A stretch of 64,000 nucleotides of DNA from Alphaproteobacteria bacterium (lineage in GTDB: Bacteria; Pseudomonadota; Alphaproteobacteria; Rhodobacterales; Rhodobacteraceae). The number at the start of each line of letters is the position of its first letter. The stretch's first letter is position 1. The notes beneath the pieces are model-generated. The model worked only from the letters and a program-made list of their open reading frames with translations, was not told where the DNA came from and did no database searches. The stretch lies in the NCBI GenBank assembly GCA_003331935.1, contig QOQE01000006.1, positions 1 through 64,000 on the forward strand, read 5' to 3'. Position numbers and translations under genes: made by a program. Shown here piece after piece: positions 1 to 64,000 of this stretch.

Positions 1-286
1 AATAAGCAAAAGGCGCTAACCAAACATCCTTTTGAAGGTCAACCAAAAAGGGGTTTACTATCCAGACGAATGTTAACCCGAAATAGCCCAGACCAAGCCC
101 TAACCCGCCGAATAAATACTGTTTTGAGGTTTTGAGAAACCGCATCACCAAAAAGGAGATCAAAGGTAAAACCAAAAAATTGCAATAGGGTAAGTTAAAT
201 GGTTCTTGTGTAAAGGCTAGTGCTGAGCCTAATAAAATGAACCTCAAAAAAGTAGACTTTGAAAGAGTTATTATCCTAGATATCAC
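1..286 (-). CDS. lnt: Apolipoprotein N-acyltransferase, N-terminal part (cut by left edge)
   Basis: Lnt transfers an acyl chain to the N-terminal cysteine of lipoproteins in the inner membrane, the last step of lipoprotein maturation. The reverse strand reads without a stop from a GTG at 286 to the window edge. It gives about 95 residues: a hydrophobic stretch, a Pro/Phe-containing turn (AFTQEPFNLPYC), a second hydrophobic stretch, and then a Gly-rich segment (GGLGLGLGYFGLTFVW), which resembles the GFxxGxxxFxxGxxW start of Lnt. It begins 3 bases after the corC stop, the usual alphaproteobacterial neighbour order. The start is my choice: GTG is the first in-frame start after corC, and an internal TTG is possible. 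The catalytic nitrilase domain lies outside the window. Confidence 0.75.
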   Translation of the reverse strand, partial: MISRIITLSKSTFLRFILLGSALAFTQEPFNLPYCNFLVLPLISFLVMRFLKTSKQYLFGGLGLGLGYFGLTFVWIVNPFLVDLQKDVWLAPFAY

Positions 287-289
287 TAA

Positions 290-1099
290 TCAACTTCTTA
301 AATTAAGTCTCAACCTTTTTATGCTTCGAGGATCCGCCTCCAACACTGAAAACTCATTTCCAGACGAATCTGTTACAACTTCACCTCGGGAAGGTATTCG
401 GTTGGTGATGTTAAACACTAATCCGCCAATAGTATCGTATTCATCACCATTTCTTTTTATTGTTAAGTCCACTCCAGACTGTGATTTAAAATCCTCTAAG
501 TTAAGTCTAGCATTTACTATAAAAACATTTTCTTTTTCTTTACTCCATAATAGGTCTTCTTTAAGCTCATGTTCATCATTAATCTCGCCAACTATTTGCT
601 CTAAAAGATCTTCAATTGTAAGCAAGCCCTCGACCCCTCCATATTCGTCTATCACCAATGACATATGGATTCGTTCGGCCTGCATCTTTTGTAAAAGGGT
701 CCCTAGAGTCATAGACGGGGGAACGTATATCAAAGGTCTAATTAAATCTGTTATATTAAATTTTTTCTGTTTGCCAAACCCATTTCTAAGAGCCAGATCC
801 TTTAAATGGACAAAACCAATTGGGTTATCAAGAGTACTTTTGAATATAGGCAACCTAGTTAAGTTTGATTCCCTGAATATTTTTGTTAGCTCAGCTAAAG
901 TAATCTTATCAGGTGCAGCTACGATATCTGCTTTTGGAATAGCCACATCATCCACCCTCTGATTATGTAGATTAAAAGATATTTCTTTTTGGCCGAAGCT
1001 TTTCCCCAATGGCTCAATTAACTTTTTCTCAATGGAATTTTTGGATTTTTTTCTTAAAGAAAAGCTGTCTAAAAATTTTGTTGCAATTAATTTAAACAT
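290..1099 (-). CDS. corC: CBS-pair CorC/HlyC family protein (magnesium/cobalt efflux type)
   Basis: 269 residues. Two CBS motifs span roughly residues 50-175, including the family hallmark SLVIDEYGGVEGLLTIEDLL. A C-terminal transporter-associated CorC_HlyC domain follows at about 185-265. It lacks the N-terminal DUF21 membrane domain, so this is the short soluble CorC form that is conserved beside ybeY and lnt in proteobacteria. The family is linked to Mg/Co efflux; the exact ion cannot be read from the sequence. It sits 16 bases after ybeY and 3 bases before lnt, in one co-directional block with miaB and phoH. Confidence 0.9.
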   Translation of the reverse strand: MFKLIATKFLDSFSLRKKSKNSIEKKLIEPLGKSFGQKEISFNLHNQRVDDVAIPKADIVAAPDKITLAELTKIFRESNLTRLPIFKSTLDNPIGFVHLKDLALRNGFGKQKKFNITDLIRPLIYVPPSMTLGTLLQKMQAERIHMSLVIDEYGGVEGLLTIEDLLEQIVGEINDEHELKEDLLWSKEKENVFIVNARLNLEDFKSQSGVDLTIKRNGDEYDTIGGLVFNITNRIPSRGEVVTDSSGNEFSVLEADPRSIKRLRLNLRS

Positions 1100-1115
1100 A
1101 AAAATTTAACTCTAT

Positions 1116-1619
1116 TTAATTGTTATTAAACTTTGGTCTGTTTGTGAGGAAAGAATTTAAAACTCTGGTCTCCATTAACTGCATTTTTGAAGTCCTCATA
1201 GATATATCGTGGTCGTAACCCAACAGATGAAGTATTGCGTGAACTAATAGCTTGCAGCAATATCTGTTGAATGGAGTATTTTGGAAAGATGCTTCTCTCG
1301 AACATCTTTCATAAGATATTGCTATATCGCCTAAAAACAAATAATTATTTTTCCCATACGAGCGATAATCTTGATCATCGTAAAAGAACCAATCCACAGC
1401 TGGCCACGCTAAAACATTCGTTGCTTTATTTTTTTTTCTGTAAATCTTATTAAGTTCTTTAATCTTTGAGTCACTGCAAGCCAGAACGGACAGTGAGGAA
1501 TTATTTAACCTCATTTGCTGAGTTTGAAATACTTTAGATAACAATAACGTTCCGTACCTCTTTAAATCGCAGCGTTTCCATCTCGGATCATTGTAATTAA
1601 CTGATACTCTAATGGTCAT
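1116..1619 (-). CDS. ybeY: Endoribonuclease YbeY (rRNA maturation)
   Basis: 167 residues. YbeY is a zinc-dependent single-strand RNase involved in 16S rRNA 3' end maturation and ribosome quality control. The metal site HAILHLLGYDH is visible, with His127, His131 and His137 in the H-x3-H-x5-H spacing typical of the family. The length matches usual YbeY proteins. The ATG lies 3 bases after the phoH stop, so translation is probably coupled. The phoH-ybeY-corC order is widely conserved and supports the call. Confidence 0.95.
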   Translation of the reverse strand: MTIRVSVNYNDPRWKRCDLKRYGTLLLSKVFQTQQMRLNNSSLSVLACSDSKIKELNKIYRKKNKATNVLAWPAVDWFFYDDQDYRSYGKNNYLFLGDIAISYERCSREASFQNTPFNRYCCKLLVHAILHLLGYDHDISMRTSKMQLMETRVLNSFLTNRPKFNNN

Positions 1620-1622
1620 TTT

Positions 1623-2630
1623 TTACTTTTCGGAGCTTTTTCTTTTTGTATACTTTTTTTCGTAAGCCCTAGCTATCTTTCTTACTAAAGAATGCCTTAC
1701 AATATCAATATCAGTGAATTTAATAAAACTGATTTCTTTCATTTCCGATAAAACTTCATATGCTTCAACCAACCCACTTTTAAATCCTTTTGGTAGGTCA
1801 ATTTGAGTTATATCACCTGTCACGACCATTCTTGAACCTATACCTAGTCTAGTTAAAAACATTTTCATCTGAGAGGGTGATGCATTTTGGCCCTCATCTA
1901 AAACAATAAATGAATCTTTAAGAGTCCTACCTCTCATAAAGGCTAATGGAGCTATTTCAATTGAACCCCTTTCATACATTTTTGATGCAACTTTTCCAGG
2001 CAAAAAGTCATTCAGTGCATCATAGAGAGGTTGCATATATGGATCTACTTTTTCTTTCATGTCGCCAGGCAAAAAACCTAATCTTTCTCCCGCTTCAACA
2101 GCTGGCCTAGTTAAGACAATTTTCTCGACTAATCCTTGAGAAAACAAAGAGACACCTACTGCAATGGCTAAATATGTTTTTCCTGTTCCAGCGGGGCCAA
2201 TTCCAAAAACAAGTTCCTTACTTAGCATCGATTTAATAAAATTATTCTGATTCCTCGATCTAGCCATTACTAACTTTTTTTGGGTTTTAATTTCTAAGTT
2301 ATCTTCTTTTTTATTCAAGCCTTCATCGCTTTTTTTATTTTGAGCTTGTTTGAATTTTTTGTCTTCAACCTGCTGAAGATAAATGTCCAGCTCACGTTGA
2401 TCTAAAGTACTTCCACGCTCTAGGTCTAAGTATAAGTTACTAATTAGTTTTCTTGTAAGATCGCAATCAGCCTTGGCCCCATAGATTGATAACGCATTTC
2501 CTCGACGCACTATCTGAACCCCAGCCCAGCTTTCAATCTTAGAAAGATTTGTATCGAGTTCGCCGCAGAGTTCTATCAGTAATTTATTAGAACTGAACTG
2601 GAGAGTATCTGAACTTTCAATGAACCCCAT
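1623..2630 (-). CDS. phoH: PhoH-family P-loop ATPase
   Basis: 335 residues. A small N-terminal KH-like region (about 15-75) precedes a basic linker (90-125) and the PhoH ATPase domain. Walker A is GPAGTGKT at 145-152, and Walker B is FIVLDEG at 241-247. PhoH proteins are cytoplasmic ATPases linked to RNA metabolism; this form is the one usually encoded next to ybeY. A separate 72-base gap divides it from miaB upstream. A GAAC-N7-GAAC direct repeat (2611-2625) overlaps codons 2-7, listed separately. Function beyond ATP binding is not fixed for this family. Confidence 0.93.
   Translation of the reverse strand: MGFIESSDTLQFSSNKLLIELCGELDTNLSKIESWAGVQIVRRGNALSIYGAKADCDLTRKLISNLYLDLERGSTLDQRELDIYLQQVEDKKFKQAQNKKSDEGLNKKEDNLEIKTQKKLVMARSRNQNNFIKSMLSKELVFGIGPAGTGKTYLAIAVGVSLFSQGLVEKIVLTRPAVEAGERLGFLPGDMKEKVDPYMQPLYDALNDFLPGKVASKMYERGSIEIAPLAFMRGRTLKDSFIVLDEGQNASPSQMKMFLTRLGIGSRMVVTGDITQIDLPKGFKSGLVEAYEVLSEMKEISFIKFTDIDIVRHSLVRKIARAYEKKYTKRKSSEK
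2611..2625. promoter_or_regulatory. GAAC-N7-GAAC repeat over phoH start (possible SOS box, weak)
   Basis: GAAC at 2611-2614 and at 2622-2625 with exactly 7 bases between match the alphaproteobacterial LexA direct repeat. It lies inside the first codons of phoH, whose ATG is at 2630-2628, so it is not in a classic promoter position. The codons themselves (Phe at 3, Ser at 7) explain part of the match. A chance origin is quite possible. Confidence 0.2.
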
Positions 2631-2702
2631 TTTATTTATATAATGACTTCATTTCTAATATATTACAATCATATGAAAATTATTCAATATTTCGATTTAA
2701 AT

Positions 2703-4010
2703 TTATTTCAAATCACCTTTCAACGAATGTGCCATAACTGAATTAATTTCCACCTTCTTTATCTGTCCTACTATATTTTCTTTGTTTACAACAGTGACTG
2801 GAGAAAACTGCTCTGTTCGACCAACATACTCGTCAATTCCCCTACCAACTTTTTCAAATAATACCTTGTGTTGTGTATTCTTTTGTTCGTTCAGAAAGGT
2901 CGATTGTTGCTTGCTTAATAAATCTTGTAAGATATGCAACCGTGTTTTTTTTAAGTTCTCGTCAAGCTCTTCTTTTCTTGAAGCTGGTGTTCCCGGTCGC
3001 GAGGAGTAGTTGAAACTGTAGGCCTGAGCAAACTCCACTTGTTCACACAGATCAATGGTTTCTTGAAAATCTTTATCAGTTTCTCCCGGATAACCCACTA
3101 TGAAATCACTTGAAAAGCAAATATCACTTCGCACCGATCGCAGTTTGTTAACTATTTCGACATACTCTTCAACGATATGTCCCCTATTCATTGACTTCAG
3201 GATTCTATTACTACCCGATTGAACTGGTAAATGTAAAAAAGGCATCAATTTAGGAATATCACCGAAAGCAGTTATCAATTCATCCGTCATATCCCTGGGA
3301 TGGGACGTCATGAAGCGAATTCTCTTGATCTCATTTATCTCTGCCAGTGAATAAATCAACGATGAAAAACTTATTCCCTCAAAATTATATGCATTAACAT
3401 TTTGCCCTAAAAGAATTACCTCTTTTACACCCTTTTTTGCACTTTCTCTTATCTCGTTTAAAATATCTCTTTGACTTCTCGATACCTCTTTTCCTCTTGT
3501 ATAGGGAACGACGCAAAATGTACAAAATTTGTCACAGCCTTCTTGAATGGTAACGAATGCTGATGGTTTAGGTTTGCCTGCCAAGGACGCAATACTTTTA
3601 AATTTATCTGATGCTTGGAAGCTAGTTTCAATTATGTTCCTCTCACCGTCCTTTAACTTCGAAATAATCTCTGGGAACTTATGGTATGATTGAGGACCTA
3701 CAATAAAATCTACAGCCGGCTGCCTAACAAATATTTCTGACGATTCTGCCTGTGCTACGCAGCCTGTTACACCAATTTTTAAATCTGCTTTGTGATCTTT
3801 AAATTTTTTTATTCTACCCAACTCTGAATAGACTTTTTCAGCCGCTTTCTCTCTGATATTACAAGTGTTGAGCAACACCATATCGGCATCTTGAATATCA
3901 CCTGTTTGTTGATAGTGATTTTTTTCCAAGTCCAACACTAACTTTTCGCTGTCATACTCGTTCATTTGACAGCCATACGTTTTTATAAAAACTTTCTTTT
4001 TGTTAGACAT
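2703..4010 (-). CDS. miaB: tRNA-2-methylthio-N6-dimethylallyladenosine synthase MiaB
   Basis: 435 residues. MiaB is a radical-SAM methylthiotransferase that converts i6A37 to ms2i6A37 in tRNAs reading UNN codons. The N-terminal MTTase domain carries the three auxiliary-cluster cysteines Cys14, Cys50 and Cys84. The radical-SAM motif Cys159-x3-Cys163-x2-Cys166 follows, with the family string CVVPYTRGKE. A C-terminal TRAM-like region occupies the last 65 residues. Length is normal. It is first gene of the miaB-phoH-ybeY-corC-lnt block, and divergent from the FAD/GcvT gene across 89 bases. Confidence 0.96.
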   Translation of the reverse strand: MSNKKKVFIKTYGCQMNEYDSEKLVLDLEKNHYQQTGDIQDADMVLLNTCNIREKAAEKVYSELGRIKKFKDHKADLKIGVTGCVAQAESSEIFVRQPAVDFIVGPQSYHKFPEIISKLKDGERNIIETSFQASDKFKSIASLAGKPKPSAFVTIQEGCDKFCTFCVVPYTRGKEVSRSQRDILNEIRESAKKGVKEVILLGQNVNAYNFEGISFSSLIYSLAEINEIKRIRFMTSHPRDMTDELITAFGDIPKLMPFLHLPVQSGSNRILKSMNRGHIVEEYVEIVNKLRSVRSDICFSSDFIVGYPGETDKDFQETIDLCEQVEFAQAYSFNYSSRPGTPASRKEELDENLKKTRLHILQDLLSKQQSTFLNEQKNTQHKVLFEKVGRGIDEYVGRTEQFSPVTVVNKENIVGQIKKVEINSVMAHSLKGDLK

Positions 4011-4099
4011 ATATAATACCTGGTCTAAAATATTGTTAGAATTGCCGAGTACGCTTTATTAAACCTTTTTTTTAAAAAAGGAAAGAATTTTGGGGGAAT

Positions 4100-6592
4100 A
4101 TGAAGACTAATTATCAGGCTATTGTCGTTGGTGGGGGTGTTGTTGGAGTCAGTATAGCATACCATCTTGCGCTAAAGGGTTTGAAGGACGTTTTACTTTT
4201 GGAAAGAGACGAGCTTACTTCTGGTTCTACGTGGCATGCCGCTGGTCTTCTTCCGCTATTCAATATGTCTTACGCAACATCACACATACATGACTATTCT
4301 CTTAAACTGTATCCATTATTAGAAAAACAAACTGGAATGTCGGTAGGTTTCTCACAGGTTGGAAACCTTAGAATGGCTCAGACAAACGAAAGAATGGACG
4401 AATACAAGCTGTATGCATCAACCGCCGAAACAGTTGGAATTCCATATGAGTGGCTGACTCCTGAAGAAATTAAAGAGCGGTGGCCTCTTATTAATACATC
4501 TGATCTTGTTGGAGCAATATTTCATCCAACAGATGGCTATATCAACCCAGCAGACGTAACCCAAGTAATGGCAAGGGCTTCACGAGATCTTGGCGTACAA
4601 ATTATTAGAAAAATTGAGGCTACAAGCTTATATTATGAAAATAATGTTTGGAAAATATCTTGTGATTATATGGAAGAGAAAGGGGGAAATCTTGTGCCTA
4701 ATGGCGAAAAGATATCTTTTTCGTCCGAACATTTAATTACTGCTACTGGAAATCATTCCCAAGCTACGGCTAAAAAGTTGGGAATAAAAATCCCTGCTAT
4801 TCCAGTAGAGCATCAATATATTGTTACTGAAAAAGATCCTGAGCTTGAACGTTATCGTGAGAAAAATACAGAACATCCTGTAATCCGTGATGCTGACGCG
4901 AAGTGGTATGTAAGAGAAGAACGATCAGGTTGGATATTAGGCCCATATGAAAAAAATGCCCCTGCAAAGTTCGAGTTCGCAGTACCAAAAAGTTTTCGAG
5001 CTGATTTATTCCCGCTTGACCTAGAGAGAATAGAAAAAGAATATATGTCTTTCATTCATAGGATTCCATCTAGTGAATCCCTTGGAATAAAAGACGATTA
5101 TAATGGCCCTATTTGCTACACGCCAGATGGAAACCCACTACTAGGGCCAGTTCCAGGGCTACGAAATGCATGGATAGCCGAAGGGTTTTCATTTGGTATA
5201 ACGGCTGCTGGTGGAGCAGGCTATTACTTAGCACAATTGATCGTTGATGGGGAAGCAGAAATAGACATGGGATCTTTAGACCCAAGACGGTACGGGGATT
5301 GGGTGACCACTCAATATGCAATGAAAAAGAATGAGGAAGCTTATGAACATGTTTTTATCTTGCATCATCCTGATGAAGAAAGGGAGGCATGTAGACCTTT
5401 AAGAACGGCACCATCTTACAATAGGTTGAAGGAGTTAGGGGCGCAATTTGGTCAGGTTAATGGATGGGAACGACCCAACTATTTTGCCAAAAATGACTTC
5501 GATGATAAGCAATCAAGAAGCTTTAGAAGAGGTGGATGGTGGGAGTACGCTAAAAACGAAGCCGAGGCAATTCGATCAGGCTTAGGTCTAATTGAGTCAA
5601 CCGCTTTCACAAAACACCTCGTTAGTGGTAAGAATGCTAGAAATTTCCTAGATTGGTTTACTTGTAATAAATTGCCTAATAAGGGGAGAATTAACCTTAC
5701 CTATGCTCTATCTAATTTGGGAACTGTCAGGACTGAATACACAATAGTTTGTCTTTCGGAGGAAAGCTACTATCTAATTTCAGCTGGTGCTTGGACAAAA
5801 TATGATTCTGATTATCTGAACAAGTCTTTAGCTGACAGCAAGTTGGATAATGTAAACATTTATGATTGTACCAACCAATGGGGTGTATTTTCAATAGCTG
5901 GACCAAATTCCAGAAACTTTTTAAAGAAAATAGTTGTAAGTGAAGATCCGGATAAAACTTTGTCCAATAAGGAGTTTCCATGGCTTTCATACAGAGATAT
6001 TGAAATTGGTATGTGTCCTGTTCGAGCTTTGAGAGTTGCGTATACAGGTGAGCTTGGCTGGGAGCTCCATCATCCTATTGAAATGCAGAACTACTTGCTA
6101 GATTTATTGCTGAGTTCCGGGGAAGAGTTTGATATAAAGTTGGTTGGAGCAAGAGCACAAAACTGGCTAAGACAAGAAAAATCTTATAAGGCCTTTGGAT
6201 CAGACCTTGGAAGAGACGCAGGCCCATTCGAGTCCAACCTCAATAGGTTTGTAGATCTTAATAAAGAATTTCTGGGTAAGAAGGCTCTTCTAAATAGAAA
6301 AACAGAAGTATCATGTGTTACTCTCCTAATTGATGGGCCTGACAATATTGATCCTTGGGGAAGAGAAGCTTTGTATAATGAATCAGAGAACGTGATATTA
6401 GGAAGACTGACTTCTGGCGGATATTCAGTACATTTTAAAAAGAGTATAGGTATAGGTTATGTTAAATCCTCATTTTCTAAAGTGGGAACAAAACTTAGAG
6501 TAAAGATGGATAATATGTTTTGGAATGCCGATATAGTTCAAGACAGCCCATACGATCCTCAAAATGAGAAAATTATAGACAGAAACCACTAG
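4100..6592 (+). CDS. FAD-dependent oxidoreductase fused to GcvT domains (dimethylglycine/sarcosine dehydrogenase-like)
   Basis: 830 residues, the length of dimethylglycine dehydrogenases. An N-terminal DAO-type FAD domain (about 1-390) has the dinucleotide motif GGGVVG at 11-16 and TSGSTWHAAGLL at 40-51; His46 aligns with the covalent-flavin His of this family. A linker domain and a GcvT/aminomethyltransferase domain pair (about 430-825) would pass the one-carbon unit to tetrahydrofolate. The probable reaction is oxidative demethylation of an N-methylated amino acid derived from betaine or choline. The exact substrate is not readable. A GGGGG ribosome-binding site lies just upstream of the ATG. 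It converges with the next gene, leaving one base between them. Confidence 0.85.
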   Translation: MKTNYQAIVVGGGVVGVSIAYHLALKGLKDVLLLERDELTSGSTWHAAGLLPLFNMSYATSHIHDYSLKLYPLLEKQTGMSVGFSQVGNLRMAQTNERMDEYKLYASTAETVGIPYEWLTPEEIKERWPLINTSDLVGAIFHPTDGYINPADVTQVMARASRDLGVQIIRKIEATSLYYENNVWKISCDYMEEKGGNLVPNGEKISFSSEHLITATGNHSQATAKKLGIKIPAIPVEHQYIVTEKDPELERYREKNTEHPVIRDADAKWYVREERSGWILGPYEKNAPAKFEFAVPKSFRADLFPLDLERIEKEYMSFIHRIPSSESLGIKDDYNGPICYTPDGNPLLGPVPGLRNAWIAEGFSFGITAAGGAGYYLAQLIVDGEAEIDMGSLDPRRYGDWVTTQYAMKKNEEAYEHVFILHHPDEEREACRPLRTAPSYNRLKELGAQFGQVNGWERPNYFAKNDFDDKQSRSFRRGGWWEYAKNEAEAIRSGLGLIESTAFTKHLVSGKNARNFLDWFTCNKLPNKGRINLTYALSNLGTVRTEYTIVCLSEESYYLISAGAWTKYDSDYLNKSLADSKLDNVNIYDCTNQWGVFSIAGPNSRNFLKKIVVSEDPDKTLSNKEFPWLSYRDIEIGMCPVRALRVAYTGELGWELHHPIEMQNYLLDLLLSSGEEFDIKLVGARAQNWLRQEKSYKAFGSDLGRDAGPFESNLNRFVDLNKEFLGKKALLNRKTEVSCVTLLIDGPDNIDPWGREALYNESENVILGRLTSGGYSVHFKKSIGIGYVKSSFSKVGTKLRVKMDNMFWNADIVQDSPYDPQNEKIIDRNH

Positions 6593-6593
6593 T

Positions 6594-7196
6594 CTATCCA
6601 AAACGGTTGAATGCTCTAAATACTCTAATCACATGCGTCAGCATTGTAAGACCGAAAAAAACATAAGCCGCATCCCCATATAAATCTGGAAAGCAGCAAA
6701 TGAATAAAAAGAAACATATAGTTTCAAAACCCTCAATTAATCCAAAAGAATAGAAAAATCCCTTATCTCTTCTCTCAATTTCAATATTATATTTTTCTAC
6801 TATTATAGCCTCAGTAAGGAAGCTTGACCCATTTACATAAAAAGCCCCTAACAAAAAAGCTGTTGGTAATGCATTTTCATATGGTGAAAAAACTGCAAAA
6901 CCTAAGGGGATTAAAGCATAAAACGCAAAGTCTGACGTAATATCCAGGAAAGCGCCGAATTTTCTTGGTTTACTGAGTCGTGCCAAGCTTCCATCTAAAC
7001 CGTCTAAAAATCGATTGATTAGGATTAATATTAATCCCAAATAAAAAGAACCATACGATAATACTATGAAGCATAGAAAGGCTATGGCTAACCCCAATAT
7101 TGTAACCCAATTTGCGTCAATACCTATTCTACTTAAGACATTTGCAATTTGGTTTAGATAACCACTTGTATATTGATATATTTTCTTATCGATCAT
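6594..7196 (-). CDS. CDP-alcohol phosphatidyltransferase family membrane protein
   Basis: 200 residues with about five to six hydrophobic segments. The CDP-alcohol phosphotransferase signature is intact: Asp65-x2-Asp68-Gly69-x2-Ala-Arg73, then Gly81-x3-Asp85-x3-Asp89, the four metal-binding aspartates. The family transfers phospho-alcohol groups from CDP-activated lipids or alcohols at the inner membrane (phosphatidylglycerophosphate, phosphatidylserine, phosphatidylinositol-type lipids). Which lipid is made cannot be decided. It stands alone; no lipid genes adjoin. The 167 bases upstream (7197-7363) hold no gene that I can see. Confidence 0.85.
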   Translation of the reverse strand: MIDKKIYQYTSGYLNQIANVLSRIGIDANWVTILGLAIAFLCFIVLSYGSFYLGLILILINRFLDGLDGSLARLSKPRKFGAFLDITSDFAFYALIPLGFAVFSPYENALPTAFLLGAFYVNGSSFLTEAIIVEKYNIEIERRDKGFFYSFGLIEGFETICFFLFICCFPDLYGDAAYVFFGLTMLTHVIRVFRAFNRFG

Positions 7197-7363
7197 TTTC
7201 AGAAATTTTGCCCTTTAAGAGTTGGCATATTTTAGTTTAAACAACTAGGTATCGCTTCCTGTTTTCCTTTACAGAATTTAATAAATAAAACTCATTCTTT
7301 GAATAATTATTTTAAAGACAAGAAACCTTCCGCTAAATCTTCTAAACTGTTGTTACAGTTAAT

Positions 7364-7672
7364 TTAAATTGTCTCATAAAGGGTATTAACTTCCATTAAG
7401 ACCTCCTCATTCCAAATCTTTGTGTCTAGACCAAACTCAAGACAGTTCATTATATATTGAAGACACTCACTATGTCTTTTCTCCCTGGTCCTAAATACTA
7501 CAGAGCTATCTAAATCGCAGGAAACGTGAACTGAGCATCCGTTAGAAATTATAGTTTGCCCGTCTAAACGAATAAAATCACTCCAGGTCTTTTCGTTCTC
7601 TTTGAATAATTCTTTTACATCCTTCAACGTAACTTTTTTTGAAATCGATTTATATGATTCGTACATACTCAT
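7364..7672 (-). CDS. Hypothetical 102-residue protein behind an SOS-type promoter
   Basis: I do not recognise this protein. It is 102 residues, soluble-looking, with no signal peptide or membrane segment. The N-terminal 35 residues are rich in Lys/Glu and probably helical. The middle (about 38-66) carries two cysteines in a GCSVHVSCDLDSS strand-like stretch. The C-terminal 35 residues look helical and acidic. Codon use resembles neighbours. The ATG at 7672 is 6 bases from a TATTTT -10-like box, with a perfect GTTC-N7-GTTC repeat between it and a TTTACA -35-like box. This suggests LexA control and perhaps a leaderless message. A damage-induced checkpoint or repair accessory role is a guess from the promoter only. 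Confidence 0.6.
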   Translation of the reverse strand: MSMYESYKSISKKVTLKDVKELFKENEKTWSDFIRLDGQTIISNGCSVHVSCDLDSSVVFRTREKRHSECLQYIMNCLEFGLDTKIWNEEVLMEVNTLYETI

Positions 7673-7677
7673 ACATG

Positions 7678-7707
7678 AAAATAGAACAAAAAAAGAACAT
7701 TTGTAAA
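7678..7707 (-). promoter_or_regulatory. SOS-type promoter with LexA direct repeat (box 7684-7698)
   Basis: Read on the minus strand: TTTACA (7707-7702), an 18-base spacer, then TATTTT (7683-7678). The spacer holds GTTC-N7-GTTC exactly (7698-7684), with seven T between the halves. A LexA dimer bound here would cover the space between -35 and -10, the usual geometry for SOS genes in this class. The -10 ends 5 bases before the ATG of the 102-residue gene. Confidence 0.6.
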
Positions 7708-7749
7708 TAGTTTTTTTGATTATATTTTATTTAGATTATTTATAATTCT

Positions 7750-7923
7750 ATGACCAAAAGGACATATGAAATAGACGCGGAAAATATCGAAGTCGCACAA
7801 GATTTTGAAGAAGCAGTAAAGGACAAACGTGAAAATTGGCGAGCGAATATAACAAAGAGACGACAAAGACAACGTAGATATAAAAAACGACTTACGAAGC
7901 AACTGCTAAAAAAATATGCATAA
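7750..7923 (+). CDS. Small basic hypothetical protein, 57 residues
   Basis: An ATG at 7750 opens 57 codons to TAA at 7921-7923, ending 2 bases before the convergent dehydratase gene. The N-terminal half is acidic (TYEIDAENIEVAQDFEEA) and the C-terminal half is strongly basic (runs such as RRQRQRRYKKR), ending in LLKKYA. This regular charge pattern looks like a real protein rather than noise; a nucleic-acid- or ribosome-associated role is possible but not shown. No clear Shine-Dalgarno sequence is seen. A TATAAT at 7741-7746 is too close to serve this start, while TATATT at 7721-7726 could. The opposite-strand frame over the same bases looks like a shadow. Confidence 0.5.
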   Translation: MTKRTYEIDAENIEVAQDFEEAVKDKRENWRANITKRRQRQRRYKKRLTKQLLKKYA

Positions 7924-7925
7924 TC

Positions 7926-8918
7926 TTAAGCGTCAATTAGATCTAAAGCTCTTGAAAAAATAACTGGGTCAACGTTTCCACCAGTACACACAATAATAAG
8001 AGCATCTGAGTCAAGTTTTTCATTCTGATTTAACGCTGCGGCTAGTGAGATGGCACCTCCGGGCTCAACAACTAAATTATGATGTAAGAATAGCAAAGCC
8101 ATTGCCTCAAGAACTTGCTCATCAGTTGCAACTAAACCGGGGGCTGCATACTTTTCAAGAATCTCAAAAGTTAGCTCACCTGGCGTCGGCGTTAAAATTG
8201 CATCACAGATAGACCCGTCCATCGCCTTATTTTTTACTCTGCTCTTTTGCTGCAAAGATCTGGCCATATCATCAAAATTTTCAGGTTCACAAGTTCTCAC
8301 TTTAAACCTATCGCTTAATCCCTGAAAGGCCAAACTTATTCCTGAAGCTAGTCCCCCTCCTCCACAACAAACTAGTACATCTGCCGAATCTAATTTCATC
8401 CTTTTTGCTTGATTAATTAGCTCAATTCCCAAAGAGCCTTGTCCAGCAATTACAAAAGGATCATCGTAAGGTCTTATCAGCGTTAAATTTTTTTCTTTTT
8501 GCAGCTTTGCGCCAATTTCTTCTCTACTTTCTTTTATTCGATCATAAAAGATTACATTAGCTCCATATGACTGTGTATTTTTAATTTTAAGTCTGGGAGC
8601 ATCTTTTGGCATAATTATCGTTGCTTCAATTTTTAGTTGCTTTGCTACCGCGGCTATGCCTTGGGCATGATTTCCTGAAGAGTACGCTAATACTCCCTTC
8701 TTTAAGTTTTCGATATCATTATTCACAAAAGAAGACCAACTGCCTCTATATTTGAAAGAACCTGTTTTTTGCAAACACTCGGCCTTGATCAAAACGCGCT
8801 TATTTAGTCGATTACTCAGGAAAGGAGATTCTAGTAAAGGTGTTTCAACTAAATGCTGATGGATTCTGTCGTAGGTATTAGAAATAAGAGAGAAATCTAC
8901 CAACTCATGCCTTCTCAA
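7926..8918 (-). CDS. PLP-dependent threonine/serine dehydratase (catabolic type)
   Basis: 330 residues, fold-type II PLP enzyme. The Schiff-base lysine is Lys56 in KTGSFKYRG, and the phosphate-binding loop is GGGG at 186-189. There is no C-terminal ACT regulatory domain, so it fits catabolic threonine/serine dehydratase or serine racemase rather than biosynthetic IlvA. The expected reaction is deamination of Ser/Thr to 2-oxo acids. It overlaps the fabI end by 14 bases and is probably co-transcribed with fabA-fabB-fabI. Its link with lipid synthesis is positional only. Confidence 0.85.
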   Translation of the reverse strand: MRRHELVDFSLISNTYDRIHQHLVETPLLESPFLSNRLNKRVLIKAECLQKTGSFKYRGSWSSFVNNDIENLKKGVLAYSSGNHAQGIAAVAKQLKIEATIIMPKDAPRLKIKNTQSYGANVIFYDRIKESREEIGAKLQKEKNLTLIRPYDDPFVIAGQGSLGIELINQAKRMKLDSADVLVCCGGGGLASGISLAFQGLSDRFKVRTCEPENFDDMARSLQQKSRVKNKAMDGSICDAILTPTPGELTFEILEKYAAPGLVATDEQVLEAMALLFLHHNLVVEPGGAISLAAALNQNEKLDSDALIIVCTGGNVDPVIFSRALDLIDA

Positions 8919-9702
8919 TATTATCTAATTTGGGCATACCCATTACATGGTAACCACCGTCTACAAAGATTACTTCTCCAGAAACGTGCATTCCATAATC
9001 ACTGAGTAAGAACGCTGCTGCCCCCCCTACTGATTTTAATGTTGGATTTGACTTTAGGGGAGAATTTTGTTCCGAGAGACGGAATACCCGTCTTGCTCCT
9101 CCTATAGCAGCACCAGCAAGTGTTTTCATTGGTCCTGCACTGATAGCGTTCACTCTAATACCATCGTCACCCAAATCGCTTGCAAGATATCTAACAGATG
9201 ACTCCAAAGCAGCTTTTGCTACTCCCATCACATTATAATTTGGAGTAACTCTCTGAGAGCCCAGATAACTCAGCGTTAGAATTGCTCCGCCAGGGCTCAT
9301 AAGGGAAGAGCATTTCTTTGCAACATCAATTAAACTGAAACAAGATATATCCAAGGAATTTAAAAAATTTTTTCTCGAAGTGTTAATAAACCTACCAGAC
9401 AATTCAGATTTATCTGAAAAAGCAAGCGCATGTACTACAAAATCAAGCGATCCCCACTCCTTTGATAATTCATTAAAACATTTATCTACAGAAATTTCAT
9501 CTGTGACATCCACATCAAATACCAGATTTGAACCTATACTCTTTGCTAGTGGCTCTACTCTTTTTTTAAAATTGTCACCCTGATAAGTTAAAGCTAAAGA
9601 TGCACCTTCAATACTTAATACTTCAGCTATCCCCCATGCAATGGACTTTTGGTTAGCGACACCCATGACCAGACCTTTTTTATTTTTCATAAGGCCAGAC
9701 AA
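8905..9702 (-). CDS. fabI: Enoyl-[acyl-carrier-protein] reductase (NADH), FabI
   Basis: 265 residues, short-chain dehydrogenase fold. FabI reduces the enoyl-ACP double bond in the last step of each fatty-acid elongation cycle. The cofactor loop is GVANQKSIAWGIA at 14-26. The catalytic pair Tyr156-x6-Lys163 (YNVMGVAK) has the FabI spacing, with a second tyrosine at 146. It follows fabB with a 5-base gap in the fabA-fabB-fabI order usual for alphaproteobacteria that make unsaturated fatty acids anaerobically. Confidence 0.94.
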   Translation of the reverse strand: MSGLMKNKKGLVMGVANQKSIAWGIAEVLSIEGASLALTYQGDNFKKRVEPLAKSIGSNLVFDVDVTDEISVDKCFNELSKEWGSLDFVVHALAFSDKSELSGRFINTSRKNFLNSLDISCFSLIDVAKKCSSLMSPGGAILTLSYLGSQRVTPNYNVMGVAKAALESSVRYLASDLGDDGIRVNAISAGPMKTLAGAAIGGARRVFRLSEQNSPLKSNPTLKSVGGAAAFLLSDYGMHVSGEVIFVDGGYHVMGMPKLDNIEKA

Positions 9703-9707
9703 AGAAG

Positions 9708-10934
9708 TTATCCAGAATACTTGCTTAAGGCTATAGAGGCATTGGTACCACCAAACCCAAAGCTATTTGATAAAACAGTATCTAATTCAATGCCTTCCAC
9801 TAATCTCATGGCCACTTCATTAGAATTGATCCCTTCATCCAAATTAAAAACATTGGCACTTGCGGATATAAAGTTATTTTCCATCATAATCAGAGAATAA
9901 ATAGCTTCTTGAACGCCAGCAGCGCCAAGACTATGACCTGTGAGTGATTTTGTAGAGGCTACCAAAGGTTGTTTTTCTTTGCCGAACACGTTTCTAACCG
10001 CTTGTATCTCAGTGACATCCCCTGCTGGAGTTGATGTACCGTGCGCATTGATGTAATTAACCTTCCTACCATTCAAAGAGGCCAAAGCTAGTCTCATCGA
10101 TCTTTCAGCTCCCTCACCCGACGGTGCTACCATGTCATAACCATCCGAGGTTGCGCCATAACCGGTAACTTCTGCATATATTTTTGCTCCCCTGGCAATA
10201 GCATGGCTTAACTCCTCTACAACAACAACTCCTCCTCCACCGGCAATAACAAAACCATCTCTATCTCTGTCAAAAGCTCTTGAAGCATTTTCTGGTGTAT
10301 CATTGTATTTACTTGACATGGCGCCCATGGCATCAAAAAGACAGGATAGTGTCCAATCTAATTCTTCTCCTCCACCTGCAAATACTATGTCTTGTTTGTT
10401 CAGTTGTATTTGTTCAACAGCATTTCCTATGCAATGAGCAGAGGTTGAACAAGCTGAAGTTATTGAATAATTAACGCCCTTTATTTTAAAAGGAGTTGCT
10501 ATACAAGCCGAGTTTGTAGATGACATTCCCCGTGTAACCATAAATGGTCCCATCCTTTTAGGACTACCTTTCTCTATGACAGTTTTATGCGCAGAAAAAA
10601 GGTTCTTTGTTGAAGGTCCTCCTGATCCAACAATAAGACCTGTTCTTTCATTAGAAACTTCCTTGTCCTCTAGCCCACTATCTTCAATAGCTTGTTGCAT
10701 CGCTATAAAGTTAAAGGCTGCTCCGTCTCCCATAAATCTTAGTTGCCTTTTATCTATAAAATCTTCTACATTTATATTTGGTTTTCCATGAACTCTACTC
10801 CTGAAGCCATGTTCTTCATAATCTAAACTTTTGGTTATACCAGAAGTTCCTTTTCTAAGGCTCTCCTCTACCGCTTTCTTATCAATGCCGATACATGAAA
10901 CAATTCCTAAACCTGTAATTACTGCGCGACGCAT
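9708..10934 (-). CDS. fabB: Beta-ketoacyl-ACP synthase I, FabB
   Basis: 408 residues, thiolase-fold condensing enzyme. The nucleophile is Cys162 in TSACSTSAH. The two catalytic histidines are His298 ([11 protein letters not shown]) and His334 ([10 protein letters not shown]). With FabA it extends the cis-3-decenoyl-ACP branch to unsaturated fatty acids. Its place directly after fabA supports FabB over FabF. The 28-base gap from fabA and 5-base gap to fabI indicate an operon. Confidence 0.93.
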
Positions 10935-10962
10935 AATCGTACTTTTCTCCTATAGAAATAAA

Positions 10963-11469
10963 TCAGCTCTGAAACAAACCTACCTTCATATTTTCAGCTG
11001 AATAGATTTTTTCATTATCTGCATACATAGTCCCATTAGCCAAGGCTAGTTTTAGCTTCCTATCAATCACTCTTGTAAAATTTACTTCATATCTCACCAG
11101 TTTTATTTCTGGAGTTACCATTCCTGTGAACTTTACCTCGCCAACACCTAAAGCTCTACCTTTACCTTTCATTTCTCTCCATCCTAAATTAAAGCCAGTT
11201 AGTTGCCATAACGCGTCCAAACCCAGACATCCCGGCATCACGGGATCTCCTTCAAAATGACATTCGAAAAACCATAATTCTGGATTTATATCGAATTCTG
11301 CTACTACATGCCCTTTGTCATGTTCACCACCATCATCTGATATCTCTGTTACCCTATCAATCATTAACATAGGGGGCATTGGAAGCTGAGGATTACCTGC
11401 TCCAAATAGTTCACCTTTAGCGCATGATATTAGTTCATCGTAGTCAAATTTATTTTTTCTAGATATCAT
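10963..11469 (-). CDS. fabA: 3-hydroxydecanoyl-ACP dehydratase/isomerase FabA
   Basis: 168 residues, single hot-dog domain. FabA dehydrates 3-hydroxydecanoyl-ACP and isomerises the product to the cis-3 form, the branch point to unsaturated fatty acids. The active-site motif [20 protein letters not shown] contains His71 and Asp85. It heads the fabA-fabB-fabI operon. The 225-base upstream gap (11470-11694) is shared with imuB; apart from an SOS box near imuB I see no clear operator there for fabA. Confidence 0.95.
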
Positions 11470-11685
11470 AGTTTTCTTCTACTGTACTGGCTCTCGCATC
11501 ATACAAATCAAATTATATTAATGCTTTAAAAAATATTCTTTTTTTATCATGATCTTCGACTACCAAATTCTTAACGGAAATCCTATCAGGGTATGTTTAT
11601 AAAAGATAGGTAAAATAATTTTCATATCTATCGCACCCAAAAGCAAAAAATTGAGTTGGACTTTTCATTAGTTTCTGATTAAAAA

Positions 11686-11700
11686 GAACAAACAATGAAC
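11686..11700. promoter_or_regulatory. LexA (SOS) box at imuB start
   Basis: GAAC at 11686-11689 and GAAC at 11697-11700 are separated by exactly 7 bases, the alphaproteobacterial LexA direct repeat. The second half overlaps the imuB ATG (11695-11697). A possible promoter just upstream is TTGGAC (11656) with GATTAA (11677), only 15 bases apart, so weak. imuB-dnaE2 cassettes are established LexA targets, which makes this match more credible than sequence alone. Confidence 0.7.
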
Positions 11701-13383
11701 AAAATAAAGTTGAAGAATAGATTCGTTTCCATTTGGTTTCCACGATTACCATTAGAGACAATTTTATCTAAAGAACCTCTATTAGATTCATTACCCCTGA
11801 TTGTTTCTTTTTCTGGTGGAGAGAAAATAATATGCACAAATGAATTAGCAAAAAAACTAAATATACATTCTGGAATGTCTATTAAGGAAACTCTAATATT
11901 GAACCCTCATGTGGTTAGCAAAACAGTTCAACATTCAGATATTAAAAAAAGACTAATTAACCTTTTTAGTTTTATATATCAATTCACACCTCTTATCAGA
12001 TTAGATGGCTATGATAGTTTAATGCTTGATATAACAGGATGTGAGAAATTTACTGGCAAAGAGGAAGATTTTGTAGATCAACTAAAAGCTCATTTTTCTA
12101 AAATTAATATACTAAGCGTTGTAGGGATTGCAGGAACTCAGGGAGCTGCTTGGGCAGTAGCAAGATTCCAAAATAATTCTAACAAAAAACAACCGAGAGT
12201 AAGTCTTAGAAAAATAATCAATGACCAAAGTAGAGCCACGAGAATTAAAATCCCTAGTGATAGAGATACACAGAATTCTAAAAAAAAATCATCTGTCTTT
12301 GATACCACCTACTCTATTAATGGCCCCATATACAGGTCTAGAATAATTGATAATGATGAAACAGAAAAAGCTCTTACTGCCTTACCATTAGAAGCTTTGA
12401 AGATAGAAGATACTGATATAAATCAATTAAATTTATTTGGCATTTACAAAGTTAAAGATCTAATAAATGTAGATTCATCTTCTATTAATAGAAGATTTGG
12501 AAGTCATATAATAAAAAGAGTGCGACAAGTTTTAGGCAAAGACACAGAACTATTCAATAAAATCGTCTGGGCAGAAAAATACTCCTTTTCAAAAGATCTA
12601 TTCTTAGAAGAAATTACTCTCCAGGGTATAAATGAATTCATTAAAGCTCTTATTGATAAAATGTGTAACAAGCTCGAGAAAAATAAGAAGCTAATTAGGA
12701 GATGTAATATTAGATTTCCACCAAACCATAACCTACTTATAGAGGTAAATTTCAGCAATCCAACACAAGATAGAAAAAAAATAGAACTAGTAATAATAGA
12801 AAAACTCAGGACTATTAAAAGTCTCAAAAATGTGGAATCAATAATCCTTGAAGGAGTGCATATTGAAGAAGCAAAAGAAAAGCAAATAGCTATAAATATC
12901 TCTGGTGAAGGCCATACTTCTAAATATTTAGATAAGGAAGAAAAAATAAGTTTATTGATGGCCAGAATTGAAGCTAGGTTAGGGAAAAATAAGGTAGAAT
13001 TATTTGCACAACGCCATAGTCATATACCAGAAAAAACTTTTTCTTTAGATACATTTGAAATAAAAAGAACAATGGGAGATCAATGGCAGAAAAGTAAATT
13101 TATAAGACCGATACTTTTATATTCACCGGATCTGATTAATGATACTTTATATAGAGGCAACTATATAAACCAATTTAGTTGGAGAGGAAAAAAGTATCAA
13201 ACCTTATATGCACGTGGACCTGAAAGGATAGCATCGGAATGGTGGAGAAATAGTGAAAGAAAAAATTTTAGATTACGCGACTATTGGGAAGTAGCAACAA
13301 CATGTGGTGTGAGGTTGTGGATATTTCAAGAAAAGAATAAGCTCTCAGAAAACAAATGGTTTGTACATGGTAATTTTTGTTAG
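11695..13383 (+). CDS. imuB: ImuB-type Y-family polymerase-like protein (mutagenesis cassette)
   Basis: 562 residues. ImuB is a catalytically inactive Y-family homologue that links DnaE2 to the beta clamp in SOS translesion synthesis. The start FVSIWFPRLPLE and the palm string LDITGCEKF are ImuB hallmarks, while the acidic residue usual at the N-terminal Y-polymerase metal site is absent. The C-terminal ImuB domain is complete (RGPERIASEWWR ... WFVHG). A clamp-like string QLNLF occurs at 244-248. The gene is followed after 21 bases by a methyltransferase and then dnaE2; no imuA precedes it, fabA being divergent instead. Base composition looks more A-rich than in neighbours. Confidence 0.88.
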   Translation: MNKIKLKNRFVSIWFPRLPLETILSKEPLLDSLPLIVSFSGGEKIICTNELAKKLNIHSGMSIKETLILNPHVVSKTVQHSDIKKRLINLFSFIYQFTPLIRLDGYDSLMLDITGCEKFTGKEEDFVDQLKAHFSKINILSVVGIAGTQGAAWAVARFQNNSNKKQPRVSLRKIINDQSRATRIKIPSDRDTQNSKKKSSVFDTTYSINGPIYRSRIIDNDETEKALTALPLEALKIEDTDINQLNLFGIYKVKDLINVDSSSINRRFGSHIIKRVRQVLGKDTELFNKIVWAEKYSFSKDLFLEEITLQGINEFIKALIDKMCNKLEKNKKLIRRCNIRFPPNHNLLIEVNFSNPTQDRKKIELVIIEKLRTIKSLKNVESIILEGVHIEEAKEKQIAINISGEGHTSKYLDKEEKISLLMARIEARLGKNKVELFAQRHSHIPEKTFSLDTFEIKRTMGDQWQKSKFIRPILLYSPDLINDTLYRGNYINQFSWRGKKYQTLYARGPERIASEWWRNSERKNFRLRDYWEVATTCGVRLWIFQEKNKLSENKWFVHGNFC

Positions 13384-13404
13384 AAATTAAGACTGTGAAT
13401 AAGA

Positions 13405-14286
13405 ATGCAATTTCAGAAGAATAATACATTAGATACTAAAGCTCTTGGGCTTGAGGTCTCTTTGGCAATAGCAAAATTTGTTACTGGGAAAGAGAACATG
13501 CACTATGGCGTTTGGGATAATCTAGACCCTTGTCTTGAAAATTTGGGTAAAGCTCAAGAACAGTATACACAGCTACTGTTCAAATACTTTCCAAAAAAGA
13601 AAAAGCTGAAGATTCTTGATATTGGTGGAGGTGCTGGAGAAACAGCGAGGAAGCTAATCTCCTTAGGCCATAGCGTTACTGTTGTTGTACCTAGCAACAT
13701 ACTAAGCAGACGGTGCTTGGAAAATACAGGTAATAAAGCCGAAGTTCATAATATAAAGTTTGAGGATTATAAACCAAAAAAAAATCAGACATTTGACTTA
13801 TGTCTCTTTTCAGAAAGCTTTCAATATATTCCTGCAAAAATTGCGTTGGAAAAGGCTAAAGGATTACTAAGTAAAGATGGGCAAATATTAGTTGCAGATT
13901 GCTTCCGCTCCAATCTCAAGAATAATAGTCACAACAGAAGGCCGGGAGGAGGGCACCCTTTATCAGAAATGCTAAAACTCATTAAAGATATAAATTTGAA
14001 TATTGTATCAAAAAAAGAAATAACAAAGTCTGTTGCTCCATCTTTGGATATAGAGCAAAGATTTTACAATGTAGTTGGTGTTGGAATAGACAAGTTACAA
14101 CAAGGTTTAGTGACAAGCTATCCTTGGAAAATGAAACTGTTTAATCTCGTCTACAAGACGATAGTAAGCCAGAAAAAGCGCAGGCGTTTACACGATAGAA
14201 TTTATGGAAATATAAGAAATTCCGATAATTTTATCAAATTTAATCACTACATGATCTTTCAATTGTCTTCCAATAAGGCAGGTTGA
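13405..14286 (+). CDS. Class I SAM-dependent methyltransferase inside imuB-dnaE2 cassette
   Basis: 293 residues. SAM motif I is ILDIGGGAGET at 70-80, followed by a normal Rossmann pattern (FDLCLFSESFQYIP, ILVADCF). The middle part (GGGHPLSEMLKLI) and overall layout recall small-molecule or lipid methyltransferases of the UbiE/tocopherol-methyltransferase type rather than DNA methyltransferases; no DPPY or PC motif is present. The C-terminal 70 residues are basic. It lies 21 bases after imuB and 26 before dnaE2, so it is very probably co-transcribed with them. The substrate is unknown; a methyltransferase at this place in the cassette is not something I know from described examples. Confidence 0.75.
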   Translation: MQFQKNNTLDTKALGLEVSLAIAKFVTGKENMHYGVWDNLDPCLENLGKAQEQYTQLLFKYFPKKKKLKILDIGGGAGETARKLISLGHSVTVVVPSNILSRRCLENTGNKAEVHNIKFEDYKPKKNQTFDLCLFSESFQYIPAKIALEKAKGLLSKDGQILVADCFRSNLKNNSHNRRPGGGHPLSEMLKLIKDINLNIVSKKEITKSVAPSLDIEQRFYNVVGVGIDKLQQGLVTSYPWKMKLFNLVYKTIVSQKKRRRLHDRIYGNIRNSDNFIKFNHYMIFQLSSNKAG

Positions 14287-14312
14287 ATAGCTTAATAAAA
14301 TAGAGCTTTTAG

Positions 14313-17159
14313 TTGTCGTATTCAGAACTTTGTATAACGTCTAATTTTAGCTTTCTAGAAGGAGCTAGTCATCCTGAAGAGTATGCGGAAAGGGCCATAA
14401 AGTTTGGGTTAAAATCTATAGCAATTGTCGACAAAAACTCCATTTCTGGAGTTGTGAGAGGGCTTAGAGTAATAAAAGAGATTGAATGTGATACTAAAAG
14501 CAAGTGCTCTTCTCTAAAAATAATACCTGGGGTTACTATCGTCACAACTCATAGAACTGAAATAACATGCTTAGCTCAGACACGACAAGGATGGAAAAAT
14601 ATATGTAAAATTTTAACTATCGGCAAAAAAAATTCGAAAAAAGGTTATTCCCATATTGACTATAAAAATATTATCAAAAACCAAGATGGCATTATATTCT
14701 TAGCTCATATTTCAGAAAAAAATCATAGTTTTTCAGAAAGACTTGGGTGGTTAAGGTTTATCCAGAGGCTCAAAAGAAATAGTAGTAGATCTGTATACAT
14801 AGTTATGGCGCCTAAATATGACGGCTTAGATGAAATACGCTTTTACAAAATTAATAAATTTGCAAAAAACATTGAGTGCGAGGTTGTAGCATCCTCTACT
14901 CCTGTAATGCATCATGGCTCCAGGCGAAAAGTCAGAGATACTTTATCTGCAATAAGAATGAAATGCACCATAGATGACCTGGGCATTGAATCAAGCATTC
15001 ATGGGGAACAAAGAATGAGATCACCCCATGATTTTGCAACGATATTTAAAGAATATCCTGAAGCAATACACAACACTAACCTTGTAAGTGATAGATGTTT
15101 ATTTTCTTTAGATGAACTAAGCTATACATACCCTAAAGAAGTGCTAAGAGGAGAGAACCCTGACACAATATTACATAAGCTAACCTTTAACGGATTAAAT
15201 GAATATTATGAAAAAAATATTCCTATAAAAATATTAAAAGGAGTAAAAAAAGAGCTTCTGTTAATAAAAAAACTAAAATATGCTCCTTATTTTTTAACAG
15301 TGTATGACATAGTGAAATTCGCAAGAGGTAGAGGTATTTTATGTCAAGGTCGTGGCTCTGCCGCTAATTCCATAGTTTGTTTTTCTTTAGGAGTAACATC
15401 TGTTAGCCCAGAGATTGGATCAATGGTATTTGAGCGATTCATATCAGAAGCAAGAAATGAACCTCCTGACATTGATATTGATTTTGAACATGAACGCAGA
15501 CAGGAAATAATAGACGAAATTTACAGAAAGTATGGCAATAGAAGAGCTGCATTATGCGCTACAGTCGTCCACTACAGAGCGAAAGGAGCAATAAGAGATG
15601 TGGGTAAAGTAATGGGGCTAAGTGAGGAAATAATATCCTCAATGGCTGAAAATATTGTTGGATGGGATAGATATAAGATACCTCATTACAACAGTATCAG
15701 TTTAGAAGGCAAGAATGAGCACACTAGAATATTAGAGACTTTGTCCATCAGCGACCAACTGATAGGCTTCCCTAGACACTTAGGTCAGCATGTGGGTGGC
15801 TTTATAATCACTGAGGATTATTTAGATGAGCTTACATCTATTGAAAATACTGCTATGGAAGGAAGGAGTATAATAGCATGGGATAAAGACGACATAGACT
15901 TTTTAGGCATACTAAAGATAGATATTCTAGCCCTTGGAATGCTAACATGCATAAAGAAATCTTTTGATTTAATAGAAAACCATCACAATCGGCAAGTTAG
16001 CCTAAACAACATTCCACATCGAGATACATGTGTCTTTAATATGCTTTCGAAAGCAGACACTATAGGGGTTTTTCAGGTTGAGAGCAGAGCTCAAATGAAC
16101 TTCCTTCCAAGATTAAAACCACAATGTTTTTATGATCTAGTAATACAAGTTGCCATAGTCAGACCTGGGCCAATTCAGGGGGACATGGTTCATCCCTATA
16201 TAAAAAGAAGAAACGGAAAAGAAAAAGTCACTTTTCCTTCCCAAAAACTAAAGGAAATTCTTGGTAAGACTCTTGGCGTACCATTATTTCAAGAACAGGC
16301 AATACAAATTGCAATGAAAGGTGCAGGATTTTCGTTGGAAGATACTGATAGACTGAGAAGGTCATTAGCGACATTCAAGAGAAACGGTACTGTTAATAAA
16401 TTTAAGAAAAGATTTGTTGATGGGATGCAAAAAAATGGGTACGACAAAGATTTTGCCACAAGGTGCTTTTCTCAGATATCTGGTTTTGGTGAATACGGAT
16501 TCCCTGAAAGTCATGCAGCAAGCTTCGCTATTCTTGTATATGCATCTGCTTGGATAAAATATCATTATCCTGATGTTTTTGCTTGCGCTTTACTAAACTC
16601 TCAACCGATGGGATTCTACTCTGCTTCCCAAATAATACGTGATGCAAAAAATCATGGGGTAAAAGTCAAAGAAGTATGTATAAACAGAAGTCAATGGGAT
16701 CATTCTCTAGAAAATAACGGCGAAGCTTGTCTTAATTTACGACTGGGGTTCAGGCAGATCAAAGGACTTTCAAAAAATGATGTCGATAGAATTATTGAAG
16801 AGAGAGGCAACGGTTATAATGATCCTCAGGATTTATGGCATCGTATTAGACTGAGCCCTAGTGTTATAAAGCTACTGGTTAAAGCAAATTGCTTTCACTC
16901 TCTTAATAAGAATAGAAGACTATTACTTTGGGATGCTCAAGCTATAAAAAAAACAAATTCTTTAGCCCTTTTTGAAGGTTATTCTGAGAAAGAATACTTG
17001 CCAGAGAAGAGTGTTAATCTTCCTAATATGACTTCAGGCGAAGAATTGATTCTAGATTATCAATCTTTACGGTTGAGTCTTTCTACACACCCCGTCAAAC
17101 TACTAAGACCATTTCTTAGAAAAAGCTTCATAGAAAAATATTGCGCGAGCAGCGTCTAA
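14313..17159 (+). CDS. dnaE2: Error-prone DNA polymerase DnaE2, C-terminally short
   Basis: 948 residues from a TTG start; the family is usually about 1050-1100. DnaE2 (ImuC) is the C-family polymerase of SOS mutagenesis. A PHP domain (about 1-260) starts with SELCITSNFSFLEGASHPEE, matching family N-termini and fixing the TTG. The polymerase site has Asp386, Asp388 and Asp390 (PDIDIDFEHERR), plus GRGSAAN at 347-353 and FGEYGFPESHAASFA. A helix-hairpin-helix region follows. The protein stops soon after YQSLRLSLSTHPVKLL, where relatives continue into an OB fold; that domain is missing, and no remnant is visible in the 3' sequence. A hairpin covers its last codons. Confidence 0.88.
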   Translation: MSYSELCITSNFSFLEGASHPEEYAERAIKFGLKSIAIVDKNSISGVVRGLRVIKEIECDTKSKCSSLKIIPGVTIVTTHRTEITCLAQTRQGWKNICKILTIGKKNSKKGYSHIDYKNIIKNQDGIIFLAHISEKNHSFSERLGWLRFIQRLKRNSSRSVYIVMAPKYDGLDEIRFYKINKFAKNIECEVVASSTPVMHHGSRRKVRDTLSAIRMKCTIDDLGIESSIHGEQRMRSPHDFATIFKEYPEAIHNTNLVSDRCLFSLDELSYTYPKEVLRGENPDTILHKLTFNGLNEYYEKNIPIKILKGVKKELLLIKKLKYAPYFLTVYDIVKFARGRGILCQGRGSAANSIVCFSLGVTSVSPEIGSMVFERFISEARNEPPDIDIDFEHERRQEIIDEIYRKYGNRRAALCATVVHYRAKGAIRDVGKVMGLSEEIISSMAENIVGWDRYKIPHYNSISLEGKNEHTRILETLSISDQLIGFPRHLGQHVGGFIITEDYLDELTSIENTAMEGRSIIAWDKDDIDFLGILKIDILALGMLTCIKKSFDLIENHHNRQVSLNNIPHRDTCVFNMLSKADTIGVFQVESRAQMNFLPRLKPQCFYDLVIQVAIVRPGPIQGDMVHPYIKRRNGKEKVTFPSQKLKEILGKTLGVPLFQEQAIQIAMKGAGFSLEDTDRLRRSLATFKRNGTVNKFKKRFVDGMQKNGYDKDFATRCFSQISGFGEYGFPESHAASFAILVYASAWIKYHYPDVFACALLNSQPMGFYSASQIIRDAKNHGVKVKEVCINRSQWDHSLENNGEACLNLRLGFRQIKGLSKNDVDRIIEERGNGYNDPQDLWHRIRLSPSVIKLLVKANCFHSLNKNRRLLLWDAQAIKKTNSLALFEGYSEKEYLPEKSVNLPNMTSGEELILDYQSLRLSLSTHPVKLLRPFLRKSFIEKYCASSV

Positions 17160-17182
17160 CGGATTTAGCCGCAATAGACGCT
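17151..17182. terminator. Hairpin between convergent dnaE2 and I78 genes
   Basis: AGCGTCTA (17151-17158) pairs perfectly with TAGACGCT (17175-17182) around a 16-base loop that holds a further CGG/CCG pairing. It covers the end of dnaE2 and the end of the opposing small lipoprotein gene. There is no good T-tract on either side, so it is at best a weak bidirectional terminator or an mRNA 3'-end stabiliser. Confidence 0.4.
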
Positions 17183-17509
17183 AACTATCTTCTTCTGACT
17201 ACCAACAATAATGCTCAATCTTTTCGAGTTAGTATTCTCAATACTTTCGTTTCTATCCAAGAAGATAATTCTGGTATTAGCAGGGTACTCCATGGCGCCG
17301 AGAGCTGATTCAGGTTGCCCTACTAAAAAGCTCAAATTACGTGCTATGCACTGACCGTCATCAGTAAGCTTGACCTTATTACCAATCGTTGGGCCTGTAT
17401 AGGCCCCCGTAATATTTGATTGGTCGATATTGGTTTGGTTTGTCTGGCACGCTACTGCCAATAAACAAAAAGTTATAATAAAAAAATTTTTAACCACAGC
17501 TATCCTCAT
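17165..17509 (-). CDS. Small lipoprotein with peptidase-inhibitor I78-like domain
   Basis: 114 residues. The N-terminal signal (FFIITFCLLAVAC) ends in a lipobox with Cys21, so the protein is probably lipid-anchored. The mature part follows the I78 inhibitor pattern: a Cys, then LVGQPESAL, an Arg-Ile-Ile strand, KRLSIIV, and a terminal VYCG. I78 proteins inhibit serine peptidases or stabilise envelope proteins; the actual target is unknown. It lies 15 bases after acs and may ride on that transcript. It converges with dnaE2, with only 5 bases between the stops. Confidence 0.7.
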   Translation of the reverse strand: MRIAVVKNFFIITFCLLAVACQTNQTNIDQSNITGAYTGPTIGNKVKLTDDGQCIARNLSFLVGQPESALGAMEYPANTRIIFLDRNESIENTNSKRLSIIVGSQKKIVSVYCG

Positions 17510-17524
17510 TGATTTTAATTCACT

Positions 17525-19471
17525 TTAAAGTTTCTTACGATTAGCAATCAGATCATCAACGACAGCAGGTTCTGCTAAGGTAGATGTATCACCTAAATTG
17601 CTAAAATCATCCTCAGCAATTTTTCGCAAAATTCTTCTCATTATCTTACCTGATCTGGTCTTTGGGAGACCTGGAGAAAATTGAATGATATCGGGTTTGG
17701 CGATAGGACCGATCTCCTTCCTAACCCAATTCTGTAACTCCTTCAAAAGCTCATCAGAACTTTTTTCTCCAGACATCAAAGATACATATGCATATATCCC
17801 TTGGCCTTTAATCGGGTGAGGGAACCCGACTACTGCACTCTCGTTAACTTTTGGGTGAGCAACTAAAGCACTTTCAATTTCTGCAGTTCCCATTCTATGA
17901 CCTGAAACGTTTAGAACATCGTCAACTCTTCCGGTTATCCAATAATACCCGTCCTTATCCCTTCTGCAGCCATCACCTGTAAAGTAATAGCCTTTAAAAT
18001 CATTGAAATAAGTTGAGACAAACCTTTTGTGGTCCCCAAAAACAGTGCGCATCTGCCCTGGCCAACTATCCTTAATAACCAAAACACCTTCACACTCTTG
18101 ATCGGTAATCTCTTTACCAGAGTTTGGATCGAGAATCGCAGGTTGAATACCAAAAAAGGGTAAAGTAGCAGACCCCGGCTTAGTTGTTGTAGCCCCTGGT
18201 AAAGGTGTAATAAGAATTCCTCCCGTTTCAGTTTGCCACCAAGTATCAACTATTGGGCAGTTATTTTTACCGACTACCCGATTATACCATTCCCATGCTT
18301 CAGGATTAATAGGTTCTCCAACAGTACCTAAAATTCGAATGCTAGATAAATTATTTTTGTTTACAAATTCGTCACCTAACCCCATCAAAGCCCTTATAGC
18401 TGTTGGAGCCGTATAAAATTGATTTACCTTATATTTTTCACATATTTGCCAAAATCGTGATGCGTCAGGATAGGTAGGAACGCCTTCAAACATCAGGGTA
18501 GTTGCTCCATTTGCTAAAGGTCCGTAAACAATATAAGTATGACCAGTCACCCAACCTACATCAGCAGTGCACCAATAAACATCTCCATCATTATAATCAA
18601 AAATAAATCTATGTGTTATTGAAGCGTACAGAATATAGCCGGCAGTTGAATGCAAAACACCCTTAGGTTTACCAGTTGAGCCGGAGGTATATAGGATAAA
18701 GAGCGGGTCCTCTGCATTCATAGGCTCAGGGGGACAAACTGTGCTCGCTTCATCCATTAAATCATTCAACCAGAAATCACGCCCTTCCTTCATACTCACT
18801 TCAGTTGAGGTTCTCCGTAAAACAAGAGCCGTGATGTCACCGGCTATATCTAAAGCCTCATCAACGTTCTTTTTCAAAGGAGTTTGTTTTCCACCTCTTG
18901 GTGCTTCATTCGCAGTAATCACTGCTTTAGCACCACAATCAATAATTCGGCTTGCGAGGGCTTCCGGAGAAAAGCCTGCGAAAACAACAGAGTGTATAGC
19001 CCCAACTCTGGCACACGCTAGCATAGCATAAGCGGCTTCAGGAACCATAGGCATGTAGAGGATTACTCTATCCCCTTTCTTTATACCTCGGCTTTTTAGA
19101 ACGTTCCCGAATCTACACACATTTTCATGTAGTTCTCTATACGTTACCTCTTTAGAAACCCCTGGCTCATCACCTTCCCATAATATTGCGACTGCTTCAC
19201 TTTTGTCTTCTAAATGTCTATCTATACAGTTTTCAGATACATTAAGTACACCATCTTCAAACCACTTTATGGAAACATCAGGATAGGAGTATGAAACATT
19301 TTTGACTTTAGAAAATTGTTTCTGCCACAGTACTAGATTACGCGCCTGCTCGTGCCAAAACGCTTCAGGATTTTCAACTGACCTTTTGTACATTTCTTGG
19401 TATTTTGTTGTATCGATTAGCGCTTTATTGGAAATTTCTTCCTTTGGTTGATATCCTTCTACGGTTTTCAT
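17525..19471 (-). CDS. acs: Acetyl-CoA synthetase (AMP-forming)
   Basis: 648 residues, the normal length. Acs activates acetate via acetyl-AMP to acetyl-CoA. The adenylate motif [15 protein letters not shown] is present, as are the Acs-specific TWWQTETGG and the C-terminal catalytic lysine Lys609 in TRSGKIMRR, the site of regulatory acetylation in known Acs enzymes. In this window it would supply acetyl-CoA for the ethylmalonyl-CoA genes at 48-57 kb. It follows the aminotransferase gene by 46 bases. Confidence 0.96.
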
Positions 19472-19517
19472 TTCTTTAATCCTAATTTAATTACACCAAT
19501 AAAAATCCTTGCTAGTT

Positions 19518-20696
19518 TTAGATAACATTTGCAATCGCACTTGCTAAATAATTTATCACGTCTTTACGTAAACCCGCTACATTTATTCTACTATCAGAGA
19601 CCATATATATACCATAATCTTTTCTTAAGAACTCAACTTGCTCAGAAGTTAACCCTAATTTAGAAAACATTCCTCTATGTGCACTAACGAAACTAAAACG
19701 ATCTGATTTTGTTTCTCGATGTAATTCTGATGAAAGCCTTTCTCTCAAATCCAACATATTCATACGCATTTCTTCCAGCTCTTCTTTCCATAAAAGCTTG
19801 AGAGTATTATCCTCCAGTATTTGATTAACTACCGCTGCCCCGTGATCAGGAGGGAAAGAAAATGTAAGGCGGTTCAATGATTTTAGGTTATCTTGAACTA
19901 CAGACTTCTTTGATGCCTCTGAAACAACAATAGCTACGCCAACTCTGTCTCTATAAACGCCAAAATTTTTTGAACAAGACACTGCAATCATTGCCTCTTC
20001 TACATTTTTAATGAGATAATTTAGGCCCTCAACATCTTCATTCAATCCGTCTCCAAAACCTTGATATGCGAGATCTATAAAAGGTAAAACATTTTTTTCC
20101 TGGATCAATTGGGTTAAATCCACCCATTGCTCCAAGCTTAAATTAGCTCCAGTTGGGTTATGACAACATCCATGCAATAACAAAATATCATTTTCTTTCA
20201 TGTTATTTAAGTCGTGAACCATTCTGTCAAAATTTACCTCACATGTGATCTCATCAAAATAATAGTAAGAACTCGAATTCATGCCTAGGTGTGTTAAAAT
20301 AGCCTGATGATTGGGCCAACTTGGGTTAGAAACCCACACATTTCCAACACTCTTTGTAGCTCTTGCTAAAAGAAGAAGTTGGTGTAATGCTCCAGTGCCC
20401 CCAGGTGCTTGCGCATATGATAGCCTTTTCTTATCCACAGAATTATTTAAGACTAATTCTCCTATATTTCTGGAGAATTCAATCGAACCAATTAAACCAA
20501 CATAACTTTTACTATCCTGCAACTTGTGTAGTACTTCCTCACTTTTTTTTACAGCTTTCATTATAGGTGTAGCTCCCACTGCATTCTTATAAACACCAAC
20601 ACCTAAATCTAACTTATTTGTTCTTGTATCCTCAGCGTACTGAGACATTAACTCCATTATTTTATCTGATGGTTGACTTTTTAATTGCTCAAACAC
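19518..20696 (-). CDS. Aspartate/aromatic amino acid aminotransferase (class I, AspC/TyrB type)
   Basis: 392 residues. The N-terminus (FEQLKSQPSDKI, then LDLGVGVYKN) is typical of the AspC/TyrB subgroup. The PLP lysine is Lys243 in SCSKNFGVYRDRVG, with NPTG at 180-183. It transfers amino groups between aspartate or aromatic amino acids and 2-oxoglutarate; which substrate dominates cannot be decided from sequence. Only 2 bases separate it from the GNAT gene upstream, so the two are very likely co-transcribed. Confidence 0.9.
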   Translation of the reverse strand: MFEQLKSQPSDKIMELMSQYAEDTRTNKLDLGVGVYKNAVGATPIMKAVKKSEEVLHKLQDSKSYVGLIGSIEFSRNIGELVLNNSVDKKRLSYAQAPGGTGALHQLLLLARATKSVGNVWVSNPSWPNHQAILTHLGMNSSSYYYFDEITCEVNFDRMVHDLNNMKENDILLLHGCCHNPTGANLSLEQWVDLTQLIQEKNVLPFIDLAYQGFGDGLNEDVEGLNYLIKNVEEAMIAVSCSKNFGVYRDRVGVAIVVSEASKKSVVQDNLKSLNRLTFSFPPDHGAAVVNQILEDNTLKLLWKEELEEMRMNMLDLRERLSSELHRETKSDRFSFVSAHRGMFSKLGLTSEQVEFLRKDYGIYMVSDSRINVAGLRKDVINYLASAIANVI

Positions 20697-20698
20697 TA

Positions 20699-21259
20699 TT
20701 AATACTCCTTTTTTTCCGATTCAGACCACACACTTCTCTTGTGTTGCTCTGTTTTGTATATGTTAAAGCCAGCTTTTTGATAAAGAGGAAGGGCACTCTT
20801 ATGATCTAGCGTATTTGTATTAACCGTTAATGTTTTTACATTACCTCTTTCAATTACTAATTGAAAAACTTCATTCATCATTGCTTTCCCTAAGCCTTTA
20901 CCAGTTACGTCATCAAACAATCCAAAATACGCCAAGTCACATAGAGATAATTGCCTATAGTCTAAAACAAAAAAACCTTTAGGCGCTCCTTTTAAAATGA
21001 GAGAATACAAAACAACATTATCGTTAGATAAAAAGCTTTCCAAAATTTTCCTTTCAGATCGCAACCAATCGGTCCACTCATATTTACGACCAACCTCTTT
21101 ATAAAGATATAAAAAGTAAGACGGATTTGGCGCCATTGCCTTTAGGAAACTGAGATTATCGTTATTGGGAGCGTCTTCAAAAAACTTAATATCCTTCTTT
21201 TTTAAAGAAAGATATGAAACGGTATAGTTTAATATGCTACTTGCTTTTGCATGTTCCAT
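20699..21259 (-). CDS. GNAT-family N-acetyltransferase
   Basis: 186 residues. The acetyl-CoA binding motif A is seen in FDDVTGKGLGKAMMNEVF (Gly-x-Gly-Leu-Gly-Lys), followed by a family-like strand LTVNTNTLDHKSALPLYQKAGF. The N-terminal third is less conserved and gives no substrate clue. It lies between the sulfurtransferase and aminotransferase genes on the same strand, gaps 12 and 2 bases. The substrate could be a small amine or a protein N-terminus. Confidence 0.8.
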   Translation of the reverse strand: MEHAKASSILNYTVSYLSLKKKDIKFFEDAPNNDNLSFLKAMAPNPSYFLYLYKEVGRKYEWTDWLRSERKILESFLSNDNVVLYSLILKGAPKGFFVLDYRQLSLCDLAYFGLFDDVTGKGLGKAMMNEVFQLVIERGNVKTLTVNTNTLDHKSALPLYQKAGFNIYKTEQHKRSVWSESEKKEY

Positions 21260-21271
21260 TTGAGTTTACTA

Positions 21272-22096
21272 TTAAATTTTTCCCCATTCAGCCCAAGAGC
21301 CATCATATAATGATATTTTTGTACAGCCTATTTCGTCTAACGCTAAATATAAAACTGCTGCAGTTACTCCCGAACCGCAGGATGTAATTATATAATTATT
21401 AAAAACAACACCCTTCTGAGAAAAAATATCTAGGATCTCTTCCTTTTTTTTAAATGTGAAATCATCATTTAATAGTGTTTCATAGGGAACGTTAATTGAG
21501 CTTTCTATTGATCCAGATCGCAATCCACTTCTTGGTTCTGGATCTTTTCCCAAAAATCGCCCTTCAGAACGGGCATCAATTATTGAACAATGAATCAATT
21601 TAGTAGCTCTGAGAACATCATCACTATCAGCTACTAAGCTCTTATCCTCAAAGATGGTTAGGTGTCTAATTTCTTTAGCGGCTAGTTCAGCTGTAATCAA
21701 TCTATCTTCTTTAACCCACTTTGGAAATCCTCCATCAAGTACTACTACGTCAGAAAACCCAAATACTTTAAACATCCACCATAATCTCGCAGCGGACCTC
21801 ATTCCAAAGCCGTCATATATAACCACTTTATGCCCATCGCCGACGCCAAGCTTCCTCACAGTAGAATTAAACTTCTCCGATGGTGGCAACATATGTGGCA
21901 AATCAGTTTCGTCATCTTTTATCTTATCTATGTCAAAGAAACATGCTCCTGGAATATGGCTTTTTATAAATTCTTGCTCTGCATTTCTTTTCTCGTGTGG
22001 AAAATACCAGCTAGAATCTATTATTCTTATATCAGGCGCTTCCAAATGTTCTTCCAACCAGTCAGTGGAAACTATATTTTTGAAATCATTATCCAT
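21272..22096 (-). CDS. sseA: 3-mercaptopyruvate/thiosulfate sulfurtransferase (two rhodanese domains)
   Basis: 274 residues, tandem rhodanese domains (about 10-130 and 155-270). The active-site loop is CGSGVTA at 240-246, the form typical of 3-mercaptopyruvate sulfurtransferase rather than classical rhodanese. It moves sulfane sulfur to acceptors such as cyanide or thioredoxin. The N-terminal WLEEHLEAPDIRIIDSSW fits the family start. It lies 7 bases after smc on the same strand, so it could be translated from the same message. Confidence 0.9.
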   Translation of the reverse strand: MDNDFKNIVSTDWLEEHLEAPDIRIIDSSWYFPHEKRNAEQEFIKSHIPGACFFDIDKIKDDETDLPHMLPPSEKFNSTVRKLGVGDGHKVVIYDGFGMRSAARLWWMFKVFGFSDVVVLDGGFPKWVKEDRLITAELAAKEIRHLTIFEDKSLVADSDDVLRATKLIHCSIIDARSEGRFLGKDPEPRSGLRSGSIESSINVPYETLLNDDFTFKKKEEILDIFSQKGVVFNNYIITSCGSGVTAAVLYLALDEIGCTKISLYDGSWAEWGKI

Positions 22097-22103
22097 AAAA
22101 ACC

Positions 22104-25100
22104 TCAATTAATTAGCTCTTCTGCACGAGTGAGATCGACCCCAACCAATTGGCTTACCCCAGGTTCCATCATGGTAACACCAAACAATCTGTCCATTCTA
22201 GTGATAGTTATTATGTTATGGGTAATCACGATAAATCTTGTTGAGGTTTCTTTAGTCATAAAATCTAGTATATCACAGTATTTTTCAATGTTTGCATCAT
22301 CCAAGGGCGCATCAACCTCATCCATTAAGCAAATAGGACTTGGATTTGATAAAAATACAGCAAAAATTAACGCTAAAGCTGTTAACGTTTGTTCACCACC
22401 TGAAAGAAGTGAAATTGTTGTAACTTTTTTTCCTGGTGGTTGACACATTATTTCTAAACCGGCCTCTAAAGGATCTGTGCTATCTACCAAGGCAAGTTCC
22501 GCTTTCCCACCTTGAAAAAGTCTTGTGAAGAGTGTTTGAAATGTTTTGTTAACTTCATTAAAAGCCTCAATCAATTTTTGTCTTCCATCTTGATTGATAC
22601 TTTTAACCGCAGTATTTAACTTCTCAATAGCTTCAAGAACATCATTTCTCTCCGACAGTATAGTTTCCAGCTCATCACTGATCTCTTTGGCGTCTTGCTC
22701 AGCTCGTAAATTTACAGACCCAAGATTATCTCTAAATCTGATCTGTCTTTCTAACCTAGCCTCTATTTCTGGTTGAGAAAAATCCTTCATTTGATCATTT
22801 GAAAACTCATCCTGAAATTTTTCAAAATTTAAATTATATTCATTCTTTATTCTACCTTCCAGCTCAGCCAAATTTTCAGCCAAACTTTCTTTTTTGGTGT
22901 TAAATCTTACTTGATTTTCTTTTTCAACTCCAAGCTCCGTAATAAGTTCCCTATTTTTAATTTGCAACTTTCTCAGGTTCCCCTCGAAGGAGGCTAACTT
23001 ATCTCGGGCATCTACAAGCTCTGTACTGGTGGCCTCCACCCTTTTATCAAGAACCTCTTTTTTATTTACTAAATTTCCTGGAAGTGACGAGGTTTTTTTT
23101 ATCTCTGACTTGATTTTTTCTATTCTGGCTTGAATACCTGATCTTCTTTCAACAGCAATTTCTGACTGAGCCGTCCATTTAGATAGATTTAGTTCCAGTT
23201 CTTCTTTTCTATCTCTTAAAGAGTTTTTATGATCTGTAAGCTTATCAAAATTTGCTCTTTCATTTCTTAAATCTTCTCTTTGCTTGTCAAGGTCCTCTAG
23301 ATTATTAACAAGCGATAGGTGCTCTTTTTCGTTACTCTCTGAGACATTAAGATTTTCTTTATCGGTATCAAGCTCTTGATATATCTTAAGCTGCGCGCTC
23401 TCTTCTTTTATTTTCTTTTCGAGTGATATAATATTGTCACTAGCGATAGTACGCTGATTTTTAAGCCTTGCTATTTCACCTTCGAGGGCCTGCAGATCAG
23501 ACCCGGTTTTAGATAGGTTTGATCTCTCTATCTCCATATCTCCAAATAAAGAACTTGCTTTTTCCAGGACAACTTTTTTATTTTGCAAAGCCTCTATCTG
23601 GATATCTATTTCATTGAGGCTCTCTTGTATTTCGACTACTTTTTTTTGGTTTCTTATCCTTAAGGCATTTTTTGAAATTTCTCCCGTTGTATACCTTATA
23701 AATCCATCCCATCGCCACAGATCTCCTTCCTTAGTAATCAGTTGCTGGCCGGGAAGGAGCTTCTTACTCAAGTTATCACCTTCTTCCGTGGTTCTAACTA
23801 AACCAACGTGCTCAAGCAGATAGTTTAAAACATCAGCACCTTTAATGTGTGAAGACAGGGGGGGCAATCTTGGAAAATTTTTAACTATTTTATTATCGAC
23901 TTGACTATCAACAACCTTTTGCCAACCAGAACCTCTAATTTTTGAAATTTTTGGGTATTCCAACTCTGAAAAAAATAGTGCATCTAAGCAACGTTCATAT
24001 CCATTTTCGATTTCCAGCTCATCAAAAACAGTTTCCTGATCACTTTTCTTATCTAAAAGACTTTTTGATGCCTCGAGCTCAGACAAGCTTACTGCCTTCT
24101 TTGCATTAAGCTTATTAATTTCGTTATCAACAAAACCAATCTCGTCTTGATTTTTCTGAAAATCTTTTTCCTTTTGAGAAAGATTATGAGACTCGATTTG
24201 GTGTTCTCTATTTAGAGTCTCTTGTTCCGTTAACAAATCCTCAAGCTTCCTCTGTTCGTCCCGTTCAGCACTCTTTAATTTTTCAAGTGAGCCATTGAGC
24301 TTTTCTAGGCTTCGACTCAAGTTTGAAATATTGGAGAGATGATCTTCTCTCCTTTTTTCATTGAGAATTTTTTCGGCTTTCAAGTCGTTCAATCGATCTT
24401 GGATAGAATTATAACTATTGTCTACTGCCTCCATCCGTTTGGTGTTTTGTTCAATTGTTTCCTTTTGATTTTCAATTTTTTTATCAATGTCACAAAGTTT
24501 TTCATTTACTTCTTGCAGTAACGTATTTTGATCTGCCATATTATTTTGTGCATCTGCCATCAGCTGATCTTCTCTTTGTAAGTCAGCATCGCTTTGCGTC
24601 AATTGAGTTTTTAATTCATTAGCTTGTCTTTCTGACAAGTTAATTTCGTTCAATACAACTTGTCTTTCTAATAAAGTTTTTTGGTGTACTTCTGATTTTT
24701 CCTCAACGTCATTTTTTTTTGATGAAATATTTTCATTTTCAACCTCGATTTTTTCTTCCAGTTCACTGTTTTCACTCTCGAGGGTGGAGGATAATTTTAA
24801 ATTCTCTGTCAATGATATATCGACGGAGTTAATATCAGATCTCAAGCTCAAATATTGTTTTAGCAGCAACAGGCCTTTAAGCGTTCTAATTTCTTTAGAT
24901 AATTTTGCATACCTTTCTGCTTCTCTAGCTTGCTTTTCGATGGTCTTCAATTGCATCTCAAGTTGAGAAATTAAATCTTGAAGCCTTTCCAGATTTCTCT
25001 CTGCACCATTGAGTTTCAATTGGGCTTCATGGCGACGATGGTACAGTCCAGAGATTCCTGCTGCTTCTTCTAGAATTTTTTTTCTATCTTTAGGCTTCAT

Positions 25101-25562
25101 ATTTAAAAGCTCTGCAATCTGCCCCTGTTTTATAAGACTTGAAGAGTTAGAACCTGATGAAAAATCTGCAAATAGCGTCTGCACATCGCGTGCTCTTAAT
25201 TCTTTTCCATTTAGCTTGTAAGATGAACCTATCTCTCTCGTAATCTTTCTCGATATCTCCAGTTCTTTATGCCTGTTAAATTCACTAGACGCTCGTTGCT
25301 GTGAATTATCAATTTCTACTGTAACTTCAGCAAAGCTCCTTGGTGCTCTTCCTTCTACTCCCGCGAATATAACATCTTCCATTCCAGACGCTCTCATGGA
25401 GGATGGTCTACTCTCACCCATCAACCATTGAAATGCATCTATAATATTAGATTTGCCACAACCATTAGGCCCCACTATTCCAGTCAGACCGGGCAATATT
25501 TCTACCTCCGTAGAATCTACGAAACTTTTGAATCCTAGAAGTCGAAGTTTTGTAATCTCCAA
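22104..25562 (-). CDS. smc: Chromosome segregation protein SMC
   Basis: 1152 residues. SMC forms the ATP-driven condensin ring that organises and segregates the chromosome. The N-terminal head has Walker A GPNGCGKS at 31-38. Long coiled coils (about 170-500 and 670-960) flank a hinge near 520-660. The C-terminal head has the signature LSGGEQ at 1053-1058 and Walker B with CLMDEVDA. The start codon is TTG, chosen because METKL-type N-termini match relatives and AGGAAGAG lies 8 bases upstream. It heads the smc-sseA-GNAT-aminotransferase series. Partners ScpA/ScpB are not in the window. Confidence 0.95.
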   Translation of the reverse strand: MEITKLRLLGFKSFVDSTEVEILPGLTGIVGPNGCGKSNIIDAFQWLMGESRPSSMRASGMEDVIFAGVEGRAPRSFAEVTVEIDNSQQRASSEFNRHKELEISRKITREIGSSYKLNGKELRARDVQTLFADFSSGSNSSSLIKQGQIAELLNMKPKDRKKILEEAAGISGLYHRRHEAQLKLNGAERNLERLQDLISQLEMQLKTIEKQAREAERYAKLSKEIRTLKGLLLLKQYLSLRSDINSVDISLTENLKLSSTLESENSELEEKIEVENENISSKKNDVEEKSEVHQKTLLERQVVLNEINLSERQANELKTQLTQSDADLQREDQLMADAQNNMADQNTLLQEVNEKLCDIDKKIENQKETIEQNTKRMEAVDNSYNSIQDRLNDLKAEKILNEKRREDHLSNISNLSRSLEKLNGSLEKLKSAERDEQRKLEDLLTEQETLNREHQIESHNLSQKEKDFQKNQDEIGFVDNEINKLNAKKAVSLSELEASKSLLDKKSDQETVFDELEIENGYERCLDALFFSELEYPKISKIRGSGWQKVVDSQVDNKIVKNFPRLPPLSSHIKGADVLNYLLEHVGLVRTTEEGDNLSKKLLPGQQLITKEGDLWRWDGFIRYTTGEISKNALRIRNQKKVVEIQESLNEIDIQIEALQNKKVVLEKASSLFGDMEIERSNLSKTGSDLQALEGEIARLKNQRTIASDNIISLEKKIKEESAQLKIYQELDTDKENLNVSESNEKEHLSLVNNLEDLDKQREDLRNERANFDKLTDHKNSLRDRKEELELNLSKWTAQSEIAVERRSGIQARIEKIKSEIKKTSSLPGNLVNKKEVLDKRVEATSTELVDARDKLASFEGNLRKLQIKNRELITELGVEKENQVRFNTKKESLAENLAELEGRIKNEYNLNFEKFQDEFSNDQMKDFSQPEIEARLERQIRFRDNLGSVNLRAEQDAKEISDELETILSERNDVLEAIEKLNTAVKSINQDGRQKLIEAFNEVNKTFQTLFTRLFQGGKAELALVDSTDPLEAGLEIMCQPPGKKVTTISLLSGGEQTLTALALIFAVFLSNPSPICLMDEVDAPLDDANIEKYCDILDFMTKETSTRFIVITHNIITITRMDRLFGVTMMEPGVSQLVGVDLTRAEELIN

Positions 25563-25679
25563 AAAAACTCTTCCTTTTTATTTGAAAATTTTGATTATCA
25601 CCCTTATAACCTTCAGTAATAAATAAATCACTATAAAAAACACACCCTCTTTTTGCAATATAAGAGCAAAATTCACCTT

Positions 25680-25694
25680 GAACGTGGACGGAAC
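25680..25694. promoter_or_regulatory. GAAC-N7-GAAC repeat upstream of FMN reductase (candidate SOS box)
   Basis: GAAC at 25680-25683 and 25691-25694, exactly 7 bases apart, end 5 bases before the ATG at 25700, in the 137-base gap shared with smc. The position is like that of the box at imuB. No convincing -35/-10 pair for the plus-strand gene was found, so the link to expression is uncertain. Confidence 0.45.
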
Positions 25695-25699
25695 GCAGC

Positions 25700-26266
25700 A
25701 TGATGAAAACTACTACAATAGTCGGGATTTCTGGCTCACTCAGAAAAGCGTCCTCTAACACTAAATTACTAAAATACACTGAAAAGAAACTCAAAATGAT
25801 AAATACTGGAGTTCATTTTTCGCTCGGAAGTATCAATCTTCCCCTTTATAACGACGATCTAGAAAAAGAGCAGGGTGTACCAAAGAGCGTTACAGAACTC
25901 GGAGATCTTCTTGGCAGGGCTTCAGGAATAATAATATCAACACCGGAATACAATAAAGGCATTTCCGGCGCACTAAAAAATTGCTTTGATTGGATGTCTA
26001 GATTAAAGCCTAATCCCTTCACGTCAAAAACCATAGCAATACTGTCTGCTACCGACGGGCGATCCGGGGGAGAAAGGTGTCAATACATACTCAGACTGAG
26101 CCTTACTCCGTTTGACTGTAACATAATACAAAGCCCTGAAGTTTTAATTGGTCACTCAAGCAGTGCCTTTAATGAGGTTGGAGACCTAACTGATGCAAAA
26201 TCTAATAAATTACTTGATAAATTGTTAGAAAAGTTTCTTGCCCAATCTTCGGCACAGCACATATAG
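25700..26266 (+). CDS. NAD(P)H-dependent FMN reductase, flavodoxin-like
   Basis: 188 residues. The flavin phosphate loop GISGSLRKASSNTKLL (9-24) and the later strand SGIIISTPEYNKGISGALKNCFDW are characteristic of the YieF/ChrR/ArsH-type FMN reductase family. These cytoplasmic enzymes reduce FMN, quinones or chromate and can guard against redox stress. Two ATG codons lie in tandem at 25700 and 25703; either may be used. A GAAC-N7-GAAC repeat lies just upstream. The next gene starts 35 bases downstream on the same strand. Confidence 0.85.
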   Translation: MMKTTTIVGISGSLRKASSNTKLLKYTEKKLKMINTGVHFSLGSINLPLYNDDLEKEQGVPKSVTELGDLLGRASGIIISTPEYNKGISGALKNCFDWMSRLKPNPFTSKTIAILSATDGRSGGERCQYILRLSLTPFDCNIIQSPEVLIGHSSSAFNEVGDLTDAKSNKLLDKLLEKFLAQSSAQHI

Positions 26267-26301
26267 AATTCGACTCAATAATCTCATCTTGGTCAAATCA
26301 A

Positions 26302-27129
26302 ATGCTTACACAACAAGATATTCGAAAGAGTTTAAACAAATTTAAAGTAATTGAGGATACCGTTGATATTGCGAGATCACGGGTTGCTAAAAACTTTTTC
26401 CAGACAAATGACCTTGAATTAAAATTGGGTGCACCCCTGCCAAAGTATTGGCATTGGTTTTTTTGTTGGGAAACTGCTGAAGATCAACTTCTAGGTTTAG
26501 ATGGACATATTAAACCTGGAAACAACATAATTCCAGATACTGGTTTCCCAAGAAGAATGTGGGGCGGCAGTGAAATTAATTTTTTTGAACCACTAACGAT
26601 CGGAATGGAAATAACAAGAATTATTACTCTTGAAAGTATAAATTATAAAAGGGGCAATTCAGGTGAATTCTGTATAATTGAATTGAAGAATGAATTGAAA
26701 CATCATGAGAAAACACTTTTGATCGAACGGCAAAACCTAATATATTTACCTATCCGTAAAGCCTTTGATAAGGGGGCGTCCCAGCCCCATAATAATCTTT
26801 CTAAAAATTTTTTGGCTAGACGTTATACCGAAAATCAACTTTTTAAATATTCTGCTTTAACTATGAATAGTCATCGAATTCACTATGATTTGGATTATTG
26901 CAAAAATGTCGAACACTACCCTTCATTAGTCGTACATGGTCCGTTACTAGCTCAAAATTTAATTGACGCTGCGAACCAGAAGCTTGAAGGAGAGTTACGC
27001 TTTTTCAAATATAGAGCACTAAACCCTGTATTCGTCTCAGATGAATTTACGATTAACTTTTCAGACAATGGAGAGTTTTGGATTATGGATAAGTCTGGAG
27101 TTTTGTCTATGTCTGCAGTGGCATCATAA
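26302..27129 (+). CDS. MaoC/FAS1-like hydratase (C4-mesaconyl-CoA or itaconyl-CoA hydratase-like)
   Basis: 275 residues, two hot-dog halves. The N-terminal half (about 1-150) is of the FAS1-like dehydratase type (KYWHWFFCWETAEDQLLGLDGH, RRMWGGSEINFFEPL). The C-terminal half (about 165-275) has the catalytic-type string NSHRIHYDLDY at 190-200 and SLVVHGPLLAQNLID. This layout matches 3-methylfumaryl-CoA (C4-mesaconyl-CoA) hydratase and related itaconyl-CoA hydratases. No CoA-transferase or lyase partner adjoins, so the pathway is open. It ends directly against the TTG start of the EamA gene. Confidence 0.75.
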   Translation: MLTQQDIRKSLNKFKVIEDTVDIARSRVAKNFFQTNDLELKLGAPLPKYWHWFFCWETAEDQLLGLDGHIKPGNNIIPDTGFPRRMWGGSEINFFEPLTIGMEITRIITLESINYKRGNSGEFCIIELKNELKHHEKTLLIERQNLIYLPIRKAFDKGASQPHNNLSKNFLARRYTENQLFKYSALTMNSHRIHYDLDYCKNVEHYPSLVVHGPLLAQNLIDAANQKLEGELRFFKYRALNPVFVSDEFTINFSDNGEFWIMDKSGVLSMSAVAS

Positions 27130-28020
27130 TTGACTAGTCAAAACGCTAGATTAGGCATAATGCTTATGCTAACTGCTACTTTAGTTTTTGCTACACAAGA
27201 TGGCCTCTCAAGATATCTAGCTGAAAAATATTCTGTAACATTGACAATTATACTAAGATTCTGGGCCTTGGCTGGAGGAATTCTTTTATACTTTTTTTTG
27301 TTTAAGCAATCGCGCTCCCTTTTATTAAGCAAAAGACCTTTTCTGCAAATTTTAAGAAGTTGTATTTTAGTAGCCGAAATATTTGTCACCGTTTACTCAT
27401 TCACAATAGTTGGCCTAGTGACTACGTCTGCAATTTTTTCTAGCTATCCTTTGTTAGTTGTAATCTTCTCATATTTTATTTTAAAAGAAGAGGTCACTAA
27501 GCTGAAACTAGCTATGGTATTGGTAGGATTTTTAGGCGTACTGATCATAGTTAGACCCAGCGGTGAAGTGTTTCAAGCGCACTCAATTATTCCATTGATT
27601 GGAGCCGTTTTATTTGCTCTTTATGGTGCGTTGACTAGGATGGCAAGTTTTAGTGACAGTAGTTATACAAGTTTAATTTGGACAGGATTGATAGGAGCTT
27701 TTTTCTTGACATTTTTAGCTCCTTTTTATCTTCTGCCTATTGAAAGATCGGATATTTTTCTGATGTTAATATTATGTATTTTGGGTATCGTCGGTCATTT
27801 CATGCTTATCAAAGCATTTGAGATTGCGGAGGCTACAGTTATTCAACCTTTTGCCTACTTCCACCTAGTATTTGCTGGCATAATTGGAGTTATAGTATTT
27901 AATGAAAGTTTAACTTGGCCTATAGTCATAGGCTCTTCAATAGTTATAATTGCTGGTATTTCCTCATACACTCTAGACAACATTACCAAAAATATTACAG
28001 ACACAAAATTCAAGCAATAA
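27130..28020 (+). CDS. EamA/RhaT family (DMT superfamily) transporter
   Basis: 296 residues with about ten hydrophobic segments in two EamA repeats (about 5-140 and 150-290). It belongs to the drug/metabolite transporter superfamily; the exported solute is unknown. The start is TTG at 27130, immediately after the preceding TAA. It was preferred because the residues between it and the first internal Met fit family N-termini (SQNARLGIMLMLTATLVFA). It is likely co-translated with the hydratase gene. Confidence 0.85.
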   Translation: MTSQNARLGIMLMLTATLVFATQDGLSRYLAEKYSVTLTIILRFWALAGGILLYFFLFKQSRSLLLSKRPFLQILRSCILVAEIFVTVYSFTIVGLVTTSAIFSSYPLLVVIFSYFILKEEVTKLKLAMVLVGFLGVLIIVRPSGEVFQAHSIIPLIGAVLFALYGALTRMASFSDSSYTSLIWTGLIGAFFLTFLAPFYLLPIERSDIFLMLILCILGIVGHFMLIKAFEIAEATVIQPFAYFHLVFAGIIGVIVFNESLTWPIVIGSSIVIIAGISSYTLDNITKNITDTKFKQ

Positions 28021-28055
28021 GATATCTTTTTTGATAAAAACATCACTTTGGTAAT

Positions 28056-30143
28056 TTAAAAAAGATGGCCGAAATATTCTCTGGCTAAGTTTGGTTTTTC
28101 AATTGATCCGGAGATTTTGCTATCGTAAACCCAAATTGCTTCCAAGACGCGCTTTATGTAATTTCTTGTTTCTGGAAATGGTATCAATTCAATCCACACT
28201 AGCGGATCAATACCCTTTTTTCTTGGATCTCCCATATTAGATAACCATTTTTTTAAATTTGCTGGACCAGCATTATATGCTGCTAAGGTAAGAACTTTAC
28301 TACCCTTATATCTTTTTAATAGGTACTTTAGGTAATGTGACCCTAAGCGAATATTATAGTTTTCATCAGTAATCAGTTTTGACTTTTCATATTTAATCTT
28401 TAATTTTCCAGCTACTTCTTTTGCCGTGTTGGGCATTAGTTGCATTAATCCGAGTGCTCCTGTTCTTGACTTTGCAGCTCTAAAAAACTCACTTTCTTGT
28501 CTAATCACTGATAAAACTAGAGACTTATCAACATTCTGATCAAAAACAAAATCTTTACCAATAGGAAACAACTCACTGTATAAAGGATGTCCCTTTTGGG
28601 TTGATTTCTTCGCCACCGTCAATGAGCCTTTTATAAATCCAGCGTTATAGAGTATGTCGCAAAGTTTGTACCTTTCAGGTTCTGATAAGTCTTTAGCTAA
28701 ATACCCGAATATATAATCAGATAATACACCTCTTTCTGCAAAGTAAAGAGCAGCTGCTACCTCAACTAAGTCTCTTTGATTATCTATTTTAAAATCTTTT
28801 ATGTTAGTTTTTTCAATATAACGGGGGTTAGGCTTCATCTTCAATCTTTCGAGAGATAGCTGACCATAAAAGGTATAGTCAAAGTTCGCCGATAACGTAA
28901 AAAATTCCCTAGCACTCTTTTTGTCTCCTAATTGAATCAGAGTTCTTCCAAGCCAGTAACCAATCCTTGCACCAGCAATATCAAGTGAAATTATACTATT
29001 ATGAAAACCAATTTCGTCCAGCTGATCGGATTTTTCTTCCCACTCTTTAAGTAATGCTAAGAAATTTAAAAAATGGTCCTTCGCTAATTTAGGGTCATTG
29101 AAAAACTCTAAAGCAATAAACCCTGCTAACCATTCAAGATAAAGATAATCGCTTAAAGAATTAGGATAGTCTGCAAAGTTATATTTAGTATTTGCTATTT
29201 CATAAGCTCTGTTAGCATAGCCTCCTCTTAGAGCTCTCAAAGAGTAGATTTGCTTAATTTGAAGCCATCTTTCGTCTTCCAGAGTATCAAAATGCTTTGA
29301 TGAATATTCCCTGATTAGCTTTTGAGCTAAATCAAATTGACCAGATCTTCTCAATACGGAGATATAATCATATGTGACGCCAGCATCATTATAGTATCTC
29401 TCTTTATTTGTAATGTTTTTTGATAGTTTTTTAGTCTCTTTAAACTTCTTTATATCCTTTAGATCTTTCAAGTTTTTTCCGTCTAAAAAATCTGAAATTC
29501 TATTTAACTCATTTAAATTGGATGTTTTCTTAAAGTGATTAAATCTTAAAGTAGCCATGTCAGCTAATTTTTTTTTATAATTAGTTTTGACATAATCCCA
29601 CTGTTCATCAGTTACAGTTTGCCTGACAACTAACTTTTCCAAAACCGCATCGAATAGGTTTTTTGTGGTATTTTTACTTAGTATCTTTAAAAAAAATATC
29701 GAGCCGTTGGCTGTCTGGGGTAGGCACTCATCCTCATACAAAATATGTGAAACTTTTTTCAGCTTTTCACAAACTGCACGTAATTTAAAAAATGCCTCAA
29801 TGTCTTCTTTTTTTACACTTTCATCAATAGAAAGCTCTCCATATTTTTTCAGTAAACGCGTTTGTGGCCAATGTTCATAATATTTCAAAAATTCTGTATA
29901 TTCAGTAAAACTTCCTTCTCCTTCACGTAATTTCAGCCATTTTATTAATGCAAGTAGGTTTTTATTTTTAGTATTTTTTATTTCATCGGTCGCTTCTTCA
30001 AACATACCTGCATCGGAATACTTAAGTGCTTCCACTAAAATTTCCACATCCCCTTTATTCACATAATCTTCCAAATCGTGGGCCATACTTACCTTTAAAA
30101 AAGCAAGCGTTATAACCAGACCTAATAAAAATGAATTTTTCAT
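28056..30143 (-). CDS. slt: Soluble lytic murein transglycosylase (Slt70-like)
   Basis: 695 residues. A cleavable signal peptide (FLLGLVITLAFLKVSMA) directs export to the periplasm. A long alpha-helical superhelix (about 25-510) precedes the SLT domain (about 530-665), which has catalytic Glu550 in QESEF, GALGLMQLMPNTA at 562-574 and the AAYNAGPANLKKW motif. It cleaves peptidoglycan glycan strands to 1,6-anhydro products. It converges with the EamA gene (35-base gap) and is divergent from dapA across about 150 bases. Confidence 0.92.
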   Translation of the reverse strand: MKNSFLLGLVITLAFLKVSMAHDLEDYVNKGDVEILVEALKYSDAGMFEEATDEIKNTKNKNLLALIKWLKLREGEGSFTEYTEFLKYYEHWPQTRLLKKYGELSIDESVKKEDIEAFFKLRAVCEKLKKVSHILYEDECLPQTANGSIFFLKILSKNTTKNLFDAVLEKLVVRQTVTDEQWDYVKTNYKKKLADMATLRFNHFKKTSNLNELNRISDFLDGKNLKDLKDIKKFKETKKLSKNITNKERYYNDAGVTYDYISVLRRSGQFDLAQKLIREYSSKHFDTLEDERWLQIKQIYSLRALRGGYANRAYEIANTKYNFADYPNSLSDYLYLEWLAGFIALEFFNDPKLAKDHFLNFLALLKEWEEKSDQLDEIGFHNSIISLDIAGARIGYWLGRTLIQLGDKKSAREFFTLSANFDYTFYGQLSLERLKMKPNPRYIEKTNIKDFKIDNQRDLVEVAAALYFAERGVLSDYIFGYLAKDLSEPERYKLCDILYNAGFIKGSLTVAKKSTQKGHPLYSELFPIGKDFVFDQNVDKSLVLSVIRQESEFFRAAKSRTGALGLMQLMPNTAKEVAGKLKIKYEKSKLITDENYNIRLGSHYLKYLLKRYKGSKVLTLAAYNAGPANLKKWLSNMGDPRKKGIDPLVWIELIPFPETRNYIKRVLEAIWVYDSKISGSIEKPNLAREYFGHLF

Positions 30144-30215
30144 AATCGAATTTTACCTAGATGCATTTTATTCTTATGATATGAATGTCGAGTTTTTAAA
30201 ATTAGATATTTCTAG

Positions 30216-30236
30216 TGCAAGATTATGAATCTTGCA
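30216..30236. promoter_or_regulatory. Perfect 9-base inverted repeat upstream of dapA, operator or terminator
   Basis: TGCAAGATT (30216-30224) and AATCTTGCA (30228-30236) form a perfect inverted repeat with a 3-base centre. A T-rich tail (30239-30247) follows, so on the plus strand it resembles an intrinsic terminator, though no plus-strand gene ends nearby. It also overlaps a -35-like TTGCAG (30232-30237), 16 bases from TATTAT (30254-30259), which would make it an operator at the dapA promoter. Confidence 0.45.
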
Positions 30237-30292
30237 GATTTTTCTTTCCACTATATTATGTTAAAATCTTAAATATTGAAAAGGTTAAAATA

Positions 30293-31180
30293 ATGTTTAA
30301 AGGTTCTATCCCTGCGCTGATAACTCCGTTCAAAAACGGGGAAATAGATTTTTCTGCTCTTGAAGAATTAGTTGAGTGGCATATCAGTGAAGGAAGTTCT
30401 GCAATTGTGGCCGTTGGAACAACCGGTGAATCCCCAACACTAAGTCATCAAGAACATAAGGATGTTGTAGAAGCAATAATAAACTGTTCAAAAAAGAGGA
30501 TACCAATAATAGCTGGTGCGGGTTCAAATAGTACCACCGAGTCAATAGAACTGATGGAGTTTTCTGAAAAAGTAGGAGCTGACGCTGCCTTGGTTGTTAC
30601 TCCATACTACAACAAGCCAAATCAAAAAGGCCTTCTCAATCATTACACAACACTTCATGATAACTCGAACTTGCCCATTATAATTTATAATATCCCAGGT
30701 CGATCAATAATCGATATGGACCCTCATACGATGGGTCAATTGTCTAAATTACCCAGAATTATTGGGGTAAAAGATGCAACTGGTGATGTGTCCAGAGTTT
30801 CTGATACTAGAGAGACGTGTGGAAAGGATTTTATCCAGTTATCTGGTGAAGACGCAACCGCGTTAGGATTTAATGCGCACGGTGGTGTGGGTTGTATCTC
30901 AGTTATTGCAAATATTGCTCCAAAACTTTCAGCACTTTTTCAAAATGCAATGATTGCTGGAGATTATAGCAAAGCACTTGAGTACCAAGACAAACTGCTT
31001 CCGCTTCATCGTGCCGCTTTTGCAGAGCCAAGCCCAGGACCTACTAAATACGCTATGAGTCTACTTAAAAAATGTAAAAATGAAGTGAGAGCTCCACTTT
31101 GCACTATTTCTACTGAGACCGAGAGACAGATGAAATCAGCCATGCGTACTGCTGGTTTAATAACTGCTTCTGATGAGTAA
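30293..31180 (+). CDS. dapA: 4-hydroxy-tetrahydrodipicolinate synthase
   Basis: 295 residues. DapA condenses pyruvate with aspartate semialdehyde, the first dedicated step to lysine and meso-diaminopimelate. The Schiff-base lysine is Lys160 in GVKDATGD, with Tyr132 and Arg137 (YNIPGR), and the TTGE loop at 43-46. I chose the ATG at 30293 because [13 protein letters not shown] matches family N-termini and AAAAGG lies upstream; the frame stays open further 5', but that extension is not protein-like. Its end overlaps the smpB start by 8 bases. Confidence 0.95.
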
Positions 31181-31640
31181 AAAAAAAATATCATCGAAAA
31201 CACTCGCCGAAAACCGTAAAGCTAGATACAATTATGAGATTGGCGAAACCCTTGAATGTGGCGTGGTTTTGCTAGGGTCAGAAGTCAAATCATTGAGAAA
31301 TAGTGGCGGACTCATTGCCGAAAGCTATGCTAGCATAGAGGAAAGCGAGTTATGGCTAATTAATTGTTATATACCCCTCCACATCAATTCAAAAACATTT
31401 GGTCATGAAGAGAGAAGAAAACGCAAACTGCTCATCAATAAAAAGGAACTAAAAAAGCTGTGGGTGAATTTAAGTAGGGAAAGGATGACACTTGTTCCTC
31501 TTAAGCTTTACTTAAATGAAAAGGGAAAAGTTAAACTTTTAATTGGTGTAGCGAAAGGAAAAAAAGTGGTCGACAAGAGACAAACCGAGAAAAAAAGAGA
31601 CTGGCAAAGAGAAAAATCAAGGCTGTTAAAACAAAGCTAA
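31173..31640 (+). CDS. smpB: SsrA-binding protein SmpB
   Basis: 155 residues. SmpB binds tmRNA and delivers it to stalled ribosomes for trans-translation. The N-terminal part has [31 protein letters not shown], shown here by key residues Asn14, Arg15 and Tyr19-Tyr21, and the C-terminal tail is basic ([20 protein letters not shown]), both typical. The ATG overlaps dapA by 8 bases. The dapA-smpB pair is a common proteobacterial arrangement. No tmRNA gene was recognised in the window. Confidence 0.95.
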
Positions 31641-31642
31641 TA

Positions 31643-32287
31643 TCACACATTTATTTGACGAGCTGACAAAATTATTCTTCTAAAGGGTATCAGAAATAAT
31701 GACGCAAGAAATATTTTCACCATGAAGTCAGCTATGGCCATACTTATCCAAAAGGGTGTGTCTATGGGAAAAAAGTTCAACAGAGCTGATACCTCATTTG
31801 CCCAAGCTACATCATTTTGCGGCTCAATGAATACAAATGTTAACGAGAAAGCAACGGAGAAGAATATGAACGTGTCAAGAGCTGATCCGATTGTCGATGA
31901 AACCAAAGGGGGCACCCACCATTTTAATTTTCTAAAAAAATGGAAAATATAGGTGTCACTAAGATGTGCTATCAAGAACGCAAGTCCAGATCCTATAGCA
32001 ATTCTCAAAGTAACCAAAGGACCGAACTCACCTTCAATCTGAGAACCAATTAAGGAGCAAAAAACTCCTACTACAAAACCCCAAAGTATTACCTTTCTTG
32101 CTCTCTTTGGACCCTCTAATTTGTTTACCACATCATTAATCAAGAACGCTATTGGATATGTAAACGCTCCGTAAGTTAAGAAGGCCCCTAGATAAAACTG
32201 GACCAAAACATTAGAGAGAATAACTACCGCAGCCATCATGATAATAGCTATAAACATGGTCTTGTTGTCTGTTAACCGCTGTTCCAT
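31643..32287 (-). CDS. Queuosine precursor transporter, YhhQ/VUT family
   Basis: 214 residues with about six membrane segments. The string TYPIAFLINDVVNKLEGPKRAR at about 42-63 and the later GSALDTFIFFSVAF are typical of YhhQ proteins, which import queuosine precursors (preQ0/preQ1) for tRNA modification. It overlaps the gshB end by 16 bases and converges with smpB, leaving 2 bases. Substrate assignment is by family only; no queuosine genes adjoin. Confidence 0.85.
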   Translation of the reverse strand: MEQRLTDNKTMFIAIIMMAAVVILSNVLVQFYLGAFLTYGAFTYPIAFLINDVVNKLEGPKRARKVILWGFVVGVFCSLIGSQIEGEFGPLVTLRIAIGSGLAFLIAHLSDTYIFHFFRKLKWWVPPLVSSTIGSALDTFIFFSVAFSLTFVFIEPQNDVAWANEVSALLNFFPIDTPFWISMAIADFMVKIFLASLFLIPFRRIILSARQINV

Positions 32288-33222
32288 TTTTTCTCAACAC
32301 CTTCCCAAATCATGCTTGCGTAATTCTTATTTTCGAAACGCTCTAGCTCTTGTAAGCCCGTAGGTGAAGTCACATTTATTTCTGTTAAATGCTGACCAAT
32401 TACATCTATACCTACGAAAAATAAATTTTTTTTCTTCAATACGGGTGACAATCTTTTACATATTTCGATGTCTCTTTCCGTCAAGTCTGACTTAGTAGGG
32501 GTACCTCCAACATGCATATTCGAGCGAATGTCATCGTGAGGTGGAATACGATTTATCGCACCAATTGGCTCTCCATCAACCAAGATAATTCTCTTATCTC
32601 CGTTAGACACATCTGGTAAAAATTGCTGTACAATAATTGGCTCTCTTGAGTTATTTACAAATGTTTCAAAAAAAACATTTAAGTTTTTGTCTCCCTCAAC
32701 CAATCTGAATACACCTGTCCCCCCATTTCCATAAAGAGGCTTAAGGATGATATCTTTGTATCTTTTCCGAAATTCAATAATCGACTGTAGGCTTCTGGTA
32801 ATCACAGTTGGAGGCATCAAATCTAAAAAATCAAGGACTAATAACTTCTCTGGAGAGTTCCTGACCCAGTATGGGTCATTAAAAACTAGTGTTTGGCCTT
32901 TAAGTCTTTCAAGTAAAAAAGTCGTTGTAATGTAAAGCATGTCAAAGGGAGGGTCTTGTCTAAGGAAAACGACATCTACATCTTCTGATAAATCTATTTT
33001 TTTTTCTTTTTCAAGTGAAATGACTGGGGTTCTTTCTCTCTCTATATGAACTTTCTGGCCATGCGCAATAATATTTCCAGTTTCATATACTAAGCTTTCA
33101 GGATTAAAATAATATATTTCGTGACCCCTTTTTTGGCCTTCCTCAGCCAATCTAAATGAAGTGTCGCCACTAATATCAACATCTAATATTGGGTCCATCT
33201 GAAATGCGATCTTGAGTTTCAT
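32272..33222 (-). CDS. gshB: Glutathione synthetase
   Basis: 316 residues. GshB joins gamma-glutamylcysteine and glycine with ATP. The N-terminus (KIAFQMDPILDVDISGDTSF) is typical of the family, in which the MDP motif is followed by a Ser/Thr-Phe. The ATP-grasp core includes LKPLYGNGGTGVFR near 160-173 and the metal-site segment TEINVTSPTGLQEL near 285-298. It lies 19 bases after rsmI; the yraN gene often found between these two is missing here. Confidence 0.95.
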   Translation of the reverse strand: MKLKIAFQMDPILDVDISGDTSFRLAEEGQKRGHEIYYFNPESLVYETGNIIAHGQKVHIERERTPVISLEKEKKIDLSEDVDVVFLRQDPPFDMLYITTTFLLERLKGQTLVFNDPYWVRNSPEKLLVLDFLDLMPPTVITRSLQSIIEFRKRYKDIILKPLYGNGGTGVFRLVEGDKNLNVFFETFVNNSREPIIVQQFLPDVSNGDKRIILVDGEPIGAINRIPPHDDIRSNMHVGGTPTKSDLTERDIEICKRLSPVLKKKNLFFVGIDVIGQHLTEINVTSPTGLQELERFENKNYASMIWEGVEKKWNSG

Positions 33223-33241
33223 AAATACATACCGATTAAAG

Positions 33242-34111
33242 TTAATTTTTGTCTTTAAATACCGTGAGAGCTTTTTTGTAGATAGTTTTTCTAGGAATTT
33301 TCAGCTGCTGCGCCAAAAGATCCACTGAACCTTTCATACTCATCGACTTTCTAAGTTTTTTAAGCTGTTCGTCTAAATTTTGCAAGTCAAAACCTCGAGC
33401 CTCATTTTTTCCGACTATTATCACAAACTCCCCTTTCGAAGATCTCATTCTTTTTAAGACTTTTGCACCTTCTTCTGCCTTAAATCTTGTTATTTCTTCA
33501 TTAAATTTTGTGAGTTCCCTACAGATGCATATTTCAGTGGATGAACTGCAAGTTTCTGATAAAAGCTCCAACGTTTTTTGCATTCTCTTGCCACTCTCAA
33601 AGATAATTAAAGAAGCCTCAAGCTTCAAATAGGTTTCTAATAATTTTTTCTTCTTGCTTTTTGTATAGGGCAAAAACCCCAGAAAACTAAAAATATCGGT
33701 TGGCAACCCTGATACTGTTAGCGCTGCAATCACTGACGAGGGTCCTGGAAGGGTAAAAACTTCAAGGCCTTCTTCAATTACATTCTTTACCAACTTATAA
33801 CCTGGATCCGAGATCAATGGTGTACCAGCGTCACTTACTAACGCCACGCTTTTTCCCTCTTTTATCAGATCTACTATTTTTTTTCTTGTATTCAATGAAC
33901 TGTGATCGTGATATGAAATTATATTTTTCATCGATTTATCAATTTTCAATATTTTAAAGAGTGATTTCACGTTGCGCGTGTCTTCTCCAGCTACATAATC
34001 GGAATTACTCAACATGTGTAATGCTCTAAAGCTGATATCACTTAAACAACCTATTGGTAGTGAGACGATATGTAGGCCCGCCTTAATTTCTGGATATACA
34101 AATTCGTTCAT
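33242..34111 (-). CDS. rsmI: 16S rRNA (cytidine(1402)-2'-O)-methyltransferase
   Basis: 289 residues, tetrapyrrole-methylase fold. RsmI methylates the ribose of C1402 in the ribosomal P site. Family motifs are GEDTRNVKSLF (about 37-47), the SAM loop SDAGTPLISDPG (about 93-104) and LPGPSSVIAALTVSGLPTD. The N-terminal string, usually TPIGN, reads LPIGC here, a mild change. A basic C-terminal region completes it. It begins the rsmI-gshB-yhhQ group and is divergent from glnD across 118 bases. Confidence 0.94.
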   Translation of the reverse strand: MNEFVYPEIKAGLHIVSLPIGCLSDISFRALHMLSNSDYVAGEDTRNVKSLFKILKIDKSMKNIISYHDHSSLNTRKKIVDLIKEGKSVALVSDAGTPLISDPGYKLVKNVIEEGLEVFTLPGPSSVIAALTVSGLPTDIFSFLGFLPYTKSKKKKLLETYLKLEASLIIFESGKRMQKTLELLSETCSSSTEICICRELTKFNEEITRFKAEEGAKVLKRMRSSKGEFVIIVGKNEARGFDLQNLDEQLKKLRKSMSMKGSVDLLAQQLKIPRKTIYKKALTVFKDKN

Positions 34112-34229
34112 ACTTAAATTTTAAATTTTCTTATTTGATATAACTTCTAATTCTAAAGCTTTATGAGCAATGTAAATTTTTTTATAATTATCTCGTCTAG
34201 TGTAAATAATTATAATATTACTCTAGTTT

Positions 34230-37004
34230 ATGCAGACAGCAAATAAGACCATAGATGAATTTGATAGTTATAGTAAAAAGTTGCATAAAGAACTATTCGA
34301 CTTGGCTATTCCCTCTAACCCTGATTCAAAGACGAGAGCAAAAGTAACATCCATCCTTAAAGCTGCTAATGACCTTATGACTCGAATAGTTTTTGATTAT
34401 CTGGACGAGCACCCCTTTTCAGGTAAAGAAGCAAAAAGCCTTTTTTGTAAAAAGACAGATGTATTAGTATCGAATGTATTTAGATTAGTTAGTGAAAGAT
34501 TTCATCCGTTAACTAACCATTCCGAAAGTCTTAACTTATCGTTAGTCGCCATTGGAGGTTATGGAAGAGGTGAGATGGCTCCTTATTCTGACATAGATTT
34601 ATTATTCCTATCTCCTCACCACCAGACAGGTTGGGCTAAGAGTGTAGTTGAGTCGATACTATATGTCCTTTGGGATTTAAAGTTCAAAGTAGGTCACTCA
34701 TCTAGAACGATATCCGATTGTATACAATTAGCTTTTGATGACTTAACAATAAGAACATCAATGTTGGAAAAGAGATACTTATGCGGGAATAAAGAGTTAT
34801 TTGAAGAATTAAGTACTACGCTTAAAAGAAAAGTTTTTTCCAAAAAAGCATCAAGTTTCGTAGAGGGAAAACTTTCAGAGAGAACAGAAAGACACCTTAA
34901 GCATGCTAATGCACGGTATATGCTGGAGCCTAATATTAAAGAAGGTAAAGGAGGCTTGCGAGATCTCCATACCTTGTATTGGATATCGAAGTATATTTAT
35001 AAAACAGATGATATAGAGTCCCTTCTAGAAAAAAAAATTTTTAGAAAAAGCGAACTAGAAATATTTGCAGAAGCAGAAAACTTTCTTTGGTTCGTAAGGT
35101 GTAAGATCCACCAACTATCAGGTTACGCCAACGAAAAATTATATTTTAACATTCAAGCCGACCTAGCAAAAAGCCTAAACATTGAGGATGACAAATCAAG
35201 AAGAGGCGTAGAGATCTTTATGCAAAAATACTTTCTGCAGGCGAAAAATGTTGGAGACCTTACAAGAATATTCTTAACAGCAATTGAAGAAAATTACTTG
35301 ACTAAAAAGAAAGGGTTTAAAAGAAACCTTTCAGAATTACTTGGGCTTTCTGGAATATCCATTAAGCCATTACAACCAGGATTAATAATCGAAAAAGGCA
35401 GGCTTGATATCAAAGATAAAAAATTCTTAACAGAAAAACCTATAAATATTTTAAAGCTATTTATTTGTGCCCTTGATTCTAAGATACTAATTCACCCGCA
35501 AGCATTACGTTTAGTTTCACAAAATTTAGGTTTGGTAGACTCAAAACTAAAGAATAGTTTTGAGGCTAATGACCTTTTCTTAAGCTTATTGATCGATTAT
35601 GGTAACCCTGAGAGGGTTCTGAGAAGAATGAATGAGGTTGGCTTTCTAGGGGCCTTCATCCCTGAATTTGGCAGAATTGTAGCGTTAATGCAGTTTAACA
35701 TGTATCACTGGTTCACGGTCGACGAACATACAATTCAATGCCTTAAAGTTCTATCAGAAATTGAAAAATTACCCGAAAACTATGGAACAGCAATCCAGGA
35801 AATATTTTTGAGGAAATCTCTTAATCGAAAAATCCTGTATCTTTCTATACTCTTTCACGATATTGGAAAAGGCCTTGAAAACGATCATTCTATTGAGGGT
35901 GAGAAAATTGCTACAAAGCTATGCAAAAGATTTACATTGAAGGATAGCGAACGAAACAAAATTTCTTGGCTAGTTAGAAATCATTTAATGATGTCTGATT
36001 TTGCTCAGAAAAGAGATTTATCAGACCAAAAAACAATCATCGATTTTCAAGAACATGTCCAGGATAGAGAAACACTAGACTTATTATTTATACTCACAGT
36101 TTGCGATATAAAAGGGGTATCTTCGGATGCATGGAATAACTGGAAAAGCTCTCTACTGGAGAGCCTTTACTTTCAAACACTCCAATTGGTTTCAACAGAT
36201 GCTAAAGTTAAGACAAGATCAGAACGAATAGATTCAGCCAAAACAAAGCTAAAGGGGTATCTCAAAGAGTTTAAATACGATGCCATAGAGCAAGAAACTT
36301 CTCGTCATTTTGATGCTTACTGGTTAGTTTTAGATACTGAAACACAAATGCATATTGCTGAAATGATAAGTAGGCTTGACCAAGATCCATTGCAGGTAGA
36401 ACCTTCATATGACAATGAACGAGATATAACAAAAATAATATTTGTCATGGAAGACCACCCAGGCATTTTTTCAAGATTAGCTGGAGCATTAGCAATTGCG
36501 TCGGCCAATGTTATTGATGCGAAAACTTTTACAACAAAAGATGGCATAGCAAATTTTATATTTTGGATACAAGATAATATTGGAAAAAAATACGATGAAA
36601 GAAAAACTAAAAAGTTGCTAGATACAGTCAAGAAAACTCTGTCCGGAGAAATCATTACAAAGTCGATTCTAGAGAAGCAAGACAAAATAAAAGACCGAGA
36701 AAAGTACTTTAATGTCCCCACAAAAATTTCCTTTGATAATAAAGGTTCACATAAACAAACCATAATTGAAGTTGATACACGAGATCGATTGGGCCTTCTT
36801 TATGACATAACAAACACTCTATTTCGAAATCAAATTACGATACGGTCTGCAGTAATCGCAACCTATGGCGAGCAAGCCGTAGATACTTTCTATGTAAACG
36901 ATTTATTTGGAGAAAAAATAAACTCCTCACTAAAACTGGAGAAATTAAAGAAGGAACTTTTATTTTATCTCGAGAAACATTTTAATAAAGCCTTAAAAGT
37001 CTAA
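34230..37004 (+). CDS. glnD: Bifunctional [protein-PII] uridylyltransferase/uridylyl-removing enzyme
   Basis: 924 residues. GlnD senses glutamine and uridylylates or deuridylylates PII to control nitrogen assimilation. The nucleotidyltransferase motif GGYGRGEMAPYSDIDLL contains Asp121 and Asp123. The HD domain follows with LFHDIGKG near 545 and an HSIEGE string. Two ACT domains end the protein (about 730-810 and 845-920; VMEDHPGIFSRLAGAL and VDTRDRLGLLYDITNTL). All functional regions look intact. It overlaps murJ by one base, and leads the glnD-murJ-trpS series typical of alphaproteobacteria. Confidence 0.96.
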   Translation: MQTANKTIDEFDSYSKKLHKELFDLAIPSNPDSKTRAKVTSILKAANDLMTRIVFDYLDEHPFSGKEAKSLFCKKTDVLVSNVFRLVSERFHPLTNHSESLNLSLVAIGGYGRGEMAPYSDIDLLFLSPHHQTGWAKSVVESILYVLWDLKFKVGHSSRTISDCIQLAFDDLTIRTSMLEKRYLCGNKELFEELSTTLKRKVFSKKASSFVEGKLSERTERHLKHANARYMLEPNIKEGKGGLRDLHTLYWISKYIYKTDDIESLLEKKIFRKSELEIFAEAENFLWFVRCKIHQLSGYANEKLYFNIQADLAKSLNIEDDKSRRGVEIFMQKYFLQAKNVGDLTRIFLTAIEENYLTKKKGFKRNLSELLGLSGISIKPLQPGLIIEKGRLDIKDKKFLTEKPINILKLFICALDSKILIHPQALRLVSQNLGLVDSKLKNSFEANDLFLSLLIDYGNPERVLRRMNEVGFLGAFIPEFGRIVALMQFNMYHWFTVDEHTIQCLKVLSEIEKLPENYGTAIQEIFLRKSLNRKILYLSILFHDIGKGLENDHSIEGEKIATKLCKRFTLKDSERNKISWLVRNHLMMSDFAQKRDLSDQKTIIDFQEHVQDRETLDLLFILTVCDIKGVSSDAWNNWKSSLLESLYFQTLQLVSTDAKVKTRSERIDSAKTKLKGYLKEFKYDAIEQETSRHFDAYWLVLDTETQMHIAEMISRLDQDPLQVEPSYDNERDITKIIFVMEDHPGIFSRLAGALAIASANVIDAKTFTTKDGIANFIFWIQDNIGKKYDERKTKKLLDTVKKTLSGEIITKSILEKQDKIKDREKYFNVPTKISFDNKGSHKQTIIEVDTRDRLGLLYDITNTLFRNQITIRSAVIATYGEQAVDTFYVNDLFGEKINSSLKLEKLKKELLFYLEKHFNKALKV

Positions 37005-38551
37005 TGGCTTCGCGGAACTCTCTCATTAACAACTTTTCAATTGTTAGTCTTTGGACGCTATTTAGCCGGATATTAGGTTTTTTACGTGATATTTTTTTAG
37101 CACTTTATCTAGGTTCAGGCCCGATTGCACAGGCTTTCTTACTTGCCTTCACTCTTCCGAATATGCTCAGGCGAATATTTGCCGAAGGCTCATTTAATAA
37201 AGTGTTTATACCAATATTTGTTGGTATAAAAGGAACCAAGAAAAATGCGAACGAACTTGTTACAATCGTTTTTCTTTCTCTATTTATCATCTTAGGTTTG
37301 ATTTCAATTCTGGGTGTCATTTTTATGCCTGCTTTAATAAAAGCACTAGCATTTGGTTTTTTAAAGGACGAAAGATTTCAGCTGGCAGTATTATATGGTA
37401 GGATTTTATTTCCATACATTCTTCTGATCTCATTGGTGCAGTTGTTCAACTCAGTACTGAATGCTCTTAACCTTTATCATGTAAGTACGGCGACACAAGG
37501 TATTCTAAACTTATTTCTTATAGGTTCTCTAATTTTTTCTGCCTTATCCTCTGGTGACTTTGGGGTTAACCTTTGCATAGCAGTATTAGTTTCTGGTTTG
37601 GTAAATTTAGTATTAGTTTTTAGAGCATGTAAGTTGAATGGAATTTCTCTTACTTCAGTGAATTTATCTGGATTCAATCCAAATGTAGGCCTAGCAAAAG
37701 AACTATGTTTAAAATCAATACCCATTAGTTTAGCAAGTGGCGTATCACAAATAAATCTTGTGGTGGGCAGGCAAATATCATCACTTTTTGATGGGGCTAT
37801 TGTATGGCTTATTTATGCGGACAGGCTTGCACAGCTCCCAATTGCACTTATTGGAGTTGCTTTAAATGTTGTCACTCTACCAAGGCTTAGTTCACTTAAA
37901 AAAAGTGGTCGATTAGCTGAAGGTAATTCCTACCTAAACCAGTCCATGCAAATATCCCTTATTTTTGCTCTTCCTGCGTCTGTGGGATTAATATATCTAA
38001 ATTCTGAAATTATCTCGTCTCTCTTTCAAAGAGGGAATTTTTTAATGAATGATGTTGTTCAAACCAGTAAAGCTTTGTCCATTTACAGCGTTAGCATAAT
38101 ACCAATAAGCTTACAAATATTATTACTTAACTTCTACTTTGCAGAGAAAAATATTAGAATACCTTTTTACTATTCTCTTGCATCTGTTTTCTTAAACGTG
38201 AGCCTTGCTTATTGCCTTTTAGGCATGTTTGAATTTCTAGCGCCTCCCATAGCATATGCAATCACAAATTGGCTAGTTTTCGTCTCTCTCGTCTACCACA
38301 CATACAAATTTGGTTTTTATTTTAACAAAGCTTTTAAAACCGCATTGCCTAAGATCGTTCTCAGTAGCTGTATAATGCTCATTTGTTTAATATTTATAAA
38401 GACTATTACACTTGAATATTTCTCTTATAGAAACCTGACTACCCTATGGTTAGGTGCAGTCATAATGATATCAGGAATTAGTTATTTTGCATGCCTCAAA
38501 TTTTTGGGTATATTAAATAAAAATTTTCGGATCAATAAATTCAATAATTGA
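37004..38551 (+). CDS. murJ: Lipid II flippase MurJ
   Basis: 515 residues, about 14 hydrophobic segments, MATE-like MVF family. MurJ moves lipid II across the inner membrane for peptidoglycan synthesis. The N-terminus SLWTLFSRILGFLRDIFLA and the motif FTLPNMLRRIFAEGSFNKVFIP match the family, including the conserved arginines and the EG-FN segment. The ATG shares its A with the glnD stop. trpS follows after 18 bases. Confidence 0.95.
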   Translation: MASRNSLINNFSIVSLWTLFSRILGFLRDIFLALYLGSGPIAQAFLLAFTLPNMLRRIFAEGSFNKVFIPIFVGIKGTKKNANELVTIVFLSLFIILGLISILGVIFMPALIKALAFGFLKDERFQLAVLYGRILFPYILLISLVQLFNSVLNALNLYHVSTATQGILNLFLIGSLIFSALSSGDFGVNLCIAVLVSGLVNLVLVFRACKLNGISLTSVNLSGFNPNVGLAKELCLKSIPISLASGVSQINLVVGRQISSLFDGAIVWLIYADRLAQLPIALIGVALNVVTLPRLSSLKKSGRLAEGNSYLNQSMQISLIFALPASVGLIYLNSEIISSLFQRGNFLMNDVVQTSKALSIYSVSIIPISLQILLLNFYFAEKNIRIPFYYSLASVFLNVSLAYCLLGMFEFLAPPIAYAITNWLVFVSLVYHTYKFGFYFNKAFKTALPKIVLSSCIMLICLIFIKTITLEYFSYRNLTTLWLGAVIMISGISYFACLKFLGILNKNFRINKFNN

Positions 38552-38569
38552 TTAAATAGGCACGTTTTA

Positions 38570-39577
38570 ATGGCAAAAAAATTAGTTTTTTCAGGTGTTC
38601 AGCCTACGGGAAATCTTCACTTAGGAAATTATCTAGGTGCCGTTAAGCGATTTGTTGAGCTTCAAGATGCAGATGCAATGTGCATTTATTGTCTAGTAGA
38701 TCTGCACGCAATAACAAACTGGCAAAACCCAAAAGAATTGCGACAAAATACTATAGAAGTAACCGCTGCTTTTTTAGCGTGTGGCCTTCGAAAGGAGCAT
38801 TCGATTATATTTAATCAAAGTCAGGTCACCGCACATACAGAGCTTGCGTGGATATTTAATTGCGTTGCAAGAATTGGGTGGCTGAACCGTATGACTCAAT
38901 TTAAAGAGAAGGCTGGTAAGAATAGGGAGAACGCTTCCCTTGGTCTTTATTGTTACCCTACTCTCATGGCAGCAGACATTCTTGCATACCATGCAACTCA
39001 CGTACCTGTAGGTGAAGACCAAAAACAACATCTTGAGTTGACCCGCGATATAGCTGCTAAGTTTAATAATGACTTCAACGCTCCTGATTTTTTTCCAGTG
39101 CCGGAACCAATCATAGAGGGAACCGCAACAAGAATAATGTCGTTGAGAGATGGCACGAAGAAAATGTCTAAGTCAGAGACTTCAGACATGTCTCGCATAA
39201 ACCTTACCGATGATAATGATTCAATAAGAAAAAAAATTCAAAAGGCAAAAACAGATCCATTTGAGATACCAAGTGAAAAAGAAGAACTAGTTGATCGTCC
39301 AGAAGCAGAGAATTTGCTTGGGATTTATGCAACCTTAGCTAATCAATCCATCGAACAAACATTAGAGCAGTTTTCAGGATCAGATTTTAAAAAATTAAAG
39401 GGTGCGCTCTCAGATTTACTTATTTCGGAGCTCGAACCTATAAATAAAGAAATAAAAAAGCTGTTGGATCAGGAGGCATATATCGTTGAAATTTTGAGAG
39501 AGGGGTCAGAAAGAGCTGATCAAATTTCTCGGCCGATATTAGAAGAGGCACGTCAACTAGTCGGCTTCCTGAAATAA
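38570..39577 (+). CDS. trpS: Tryptophanyl-tRNA synthetase
   Basis: 335 residues, class I aminoacyl-tRNA synthetase. The HIGH-type motif is HLGN at 17-20 ([13 protein letters not shown]) and the KMSKS motif is at 198-202, both in the expected places. DLHAITNW and the GEDQ string near 148-151 line the tryptophan/ATP pocket. Length is normal for bacterial TrpS. A weak inverted repeat follows its stop, but without a T-tract. Confidence 0.96.
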
Positions 39578-39640
39578 AAACCTAAGAATTCTTAACTTTT
39601 TAGGTTAAAATAGCTATATAATTTTAATGATAGAGGACAC

Positions 39641-40099
39641 GTGAGAAAGTTTTTAGTTATAATGGATAATAGTCCAGAGTTCTTAAATGCACTTCACTAC
39701 GCAGCAACCAGAGCAGCGAAAACTGGTGGCGGCGTCGAAGTGCTCGCAATTATTACACCTCAAGATCAAACACACTGGCTCGGCGTTGCAGAGAAAATGA
39801 GAGAAGAGGCAAGAGAAACAATTGAGGAAAATTTCAAGATCTATTCAAGTTGGATGAAAGAAGAACTAAAGTTGGAAGCTGAATTAGTTATCCGAGAAGG
39901 TGAAAAAGCTACCGAGGTACTAAATCAAATCTCAGAGGATAAAGAAGTTGGAGTGCTTGTTTTGGGGGCAAACAATTCGAGTGAAGGTCCCGGACCACTA
40001 GTTAGCCAATTAGTCTCAAGGGATGGCGGCAACTTACCTATACCGGTGACTATTGTGCCCGGTTCAATGACAAAAGAACGAATTGAAGCTGTATCTTAA
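39641..40099 (+). CDS. Universal stress protein (UspA) family
   Basis: 152 residues. A GTG start at 39641 is preceded by GAGGA. The fold pattern is that of UspA: a first strand FLVIMDNS, a long helix with LHYAATRAAKTGG, and the ATP-binding loop LVLGANNSSEGPGPLVSQL near residues 107-125, close to the Gly-x2-Gly-x9-Gly-Ser/Thr motif. A final strand PVTIVPG completes it. The position between trpS and the NifU-like gene is conserved in many alphaproteobacteria. Its role is unspecific stress tolerance. Confidence 0.85.
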   Translation: MRKFLVIMDNSPEFLNALHYAATRAAKTGGGVEVLAIITPQDQTHWLGVAEKMREEARETIEENFKIYSSWMKEELKLEAELVIREGEKATEVLNQISEDKEVGVLVLGANNSSEGPGPLVSQLVSRDGGNLPIPVTIVPGSMTKERIEAVS

Positions 40100-40159
40100 C
40101 CTTGAAAAATGCTAGATTAGTGATTAATTAAGGAAACGGATGAAAATCGGAGAAAATTT

Positions 40160-40717
40160 ATGTTTATTCAAACAGAAGAGACACCCAACCCGGCAACACT
40201 AAAGTTTTTACCTGGTCAAACTATTTTGGATACAGGAACTGCTAATTTTAGCGAGGGTGACGATGTCGAGGGCTCACCCCTAGCAAAGAAGCTTTTTGAT
40301 GTGGAAGGTGTAACAGGTGTCTTCTTGGGAAGCGATTTTATAACAATTACTAAGAACGAAGATTTCTTATGGGAACATATAAAGCCTGCTTTACTAGGGA
40401 CAATTATGGACTTTCTCCAGTCTGGGGAAGAAATTTTGAATGAGAGCTCTAGAGACCCGTCACACGAAATCCATGATGGACCTGATACCGAAATAGTAAA
40501 AAAAATAACAGACCTGTTAGACACAAGAGTTCGGCCAGCAGTTGCTCAAGATGGTGGAGATATAACATTCCAAAGTTTTGAGGAAGGAATAGTATACTTG
40601 CATATGCAAGGAGCTTGCGCTGGCTGTCCTTCATCAACTATGACATTAAAAATGGGTATTGAAAATCTACTCAAGCACTATATTCCCGAAGTAACCGAGG
40701 TTAGACCAGTAGCTTGA
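40160..40717 (+). CDS. NifU-like iron-sulfur scaffold protein (Nfu)
   Basis: 185 residues. The N-terminal Nfu domain begins MFIQTEETPNPATLKFLPG, a strongly conserved start. The C-terminal NifU domain has the cluster-binding pair Cys153-x2-Cys156 in GACAGCPSST. Such proteins carry and hand on 4Fe-4S clusters, for example to MiaB and other radical-SAM or TCA enzymes. A GGAGA ribosome-binding site precedes the ATG. tsaB begins 8 bases after the stop, so they are probably co-transcribed. Confidence 0.93.
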   Translation: MFIQTEETPNPATLKFLPGQTILDTGTANFSEGDDVEGSPLAKKLFDVEGVTGVFLGSDFITITKNEDFLWEHIKPALLGTIMDFLQSGEEILNESSRDPSHEIHDGPDTEIVKKITDLLDTRVRPAVAQDGGDITFQSFEEGIVYLHMQGACAGCPSSTMTLKMGIENLLKHYIPEVTEVRPVA

Positions 40718-40725
40718 TAAACAAC

Positions 40726-41381
40726 TTGAATACGCTAGCTATTGACCTTACAGCCTCAGATATACAATTAGGGCTCGATATTGATGGCGTGTTTTCTGTC
40801 TATAAAAATGTTGCCCAACCAAATTTTGATAAAATTTTTTTTTTCTCTCAGATTTCCTTCGCAAGAATAACCTAGAAATAAACAAAATTGATAGGATAGC
40901 CGTTTGCACTGGGCCTGGAAACTTTAATGGCATTAGAGCGTCAATATCTGCCATGAAGGGTGTCTGCTCTTCTTTACCTATTCAACTAATAGGTATAAAT
41001 AAATTTCAAACTCTCTCAAAAATAAATGAGCTGACATTAATTTCTCTTAAATATAGAGATAACAAAATCTACTGGTGCATATTAAAAAATAAAGAACCTA
41101 TTTTTATGTCCTCTTCAGAAATAAAAGATATTAAAATCTCTGATGATTATACTGACTTAATCGTCATTGGATATAGAGCGGAAGAAATAGCAGCAAATAT
41201 TAAAGTCAAAAAATTTATAGAGAAAGACGAAGCATCTATCAAAGACTTGCTTGAATACTCCAGAAAAATAAAGTCACTAGATAAATTTCTACCAAAACCC
41301 TTATACCTGTCACCAGGCCAATCTTTATTCTCCAAATACCAAGGACCGAATTTACTAGATAATCCATTAGATGTCCGCTGA
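40726..41381 (+). CDS. tsaB: TsaB (tRNA t6A synthesis), reading frame broken at a T10 run
   Basis: TsaB partners TsaD in making t6A37 of tRNA, usually essential. The frame from TTG 40726 gives the family N-terminus (LNTLAIDLTASDIQLGLDIDG) up to a run of ten T at 40835-40844, then hits a stop soon after. The frame ending at 41381 supplies the rest: LSDFLRKNNLE, then CTGPGNFNGIRASISAMKG, the conserved GPGxFxGxR motif. One extra T would fuse them into one TsaB of about 219 residues. Either the sequence lacks a T, the gene is newly broken, or slippage on the T-run restores the frame. A conventional start at ATG 40953 would miss the N-terminal third. Confidence 0.8.
40835..40844 (+). other. Ten-T homopolymer at the tsaB frameshift
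   Basis: Ten consecutive T follow GATAAAA. Reading in the upstream frame gives Asp-Lys-Ile-Phe-Phe-Phe-Ser and a stop about 13 codons later. With eleven T (or eight) the frame joins the downstream tsaB part. Such runs are prone both to sequencing indels and to transcriptional slippage. Confidence 0.8.
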
Positions 41382-41790
41382 AGAATATTTTAATCTGTAT
41401 AAAAAGTGCGTAGACGTTCAGTCAATACAGTTCACACTAGAAGATTTTAAGAGATTTACCCAGTCTTCAAATATCAAGATTATAAAAAACAGAAACTGCA
41501 TAGCGATTCTGGGTCTCACAGATAGTGAGATAGAGATATACTTTATTGGTGTTGAGGAAAAATTTAGAGGCAAGGGATTAGGTAAAGAGCTGTTGAAAAA
41601 TGTCATTAGCTTTTCCAAAGATTATAGAGCTTGCACGATAATTCTTGAAGTAGGCGTTAATAACAAGCCAGCAAAAAATATCTATCGTTCATTTAATTTT
41701 AAGGAATGTGGCGTTCGCAAGAACTATTACAGGATCAGGCCAGGTTTTAGACAAGACGCATTAATAATGAGACTAAGTTTAGAAACTTAG
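41371..41790 (+). CDS. rimI: GNAT acetyltransferase, RimI-like (ribosomal protein S18 N-acetylation)
   Basis: 139 residues. The acetyl-CoA site is FRGKGLGKELLKNVI near 65-79, preceded by the IYFIGVEE strand, and the C-terminal part has NKPAKNIYRSFNF, near the RimI motif Asn-x4-Ala-x3-Tyr-x3-Gly-Phe. It overlaps tsaB by 11 bases; tsaB-rimI is a common pair, which supports the name. It is divergent enough that another N-acetyltransferase role cannot be excluded. It overlaps the convergent ABC permease gene by 4 bases. Confidence 0.75.
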   Translation: MSAEEYFNLYKKCVDVQSIQFTLEDFKRFTQSSNIKIIKNRNCIAILGLTDSEIEIYFIGVEEKFRGKGLGKELLKNVISFSKDYRACTIILEVGVNNKPAKNIYRSFNFKECGVRKNYYRIRPGFRQDALIMRLSLET

Positions 41791-42761
41791 CCCTCTTTGC
41801 TATACGGAACACCTATAGCTCCTGGAGCCTTTGCTTTCCCGATAAATCCCGCCAGCAATACTACCGTGAGAACATAGGGTAACGCTTGCATTATTTGCAC
41901 AGGGACTTCTCCTATCCAGAGTAACTCTACGCCCTCTAGCCTCACCCCCAAAGCCTCTAAAAATCCAAATAAAAGGCATGCAAACAAAGTAGGTATTGGG
42001 TTCCATTTACCAAATATCATCGCTGCTAGAGCGATATAACCTTTGCCAGCAGACATCTCTCTTCCAAATCCTGCACCATGAGCAATCGACAAATAGGCCC
42101 CTGCAAGTCCACAAAGCATTCCAGCAATCAAGATAGATTGATATCTCATTTTAAATACAGAAATGCCAGCGGTATCAACTGCTTCAGGTTTCTCCCCTAC
42201 GGCCCTTAGTCTAAGACCAAATCTTGTTTTGAAAATAACATAGTAAGTAAAAAAAACTGCCAAAATGGATAAATAAACCAATAAGTTATGACCTGAAATT
42301 ACTTCAGCAAATAAATCTCCAAGAACGGGAACGAAACTTATCTGGTCAAGAAAAGGAAACTCAATAGGCATAAACCGTTGCTCTGCTCCTAGAGGTGGAG
42401 TTTGACCACCTCTAGAAAACAGTGCAATTCCTAGAGTAATGGTCAAACCTGATGCTAATATATTTATTGCTAACCCACTTATAACTTGGTCACCTTTATT
42501 TGTAATACATGCGAACCCGTGTATCAAAGACGCACTACAGGAAGCTAAAATAGCAGCGAATAATCCTAAAATTGGAGAACCTGTTAAGAATGTTGCTGTG
42601 GCAGCTACAAAAGCGGATAAAAGCATTTTTCCCTCTAAGCCAATATCAATGATGCCACTTCTCTCGGAAAAAATACCAGCCATTGCACAAAATATAAGTG
42701 GCGTTGAAATCCTTATAGTTGAGTCAAGTAAGGAAATTATAGGTTGCAAGCTTTCAAGCAT
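41787..42761 (-). CDS. ABC transporter permease, BMP/nucleoside-type importer (second subunit)
   Basis: About 324 residues, eight to nine hydrophobic segments, branched-chain/BMP permease family. Conserved strings are FSERSGIIDIGLEGKMLL and the loop FGLRLRAVGEKPEAVDTAGISV near 200, which contacts the ATPase. I chose the ATG at 42761: GGGA lies upstream of it and it overlaps the first permease by 8 bases, while an in-frame ATG at 42776 gives five more residues. It is the last gene of the four-gene importer operon. Confidence 0.9.
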   Translation of the reverse strand: MLESLQPIISLLDSTIRISTPLIFCAMAGIFSERSGIIDIGLEGKMLLSAFVAATATFLTGSPILGLFAAILASCSASLIHGFACITNKGDQVISGLAINILASGLTITLGIALFSRGGQTPPLGAEQRFMPIEFPFLDQISFVPVLGDLFAEVISGHNLLVYLSILAVFFTYYVIFKTRFGLRLRAVGEKPEAVDTAGISVFKMRYQSILIAGMLCGLAGAYLSIAHGAGFGREMSAGKGYIALAAMIFGKWNPIPTLFACLLFGFLEALGVRLEGVELLWIGEVPVQIMQALPYVLTVVLLAGFIGKAKAPGAIGVPYSKEG

Positions 42762-43866
42762 TATTATAATTCCCATAATATTTTATATAAATATTCTCAA
42801 CCAAAGGATTCAACATATAGGCTAGCGCTCCTGAAAAAAGTATTATTAAACCTTGAATGAGCAGCACCATTTCCCTTGTTATTGACGAGAACTCAAAATC
42901 TAATTCCGTTCCACCTTGATATAAGGCTCCAAATAAAAGACTAGCCAAAAAAATACCAAAAGGATGATTTCTTCCCATTAATGCAACTGCTATCCCAGTA
43001 AAACCATATCCAGCCGTAAAGCCCAAAAGAAGCTTATTATGCACCCCTAAAAGCTCATTAATTGCAACCAGCCCTGCAAGACCCCCAGAAATAGCCATCA
43101 CAATGATAATTGTATATGACACTTTAATTCCAGCATATATGGCAGCTGTTTCTGAGTGACCTAGAGATCTTACTTCATAACCAAACTTTGTTCTCCAAAC
43201 TAAAAACCAAAAGCCTACTGAGACAATCAAAGCGATTCCAAATGAGAGATTCAGAGGAGACATAGCCATGTTTAATCCAAGATATTTTGCCAACATATGT
43301 ATTTGAACTAGACCCACGCCAGACGCAAAGTCTCTCGTCTCGGGAGACATCTGTCCAGGTTCTATAATCACATTAACTAATAAATATACCATTAGAGCGG
43401 CTGCAATAAAGTTGAACATTATTGTTGTTATAACAATGTGGCTTCCTCTTTTTGCTTGAAGATATCCTGGGATTATACCCCAAACAGCACCAAAAATTAC
43501 TGATCCCAAAATAGCTAGTATTGTAACCAAAAAGCCTGCAAGATACTGATCAAAAATCAAGCACGTAAGGCCCACCCCTAGCCCACCTATGTATGCCTGT
43601 CCTTCTCCTCCGATATTAAAGAGTCGAGCATGAAACGCTAGCGCAACGGCTAACCCAGTAAAAATGAAATTTGTCGTGTAATACAGCGTGTACCCTATAG
43701 CTCCAGGATAATAAAAAGCACCTTTTATCATTACGGAGATTGCTTTAAAAGGGTTCTCCCCAATAAAAAAAATAAACAGTCCAGACACGCAAAAAGCGAG
43801 TAATAAATTAAGTAGAGGTATCACGCCTACTGAGAGCCATTTAGGAATAATATTGCTATCACTCAT
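42754..43866 (-). CDS. ABC transporter permease, BMP/nucleoside-type importer (first subunit)
   Basis: 370 residues, nine or so hydrophobic segments. The segment FHARLFNIGGEGQAYIGGLG and the ATPase-contact loop TKFGYEVRSLGHSETAAIYAGIKV (key residues Gly, Glu and the Gly-Ile pair) place it in the same family as the next gene. Paired unequal permeases like these occur in nucleoside (NupP/NupQ-like) and general BMP importers. It follows the ATPase gene by 10 bases. Confidence 0.9.
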   Translation of the reverse strand: MSDSNIIPKWLSVGVIPLLNLLLAFCVSGLFIFFIGENPFKAISVMIKGAFYYPGAIGYTLYYTTNFIFTGLAVALAFHARLFNIGGEGQAYIGGLGVGLTCLIFDQYLAGFLVTILAILGSVIFGAVWGIIPGYLQAKRGSHIVITTIMFNFIAAALMVYLLVNVIIEPGQMSPETRDFASGVGLVQIHMLAKYLGLNMAMSPLNLSFGIALIVSVGFWFLVWRTKFGYEVRSLGHSETAAIYAGIKVSYTIIIVMAISGGLAGLVAINELLGVHNKLLLGFTAGYGFTGIAVALMGRNHPFGIFLASLLFGALYQGGTELDFEFSSITREMVLLIQGLIILFSGALAYMLNPLVENIYIKYYGNYNNA

Positions 43867-43876
43867 TTCTATCCCC

Positions 43877-45454
43877 TTAAACCTGTTCGAGACCTGACAT
43901 CATTTTTCCAATATCTAACTCTGTCGCATCTGAACTATTTGTTTCTCCAACAATAGTGCCTTGGTTCATCACTATAATTCTATCAGATAAAGACATAATT
44001 TCGTCCAACTCAACCGAAACAAGCAAAATAGCTGTCCCGTTGCTTTTCAACTTCATCAGATCTTCATATATTCTTTCAATTGCGCCTATATCAACCCCTC
44101 TGGTCGGTTGTCCAACTAAAAGGATTTTTGGATTACTTTCTATCTCTCTTGCTAATACTAATTTTTGCTGGTTTCCACCAGATAACTTGCCTGAATTAAT
44201 CAACGGACTCCTGGGTCTTACATCAAAATTTTGAATAAGTTCATTCACAAAGTTTAATATTTTCCTTTTATCCATCAAAAAGCCACTAGAGTACTCGTCA
44301 TTCCGATGGTAACCCAGTATGCTATTTTCATAGTTATGAAAAGGTAAGACCAAACCTCTTTTGTGCCTATCTTCAGGCACATGGGCAATACCAAACTCTC
44401 TTGCTTTTTTTGAATTCCACTCTTGATGCGAGGAAATTGTTTTATCGTTGATCGTCATTTGCCCCTTTTGGAGGGTCTCTATCCCCGAAAGAATATCCAA
44501 AAGTTCTGATTGTCCATTGCCAGCCACTCCTGCAATTCCTAATATTTCCCCTTCTTTTAGATTGAATGAAATATCTTTCAGTACATTGACTCCATCTTTA
44601 CTTTGGTGACTCACATTCTTTACTTCAAGAATCGATTTTCCTATCTTTGAAGCAGGCTTCTTAATCGATAACAGCACCTTTCTGCCAACCATATTTTCAG
44701 CCAATTCTTCAGGTGATGTTTTTCTAGTAGCAAAATCCGCAACAACTTTTCCTCCTCGCATCACTGATACTGTATCCGTAATACTCATAATCTCTTTTAG
44801 CTTATGTGTTATTAAAACTATGGTAACGCCCTGTTCCTTCAATGATCTGAGAATATCGAATAAACCGATAGTCTCCTGTGGAGTAAGAACACCCGTTGGC
44901 TCATCTAAAATTAAAACTTTAGCCCCCCTATTTAGTGCTTTCAAAATTTCTACGCGCTGCTGCATTCCAACGGGGATATCTGATATGAGTGCTTCAAAGT
45001 CAACATCAAGCCCATAATTTTTTGATAAACTTTTTAGTCTATTAAGAACAGATTCCTCTCCACTTTTCAAAAGCATGCTTCCTTCATTACCCAGCATTAC
45101 ATTTTCTAAAACAGTAAAGGTTGGAACCAACATAAAATGCTGATGCACCATTCCTATTCCCAGAGCTATTGATTTTTCTGGTGAGTTCACCTCTACCGGT
45201 TTGTCATTTAACAAAATCATTCCACTGTCCGGCTTATACAAGCCAAACAAAATATTCATTAATGTAGACTTTCCCGCGCCATTCTCTCCAACAATACCGT
45301 GGATCGATCCTGACTCGACTCTTAAGTTTACGTCACTATTAGCTATAACGTGACCAAATCTTTTAGTGATATCTCTTAGCTCAATTGCTAACCTAGTAGA
45401 AGCAGGCAATGAAACGGTTGCATCATTGCCTGACCTATTTTTATTAGTCATCAT
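43877..45454 (-). CDS. ABC transporter ATP-binding protein with two nucleotide-binding domains, BMP type
   Basis: 525 residues with tandem ABC domains (about 25-260 and 275-515). The first has Walker A GENGAGKST and Walker B LILDEPTGVL; the second has the degenerate loop GVAGNGQSE and signature LSGGNQQK. This duplicated layout is that of sugar/nucleoside importers (RbsA/NupO-like). It energises the two permeases encoded downstream. The gene follows the binding-protein gene by 12 bases. Confidence 0.92.
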   Translation of the reverse strand: MMTNKNRSGNDATVSLPASTRLAIELRDITKRFGHVIANSDVNLRVESGSIHGIVGENGAGKSTLMNILFGLYKPDSGMILLNDKPVEVNSPEKSIALGIGMVHQHFMLVPTFTVLENVMLGNEGSMLLKSGEESVLNRLKSLSKNYGLDVDFEALISDIPVGMQQRVEILKALNRGAKVLILDEPTGVLTPQETIGLFDILRSLKEQGVTIVLITHKLKEIMSITDTVSVMRGGKVVADFATRKTSPEELAENMVGRKVLLSIKKPASKIGKSILEVKNVSHQSKDGVNVLKDISFNLKEGEILGIAGVAGNGQSELLDILSGIETLQKGQMTINDKTISSHQEWNSKKAREFGIAHVPEDRHKRGLVLPFHNYENSILGYHRNDEYSSGFLMDKRKILNFVNELIQNFDVRPRSPLINSGKLSGGNQQKLVLAREIESNPKILLVGQPTRGVDIGAIERIYEDLMKLKSNGTAILLVSVELDEIMSLSDRIIVMNQGTIVGETNSSDATELDIGKMMSGLEQV

Positions 45455-45466
45455 TAGAAGTTAATT

Positions 45467-46465
45467 CTATGATGGGCAGTTATTATCACTCATATAATCG
45501 TGAACTTTTATTGATCCACTTTTCACTTTGTCTGATAAACCATTAATTGTGGACTTCATCACATCAGTAATAAGGGACTCGTTATGTTCATCAAGAGCCC
45601 AACCAACTCCATCCTCTGCTAGCCCAAGAACTTTTACCCCGCTCGTGAAGTTACCTGACTTTACATCCATAAAGGTTTCGTAAGTGGCTAAATCAACTCT
45701 TTTAAGCATTGAGGTTAACATGGTGCCAGGATGCATGTAGTTTTGATTACTATCAACTCCAATCGCAAGCATGCCAGAATCTGCAGCGGCTTGATATACA
45801 CCTGCGCCAGTACCTCCAGCAGCTGCGTAAACAACATCCGCTCCACGATCGAATTGCGATTTTGCAAGCTCTGATCCCTTTGCTGGGTCATTCCATGCTG
45901 CAGGCGTTGTACCTGTCATGTTTTGATAAACTTCCACTTTGGAATTAACAGCCTTTGCTCCTTGAACGTATCCACAAGCAAACTTTCTAATCAAAGGAAT
46001 ATCCATTCCTCCAACAAAACCAACTTTACCAGTTTTGGAAGCCATAGCAGCTAATGCACCTACCAAAAATGAACCTTCATGTTCGTTGAAAACATATTGG
46101 CGCATATTAGCATTATCTAACCATCCAACATCGATAATTGAAAATTTTGTGTCTGGAAACTCTTTTGCAACTTTGTCACACGCATCGGCTTGCGCGAAGC
46201 CAACGCAAACAATAACGTTTGCTCCTCTTTGTGCCATTTTTCGCATACCCTGCTCTCTCTGAGCTTCATTGGTAACTTCAAATTCCATGACTTTAATGCC
46301 GGTTTCTTTTGTGAAACGTTGAGCTCCATTATAAACACTCTCGTTAAACGATTTATCAAATTTTCCACCCATATCATATATAACTGCAGGTTTTATATCT
46401 GCAGAAAGTATTGAGGCGGAGAACGCAATGATCGCCACAGTAAAAAACTGAATAATTTTACGCAT
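45467..46465 (-). CDS. BMP-family periplasmic substrate-binding protein
   Basis: 332 residues. A signal peptide of about 22 residues (IIQFFTVAIIAFSASILSA) precedes a BMP domain. Family strings are YDMGGKFDKSFNESVYNGA, VGFVGGMDIPLIRKF and VYAAAGGTGAGVYQAA. There is no lipobox cysteine, so it is a soluble periplasmic protein rather than the lipoprotein form. Known substrates in the family are nucleosides, or purines and simple sugars; this one is unassigned. It is first in the operon, behind a palindromic operator candidate. Confidence 0.92.
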   Translation of the reverse strand: MRKIIQFFTVAIIAFSASILSADIKPAVIYDMGGKFDKSFNESVYNGAQRFTKETGIKVMEFEVTNEAQREQGMRKMAQRGANVIVCVGFAQADACDKVAKEFPDTKFSIIDVGWLDNANMRQYVFNEHEGSFLVGALAAMASKTGKVGFVGGMDIPLIRKFACGYVQGAKAVNSKVEVYQNMTGTTPAAWNDPAKGSELAKSQFDRGADVVYAAAGGTGAGVYQAAADSGMLAIGVDSNQNYMHPGTMLTSMLKRVDLATYETFMDVKSGNFTSGVKVLGLAEDGVGWALDEHNESLITDVMKSTINGLSDKVKSGSIKVHDYMSDNNCPS

Positions 46466-46508
46466 TTAATTCTCCCTAATGTTTTTTTTAAAAAAAATAA
46501 TGACTTGT

Positions 46509-46549
46509 ATTATAACTTTTATATAACACGTTAACGGTATACCATTAAC
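46509..46549 (-). promoter_or_regulatory. Promoter (-10) and near-palindromic operator for the BMP importer
   Basis: On the minus strand a perfect TATAAT (46514-46509) lies 44 bases before the start of the binding-protein gene. Directly upstream, 46530-46549 reads GTTAACGGTATACCATTAAC, a 20-base palindrome with one mismatched pair, covering the -35 area. The half ACCATTAA recurs at 46562, 21 bases (two helix turns) further on. The GGTATACC core resembles GntR/FadR-family operators; the regulator is not in the window. Confidence 0.5.
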
Positions 46550-46618
46550 TCGAAATTTTAAACCATTAATGTTAACAAAAACCACCACCAAAATTGATAA
46601 GCTGAAAAATTAGTTCTG

Positions 46619-47539
46619 ATGCAGATTTTCCTACCAATAGCTGATGTACCTGTTGATCTATTCGTTCTGCTTATACTTGGTGCTTCTGTTGGTTTTCTAT
46701 CCGGTGTTTTTGGCATTGGAGGTGGCTTTCTTATGACCCCGCTTCTAATATTCCTAGGAATACCTGCCGCTGTTGCAGTTGCAACGGAAGCAAACCAAAT
46801 AGCTGCATCGTCCTTCTCTGGGGTCTTAGCGCATCTAAAGAGACGGGCGGTTGATTTCAAGATGGGAAATATTTTGGTCGTTGGAGGCCTACTGGGATCT
46901 GCAGTTGGAGTAGAGATTTTTCGGATAATAAAGAGCTATGGGCAAATAGAGTTGTTTGTATCTCTTTGCTACATTTTATTTCTTGGTAGCATAGGGACTC
47001 TAATGTTTCTCGAAAGCTTATCCACGATACAAAGAGCTCGCAAGCCTCATAATATTTTAAAGCATAGAAAGAAACATAATTGGGTTCATGGGCTACCATT
47101 TAAAACAAAATTTAAAAGTTCTAAATTATACATAAGTGCTATCCCACCCGTAATTATCGGTTTTTTTATAGGTATTTTAGCATCTATTATGGGTGTCGGT
47201 GGAGGTTTCATATTGATACCTGCTATGATTTATATACTGGGCATGCCAACCAAAGTCGTAATTGGCACATCACTTTACCAGATAATGTTCATCACGGCAT
47301 TTACTACTTTCATGCATGCTACGCAAAACAAAACCGTCGATCTTTTACTTGCTTTAATTTTAATTGTTGGAGGTGTATTAGGGGCACAATTAGGTGCTAG
47401 GGTTACTGTTAAACTAAAGGCAGAGGAAATTAGAATTCTTTTGGCAATAATTGTTCTTTTGGTGTGCCTCAAGCTTGCCTTGGATTTAATAATGATGCCT
47501 AGTGAATTGTTTTCAATAACGTACAGTGGTCAATCATGA
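46619..47539 (+). CDS. Sulfite exporter TauE/SafE family protein
   Basis: 306 residues, about eight membrane segments in two DUF81 halves, each with a Gly-rich repeat: FGIGGGFLMTPLLIFLGIP near 34-52 and MGVGGGFILIPAMIYILGMP near 190-209. The family exports sulfite, sulfoacetate or related small organic anions; the substrate here is open. It overlaps the next gene by 4 bases. This TauE-plus-TIGR02186 pair is common in alphaproteobacteria. Confidence 0.88.
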   Translation: MQIFLPIADVPVDLFVLLILGASVGFLSGVFGIGGGFLMTPLLIFLGIPAAVAVATEANQIAASSFSGVLAHLKRRAVDFKMGNILVVGGLLGSAVGVEIFRIIKSYGQIELFVSLCYILFLGSIGTLMFLESLSTIQRARKPHNILKHRKKHNWVHGLPFKTKFKSSKLYISAIPPVIIGFFIGILASIMGVGGGFILIPAMIYILGMPTKVVIGTSLYQIMFITAFTTFMHATQNKTVDLLLALILIVGGVLGAQLGARVTVKLKAEEIRILLAIIVLLVCLKLALDLIMMPSELFSITYSGQS

Positions 47540-48285
47540 GAAAAATAATTGCTACCTTGATTTTTTCATTTTTCCTATCGACTTTCTGTTTGGGATCAGT
47601 CATATCCGATATCGACAGGTCTGATATAGAATTGTCCACACGATTTGATGGAACAAGTCTTTTGGTGTTTGGAGCTATCTCACCGGGAGATGATAGAGCA
47701 TCCTTATTAATAGAAGTTGTCGGTCCTTTAACATCAGTTGATATTAGAAAAAAGGTTCAACTTTGGGGGATTTGGGTTAATAAGAATATTGCACAATTTC
47801 GAGGTATACCAAGTTTTTACCAAATAAGTATTTCCAATCCCGAACACCCAGTTTTAAAAGAAATCGAGTACCAGAAATTGAAATCAATTTTTCATGACTA
47901 TCTTGAAACAAACTCCATATTGGAAAACGAAAATAGTGCAGAGCAATATCACAATGAGCTTGCTAGATTAAAGAAGAAACTGGGTAATTTGAGTATGTTC
48001 GAAGAGAAAATAAATGTAATCGATAATAAATTATTCTCATACAAAGTTAACCTTCCCAAAAAAATTTATCCGGGCGTATATAAGATTAAAATGACATTAA
48101 TCGATCAAGAAGGCATTGAGTTAAGCAATTCGGAGCAAAATGTTAACGTATCAAAGGTTGGCTTACAAAAGTTCCTGTCATCGAACTCAAAGAATAGTCC
48201 AGTTTTTTACGGATTATTTTCTGTGATAATAGCCCTTTTTCTTGGCTTTTCTGCAGCCCAATTATTTCGCTGGCTATACAGATAG
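47536..48285 (+). CDS. TIGR02186-type conserved membrane-anchored protein
   Basis: 249 residues. A signal peptide (IIATLIFSFFLSTFCLG) leads to a periplasmic domain, and a single C-terminal membrane segment (GLFSVIIALFLGFSAAQLF) follows with a short cytoplasmic end. The strings LLVFGAISPGDDRASLLIEVVGP and RKKVQLWGIWVNK match a conserved alphaproteobacterial protein always found beside TauE-type exporters. Its function is unknown. The ATGA overlap indicates translational coupling to the exporter. Confidence 0.75.
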   Translation: MRKIIATLIFSFFLSTFCLGSVISDIDRSDIELSTRFDGTSLLVFGAISPGDDRASLLIEVVGPLTSVDIRKKVQLWGIWVNKNIAQFRGIPSFYQISISNPEHPVLKEIEYQKLKSIFHDYLETNSILENENSAEQYHNELARLKKKLGNLSMFEEKINVIDNKLFSYKVNLPKKIYPGVYKIKMTLIDQEGIELSNSEQNVNVSKVGLQKFLSSNSKNSPVFYGLFSVIIALFLGFSAAQLFRWLYR

Positions 48286-48287
48286 TT

Positions 48288-49553
48288 TTAGGAAATGCTG
48301 ATACTAGCGTCCCTAGCATCTTCTATTGTTCTCAGTCCAGTTTTAGGAGCACCAACTAAGACAGCCATATTCCCTGGTTTATGAAGGTTATCCATCATTT
48401 TCGTATGTGCATTTGGTATTTTATGCCACGGGAATACTTCTGACATGCAAGGATCTATGCGTCTCTCTAACATTAATTGATTAGCTGCACTTGCTTGAAA
48501 AAGGTTGGCAAAATGGCTACCCTGAACCCTCTTTTGGTTCATCCACAAATACCTTGCGTCAAAAGTAAGATTATAACCAGTGGTTCCGGCGCATATCACG
48601 ACTATACCCCCTTTTTTTACCACAAAAACAGATACAGGAAATGTACTTTCGCCTGGATGCTCGAAAACCATGTCTACATTTACACCTTTGCCAAGAATAT
48701 CCCAAATTGCTTTTCCAAATTTTCTGGCTTCTCCCATCCATGTCCGAAACTCTGGGCTATTGACAGTAGGCATTTGGCCCCAACAATTGAAATCTTTTCT
48801 GTTAATTACTCCTTTGGCACCAAGACCCAATACAAAGTCTCTTTTATCTTCATCTGATATAACCCCTATCGCATTAGCTCCTGCTGTATTTATCAATTGA
48901 ATTGCGTAAGAACCTAATCCACCAGATGCACCCCAAACCAAAACATTTTGACCCGGCCGCAACTCATGTGGAGCATGACCAAAGAGCATTCTATACGCAG
49001 TGGCAAGCGTAAGGGTGTAGCAAGCAGCTTCTTCCCAAGTTAGATGCTTTGGCCGAGACATAAGTTGTTGAGATTGTACAGCTGTAAATTGACTAAATGA
49101 ACCATCAGGAGTTTCATATCCCCAAATTCGTTGACTTGGAGAATACATAGGATCTCCACCATTACATTGTTCATCATCTCCATCATCTTGATTGCAATGA
49201 ATAACTACTTCATCGCCAACTTTCCAACGATTTACTTTTTCGCCCACAGCCCAAACGATCCCGGAAGCGTCTGAGCCCGCAATATGGTAGTCGGCTTTGT
49301 GTACGTCAAACGGAGAAATAGGCTCTCCCAGACCAGCCCAAACTCCATTATAATTTACGCCAGCGGCCATAACGAAAACTAATACCCCATTGCTGTCAAC
49401 CTCAGGTGTGTCTACCACCTCAATTTGAAAACTCTTTTCGGGAACACCATGTCTTTCGCGTCTGATAGTCCACGCGTACATTTTTTCTGGTACGCGGCCA
49501 AGTTGAGGTATTTCCCCAACTTCATAAACTTTTTTTTCTCGTTCTTCAGACAT
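48288..49553 (-). CDS. ccr: Crotonyl-CoA carboxylase/reductase
   Basis: 421 residues, medium-chain reductase family. Ccr reductively carboxylates crotonyl-CoA to (2S)-ethylmalonyl-CoA with NADPH, the defining step of the ethylmalonyl-CoA pathway. Visible strings are IAGSDASGIVWAVGEKVNRWKVGDEV, the NADPH loop VWGASGGLGSYAIQL and FEHPGESTFPVS, which separate it from plain quinone reductases. It is convergent with the TIGR02186 gene and divergent from ecm, the next enzyme but one of the same pathway. Confidence 0.95.
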   Translation of the reverse strand: MSEEREKKVYEVGEIPQLGRVPEKMYAWTIRRERHGVPEKSFQIEVVDTPEVDSNGVLVFVMAAGVNYNGVWAGLGEPISPFDVHKADYHIAGSDASGIVWAVGEKVNRWKVGDEVVIHCNQDDGDDEQCNGGDPMYSPSQRIWGYETPDGSFSQFTAVQSQQLMSRPKHLTWEEAACYTLTLATAYRMLFGHAPHELRPGQNVLVWGASGGLGSYAIQLINTAGANAIGVISDEDKRDFVLGLGAKGVINRKDFNCWGQMPTVNSPEFRTWMGEARKFGKAIWDILGKGVNVDMVFEHPGESTFPVSVFVVKKGGIVVICAGTTGYNLTFDARYLWMNQKRVQGSHFANLFQASAANQLMLERRIDPCMSEVFPWHKIPNAHTKMMDNLHKPGNMAVLVGAPKTGLRTIEDARDASISIS

Positions 49554-49737
49554 TAACTTATCTATTTTTTCATTTTTATGGACGATTCTTAGAGCTATTT
49601 CAACTCAAATTTATCAAATTTTGGTGATTACATTAGAAACGTAGCCATTCCGTATATCTAGATTTAAATCTGATCAATTTTTTCGGAAAGAAAGATTTGA
49701 CTTGAAAAATTGTTTTTCTTCAATAAAACAAATTATT

Positions 49738-51687
49738 ATGAATTCCAAGCCTTGGATATTTAGAACTTACGCAGGTCACAGTTCGGCCGAAGCAAGTAAC
49801 AAGCTTTTCAAAGACAATTTAGGGAAAGGTCAAACAGGCCTCTCTGTAGCGTTCGATCTGCCAACTCAAACAGGCTATGATAGTGATCATCAACTTGCTA
49901 GAGGAGAGGTTGGTAAAGTTGGAGTCCCAATTAACCACCTGGGCGACATGCGCACTCTTTTCGATGACATTCCTCTTGATAAAATGAATACTTCTATGAC
50001 AATCAATGCAACAGCACCTTGGCTTCTAGCACTATATGTAGCATTAGCTGAGGAACAAGAGCTCAGAGTTGATGCGTTACAGGGTACTGTCCAAAATGAT
50101 ATTATTAAGGAATACTTAAGTAGAGGAACCTACATATTTCCACCGGACGATAGTTTGAATTTAATCGCAGATGTTACAGAATATTGCTATAAAAATATTC
50201 CCAAGTGGAACCCCATTAACATTTGTTCCTATCATCTCCAGGAAGCGGGAGCTACAATCGAAGAAGAGGTAGCCTTTGCAATCTCGACAGCTACCGCCGT
50301 ATTGGATAAAATTCGGCTAAGAGTTTCAGAAAACGAATTTCCCTTTATAGTCGGAAGAGTGTCCTTTTTTGTAAATGCAGGGATAAAGTTTATTAGTGAA
50401 ATATGTAAAATGCGTGCCTTTGTCGAGCTGTGGAATGAGATTTGTCTCGCCAAATATGGGGTCAAAGAGGAAAAGTTCAGAAGGTTTAGGTATGGAGTAC
50501 AGGTAAATAGCCTGGGGCTTACTGAACAACAACCCGAGAATAACGTATACAGAATATTGCTGGAATTATTAGCTGTAACCCTCTCAAAGAATGCAAGAGC
50601 AAGAGCGATACAGCTTCCTGCATGGAATGAGGCTATGGGACTTCCACGACCATGGGATCAGCAATGGTCTCTCAGAATGCAGCAAGTCTTAGCCTATGAA
50701 ACTGATCTTTTGGAGTATGAGGACATATTCGATCAAAACCCAGTTATAGACCAGAAAGTTAAAAAGATAATCGAACAAGTAAAGTTTAGGACAGAGAAAA
50801 TTGAAAAAATGGGAGGAACTGTAGCAGCTTTAGATTATATGAAACGGGCTCTAGTTTCATCTAACTCGAACAGATTATCTAAAATTGAAAATGGGGAAAC
50901 CACCGTTGTTGGAGTTAATAAATTTACTACTACTGAAGAAAGTGGCCTTTCTTCAGGGAACAGCAATAATGTTCAAGTAGTTGATAAAGAAATAGAGAAG
51001 GTACAAATTTCCTCGCTTTTGAAATGGAAAGAGGAAAGAGATGATGTGTTGGTTCAAACGGCTATAGAACAGCTTAAAGATGCAGCACGAAAGAAAGTGA
51101 ATATAATGCCAGCCTCTATTGAGGCTGCTAAAGCTGGCGTTACTACAGGCGAATGGGCTGATACAATGAGGGGAGTGTTTGGAGAATTCAGAGCACCAAC
51201 AGGGGTCACTGTTTCCAAATCTTTAGATAGCGAAAGCCTTCCACTATTGCAAAAGAAAGTGAAGGAAGTAAGCAAGAAGCTTAAGCGAAATATAAAAGTT
51301 TTAATTGGAAAGCCAGGTCTTGACGGACATTCAAACGGGGCTGAACAAATTGCTATGAGAGCCAAAGAAGCGGGATTTGATGTTGTCTATCAAGGAATTC
51401 GCCTTACTCCAAACCAAATAGTGAATTCTGCTCTAGAAGAATCTGTACACATTATTGGATTGTCAATATTGTCCGGCAGCCATCTTGAAATCTTAGAAGA
51501 TCTCACGAACTTACTTAAGACAAAAAAAATGACAAAAATTCCAGTAATCGTTGGTGGAATTATACCAGAACAAGATTTTGATAAAATTACCAAAATGGGC
51601 ATAAAGAGAATCTATACTCCAAAGGATTATGATCTCAATAAAATTATATCGGAAATGTCTGAATTTGTTGAGGAGAATGCCGCCTAA
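49738..51687 (+). CDS. ecm: Ethylmalonyl-CoA mutase (coenzyme B12-dependent)
   Basis: 649 residues from ATG 49738. The mutase barrel begins with WIFRTYAGHSSAEASNKL and has LSVAFDLPTQTGYDSDH and WNPINICSYHLQEAGAT. The C-terminal cobalamin domain holds the DxHxxG motif in GLDGHSNGAEQIA. The close match to ethylmalonyl-CoA mutase, plus the divergent ccr gene, favours it over methylmalonyl-CoA mutase. It converts (2R)-ethylmalonyl-CoA to (2S)-methylsuccinyl-CoA. An upstream in-frame TTG at 49702 adds 12 residues that do not look family-like, although AAAGA stands before it. No epimerase adjoins. Confidence 0.92.
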   Translation: MNSKPWIFRTYAGHSSAEASNKLFKDNLGKGQTGLSVAFDLPTQTGYDSDHQLARGEVGKVGVPINHLGDMRTLFDDIPLDKMNTSMTINATAPWLLALYVALAEEQELRVDALQGTVQNDIIKEYLSRGTYIFPPDDSLNLIADVTEYCYKNIPKWNPINICSYHLQEAGATIEEEVAFAISTATAVLDKIRLRVSENEFPFIVGRVSFFVNAGIKFISEICKMRAFVELWNEICLAKYGVKEEKFRRFRYGVQVNSLGLTEQQPENNVYRILLELLAVTLSKNARARAIQLPAWNEAMGLPRPWDQQWSLRMQQVLAYETDLLEYEDIFDQNPVIDQKVKKIIEQVKFRTEKIEKMGGTVAALDYMKRALVSSNSNRLSKIENGETTVVGVNKFTTTEESGLSSGNSNNVQVVDKEIEKVQISSLLKWKEERDDVLVQTAIEQLKDAARKKVNIMPASIEAAKAGVTTGEWADTMRGVFGEFRAPTGVTVSKSLDSESLPLLQKKVKEVSKKLKRNIKVLIGKPGLDGHSNGAEQIAMRAKEAGFDVVYQGIRLTPNQIVNSALEESVHIIGLSILSGSHLEILEDLTNLLKTKKMTKIPVIVGGIIPEQDFDKITKMGIKRIYTPKDYDLNKIISEMSEFVEENAA

Positions 51688-51700
51688 TTGCTTTCATTTT

Positions 51701-52477
51701 TTAGCTATTCTGCAGTTGTAATTTTTTTATCTCTGCAATAGCTTTTGCTGGGTTTAAACCCTTTGGGCAGGCTTTAGCACAATTCATTATTGTGTGGCAT
51801 CTGTATAATTTGAAAGAGTCATTTAAATCATCCAACCTTGCTTTTCGATCCTGATCTCTGCTATCGATTATCCAACGATATGCATGTAATAAGGCCGCTG
51901 GACCTAAATACTTATCACCATTCCACCAATAGCTCGGACAAGACGTTGAGCAACAGGCACACATTACGCATTCATATAACCCATCAAGTTGCTTTCTATC
52001 TGCTTCAGACTGCAGCCACTCCTCATTTGGCTCATCAGTAGAAGTTTCTAACCAAGGCTTTATGCTAGCATGCTGTTTGTAAAACTGGTTTAAGTCAGGA
52101 ACCAAATCTTTAATTACTGGCAAATGAGGTAATGGGTAGATGTTTATTGGGCCCTTGAACTCTTTCATTCCCTTAAGGCAGGCTAGTGTATTTACCCCTC
52201 CAATATTCATCGAACAAGATCCACAAATACCCTCTCTGCATGACCGTCTAAAAGTTAATGTTGGATCAATTTCGTTTTTTATTTTAATTAAAGCATCAAG
52301 AATCATTGGCCCACATTTATCCAAATCAACAAAAAACGTGTCCAAGCGAGGGTTTTCACTATCTTCTGGGTTGTAACGGTATATTCTCACTTCTTGCACA
52401 TTCTCTGCATCTGAAGGTTTTTCCCAAGTAATACCTTCTGTAACTCTAGAATTTTTTGGCAACCTCAATTCCACCAT
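51701..52477 (-). CDS. sdhB: Succinate dehydrogenase iron-sulfur subunit
   Basis: 258 residues. SdhB passes electrons from the flavoprotein to quinone through three Fe-S centres. The 2Fe-2S loop is CREGICGSC with a later Cys. The second domain has [17 protein letters not shown] and [14 protein letters not shown], which bind the 4Fe-4S and 3Fe-4S clusters. Length is normal for alphaproteobacteria. It is the last gene of sdhCDAB (gap of 3 bases after sdhA) and converges with ecm. Confidence 0.97.
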
Positions 52478-52480
52478 TTT

Positions 52481-54292
52481 TTAATAGACCCTTGCTTTAG
52501 GTTTAATTTTTGCAGTGTCTATTCCGCCATCTTTAATATCACTCAGAGGTTTAGTGATTACGTCTCTATAGCTAAGATTGACAAACCCGTTCTCTGAAAT
52601 TTTTGCCAGGGAATGTACTCGCCATTTCTCGTCATCTCTTTCGGGATGATCTTCTTGAGCATGCGCTCCTCTGCTTTCTTTACGCGCCTCAGCCGATACT
52701 ATAGTTGCCAAAGCATTAGGCATCAAATTAGTCAACTCCAAAGTCTCCATTAAATCAGTATTCCATATCATGGATTTGTCGGTAACATTTACATAGTCAA
52801 TGCCAGCAGCTATATCGGCCATTTTTTCGCAACCATCTGACAATGTCTTATCTGAACGAAAGACCGCTGCGTCGGATTGCATTGTTTTTTGCATTTTTAG
52901 TCTTAGCTCTGCTGTAGGAGTTTTACCCTTAGAAAATCTTAAATTATCCAACCTGCCTATTGCTTTATCAACCGAATTCTTATTAAGAGGCCTGTTGCTT
53001 TCGTCCTTATCTACAACCTCGGCAGCCTTAATTGCAGCTGCTCTTCCAAAGACAACCAAATCGATTAAGCTGTTAGAACCTAGACGATTTGCTCCATGTA
53101 CCGAAGCGCATCCCGCTTCACCAACTGCCATTAAACCAGGTAAAATTTTGTTTTGATCATGTTCGTCAGGACTGATTACCTCTCCCCAATAATTTGTTGG
53201 AATACCTCCCATATTATAGTGAACGGTTGGCAGCACTGGTATTGGGTCCTTATTTACATCGACACCAGCAAAAACTCTAGCGCTTTCTGATATGCCCGGA
53301 AGCCTTTCTGCTAACGTTTCGGGTGGAAGATGATTCAGATGTAGAAAAATATGGTCTTTTTCTGATCCAACTCCCCGACCATCTCTAATCTCCATTGTCA
53401 TACATCTAGATACAACGTCCCTGCTTGCTAAATCCTTGTATGTAGGCGCATATCTCTCCATAAACCTTTCACCGTCAGAATTAGTAAGATAACCTCCTTC
53501 GCCTCTGGCGCCCTCGGTAATAAGACACCCTGCTCCATAAATCCCTGTCGGATGAAATTGCACAAATTCCATATCCTGAAGAGGTAGCCCCTGCCTTGCA
53601 ACCATTCCATTGCCGTCACCAGTGCAAGAATGCGCAGATGTAGCGGAAAAGTATGCTCTACCATAACCCCCAGTTGCCAATACGACCATTTTAGCATTAA
53701 ACCTGTGTAATGTTCCGTCATCTAATTTCCAGGCTAAAATCCCCTGGCAAACACCATCTTCGGTCATTATTAAATCGATGGCAAAGTACTCGATAAAGAA
53801 CTCCGCGTTATTCTTTAGTGACTGACCATAAAGAGTATGCAGTATGGCATGGCCAGTGCGGTCTGCTGCAGCACACGTTCGTTGCACGGGTGGCCCCTCT
53901 CCAAACTCAGTGGTGTGTCCACCGAAAGGCCTTTGATAAATCTTTCCTTCTTCCGTTCTAGAAAACGGCACTCCATAATGTTCTAATTCATAAACCGCTT
54001 TAGGCGCCTCTTTAGCAAGGTATTCCATAGCGTCGCTGTCTCCCAACCAATCTGAACCTTTTACAGTATCGTACATATGCCAATGCCAATGATCAGGCCC
54101 CATATTTGATAACGATGCCGCAATTCCTCCTTGAGCTGCAACTGTATGACTTCTCGTAGGAAATAATTTGGTAACACACGCGGTTTTCAGACCCTGCTCA
54201 GCCATGCCCAGTGTAGCTCTCAAGCCGGCACCACCAGCCCCCACTACAACTACATCATAAACATGATCTGTAATTTCATATGAGCTCATCAA
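52481..54292 (-). CDS. sdhA: Succinate dehydrogenase flavoprotein subunit
   Basis: 603 residues. SdhA oxidises succinate to fumarate. The FAD motif is GAGGAGLRA at 18-26, and the covalent FAD attachment is at His49 in [11 protein letters not shown]. The substrate-site string [21 protein letters not shown], around residue 250-270, is intact, as is the catalytic Arg segment [17 protein letters not shown]. It starts with tandem ATGs and overlaps the sdhD end by 4 bases. Confidence 0.97.
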
Positions 54293-54615
54293 ACACCTAC
54301 AAATGCAATCTTTGCAACACTCAAAATACTGACTACAAATAGAGCGCTACAGAAGATAATATTTAAATTGATCCACAGTCTCCTGTAAACATAGTCTTCA
54401 ATAATAACTTGTAAACCCTGTTGAAGATGAAAAATTGTCGCTGTAATGAAAAAAAACATCATAAAAGAGTTGAATGGCTTAGCCAGTGAGTTCGACACTT
54501 GTTCAAATGTCATTCCAAAATTTTTGCTAAAAAAAATCACGAACCAGATAGTTAGTGGGGTGATTACTAAGGAACTAATCCTCGAATACTTCCAATGTTT
54601 AATACCTTCTGACAT
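54289..54615 (-). CDS. sdhD: Succinate dehydrogenase membrane anchor subunit SdhD
   Basis: 108 residues with three hydrophobic segments. The middle one carries the haem-side string [15 protein letters not shown], with a His-x-Gln-Gly-x2 pattern and the DY typical of SdhD. It anchors SdhAB and helps to form the quinone and haem b site. It starts directly after the sdhC stop and overlaps sdhA by 4 bases, so all four genes form one operon. Confidence 0.92.
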
Positions 54616-54990
54616 TTAACTAACTAGAAATAGAATTGTTAGGAGTGTTAGCAGAAACGAACCAGCTACTGCTACCCATCCGCTGATGGCAACAGACCTT
54701 AAATTATAGCCGTAACCCATATCCCAATAGAGATGGCGTAGCCCCGTACAGAAATGATACCAAAGTGCCCAGAGAGAGGCGAGTAAAATCAATAAAATTA
54801 ATGGGTTATCAAGAAAATTGTTAAAATTATTAAAAGCATTTTCACCTGCAGCAACAGAAGCCAACCAAAGGACGACCAAAACAGTTCCGACGGAGAGACC
54901 AGCCCCGGTTATGCGGTGAAAGATGGACAACACCGAGGTAATCTGTGGCTTGTACACAGTCAAGTGGGGAGATAAAGGCCTATTATCCAT
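54616..54990 (-). CDS. sdhC: Succinate dehydrogenase cytochrome b556 subunit SdhC
   Basis: 124 residues with three membrane segments. The N-terminal signature RPLSPHLTVYKPQITSV continues into SIFHRITG, with the conserved Ser and Arg at the quinone site. The haem ligand region is CTGLRHLYWDMGYG near 86-99. It opens the sdhCDAB operon; 68 bases separate it from the mesaconyl-CoA hydratase gene upstream, which may be on the same transcript. Confidence 0.95.
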   Translation of the reverse strand: MDNRPLSPHLTVYKPQITSVLSIFHRITGAGLSVGTVLVVLWLASVAAGENAFNNFNNFLDNPLILLILLASLWALWYHFCTGLRHLYWDMGYGYNLRSVAISGWVAVAGSFLLTLLTILFLVS

Positions 54991-55058
54991 TTTAAAATCC
55001 TTGAAGTTATGTCAATTCAATATATATCCAAAAATTTTTTCTGCAAGTAAAGCGCTGG

Positions 55059-56111
55059 TTACAATTCCTTAGGAATTAATACCCAGTAATCAAAATCTAA
55101 AACAATATTTGGAAAATATCGTCCCTTATCATCTTTTATCTTCATTACAGAGCTTTTTTCTTTTGTGCCCACGCTTCTAAGTCTTAAAGCAGCTATATTT
55201 CGAACATTTAGATCGACCTTATCTAAAACTTCTGTCCAACAATAAATAGTGTCCTCAGCAAAAACGGGATTGGCGTGGGTACCGCCGTTTATCCCTAAAA
55301 TCATTTGCGCATTCTCCAATCCGTTGAAACTTAGTGCTCTAACCAATGATATTACATGACCTCCATAAACGAGTCTCTTTCTATCCTCACGAGAATTGAT
55401 ATCAAAATGCACTTTAGAATTATTTTGCCAAAGTCGCGTTGCAAAGAGATGATCTGCCTCACATATTGTATTTCCGTCTATGTGATCAATTAGATCACCG
55501 ACCTTGTAATCAACAAAACTCTTTTTTGATCCTGCGGCCGCAGTATCATAGCTCGAAAAATCAAGCTGCTCAGGAATGTTTAGCTCACCTCCATCCAAAG
55601 AAGTTTTCATAACAGGTAAGTGCGAAGGGGTGTTGTCTAAGCCAATAGTTCTCTTCTTCACCATAACCCATCGTTTATACTCCAAAATGATTTTTCCAGA
55701 TGAATTTTGCCCTATTGTCTTTACGTAGACTATTCCAGTTTTTCCATTTGAGTTTTGCTTCAGACCAATAATCTTGGATTCTACCGACAAGGTTTCCCCG
55801 GAATAAACAGTATTAGAAAATTTGCCTTCCGCATACCCAAGGTTAGCAACAGCATTAATAGATATATCTGGTACGGTTTTGCCAAAGATAGTGTGAAAAA
55901 CAATCAGGTCATCGAGTGGTCTATCTTTTAATCCACAGTTTATTGCAAACTCTTTTGAAGATTGAAGGGCAAACCTTGTTGGATAAATGGCTTTGTAAAG
56001 AGATGCATCTGCCTCGGTCAAAGTCCTGGGCGTTGCATGAGAAATTATATCTCCAACGACATAATCCTCAAAAAAACGACCCAAATTATTTTTAAGATCA
56101 CTCAAATTCAA
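55059..56111 (-). CDS. mch: Mesaconyl-CoA hydratase (beta-methylmalyl-CoA dehydratase)
   Basis: 350 residues, two MaoC-like domains (about 10-160 and 195-345). Strings such as GRFFEDYVVGDIISHATPRT, FGKTVPDISINAVANLGYAEG and VIGLKQNSNGKTG-like text (IIGLKQNSN) are those of alphaproteobacterial Mch. It hydrates mesaconyl-C1-CoA to (2R,3S)-beta-methylmalyl-CoA in the ethylmalonyl-CoA pathway. It overlaps the CitE-type lyase gene by 4 bases, which encodes the next step or a related one. Confidence 0.93.
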   Translation of the reverse strand: MNLSDLKNNLGRFFEDYVVGDIISHATPRTLTEADASLYKAIYPTRFALQSSKEFAINCGLKDRPLDDLIVFHTIFGKTVPDISINAVANLGYAEGKFSNTVYSGETLSVESKIIGLKQNSNGKTGIVYVKTIGQNSSGKIILEYKRWVMVKKRTIGLDNTPSHLPVMKTSLDGGELNIPEQLDFSSYDTAAAGSKKSFVDYKVGDLIDHIDGNTICEADHLFATRLWQNNSKVHFDINSREDRKRLVYGGHVISLVRALSFNGLENAQMILGINGGTHANPVFAEDTIYCWTEVLDKVDLNVRNIAALRLRSVGTKEKSSVMKIKDDKGRYFPNIVLDFDYWVLIPKEL

Positions 56112-56983
56112 CCCATATCCTGGATCATTTTCATTTTATTCATTAATGCAAGCGACTGCTTCACATGTAATTCTTCAACTAACACACCGTCAACGGTTGT
56201 TACACCGCTCTTTTCTTCTTTTGCTTTTTCGTAAGCCTCAATTATTTTGCTAGCCATTTCAATTTCTTTCTCTGTAGGAGCAAATACAGTGTTAGTAGTG
56301 TCTATTTGGTTTGGATGGATTAGCGTTTTACCATCATAACCCAAATTTTTGCCTTCTCTCGCCTCAGCTAGCAAACCTTCTTGATCTGATATGCTATTAA
56401 AAACGCCATCCAAGGTAATGACGTTATAAGCTTTTGCTGTTAATACAATGGAGCCCAGAGCATACGAAAGCCCCACTCGGGCTTCTTGACTGGGAAGAAC
56501 AAGCTCTTTTGCAAGATCATTAGTTCCCACCACTATCCCAGTAATGCTTGAACATTCTTCCAATATCTTACCTAGGTTCAATACGCATTTTGGAGTTTCA
56601 GCCATAATCCAAATTTCAGGATCTTTTTTAAAATTTAACTCTCCAAGTTTTTTTTGGATCAACAATATGTCAGAAACCTCTGAAACTTTTGGGAACAAAA
56701 TACCATCCGTCCCACTATTTTGAAGACACTCCAAATCCTTCTCTGCCCAGAGAGTATCCATGGAATTTATCCTAGTGAGAATTTTTTTTCCCTTATAGTC
56801 AGCTTTTTGGCTCGATAATACTTCAAGTATAAGCTCTCTTGCTCTTTCTTTATTTTCTGGTGATACCGCATCCTCCATATCGAATATAAAAAGATCTGCC
56901 TCAAGAGACTTAGCCTTTTCAAGGGCTCTCTCGTTAGAACCTGGCATATATAGCGCAGATCGATGTGGATAAAACTCTGACAT
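56108..56983 (-). CDS. CitE-type CoA ester lyase (malyl/methylmalyl-CoA lyase or malyl-CoA thioesterase)
   Basis: 291 residues, HpcH/HpaI-CitE TIM barrel. Family strings are RSALYMPGSNERALEKA, FDMEDAV (Glu-Asp metal-site area), RINSMDT, and GTNDLAKEL. It belongs next to mch and probably splits beta-methylmalyl-CoA to glyoxylate and propionyl-CoA (Mcl1 role) or hydrolyses malyl-CoA (Mcl2 role). The length of about 290, the N-terminus and the position beside mch are closer to Mcl2, so the gene symbol is left open. The frame start at ATG 56983 is divergent from mdh across 170 bases. Confidence 0.82.
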   Translation of the reverse strand: MSEFYPHRSALYMPGSNERALEKAKSLEADLFIFDMEDAVSPENKERARELILEVLSSQKADYKGKKILTRINSMDTLWAEKDLECLQNSGTDGILFPKVSEVSDILLIQKKLGELNFKKDPEIWIMAETPKCVLNLGKILEECSSITGIVVGTNDLAKELVLPSQEARVGLSYALGSIVLTAKAYNVITLDGVFNSISDQEGLLAEAREGKNLGYDGKTLIHPNQIDTTNTVFAPTEKEIEMASKIIEAYEKAKEEKSGVTTVDGVLVEELHVKQSLALMNKMKMIQDMG

Positions 56984-57126
56984 AACTTCTGGCCTTTTAA
57001 TCCGTTTCGATAAATATTATCAGTTATTCCAATATATAGTTTGAAATTCATAAAAATATATTTTACTTTTTGACTCAAACTTTATCTACAAAAATTTTAT
57101 AATTTCCAACAGAATAGAGATATTAA

Positions 57127-58122
<996 letters not shown>

Positions 58123-58142
58123 ATCATAAATAAGGGGGGAAA

Positions 58143-59345
58143 ATGAATATACATGAATTTCAGGGAAAGTCTCTGCTTAGTCAATTCGATATTCCGGTGC
58201 AGCCTGGAATAGTTTTAGATCTAAAGAGCAGTTTACCTTCTCTTGAAACACTTTCCGAGAAAGCAGGTGAAGGCTCTGTATTTGCAGTAAAGGCGCAGAT
58301 CCATGCTGGTGGGCGCGGAAAGGGAAAATTTAAAGAAAAAGATGCTGGAGATGGTGGGGGAGTTAGGATTTCAAAAAATGCAAATGATGCCCTTGAACAA
58401 GCACATAAAATGTTGGGTAAAACACTGGTAACGAAACAAACCGGGCCTATTGGCAAGACCGTCAACAAGGTCTATGTAGAGCTAGGATGTAGTATCGTTA
58501 AAGAATTTTATCTGGCTCTTTTGGTTGATCGGTCTTCCAGTTCTGTTTCATTTGTATGCTCTAGAAAAGGCGGCATGGATATTGAAAAGGTAGCAGAGGA
58601 AAATCCAAAAGACATTGTAACAATTATTGTTGGTCCCGCAGAGGGGTTTTCTGACCACCATGGGAGGAAAATAGCTTTTGCATTGGGATTAAAGGATATT
58701 GCTTTTAAGCAATGCGTTAAAATGACCCGAAACCTCTACAATCTTTTTATCGAGAAAAATTGTGACATGATTGAAATTAATCCTTTAATTATGACCGAAG
58801 ATAATTCCTTGACTTGTCTTGACTGTAAAATGAGCTTCGATAGCAATGCTCTTTTCAAAAACAAGGATTTAGAAACTTTAAGGGACATTACTGAGGAAGA
58901 CCCTAAAGAGTTAGAAGCATCTAAGTTTGATCTCAACTATATATCTTTAGATGGAGAGATTGGATGCATGGTTAATGGTGCTGGATTAGCCATGGCGACT
59001 ATGGATATAATAAAGCTAAATGGTTCTGAACCGGCCAACTTCCTTGATGTCGGTGGGGGCGCAACTAAGGAAAAAGTTACGGAAGCTTTTAAAATAATAA
59101 CATCAGATAAGAATGTAAAAGGAATATTAGTTAACATTTTTGGTGGCATAATGCGTTGCGATGTGATTGCAGAGGGAGTGGTTCAAGCCACCAAAGAAGT
59201 TGGATTGAAAGTTCCATTGGTCGTAAGGCTTGAAGGAACAAATGTACAAGAAGGAAAAAAGATTATAGAGCACAGTGGCTTAAACGTAATCACTGCAGAC
59301 AATTTAAATGATGCCGCGGCCAAAATAGTTGCGCAAATAAAGTGA
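58143..59345 (+). CDS. sucC: Succinyl-CoA synthetase beta subunit
   Basis: 400 residues. An N-terminal ATP-grasp domain starts with [21 protein letters not shown] and has [12 protein letters not shown] near 49-60. The C-terminal CoA-ligase domain contains [25 protein letters not shown] and [13 protein letters not shown]. It makes succinate and ATP (or GTP) from succinyl-CoA. A strong AAGGGGG ribosome-binding site precedes the ATG. sucD starts 7 bases after the stop. Confidence 0.97.
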
Positions 59346-59352
59346 GCTAAAT

Positions 59353-60240
59353 ATGAGTATTTATATAAATTCAGATACTAAAGTTATTTGCCAAGGTCTT
59401 ACAGGAAGTCAAGGTTCCTTTCATACAGAGCAGGCTATAAAATACGGAACGAAAATGGTAGGGGGTGTTACCCCGGGAAAAGGTGGAGGAACACACCTAG
59501 ATCTTCCCATTTTTAATTCTGTAGAGGAAGCAAAGAGAGCTACAGGTGCCAATGCAAGCGCAATCTATGTGCCGCCACCATTTGCTGCAGACGCAATATT
59601 AGAAGCTATTGATGCAGAGGTCGATCTGATAGTTTGCATTACCGAGGGTATACCTATTTTAGACATGATGAGAGTGAAATCTGTTTTAACACGATCAAAA
59701 TCAATCCTGATAGGACCGAATTGCCCTGGCGTGATAACACCTGATCAATGCAAGATTGGGATAATGCCGGGCCATATTCATAAAAAGGGAACAGTAGGAG
59801 TTGTCTCACGATCTGGAACACTAACTTATGAAGCTGTTGATCAGACAACAAAAATTGGAATAGGTCAATCATCTTGTATTGGTATAGGAGGCGATCCAAT
59901 TAAGGGGACAGAATTCATCGATGTAATTGATAAGTTTTTAAGCGATGATGAAACACAATCTATAATAATGATAGGAGAAATCGGTGGCAGCGCAGAGGAA
60001 GAAACTTGTGAATATTTAATCAAGGAGCGCAAAAAGGGAAGATCAAAGCCGATTGCTGGTTTCATAGCTGGAAAAACAGCTCCCAAGGGAAGAAGAATGG
60101 GGCACGCTGGGGCGATAGTAGCGGGAGGTATGGGCGCCGCTGAAGATAAAATAGAGGCAATGAAAAAAGCTGGTGTTATCGTTTCAGATAGTCCAGCAAC
60201 ATTAGGAGAGGCAGTACAAGAGGCAATTCAGAAAAATTAG
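59353..60240 (+). CDS. sucD: Succinyl-CoA synthetase alpha subunit
   Basis: 295 residues. The CoA-binding Rossmann domain begins with [20 protein letters not shown] and includes GGVTPGKGG and IGPNCPGVI. The phosphorylated histidine is His251 in [12 protein letters not shown]. With SucC it forms the TCA-cycle succinyl-CoA synthetase. The gap to sucA is 66 bases, larger than others in this cluster, and may hold its own signal, though I see none clearly. Confidence 0.97.
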
Positions 60241-60306
60241 CCAAAGATTACTAGAAAATCACTGTGAGTTCTATAATATTGATAAACAAATAAGTAGCAT
60301 ATAGCC

Positions 60307-63282
60307 ATGAATAAAATGGATTCTAAAAACTCTAATAAACCGGAAGACCTCCTTAATGGAGGCAACTCAACCTATCTGGAGTATTTACAAAATATGTACA
60401 TTAAAGATCCAAAATCGGTGGATCAGTCGTGGTCATCTTTTTTTGAGTCAAACGACTTTCCAGCTGAAAAAGCATCATGGTCCCGAAGTGATTGGCCTGT
60501 AGATCAGGAGCAAGATTTTGGAGTCCAAGAAAATAGCCTTTGGAGTGCACAATCTCCAGAAGCCTTGGAAGAGAAAATTTTAGCCTATTCTCAAAAATCT
60601 GAATTCTTTTCGAGCGAAGATAACTTTAAAGAAAAAGTGTTAGACAGTTTGAGAGCCCTTATGATTATTAGAGCTTTCAGAATAAGAGGCCATTTAAAAG
60701 CAAAGCTAGACCCCCTTGAAATCAATAGCCTATCATATCATCCAGAACTTGATCCAAAAAATTATGGTTTTTCTGAAGAGGATATGGATAGAGAAATTTA
60801 TATTGATAATGTTTTGGGATTAGAAGTTGCTTCAATGAACGAGATAATGTCTTTGCTTGAAAGAACTTACTGTGGAACCTTTGCCCTTCAGTATATGCAT
60901 ATTTCAAACCCGGAACAGTCGGCGTGGCTAAAAGAACGTATTGAGGGACTTGGCAAAGAAATACAATTCACAGAAGAGGGTCGAAAAGCCATACTAAATA
61001 AACTTATAGAAGCTGAAGGTTTTGAAAGATTCCTTCACGTAAAGTATACGGGAACGAAAAGGTTTGGCTTGGACGGCGGAGAGTCGCTGATACCTGCCAT
61101 GGAACAAATAATAAAAAGGGGGGGGAATTTAGGCGTTCAAGAAATCGTTATTGGTATGCCTCATAGAGGAAGGTTATCAATACTAGCTAATGTGATGAGT
61201 AAACCGTTTAAAGCGATTTTTAATGAGTTTCAAGGTGGAAGTTATAAACCCGAAGATGTTGATGGCTCTGGCGATGTAAAATATCATTTAGGTGCTTCAT
61301 CCGACCGGGAATTTGATGGAAACAAAGTGCACTTGTCCCTAACGGCAAATCCTTCTCACTTGGAAGCCGTAAACCCGGTCGTATTAGGGAAAGTAAGGGC
61401 AAAACAAGAGCAGCTCAATGATAACGAAAGAGGAAAGGTTCTACCTGTTTTACTCCATGGCGACGCAGCTTTTGCAGGCCAAGGTGTCGTTGCCGAATGC
61501 TTTGGCCTATCCGGTCTCAAAGGGCATCGCACCGGCGGCACAATCCATATCGTCGTAAATAATCAAATTGGTTTCACAACAGCACCACTTTATTCAAGGT
61601 CATCACCCTACCCAACAGACATTGCGCTAATGGTTGAAGCGCCGATTTTTCATGTTAATGGAGATGATCCCGAAGCGGTAGTTCACGCTGCAAAAGTCGC
61701 CACAGAGTTCAGACAAAAATTCAAGAAAGACGTTGTGATTGATATTTTTTGCTATAGACGTTTTGGGCACAATGAAGGCGATGAACCTATGTTTACTCAA
61801 CCGATCATGTACAAAAAAATCAAAACCCATCCGACCGCTCTTGAGTTGTATTCCAGAAAACTAGAGGCAGAAGGTGTACTTAGGGATGGAGAATTGGACA
61901 CCCTTAAATCGAACTTTCAGAGATTTCTTAATGACGAGTTCGAGGCAGGAAAAAACTACAAACCGAATAAAGCAGATTGGCTTGATGGAAAATGGTCTGG
62001 GCTTACCAAGAGACCAGACGATTACGAAAGGGGGAAAACCTCGATCAAAAAGGATGTGTTTAAAAAAATATCGACTGTACTCACAACTATTCCAAACAAC
62101 TTTAATATACACAAAACAGTGTCAAGAATGATTGAAAATAAAAGGGATACTCTGACCAAGGGAGAGGGTATTGACTGGGCGACAGCTGAAGCGCTTGCTT
62201 TCGGGTCTTTATTGAATGAGGGGTTTTCAATTAGGCTCTCTGGTCAAGACTCGAAAAGAGGAACTTTTTCTCATAGGCACTCTGCAATTATAGATCAAAA
62301 GACTGAGGAGCGCTTTTATCCGCTTTATAATGTAACTCAAAATTCCGTTGAGTTTGGTGTTTCCAAGATTGGAGGCAAGTTAGATATCAATCAAAAAACT
62401 CAATTTGAAGTTATTGACTCAATGTTGTCTGAGTATGCAGTCTTGGGTTATGAGTATGGGTACTCTCTTGCGGAACCAAATTGCTTAACTATATGGGAAG
62501 CTCAGTTTGGGGATTTTGTAAATGGTGCACAGATTATGATCGATCAATTTATATCCTCAGGAGAAAAAAAATGGTTGAGAATGTCTGGGCTGGTAATGCT
62601 CCTGCCTCACGGTTATGAAGGACAGGGGCCAGAGCACTCATCTGCTAGATTAGAGAGATTTCTGCAGGCATGTGCAGAAGAAAATTGGATCGTGGCTAAT
62701 GTTTCCACTCCAGCTAACTATTTCCATATATTGAGAAGACAAATGCTCAGACATTTTCGAAAACCACTTGTCATAATGACCCCAAAGTCATTACTTAGAA
62801 ATAAACTAGCTGTAAGTTCGGTGAAAGATTTCACAAATGGCTCAAGCTTCCATAGAATACTCAATGATGATGCTGAAACATCGCGTGACTTTAAACTTTC
62901 TGATGATAGTAAAATTAAAAAAGTGGTTATTTGCTCCGGAAAAATTTATTACGAACTATTTACGGAAAGAAATAAGAGAAAACTAAAAGAGGTATATCTA
63001 CTTAGAATTGAACAATTGTATCCTTTTCCATCACAATCAATGATCAAGGAGTTATCGCGTTTTAAAAACGCAAAAATCACTTGGTGTCAGGAAGAGCCAC
63101 GCAACCAGGGAGGCTGGTTTTTCGTTGAACCAATACTAGAGATGGTTTTAAGTCATGTAAGCCATAGCTGTAAAAGGGCTGATTATGCCGGACGACAGTC
63201 CGCTGCCTCACCAGCAACTGGTCTAGCTAAGCAGCATATCGAGCAACAAGAAAAACTAATTGATCAAGCTTTAGAAGTTTAG
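60307..63282 (+). CDS. sucA: 2-oxoglutarate dehydrogenase E1 component
   Basis: 991 residues, the usual length. The N-terminal segment YLEYLQNMYIKDPKSVDQSW is typical, followed by the dehydrogenase domain with RFGLDGGESLIP, GMPHRGRL and the ThDP site GDAAFAGQGVVAE; the pyrimidine-domain strings are WEAQFGDFVNGAQ and LLPHGYEGQGPEHSSAR. It decarboxylates 2-oxoglutarate and transfers the succinyl group to SucB lipoyl. No obvious Shine-Dalgarno is seen before the ATG. sucB follows after 18 bases. Confidence 0.97.
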   Translation: MNKMDSKNSNKPEDLLNGGNSTYLEYLQNMYIKDPKSVDQSWSSFFESNDFPAEKASWSRSDWPVDQEQDFGVQENSLWSAQSPEALEEKILAYSQKSEFFSSEDNFKEKVLDSLRALMIIRAFRIRGHLKAKLDPLEINSLSYHPELDPKNYGFSEEDMDREIYIDNVLGLEVASMNEIMSLLERTYCGTFALQYMHISNPEQSAWLKERIEGLGKEIQFTEEGRKAILNKLIEAEGFERFLHVKYTGTKRFGLDGGESLIPAMEQIIKRGGNLGVQEIVIGMPHRGRLSILANVMSKPFKAIFNEFQGGSYKPEDVDGSGDVKYHLGASSDREFDGNKVHLSLTANPSHLEAVNPVVLGKVRAKQEQLNDNERGKVLPVLLHGDAAFAGQGVVAECFGLSGLKGHRTGGTIHIVVNNQIGFTTAPLYSRSSPYPTDIALMVEAPIFHVNGDDPEAVVHAAKVATEFRQKFKKDVVIDIFCYRRFGHNEGDEPMFTQPIMYKKIKTHPTALELYSRKLEAEGVLRDGELDTLKSNFQRFLNDEFEAGKNYKPNKADWLDGKWSGLTKRPDDYERGKTSIKKDVFKKISTVLTTIPNNFNIHKTVSRMIENKRDTLTKGEGIDWATAEALAFGSLLNEGFSIRLSGQDSKRGTFSHRHSAIIDQKTEERFYPLYNVTQNSVEFGVSKIGGKLDINQKTQFEVIDSMLSEYAVLGYEYGYSLAEPNCLTIWEAQFGDFVNGAQIMIDQFISSGEKKWLRMSGLVMLLPHGYEGQGPEHSSARLERFLQACAEENWIVANVSTPANYFHILRRQMLRHFRKPLVIMTPKSLLRNKLAVSSVKDFTNGSSFHRILNDDAETSRDFKLSDDSKIKKVVICSGKIYYELFTERNKRKLKEVYLLRIEQLYPFPSQSMIKELSRFKNAKITWCQEEPRNQGGWFFVEPILEMVLSHVSHSCKRADYAGRQSAASPATGLAKQHIEQQEKLIDQALEV

Positions 63283-63300
63283 GGCGTTATTTAGGGGATT

Positions 63301-64000
63301 ATGATGATAGAGTTAAAAGTTCCTACATTAGGTGAGAGTGTAACGGAGGCGACAGTTGGCACTTGGTTCAAGAAGGCGGGAGAAAAGGTCGCTGTTGATG
63401 AAATGATATGCGAACTCGAAACAGATAAAGTAACAATCGAAGTTCCAAGCACTGTGAGCGGTGTCGTTTCAAAAATTATAGTCAAGGAAGGAGAAACTGT
63501 AGGGTTAGATGCAATACTAGCTTTATTAGAGGAGGGCGCAGGGTCAGGAGAAAAGAATGGTACGTCAAATATTAAAACGGTAGAAAAAAATACTCCTGAA
63601 AAAATAAAAGACCATAAAAACGCCCCTTCTGCAGAAAAGATAATGAAAGAGAAAAATATTGATCCGAGCTCCTTGAAAGGAACTGGAAGAGATGGTCGGA
63701 TCATGAAGGAAGACGTCATGAGCTTGCCAAGCAATAAAGATTTACAGGTAGGTGATATGTCTTCACCAAGATCAGAAGAAAAAGTGAAAATGACGAGACT
63801 GAGACAAACAATAGCTCGGAGATTAAAGGAGTCTCAAAATACGGCAGCAATGCTAACAACATACAATGAGGCAGATATGACTGCCATTTTAAAAATAAGA
63901 AGTGAATTGAAAGACCAATTTTTCTCCAAGCATGGAGTAAAACTTGGATTTATGTCATTTTTTGTGAAAGCTTGTTGTAAAGCGCTGGAAGAAGTACCTG
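63301..64000 (+). CDS. sucB: Dihydrolipoamide succinyltransferase E2, N-terminal part (cut by right edge)
   Basis: The frame runs open from tandem ATGs at 63301 and 63304 to the window end, 233 codons. The lipoyl domain (about 1-75) has the lipoylated lysine in LETDKVTIEVPS (Lys43 counting from the first Met). A charged linker (about 80-105) leads to the E1/E3-binding domain (SAEKIMKEKNIDPSSLKGTGRDGRIMKEDV in pattern), then another linker and the start of the catalytic domain (MTRLRQTIARRLKESQ, YNEADMT). GGGG lies before the start. The catalytic His is beyond the window. Confidence 0.96.
   Translation, partial: MMIELKVPTLGESVTEATVGTWFKKAGEKVAVDEMICELETDKVTIEVPSTVSGVVSKIIVKEGETVGLDAILALLEEGAGSGEKNGTSNIKTVEKNTPEKIKDHKNAPSAEKIMKEKNIDPSSLKGTGRDGRIMKEDVMSLPSNKDLQVGDMSSPRSEEKVKMTRLRQTIARRLKESQNTAAMLTTYNEADMTAILKIRSELKDQFFSKHGVKLGFMSFFVKACCKALEEVP

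Follow-up and report, generated by a model that had tools for sequence, protein, structure and literature searches.

The gene orf102 lies in the window, i.e. the whole stretch of 64,000 nucleotides that was analysed, directly downstream of a promoter-like sequence that contains a putative LexA operator, and shares its upstream intergenic region with a second small ORF of opposite direction:

7364..7672, minus strand: orf102, ATG start, 102 codons, 102 aa
7684..7698, minus strand: LexA-type putative operator GTTCTTTTTTTGTTC, GTTC-N7-GTTC, found in the window and in 14/14 relatives
7678..7707, minus strand: promoter-like TTTACA-18-TATTTT, overlapping the orf102 box
7750..7923, plus strand: divergent ORF of 57 aa, basic (pI 10.3), intergenic region common with orf102

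The predicted orf102 product is acidic (pI 5.2), contains four cysteines (window copy) and is probably soluble, with no membrane-like stretch in 19-residue hydropathy windows (highest value 0.87). An earlier note on this DNA had called it an orphan of no recognised family, and so it proved against the Pfam and NCBIfam profiles, SulA and DinI included, none of which matched at E<=1; a PHROGs search gave a single match, to a family of unknown function, at E=0.2. Comparison of the window copy with 14 relatives gives a median dN/dS of 0.14 and differences at codon positions 1/2/3 of 116/83/339, the pattern expected of a sequence on which purifying selection is acting.

On the minus strand, TTTACA begins at 7707 and is followed by an 18-base spacer and by TATTTT, the last base of which is 7678; the perfect GTTC-N7-GTTC (7698-7684) sits between the two, 11 bases ahead of the ATG at 7672, just as the earlier note described it. 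Since the -10 element lies so close to the ATG, ending 5 bases ahead of it, a leaderless transcript is probable. How much weight can such a box bear in one genome? The window holds five GTTC-N7-GTTC against 1.5 expected (2/100 shuffles reach five), the whole genome holds 28 against 44 matches of the reversed control, and the promoter-like pattern occurs at chance rate (three in the region against 2.8 expected). With the genome's boxes below their control and the promoter match at chance, the evidence from this single genome is weak, and the weight for the orf102 box comes instead from its conservation across relatives.

Conservation and range of orf102

One scan of public genomes found 14 relatives of orf102, 82-89% identical, and the search for the same box before homologues, proposed with the original observation, found it in every one of them, at -26 as in the window (-27 in one), most commonly with the spacer ACTTTTT. 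In an alignment of the 14 ungapped sequences, from which L042 was left out for one inserted base, all 8/8 half-site bases are invariant; outside the box, 19/30 columns from -45 to -1 are invariant too, i.e. the whole orf102 promoter is fairly conserved. Could the box nevertheless have arisen by chance or be a fossil, in a gene that damage does not control at all? The genome-wide excess of reversed-control matches would allow this reading, but the fixed place of the box in 15/15 sequences and the sharing of its motif with core SOS genes (see below) speak against it, making it quite improbable.

Judged by their lengths, the contigs of 13 of the 14 relative loci belong to the 22 genomes of the genus; the remaining one, L035, comes from a bin with a gammaproteobacterial label and is a contig of 6.5 kb. 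Altogether, orf102 is present in 14/22 genus genomes and in 0/39 other genomes, and has so far been found only in this one genus of uncultured marine alphaproteobacteria. Its absence from the other eight is not taken as real, because in seven of them the pssA-like neighbour was not found, and in the eighth it is truncated by the end of the contig; in five (G009, G012, G013, G019 and G020) the imuB contig stops short of the expected orf102 place, the other three being G001, G008 and G021.

The divergent 57-aa ORF, for which no family match was found, is under strong purifying selection (median dN/dS 0.06). It occurs in exactly the 14/22 genus genomes that carry orf102 and in 0/39 others, and the box ends 50-51 bases ahead of its ATG, both of which would suit a box that mainly serves this gene, or a single divergent unit made up of the two. 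However, the box lies between the -35 and -10 elements of orf102 but, by inspection, upstream of the likely promoter of the 57-aa ORF, so that we regard such an arrangement as unlikely.

Candidate LexA boxes across the genus

The LexA that the earlier note's reading of the box presupposes is present in the genome, above the TIGR00498 cut-off, as is RecA (TIGR02012, likewise above its curated cut-off). What we take to be the AG cleavage site and the Ser/Lys residues of LexA can be seen by eye in the genome's protein. A box with one mismatch precedes lexA; recA and imuA have boxes in promoter position, and another overlaps the start of imuB. A tight form of the motif, GTTC-N4-TTTGTTC, picked after the boxes of this genome, that of orf102 included, had been seen, occurs at 93 places in the 22 genus genomes, compared with 42 for the reversed control. 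All 93 were classified, and 81 fall at six genes:

imuA: 21 places
imuB: 17 places
recA: 15 places
dnaE2 OB piece: 14 places
orf102: 13 places, in orthologues from one genus and thus not independent
38-codon ORF: 1 place
elsewhere: 12 places

The box GTTCACTTTCTGTTC of the orf102 relative L043 lies outside the tight motif. Nine of the 12 places elsewhere fall within ORFs that are 120 codons or longer. Among the 12, L088 belongs to a half-site array ahead of another small ORF; L141 and L143 (position 1001) have tight boxes between longer ORFs, before unidentified ORFs, in one genome each.

The name imuA is a putative one, given by context: the product has no match in Pfam, NCBIfam or PHROGs, and distant homologues abut or run into a gene annotated as 'DNA polymerase Y family' in six of the ten plasmid records listed. 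In Caulobacter, the LexA motif is GTTCN7GTTC and recA and imuA are among the genes controlled (PMC12700426, PMC9578287). The operator motif is the same, recA and imuA are among the targets here as there, and in both cases the operator overlaps the promoter, whereas orf102 itself has no family match in Pfam, NCBIfam or PHROGs. For the roseobacter Dinoroseobacter shibae, LexA sites have been computed in a report whose text names neither imuA, dnaE2 nor an OB-fold (PMC6473078).

DnaE2 as two putative pieces

Further along the window lie several genes that bear on this motif:

11686..11700, minus strand: LexA-type box GTTCATTGTTTGTTC, overlapping the imuB start codon
11695..13383, plus strand: imuB-like gene, 562 aa, IMS (Y-family) domain; imuB name by context
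13405..14286, plus strand: class I SAM methyltransferase gene, between imuB and dnaE2
14313..17159, plus strand: dnaE2, 948 aa, without C-terminal OB domain; covers positions 5-940 of NF004225, a profile of 1047 positions

All 17 imuB boxes of tight form in the genus share the same offset, and the order imuB-methyltransferase-dnaE2, together with a dnaE2 form of 948-951 aa, was found in 13/13 regions read, that of the window included. A relative has a separate ORF of 111 aa (L177, 1501-1833) that covers NF004225 positions 938-1037 and carries the OB domain. On these predictions, the error-prone polymerase DnaE2 is split in two, into the 948-aa part and an OB piece at a second locus, with LexA-type boxes upstream of both parts, that of the large part being the box of imuB. 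The OB piece was found in 15/22 genus genomes, the genome of the window (90% complete) not among them, and 14/15 have a tight box, the fifteenth lying outside the examined set. Among 149 genomes of the family, 128 have a match. By frame length, the 137 matches listed divide into 54 up to 220 aa, 10 from 221 to 500 aa, two from 501 to 999 aa and 71 with 1000 aa or more; contig ends could account for part of the short frames, and three of the matches in long frames are weak. Both short-frame loci that were fetched (2/2) have a tight box at the gene start, GTTCTATCTTTGTTC in L237 and GTTCTCTTTTTGTTC in L238. Since the family has repeated cases of short OB frames, boxed in these two loci, the split seems to be older than the genus. 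Literature searches listed no report of a split DnaE2, which is weak evidence of novelty.

The comparison with the ImuA-ImuB-DnaE2 mutasome thus has two sides: its genes share their motif with orf102, and imuB lies 4 kb from orf102 in the window, but hhalign sees no relation between orf102 and ImuB (probability 0.3%).

Search for distant relatives of orf102

Where does orf102 come from? Its A1 profile, run against 385 genomes of the class, returned its own gene alone at E<=0.01; at E<=5, the 295 genomes of the family yielded 37 hits, namely that in its own genome, one in another genome of the genus and 35 that are weak, the best weak match (E=0.015) having three stops inside. A pattern-based scan of viral contigs and a search of phages gave no match, the best hit among PDB sequences had E=0.84, and an Enterococcus plasmid matched at E=0.1 (34%) with a hypothetical protein encoded close to ssb. 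Across these profile, genome, phage, plasmid and PDB searches, nothing outside the genus emerged as a convincing relative. Such isolation would be compatible with capture of the gene from a phage or plasmid, or with an origin from a gene fragment, for example of propionyl-CoA carboxylase beta: 16/28 weak loci encode a protein that we take to be PccB-like, matched in sense mainly at FIRLEGQT, and hhalign aligns orf102 with PccB over 38 columns at 42% identity with a probability of 27%, compared with 0.3% for ImuB. However, PccB had been preselected from the 295-genome search, the matches are orthologues of a single protein, and a probability of 27% is not significant; capture, for its part, has against it the empty viral-contig and phage searches and a plasmid match of E=0.1 only. 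The PccB likeness was accordingly set aside as chance, given that preselection, and an origin by capture or from a fragment is held to be very improbable, the least probable of the readings weighed here.

The structure of orf102 is not predictable from so shallow an alignment: mean pLDDT is 41.6 with the alignment and 50.8 for the single sequence. Foldseek with the single-sequence model returned nothing at E<=0.001, and the model is too poor for matches to count.

The division-inhibitor question

Inhibitors of the SidA/DidA type block septation through FtsW/FtsN. A soluble counterpart, i.e. an SOS-induced cytoplasmic division inhibitor or checkpoint factor resembling SulA in role, is what the SOS-type control of orf102 might bring to mind, all the more as SidA of Caulobacter is also small and SOS-induced, an inner-membrane protein of 29 residues that acts on FtsW (PMC4211646). 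The likeness to SidA, however, ends with small size and SOS-type control, for orf102 has 102 residues and, unlike SidA/DidA, no membrane-like stretch. It was rejected as a small inner-membrane protein of this type on its highest 19-residue hydropathy of 0.87, and it matches neither SulA nor any other Pfam or NCBIfam profile at E<=1.

A likelier candidate inhibitor is encoded elsewhere. The triple array GTTC-N7-GTTC-N7-GTTC occurs at 17 places in 14/22 genus genomes, compared with three for the reversed control, and 13 of the 17, in 13 genomes, precede a 38-codon ORF with one hydrophobic stretch (L160 at G000:C27:9033-9058, L161-L167, L169 and L171-L174). This predicted membrane ORF is a SidA-like candidate, and a better one for division inhibition than orf102; its presence behind the array in 13/22 genomes further lowers the prospects of a checkpoint role for orf102, which we consider doubtful. 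In one genome, four phased GTTC half-sites (L170/L175, G008:C1:76237-76273) stand before a different hydrophobic ORF of 39 codons.

The earlier note had seen in orf102 a damage-induced orphan and a candidate checkpoint or repair factor. The first part holds up well, in that the gene is an orphan and, judging from its upstream sequence, very probably SOS-controlled through LexA; the checkpoint part is unsupported by the tests run, the product looking soluble and the membrane ORF fitting that place better.

A genus-specific LexA-repressed gene?

Taken as a whole, the likely explanation is that orf102 is a genus-specific SOS gene repressed by LexA, the product of which would serve, on a weaker footing, as a soluble accessory to RecA or the translesion machinery. 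LexA bound to the GTTC-N7-GTTC between the -35 and -10 elements would exclude RNA polymerase from orf102; upon DNA damage, RecA filaments would trigger the self-cleavage of LexA, and orf102 would be expressed. The gene is very probably under LexA because its box is conserved and the motif is common to recA, imuA, imuB and the dnaE2 OB piece, and we are rather confident that LexA would indeed bind there and that damage would induce the gene.

What the protein might do under such control can be suggested more tentatively. An accessory role alongside RecA or the ImuA-ImuB-DnaE2 translesion machinery is favoured, as the other recurrent targets of the motif are RecA and this machinery, and as the separate membrane ORF better fills the place of a division inhibitor. 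Nothing in the orf102 protein itself ties it to DNA repair, and the role rests on shared regulation alone; it is thus a possibility to which we lean without much confidence. Less probable still, orf102 might be an SOS effector of a new kind, for instance an added subunit of a rearranged translesion machinery specific to this genus, in which DnaE2 would have been divided between two genes under LexA control and imuA moved away from imuB.

Beyond model bacteria the SOS response is known mostly by homology, so that lineage-specific members are missed. The comparison made here adds an orphan protein to the likely LexA regulon of an uncultured marine alphaproteobacterial genus, and it also yields a better candidate for a division inhibitor and an error-prone polymerase that, by its predicted genes, is encoded in two separate pieces.
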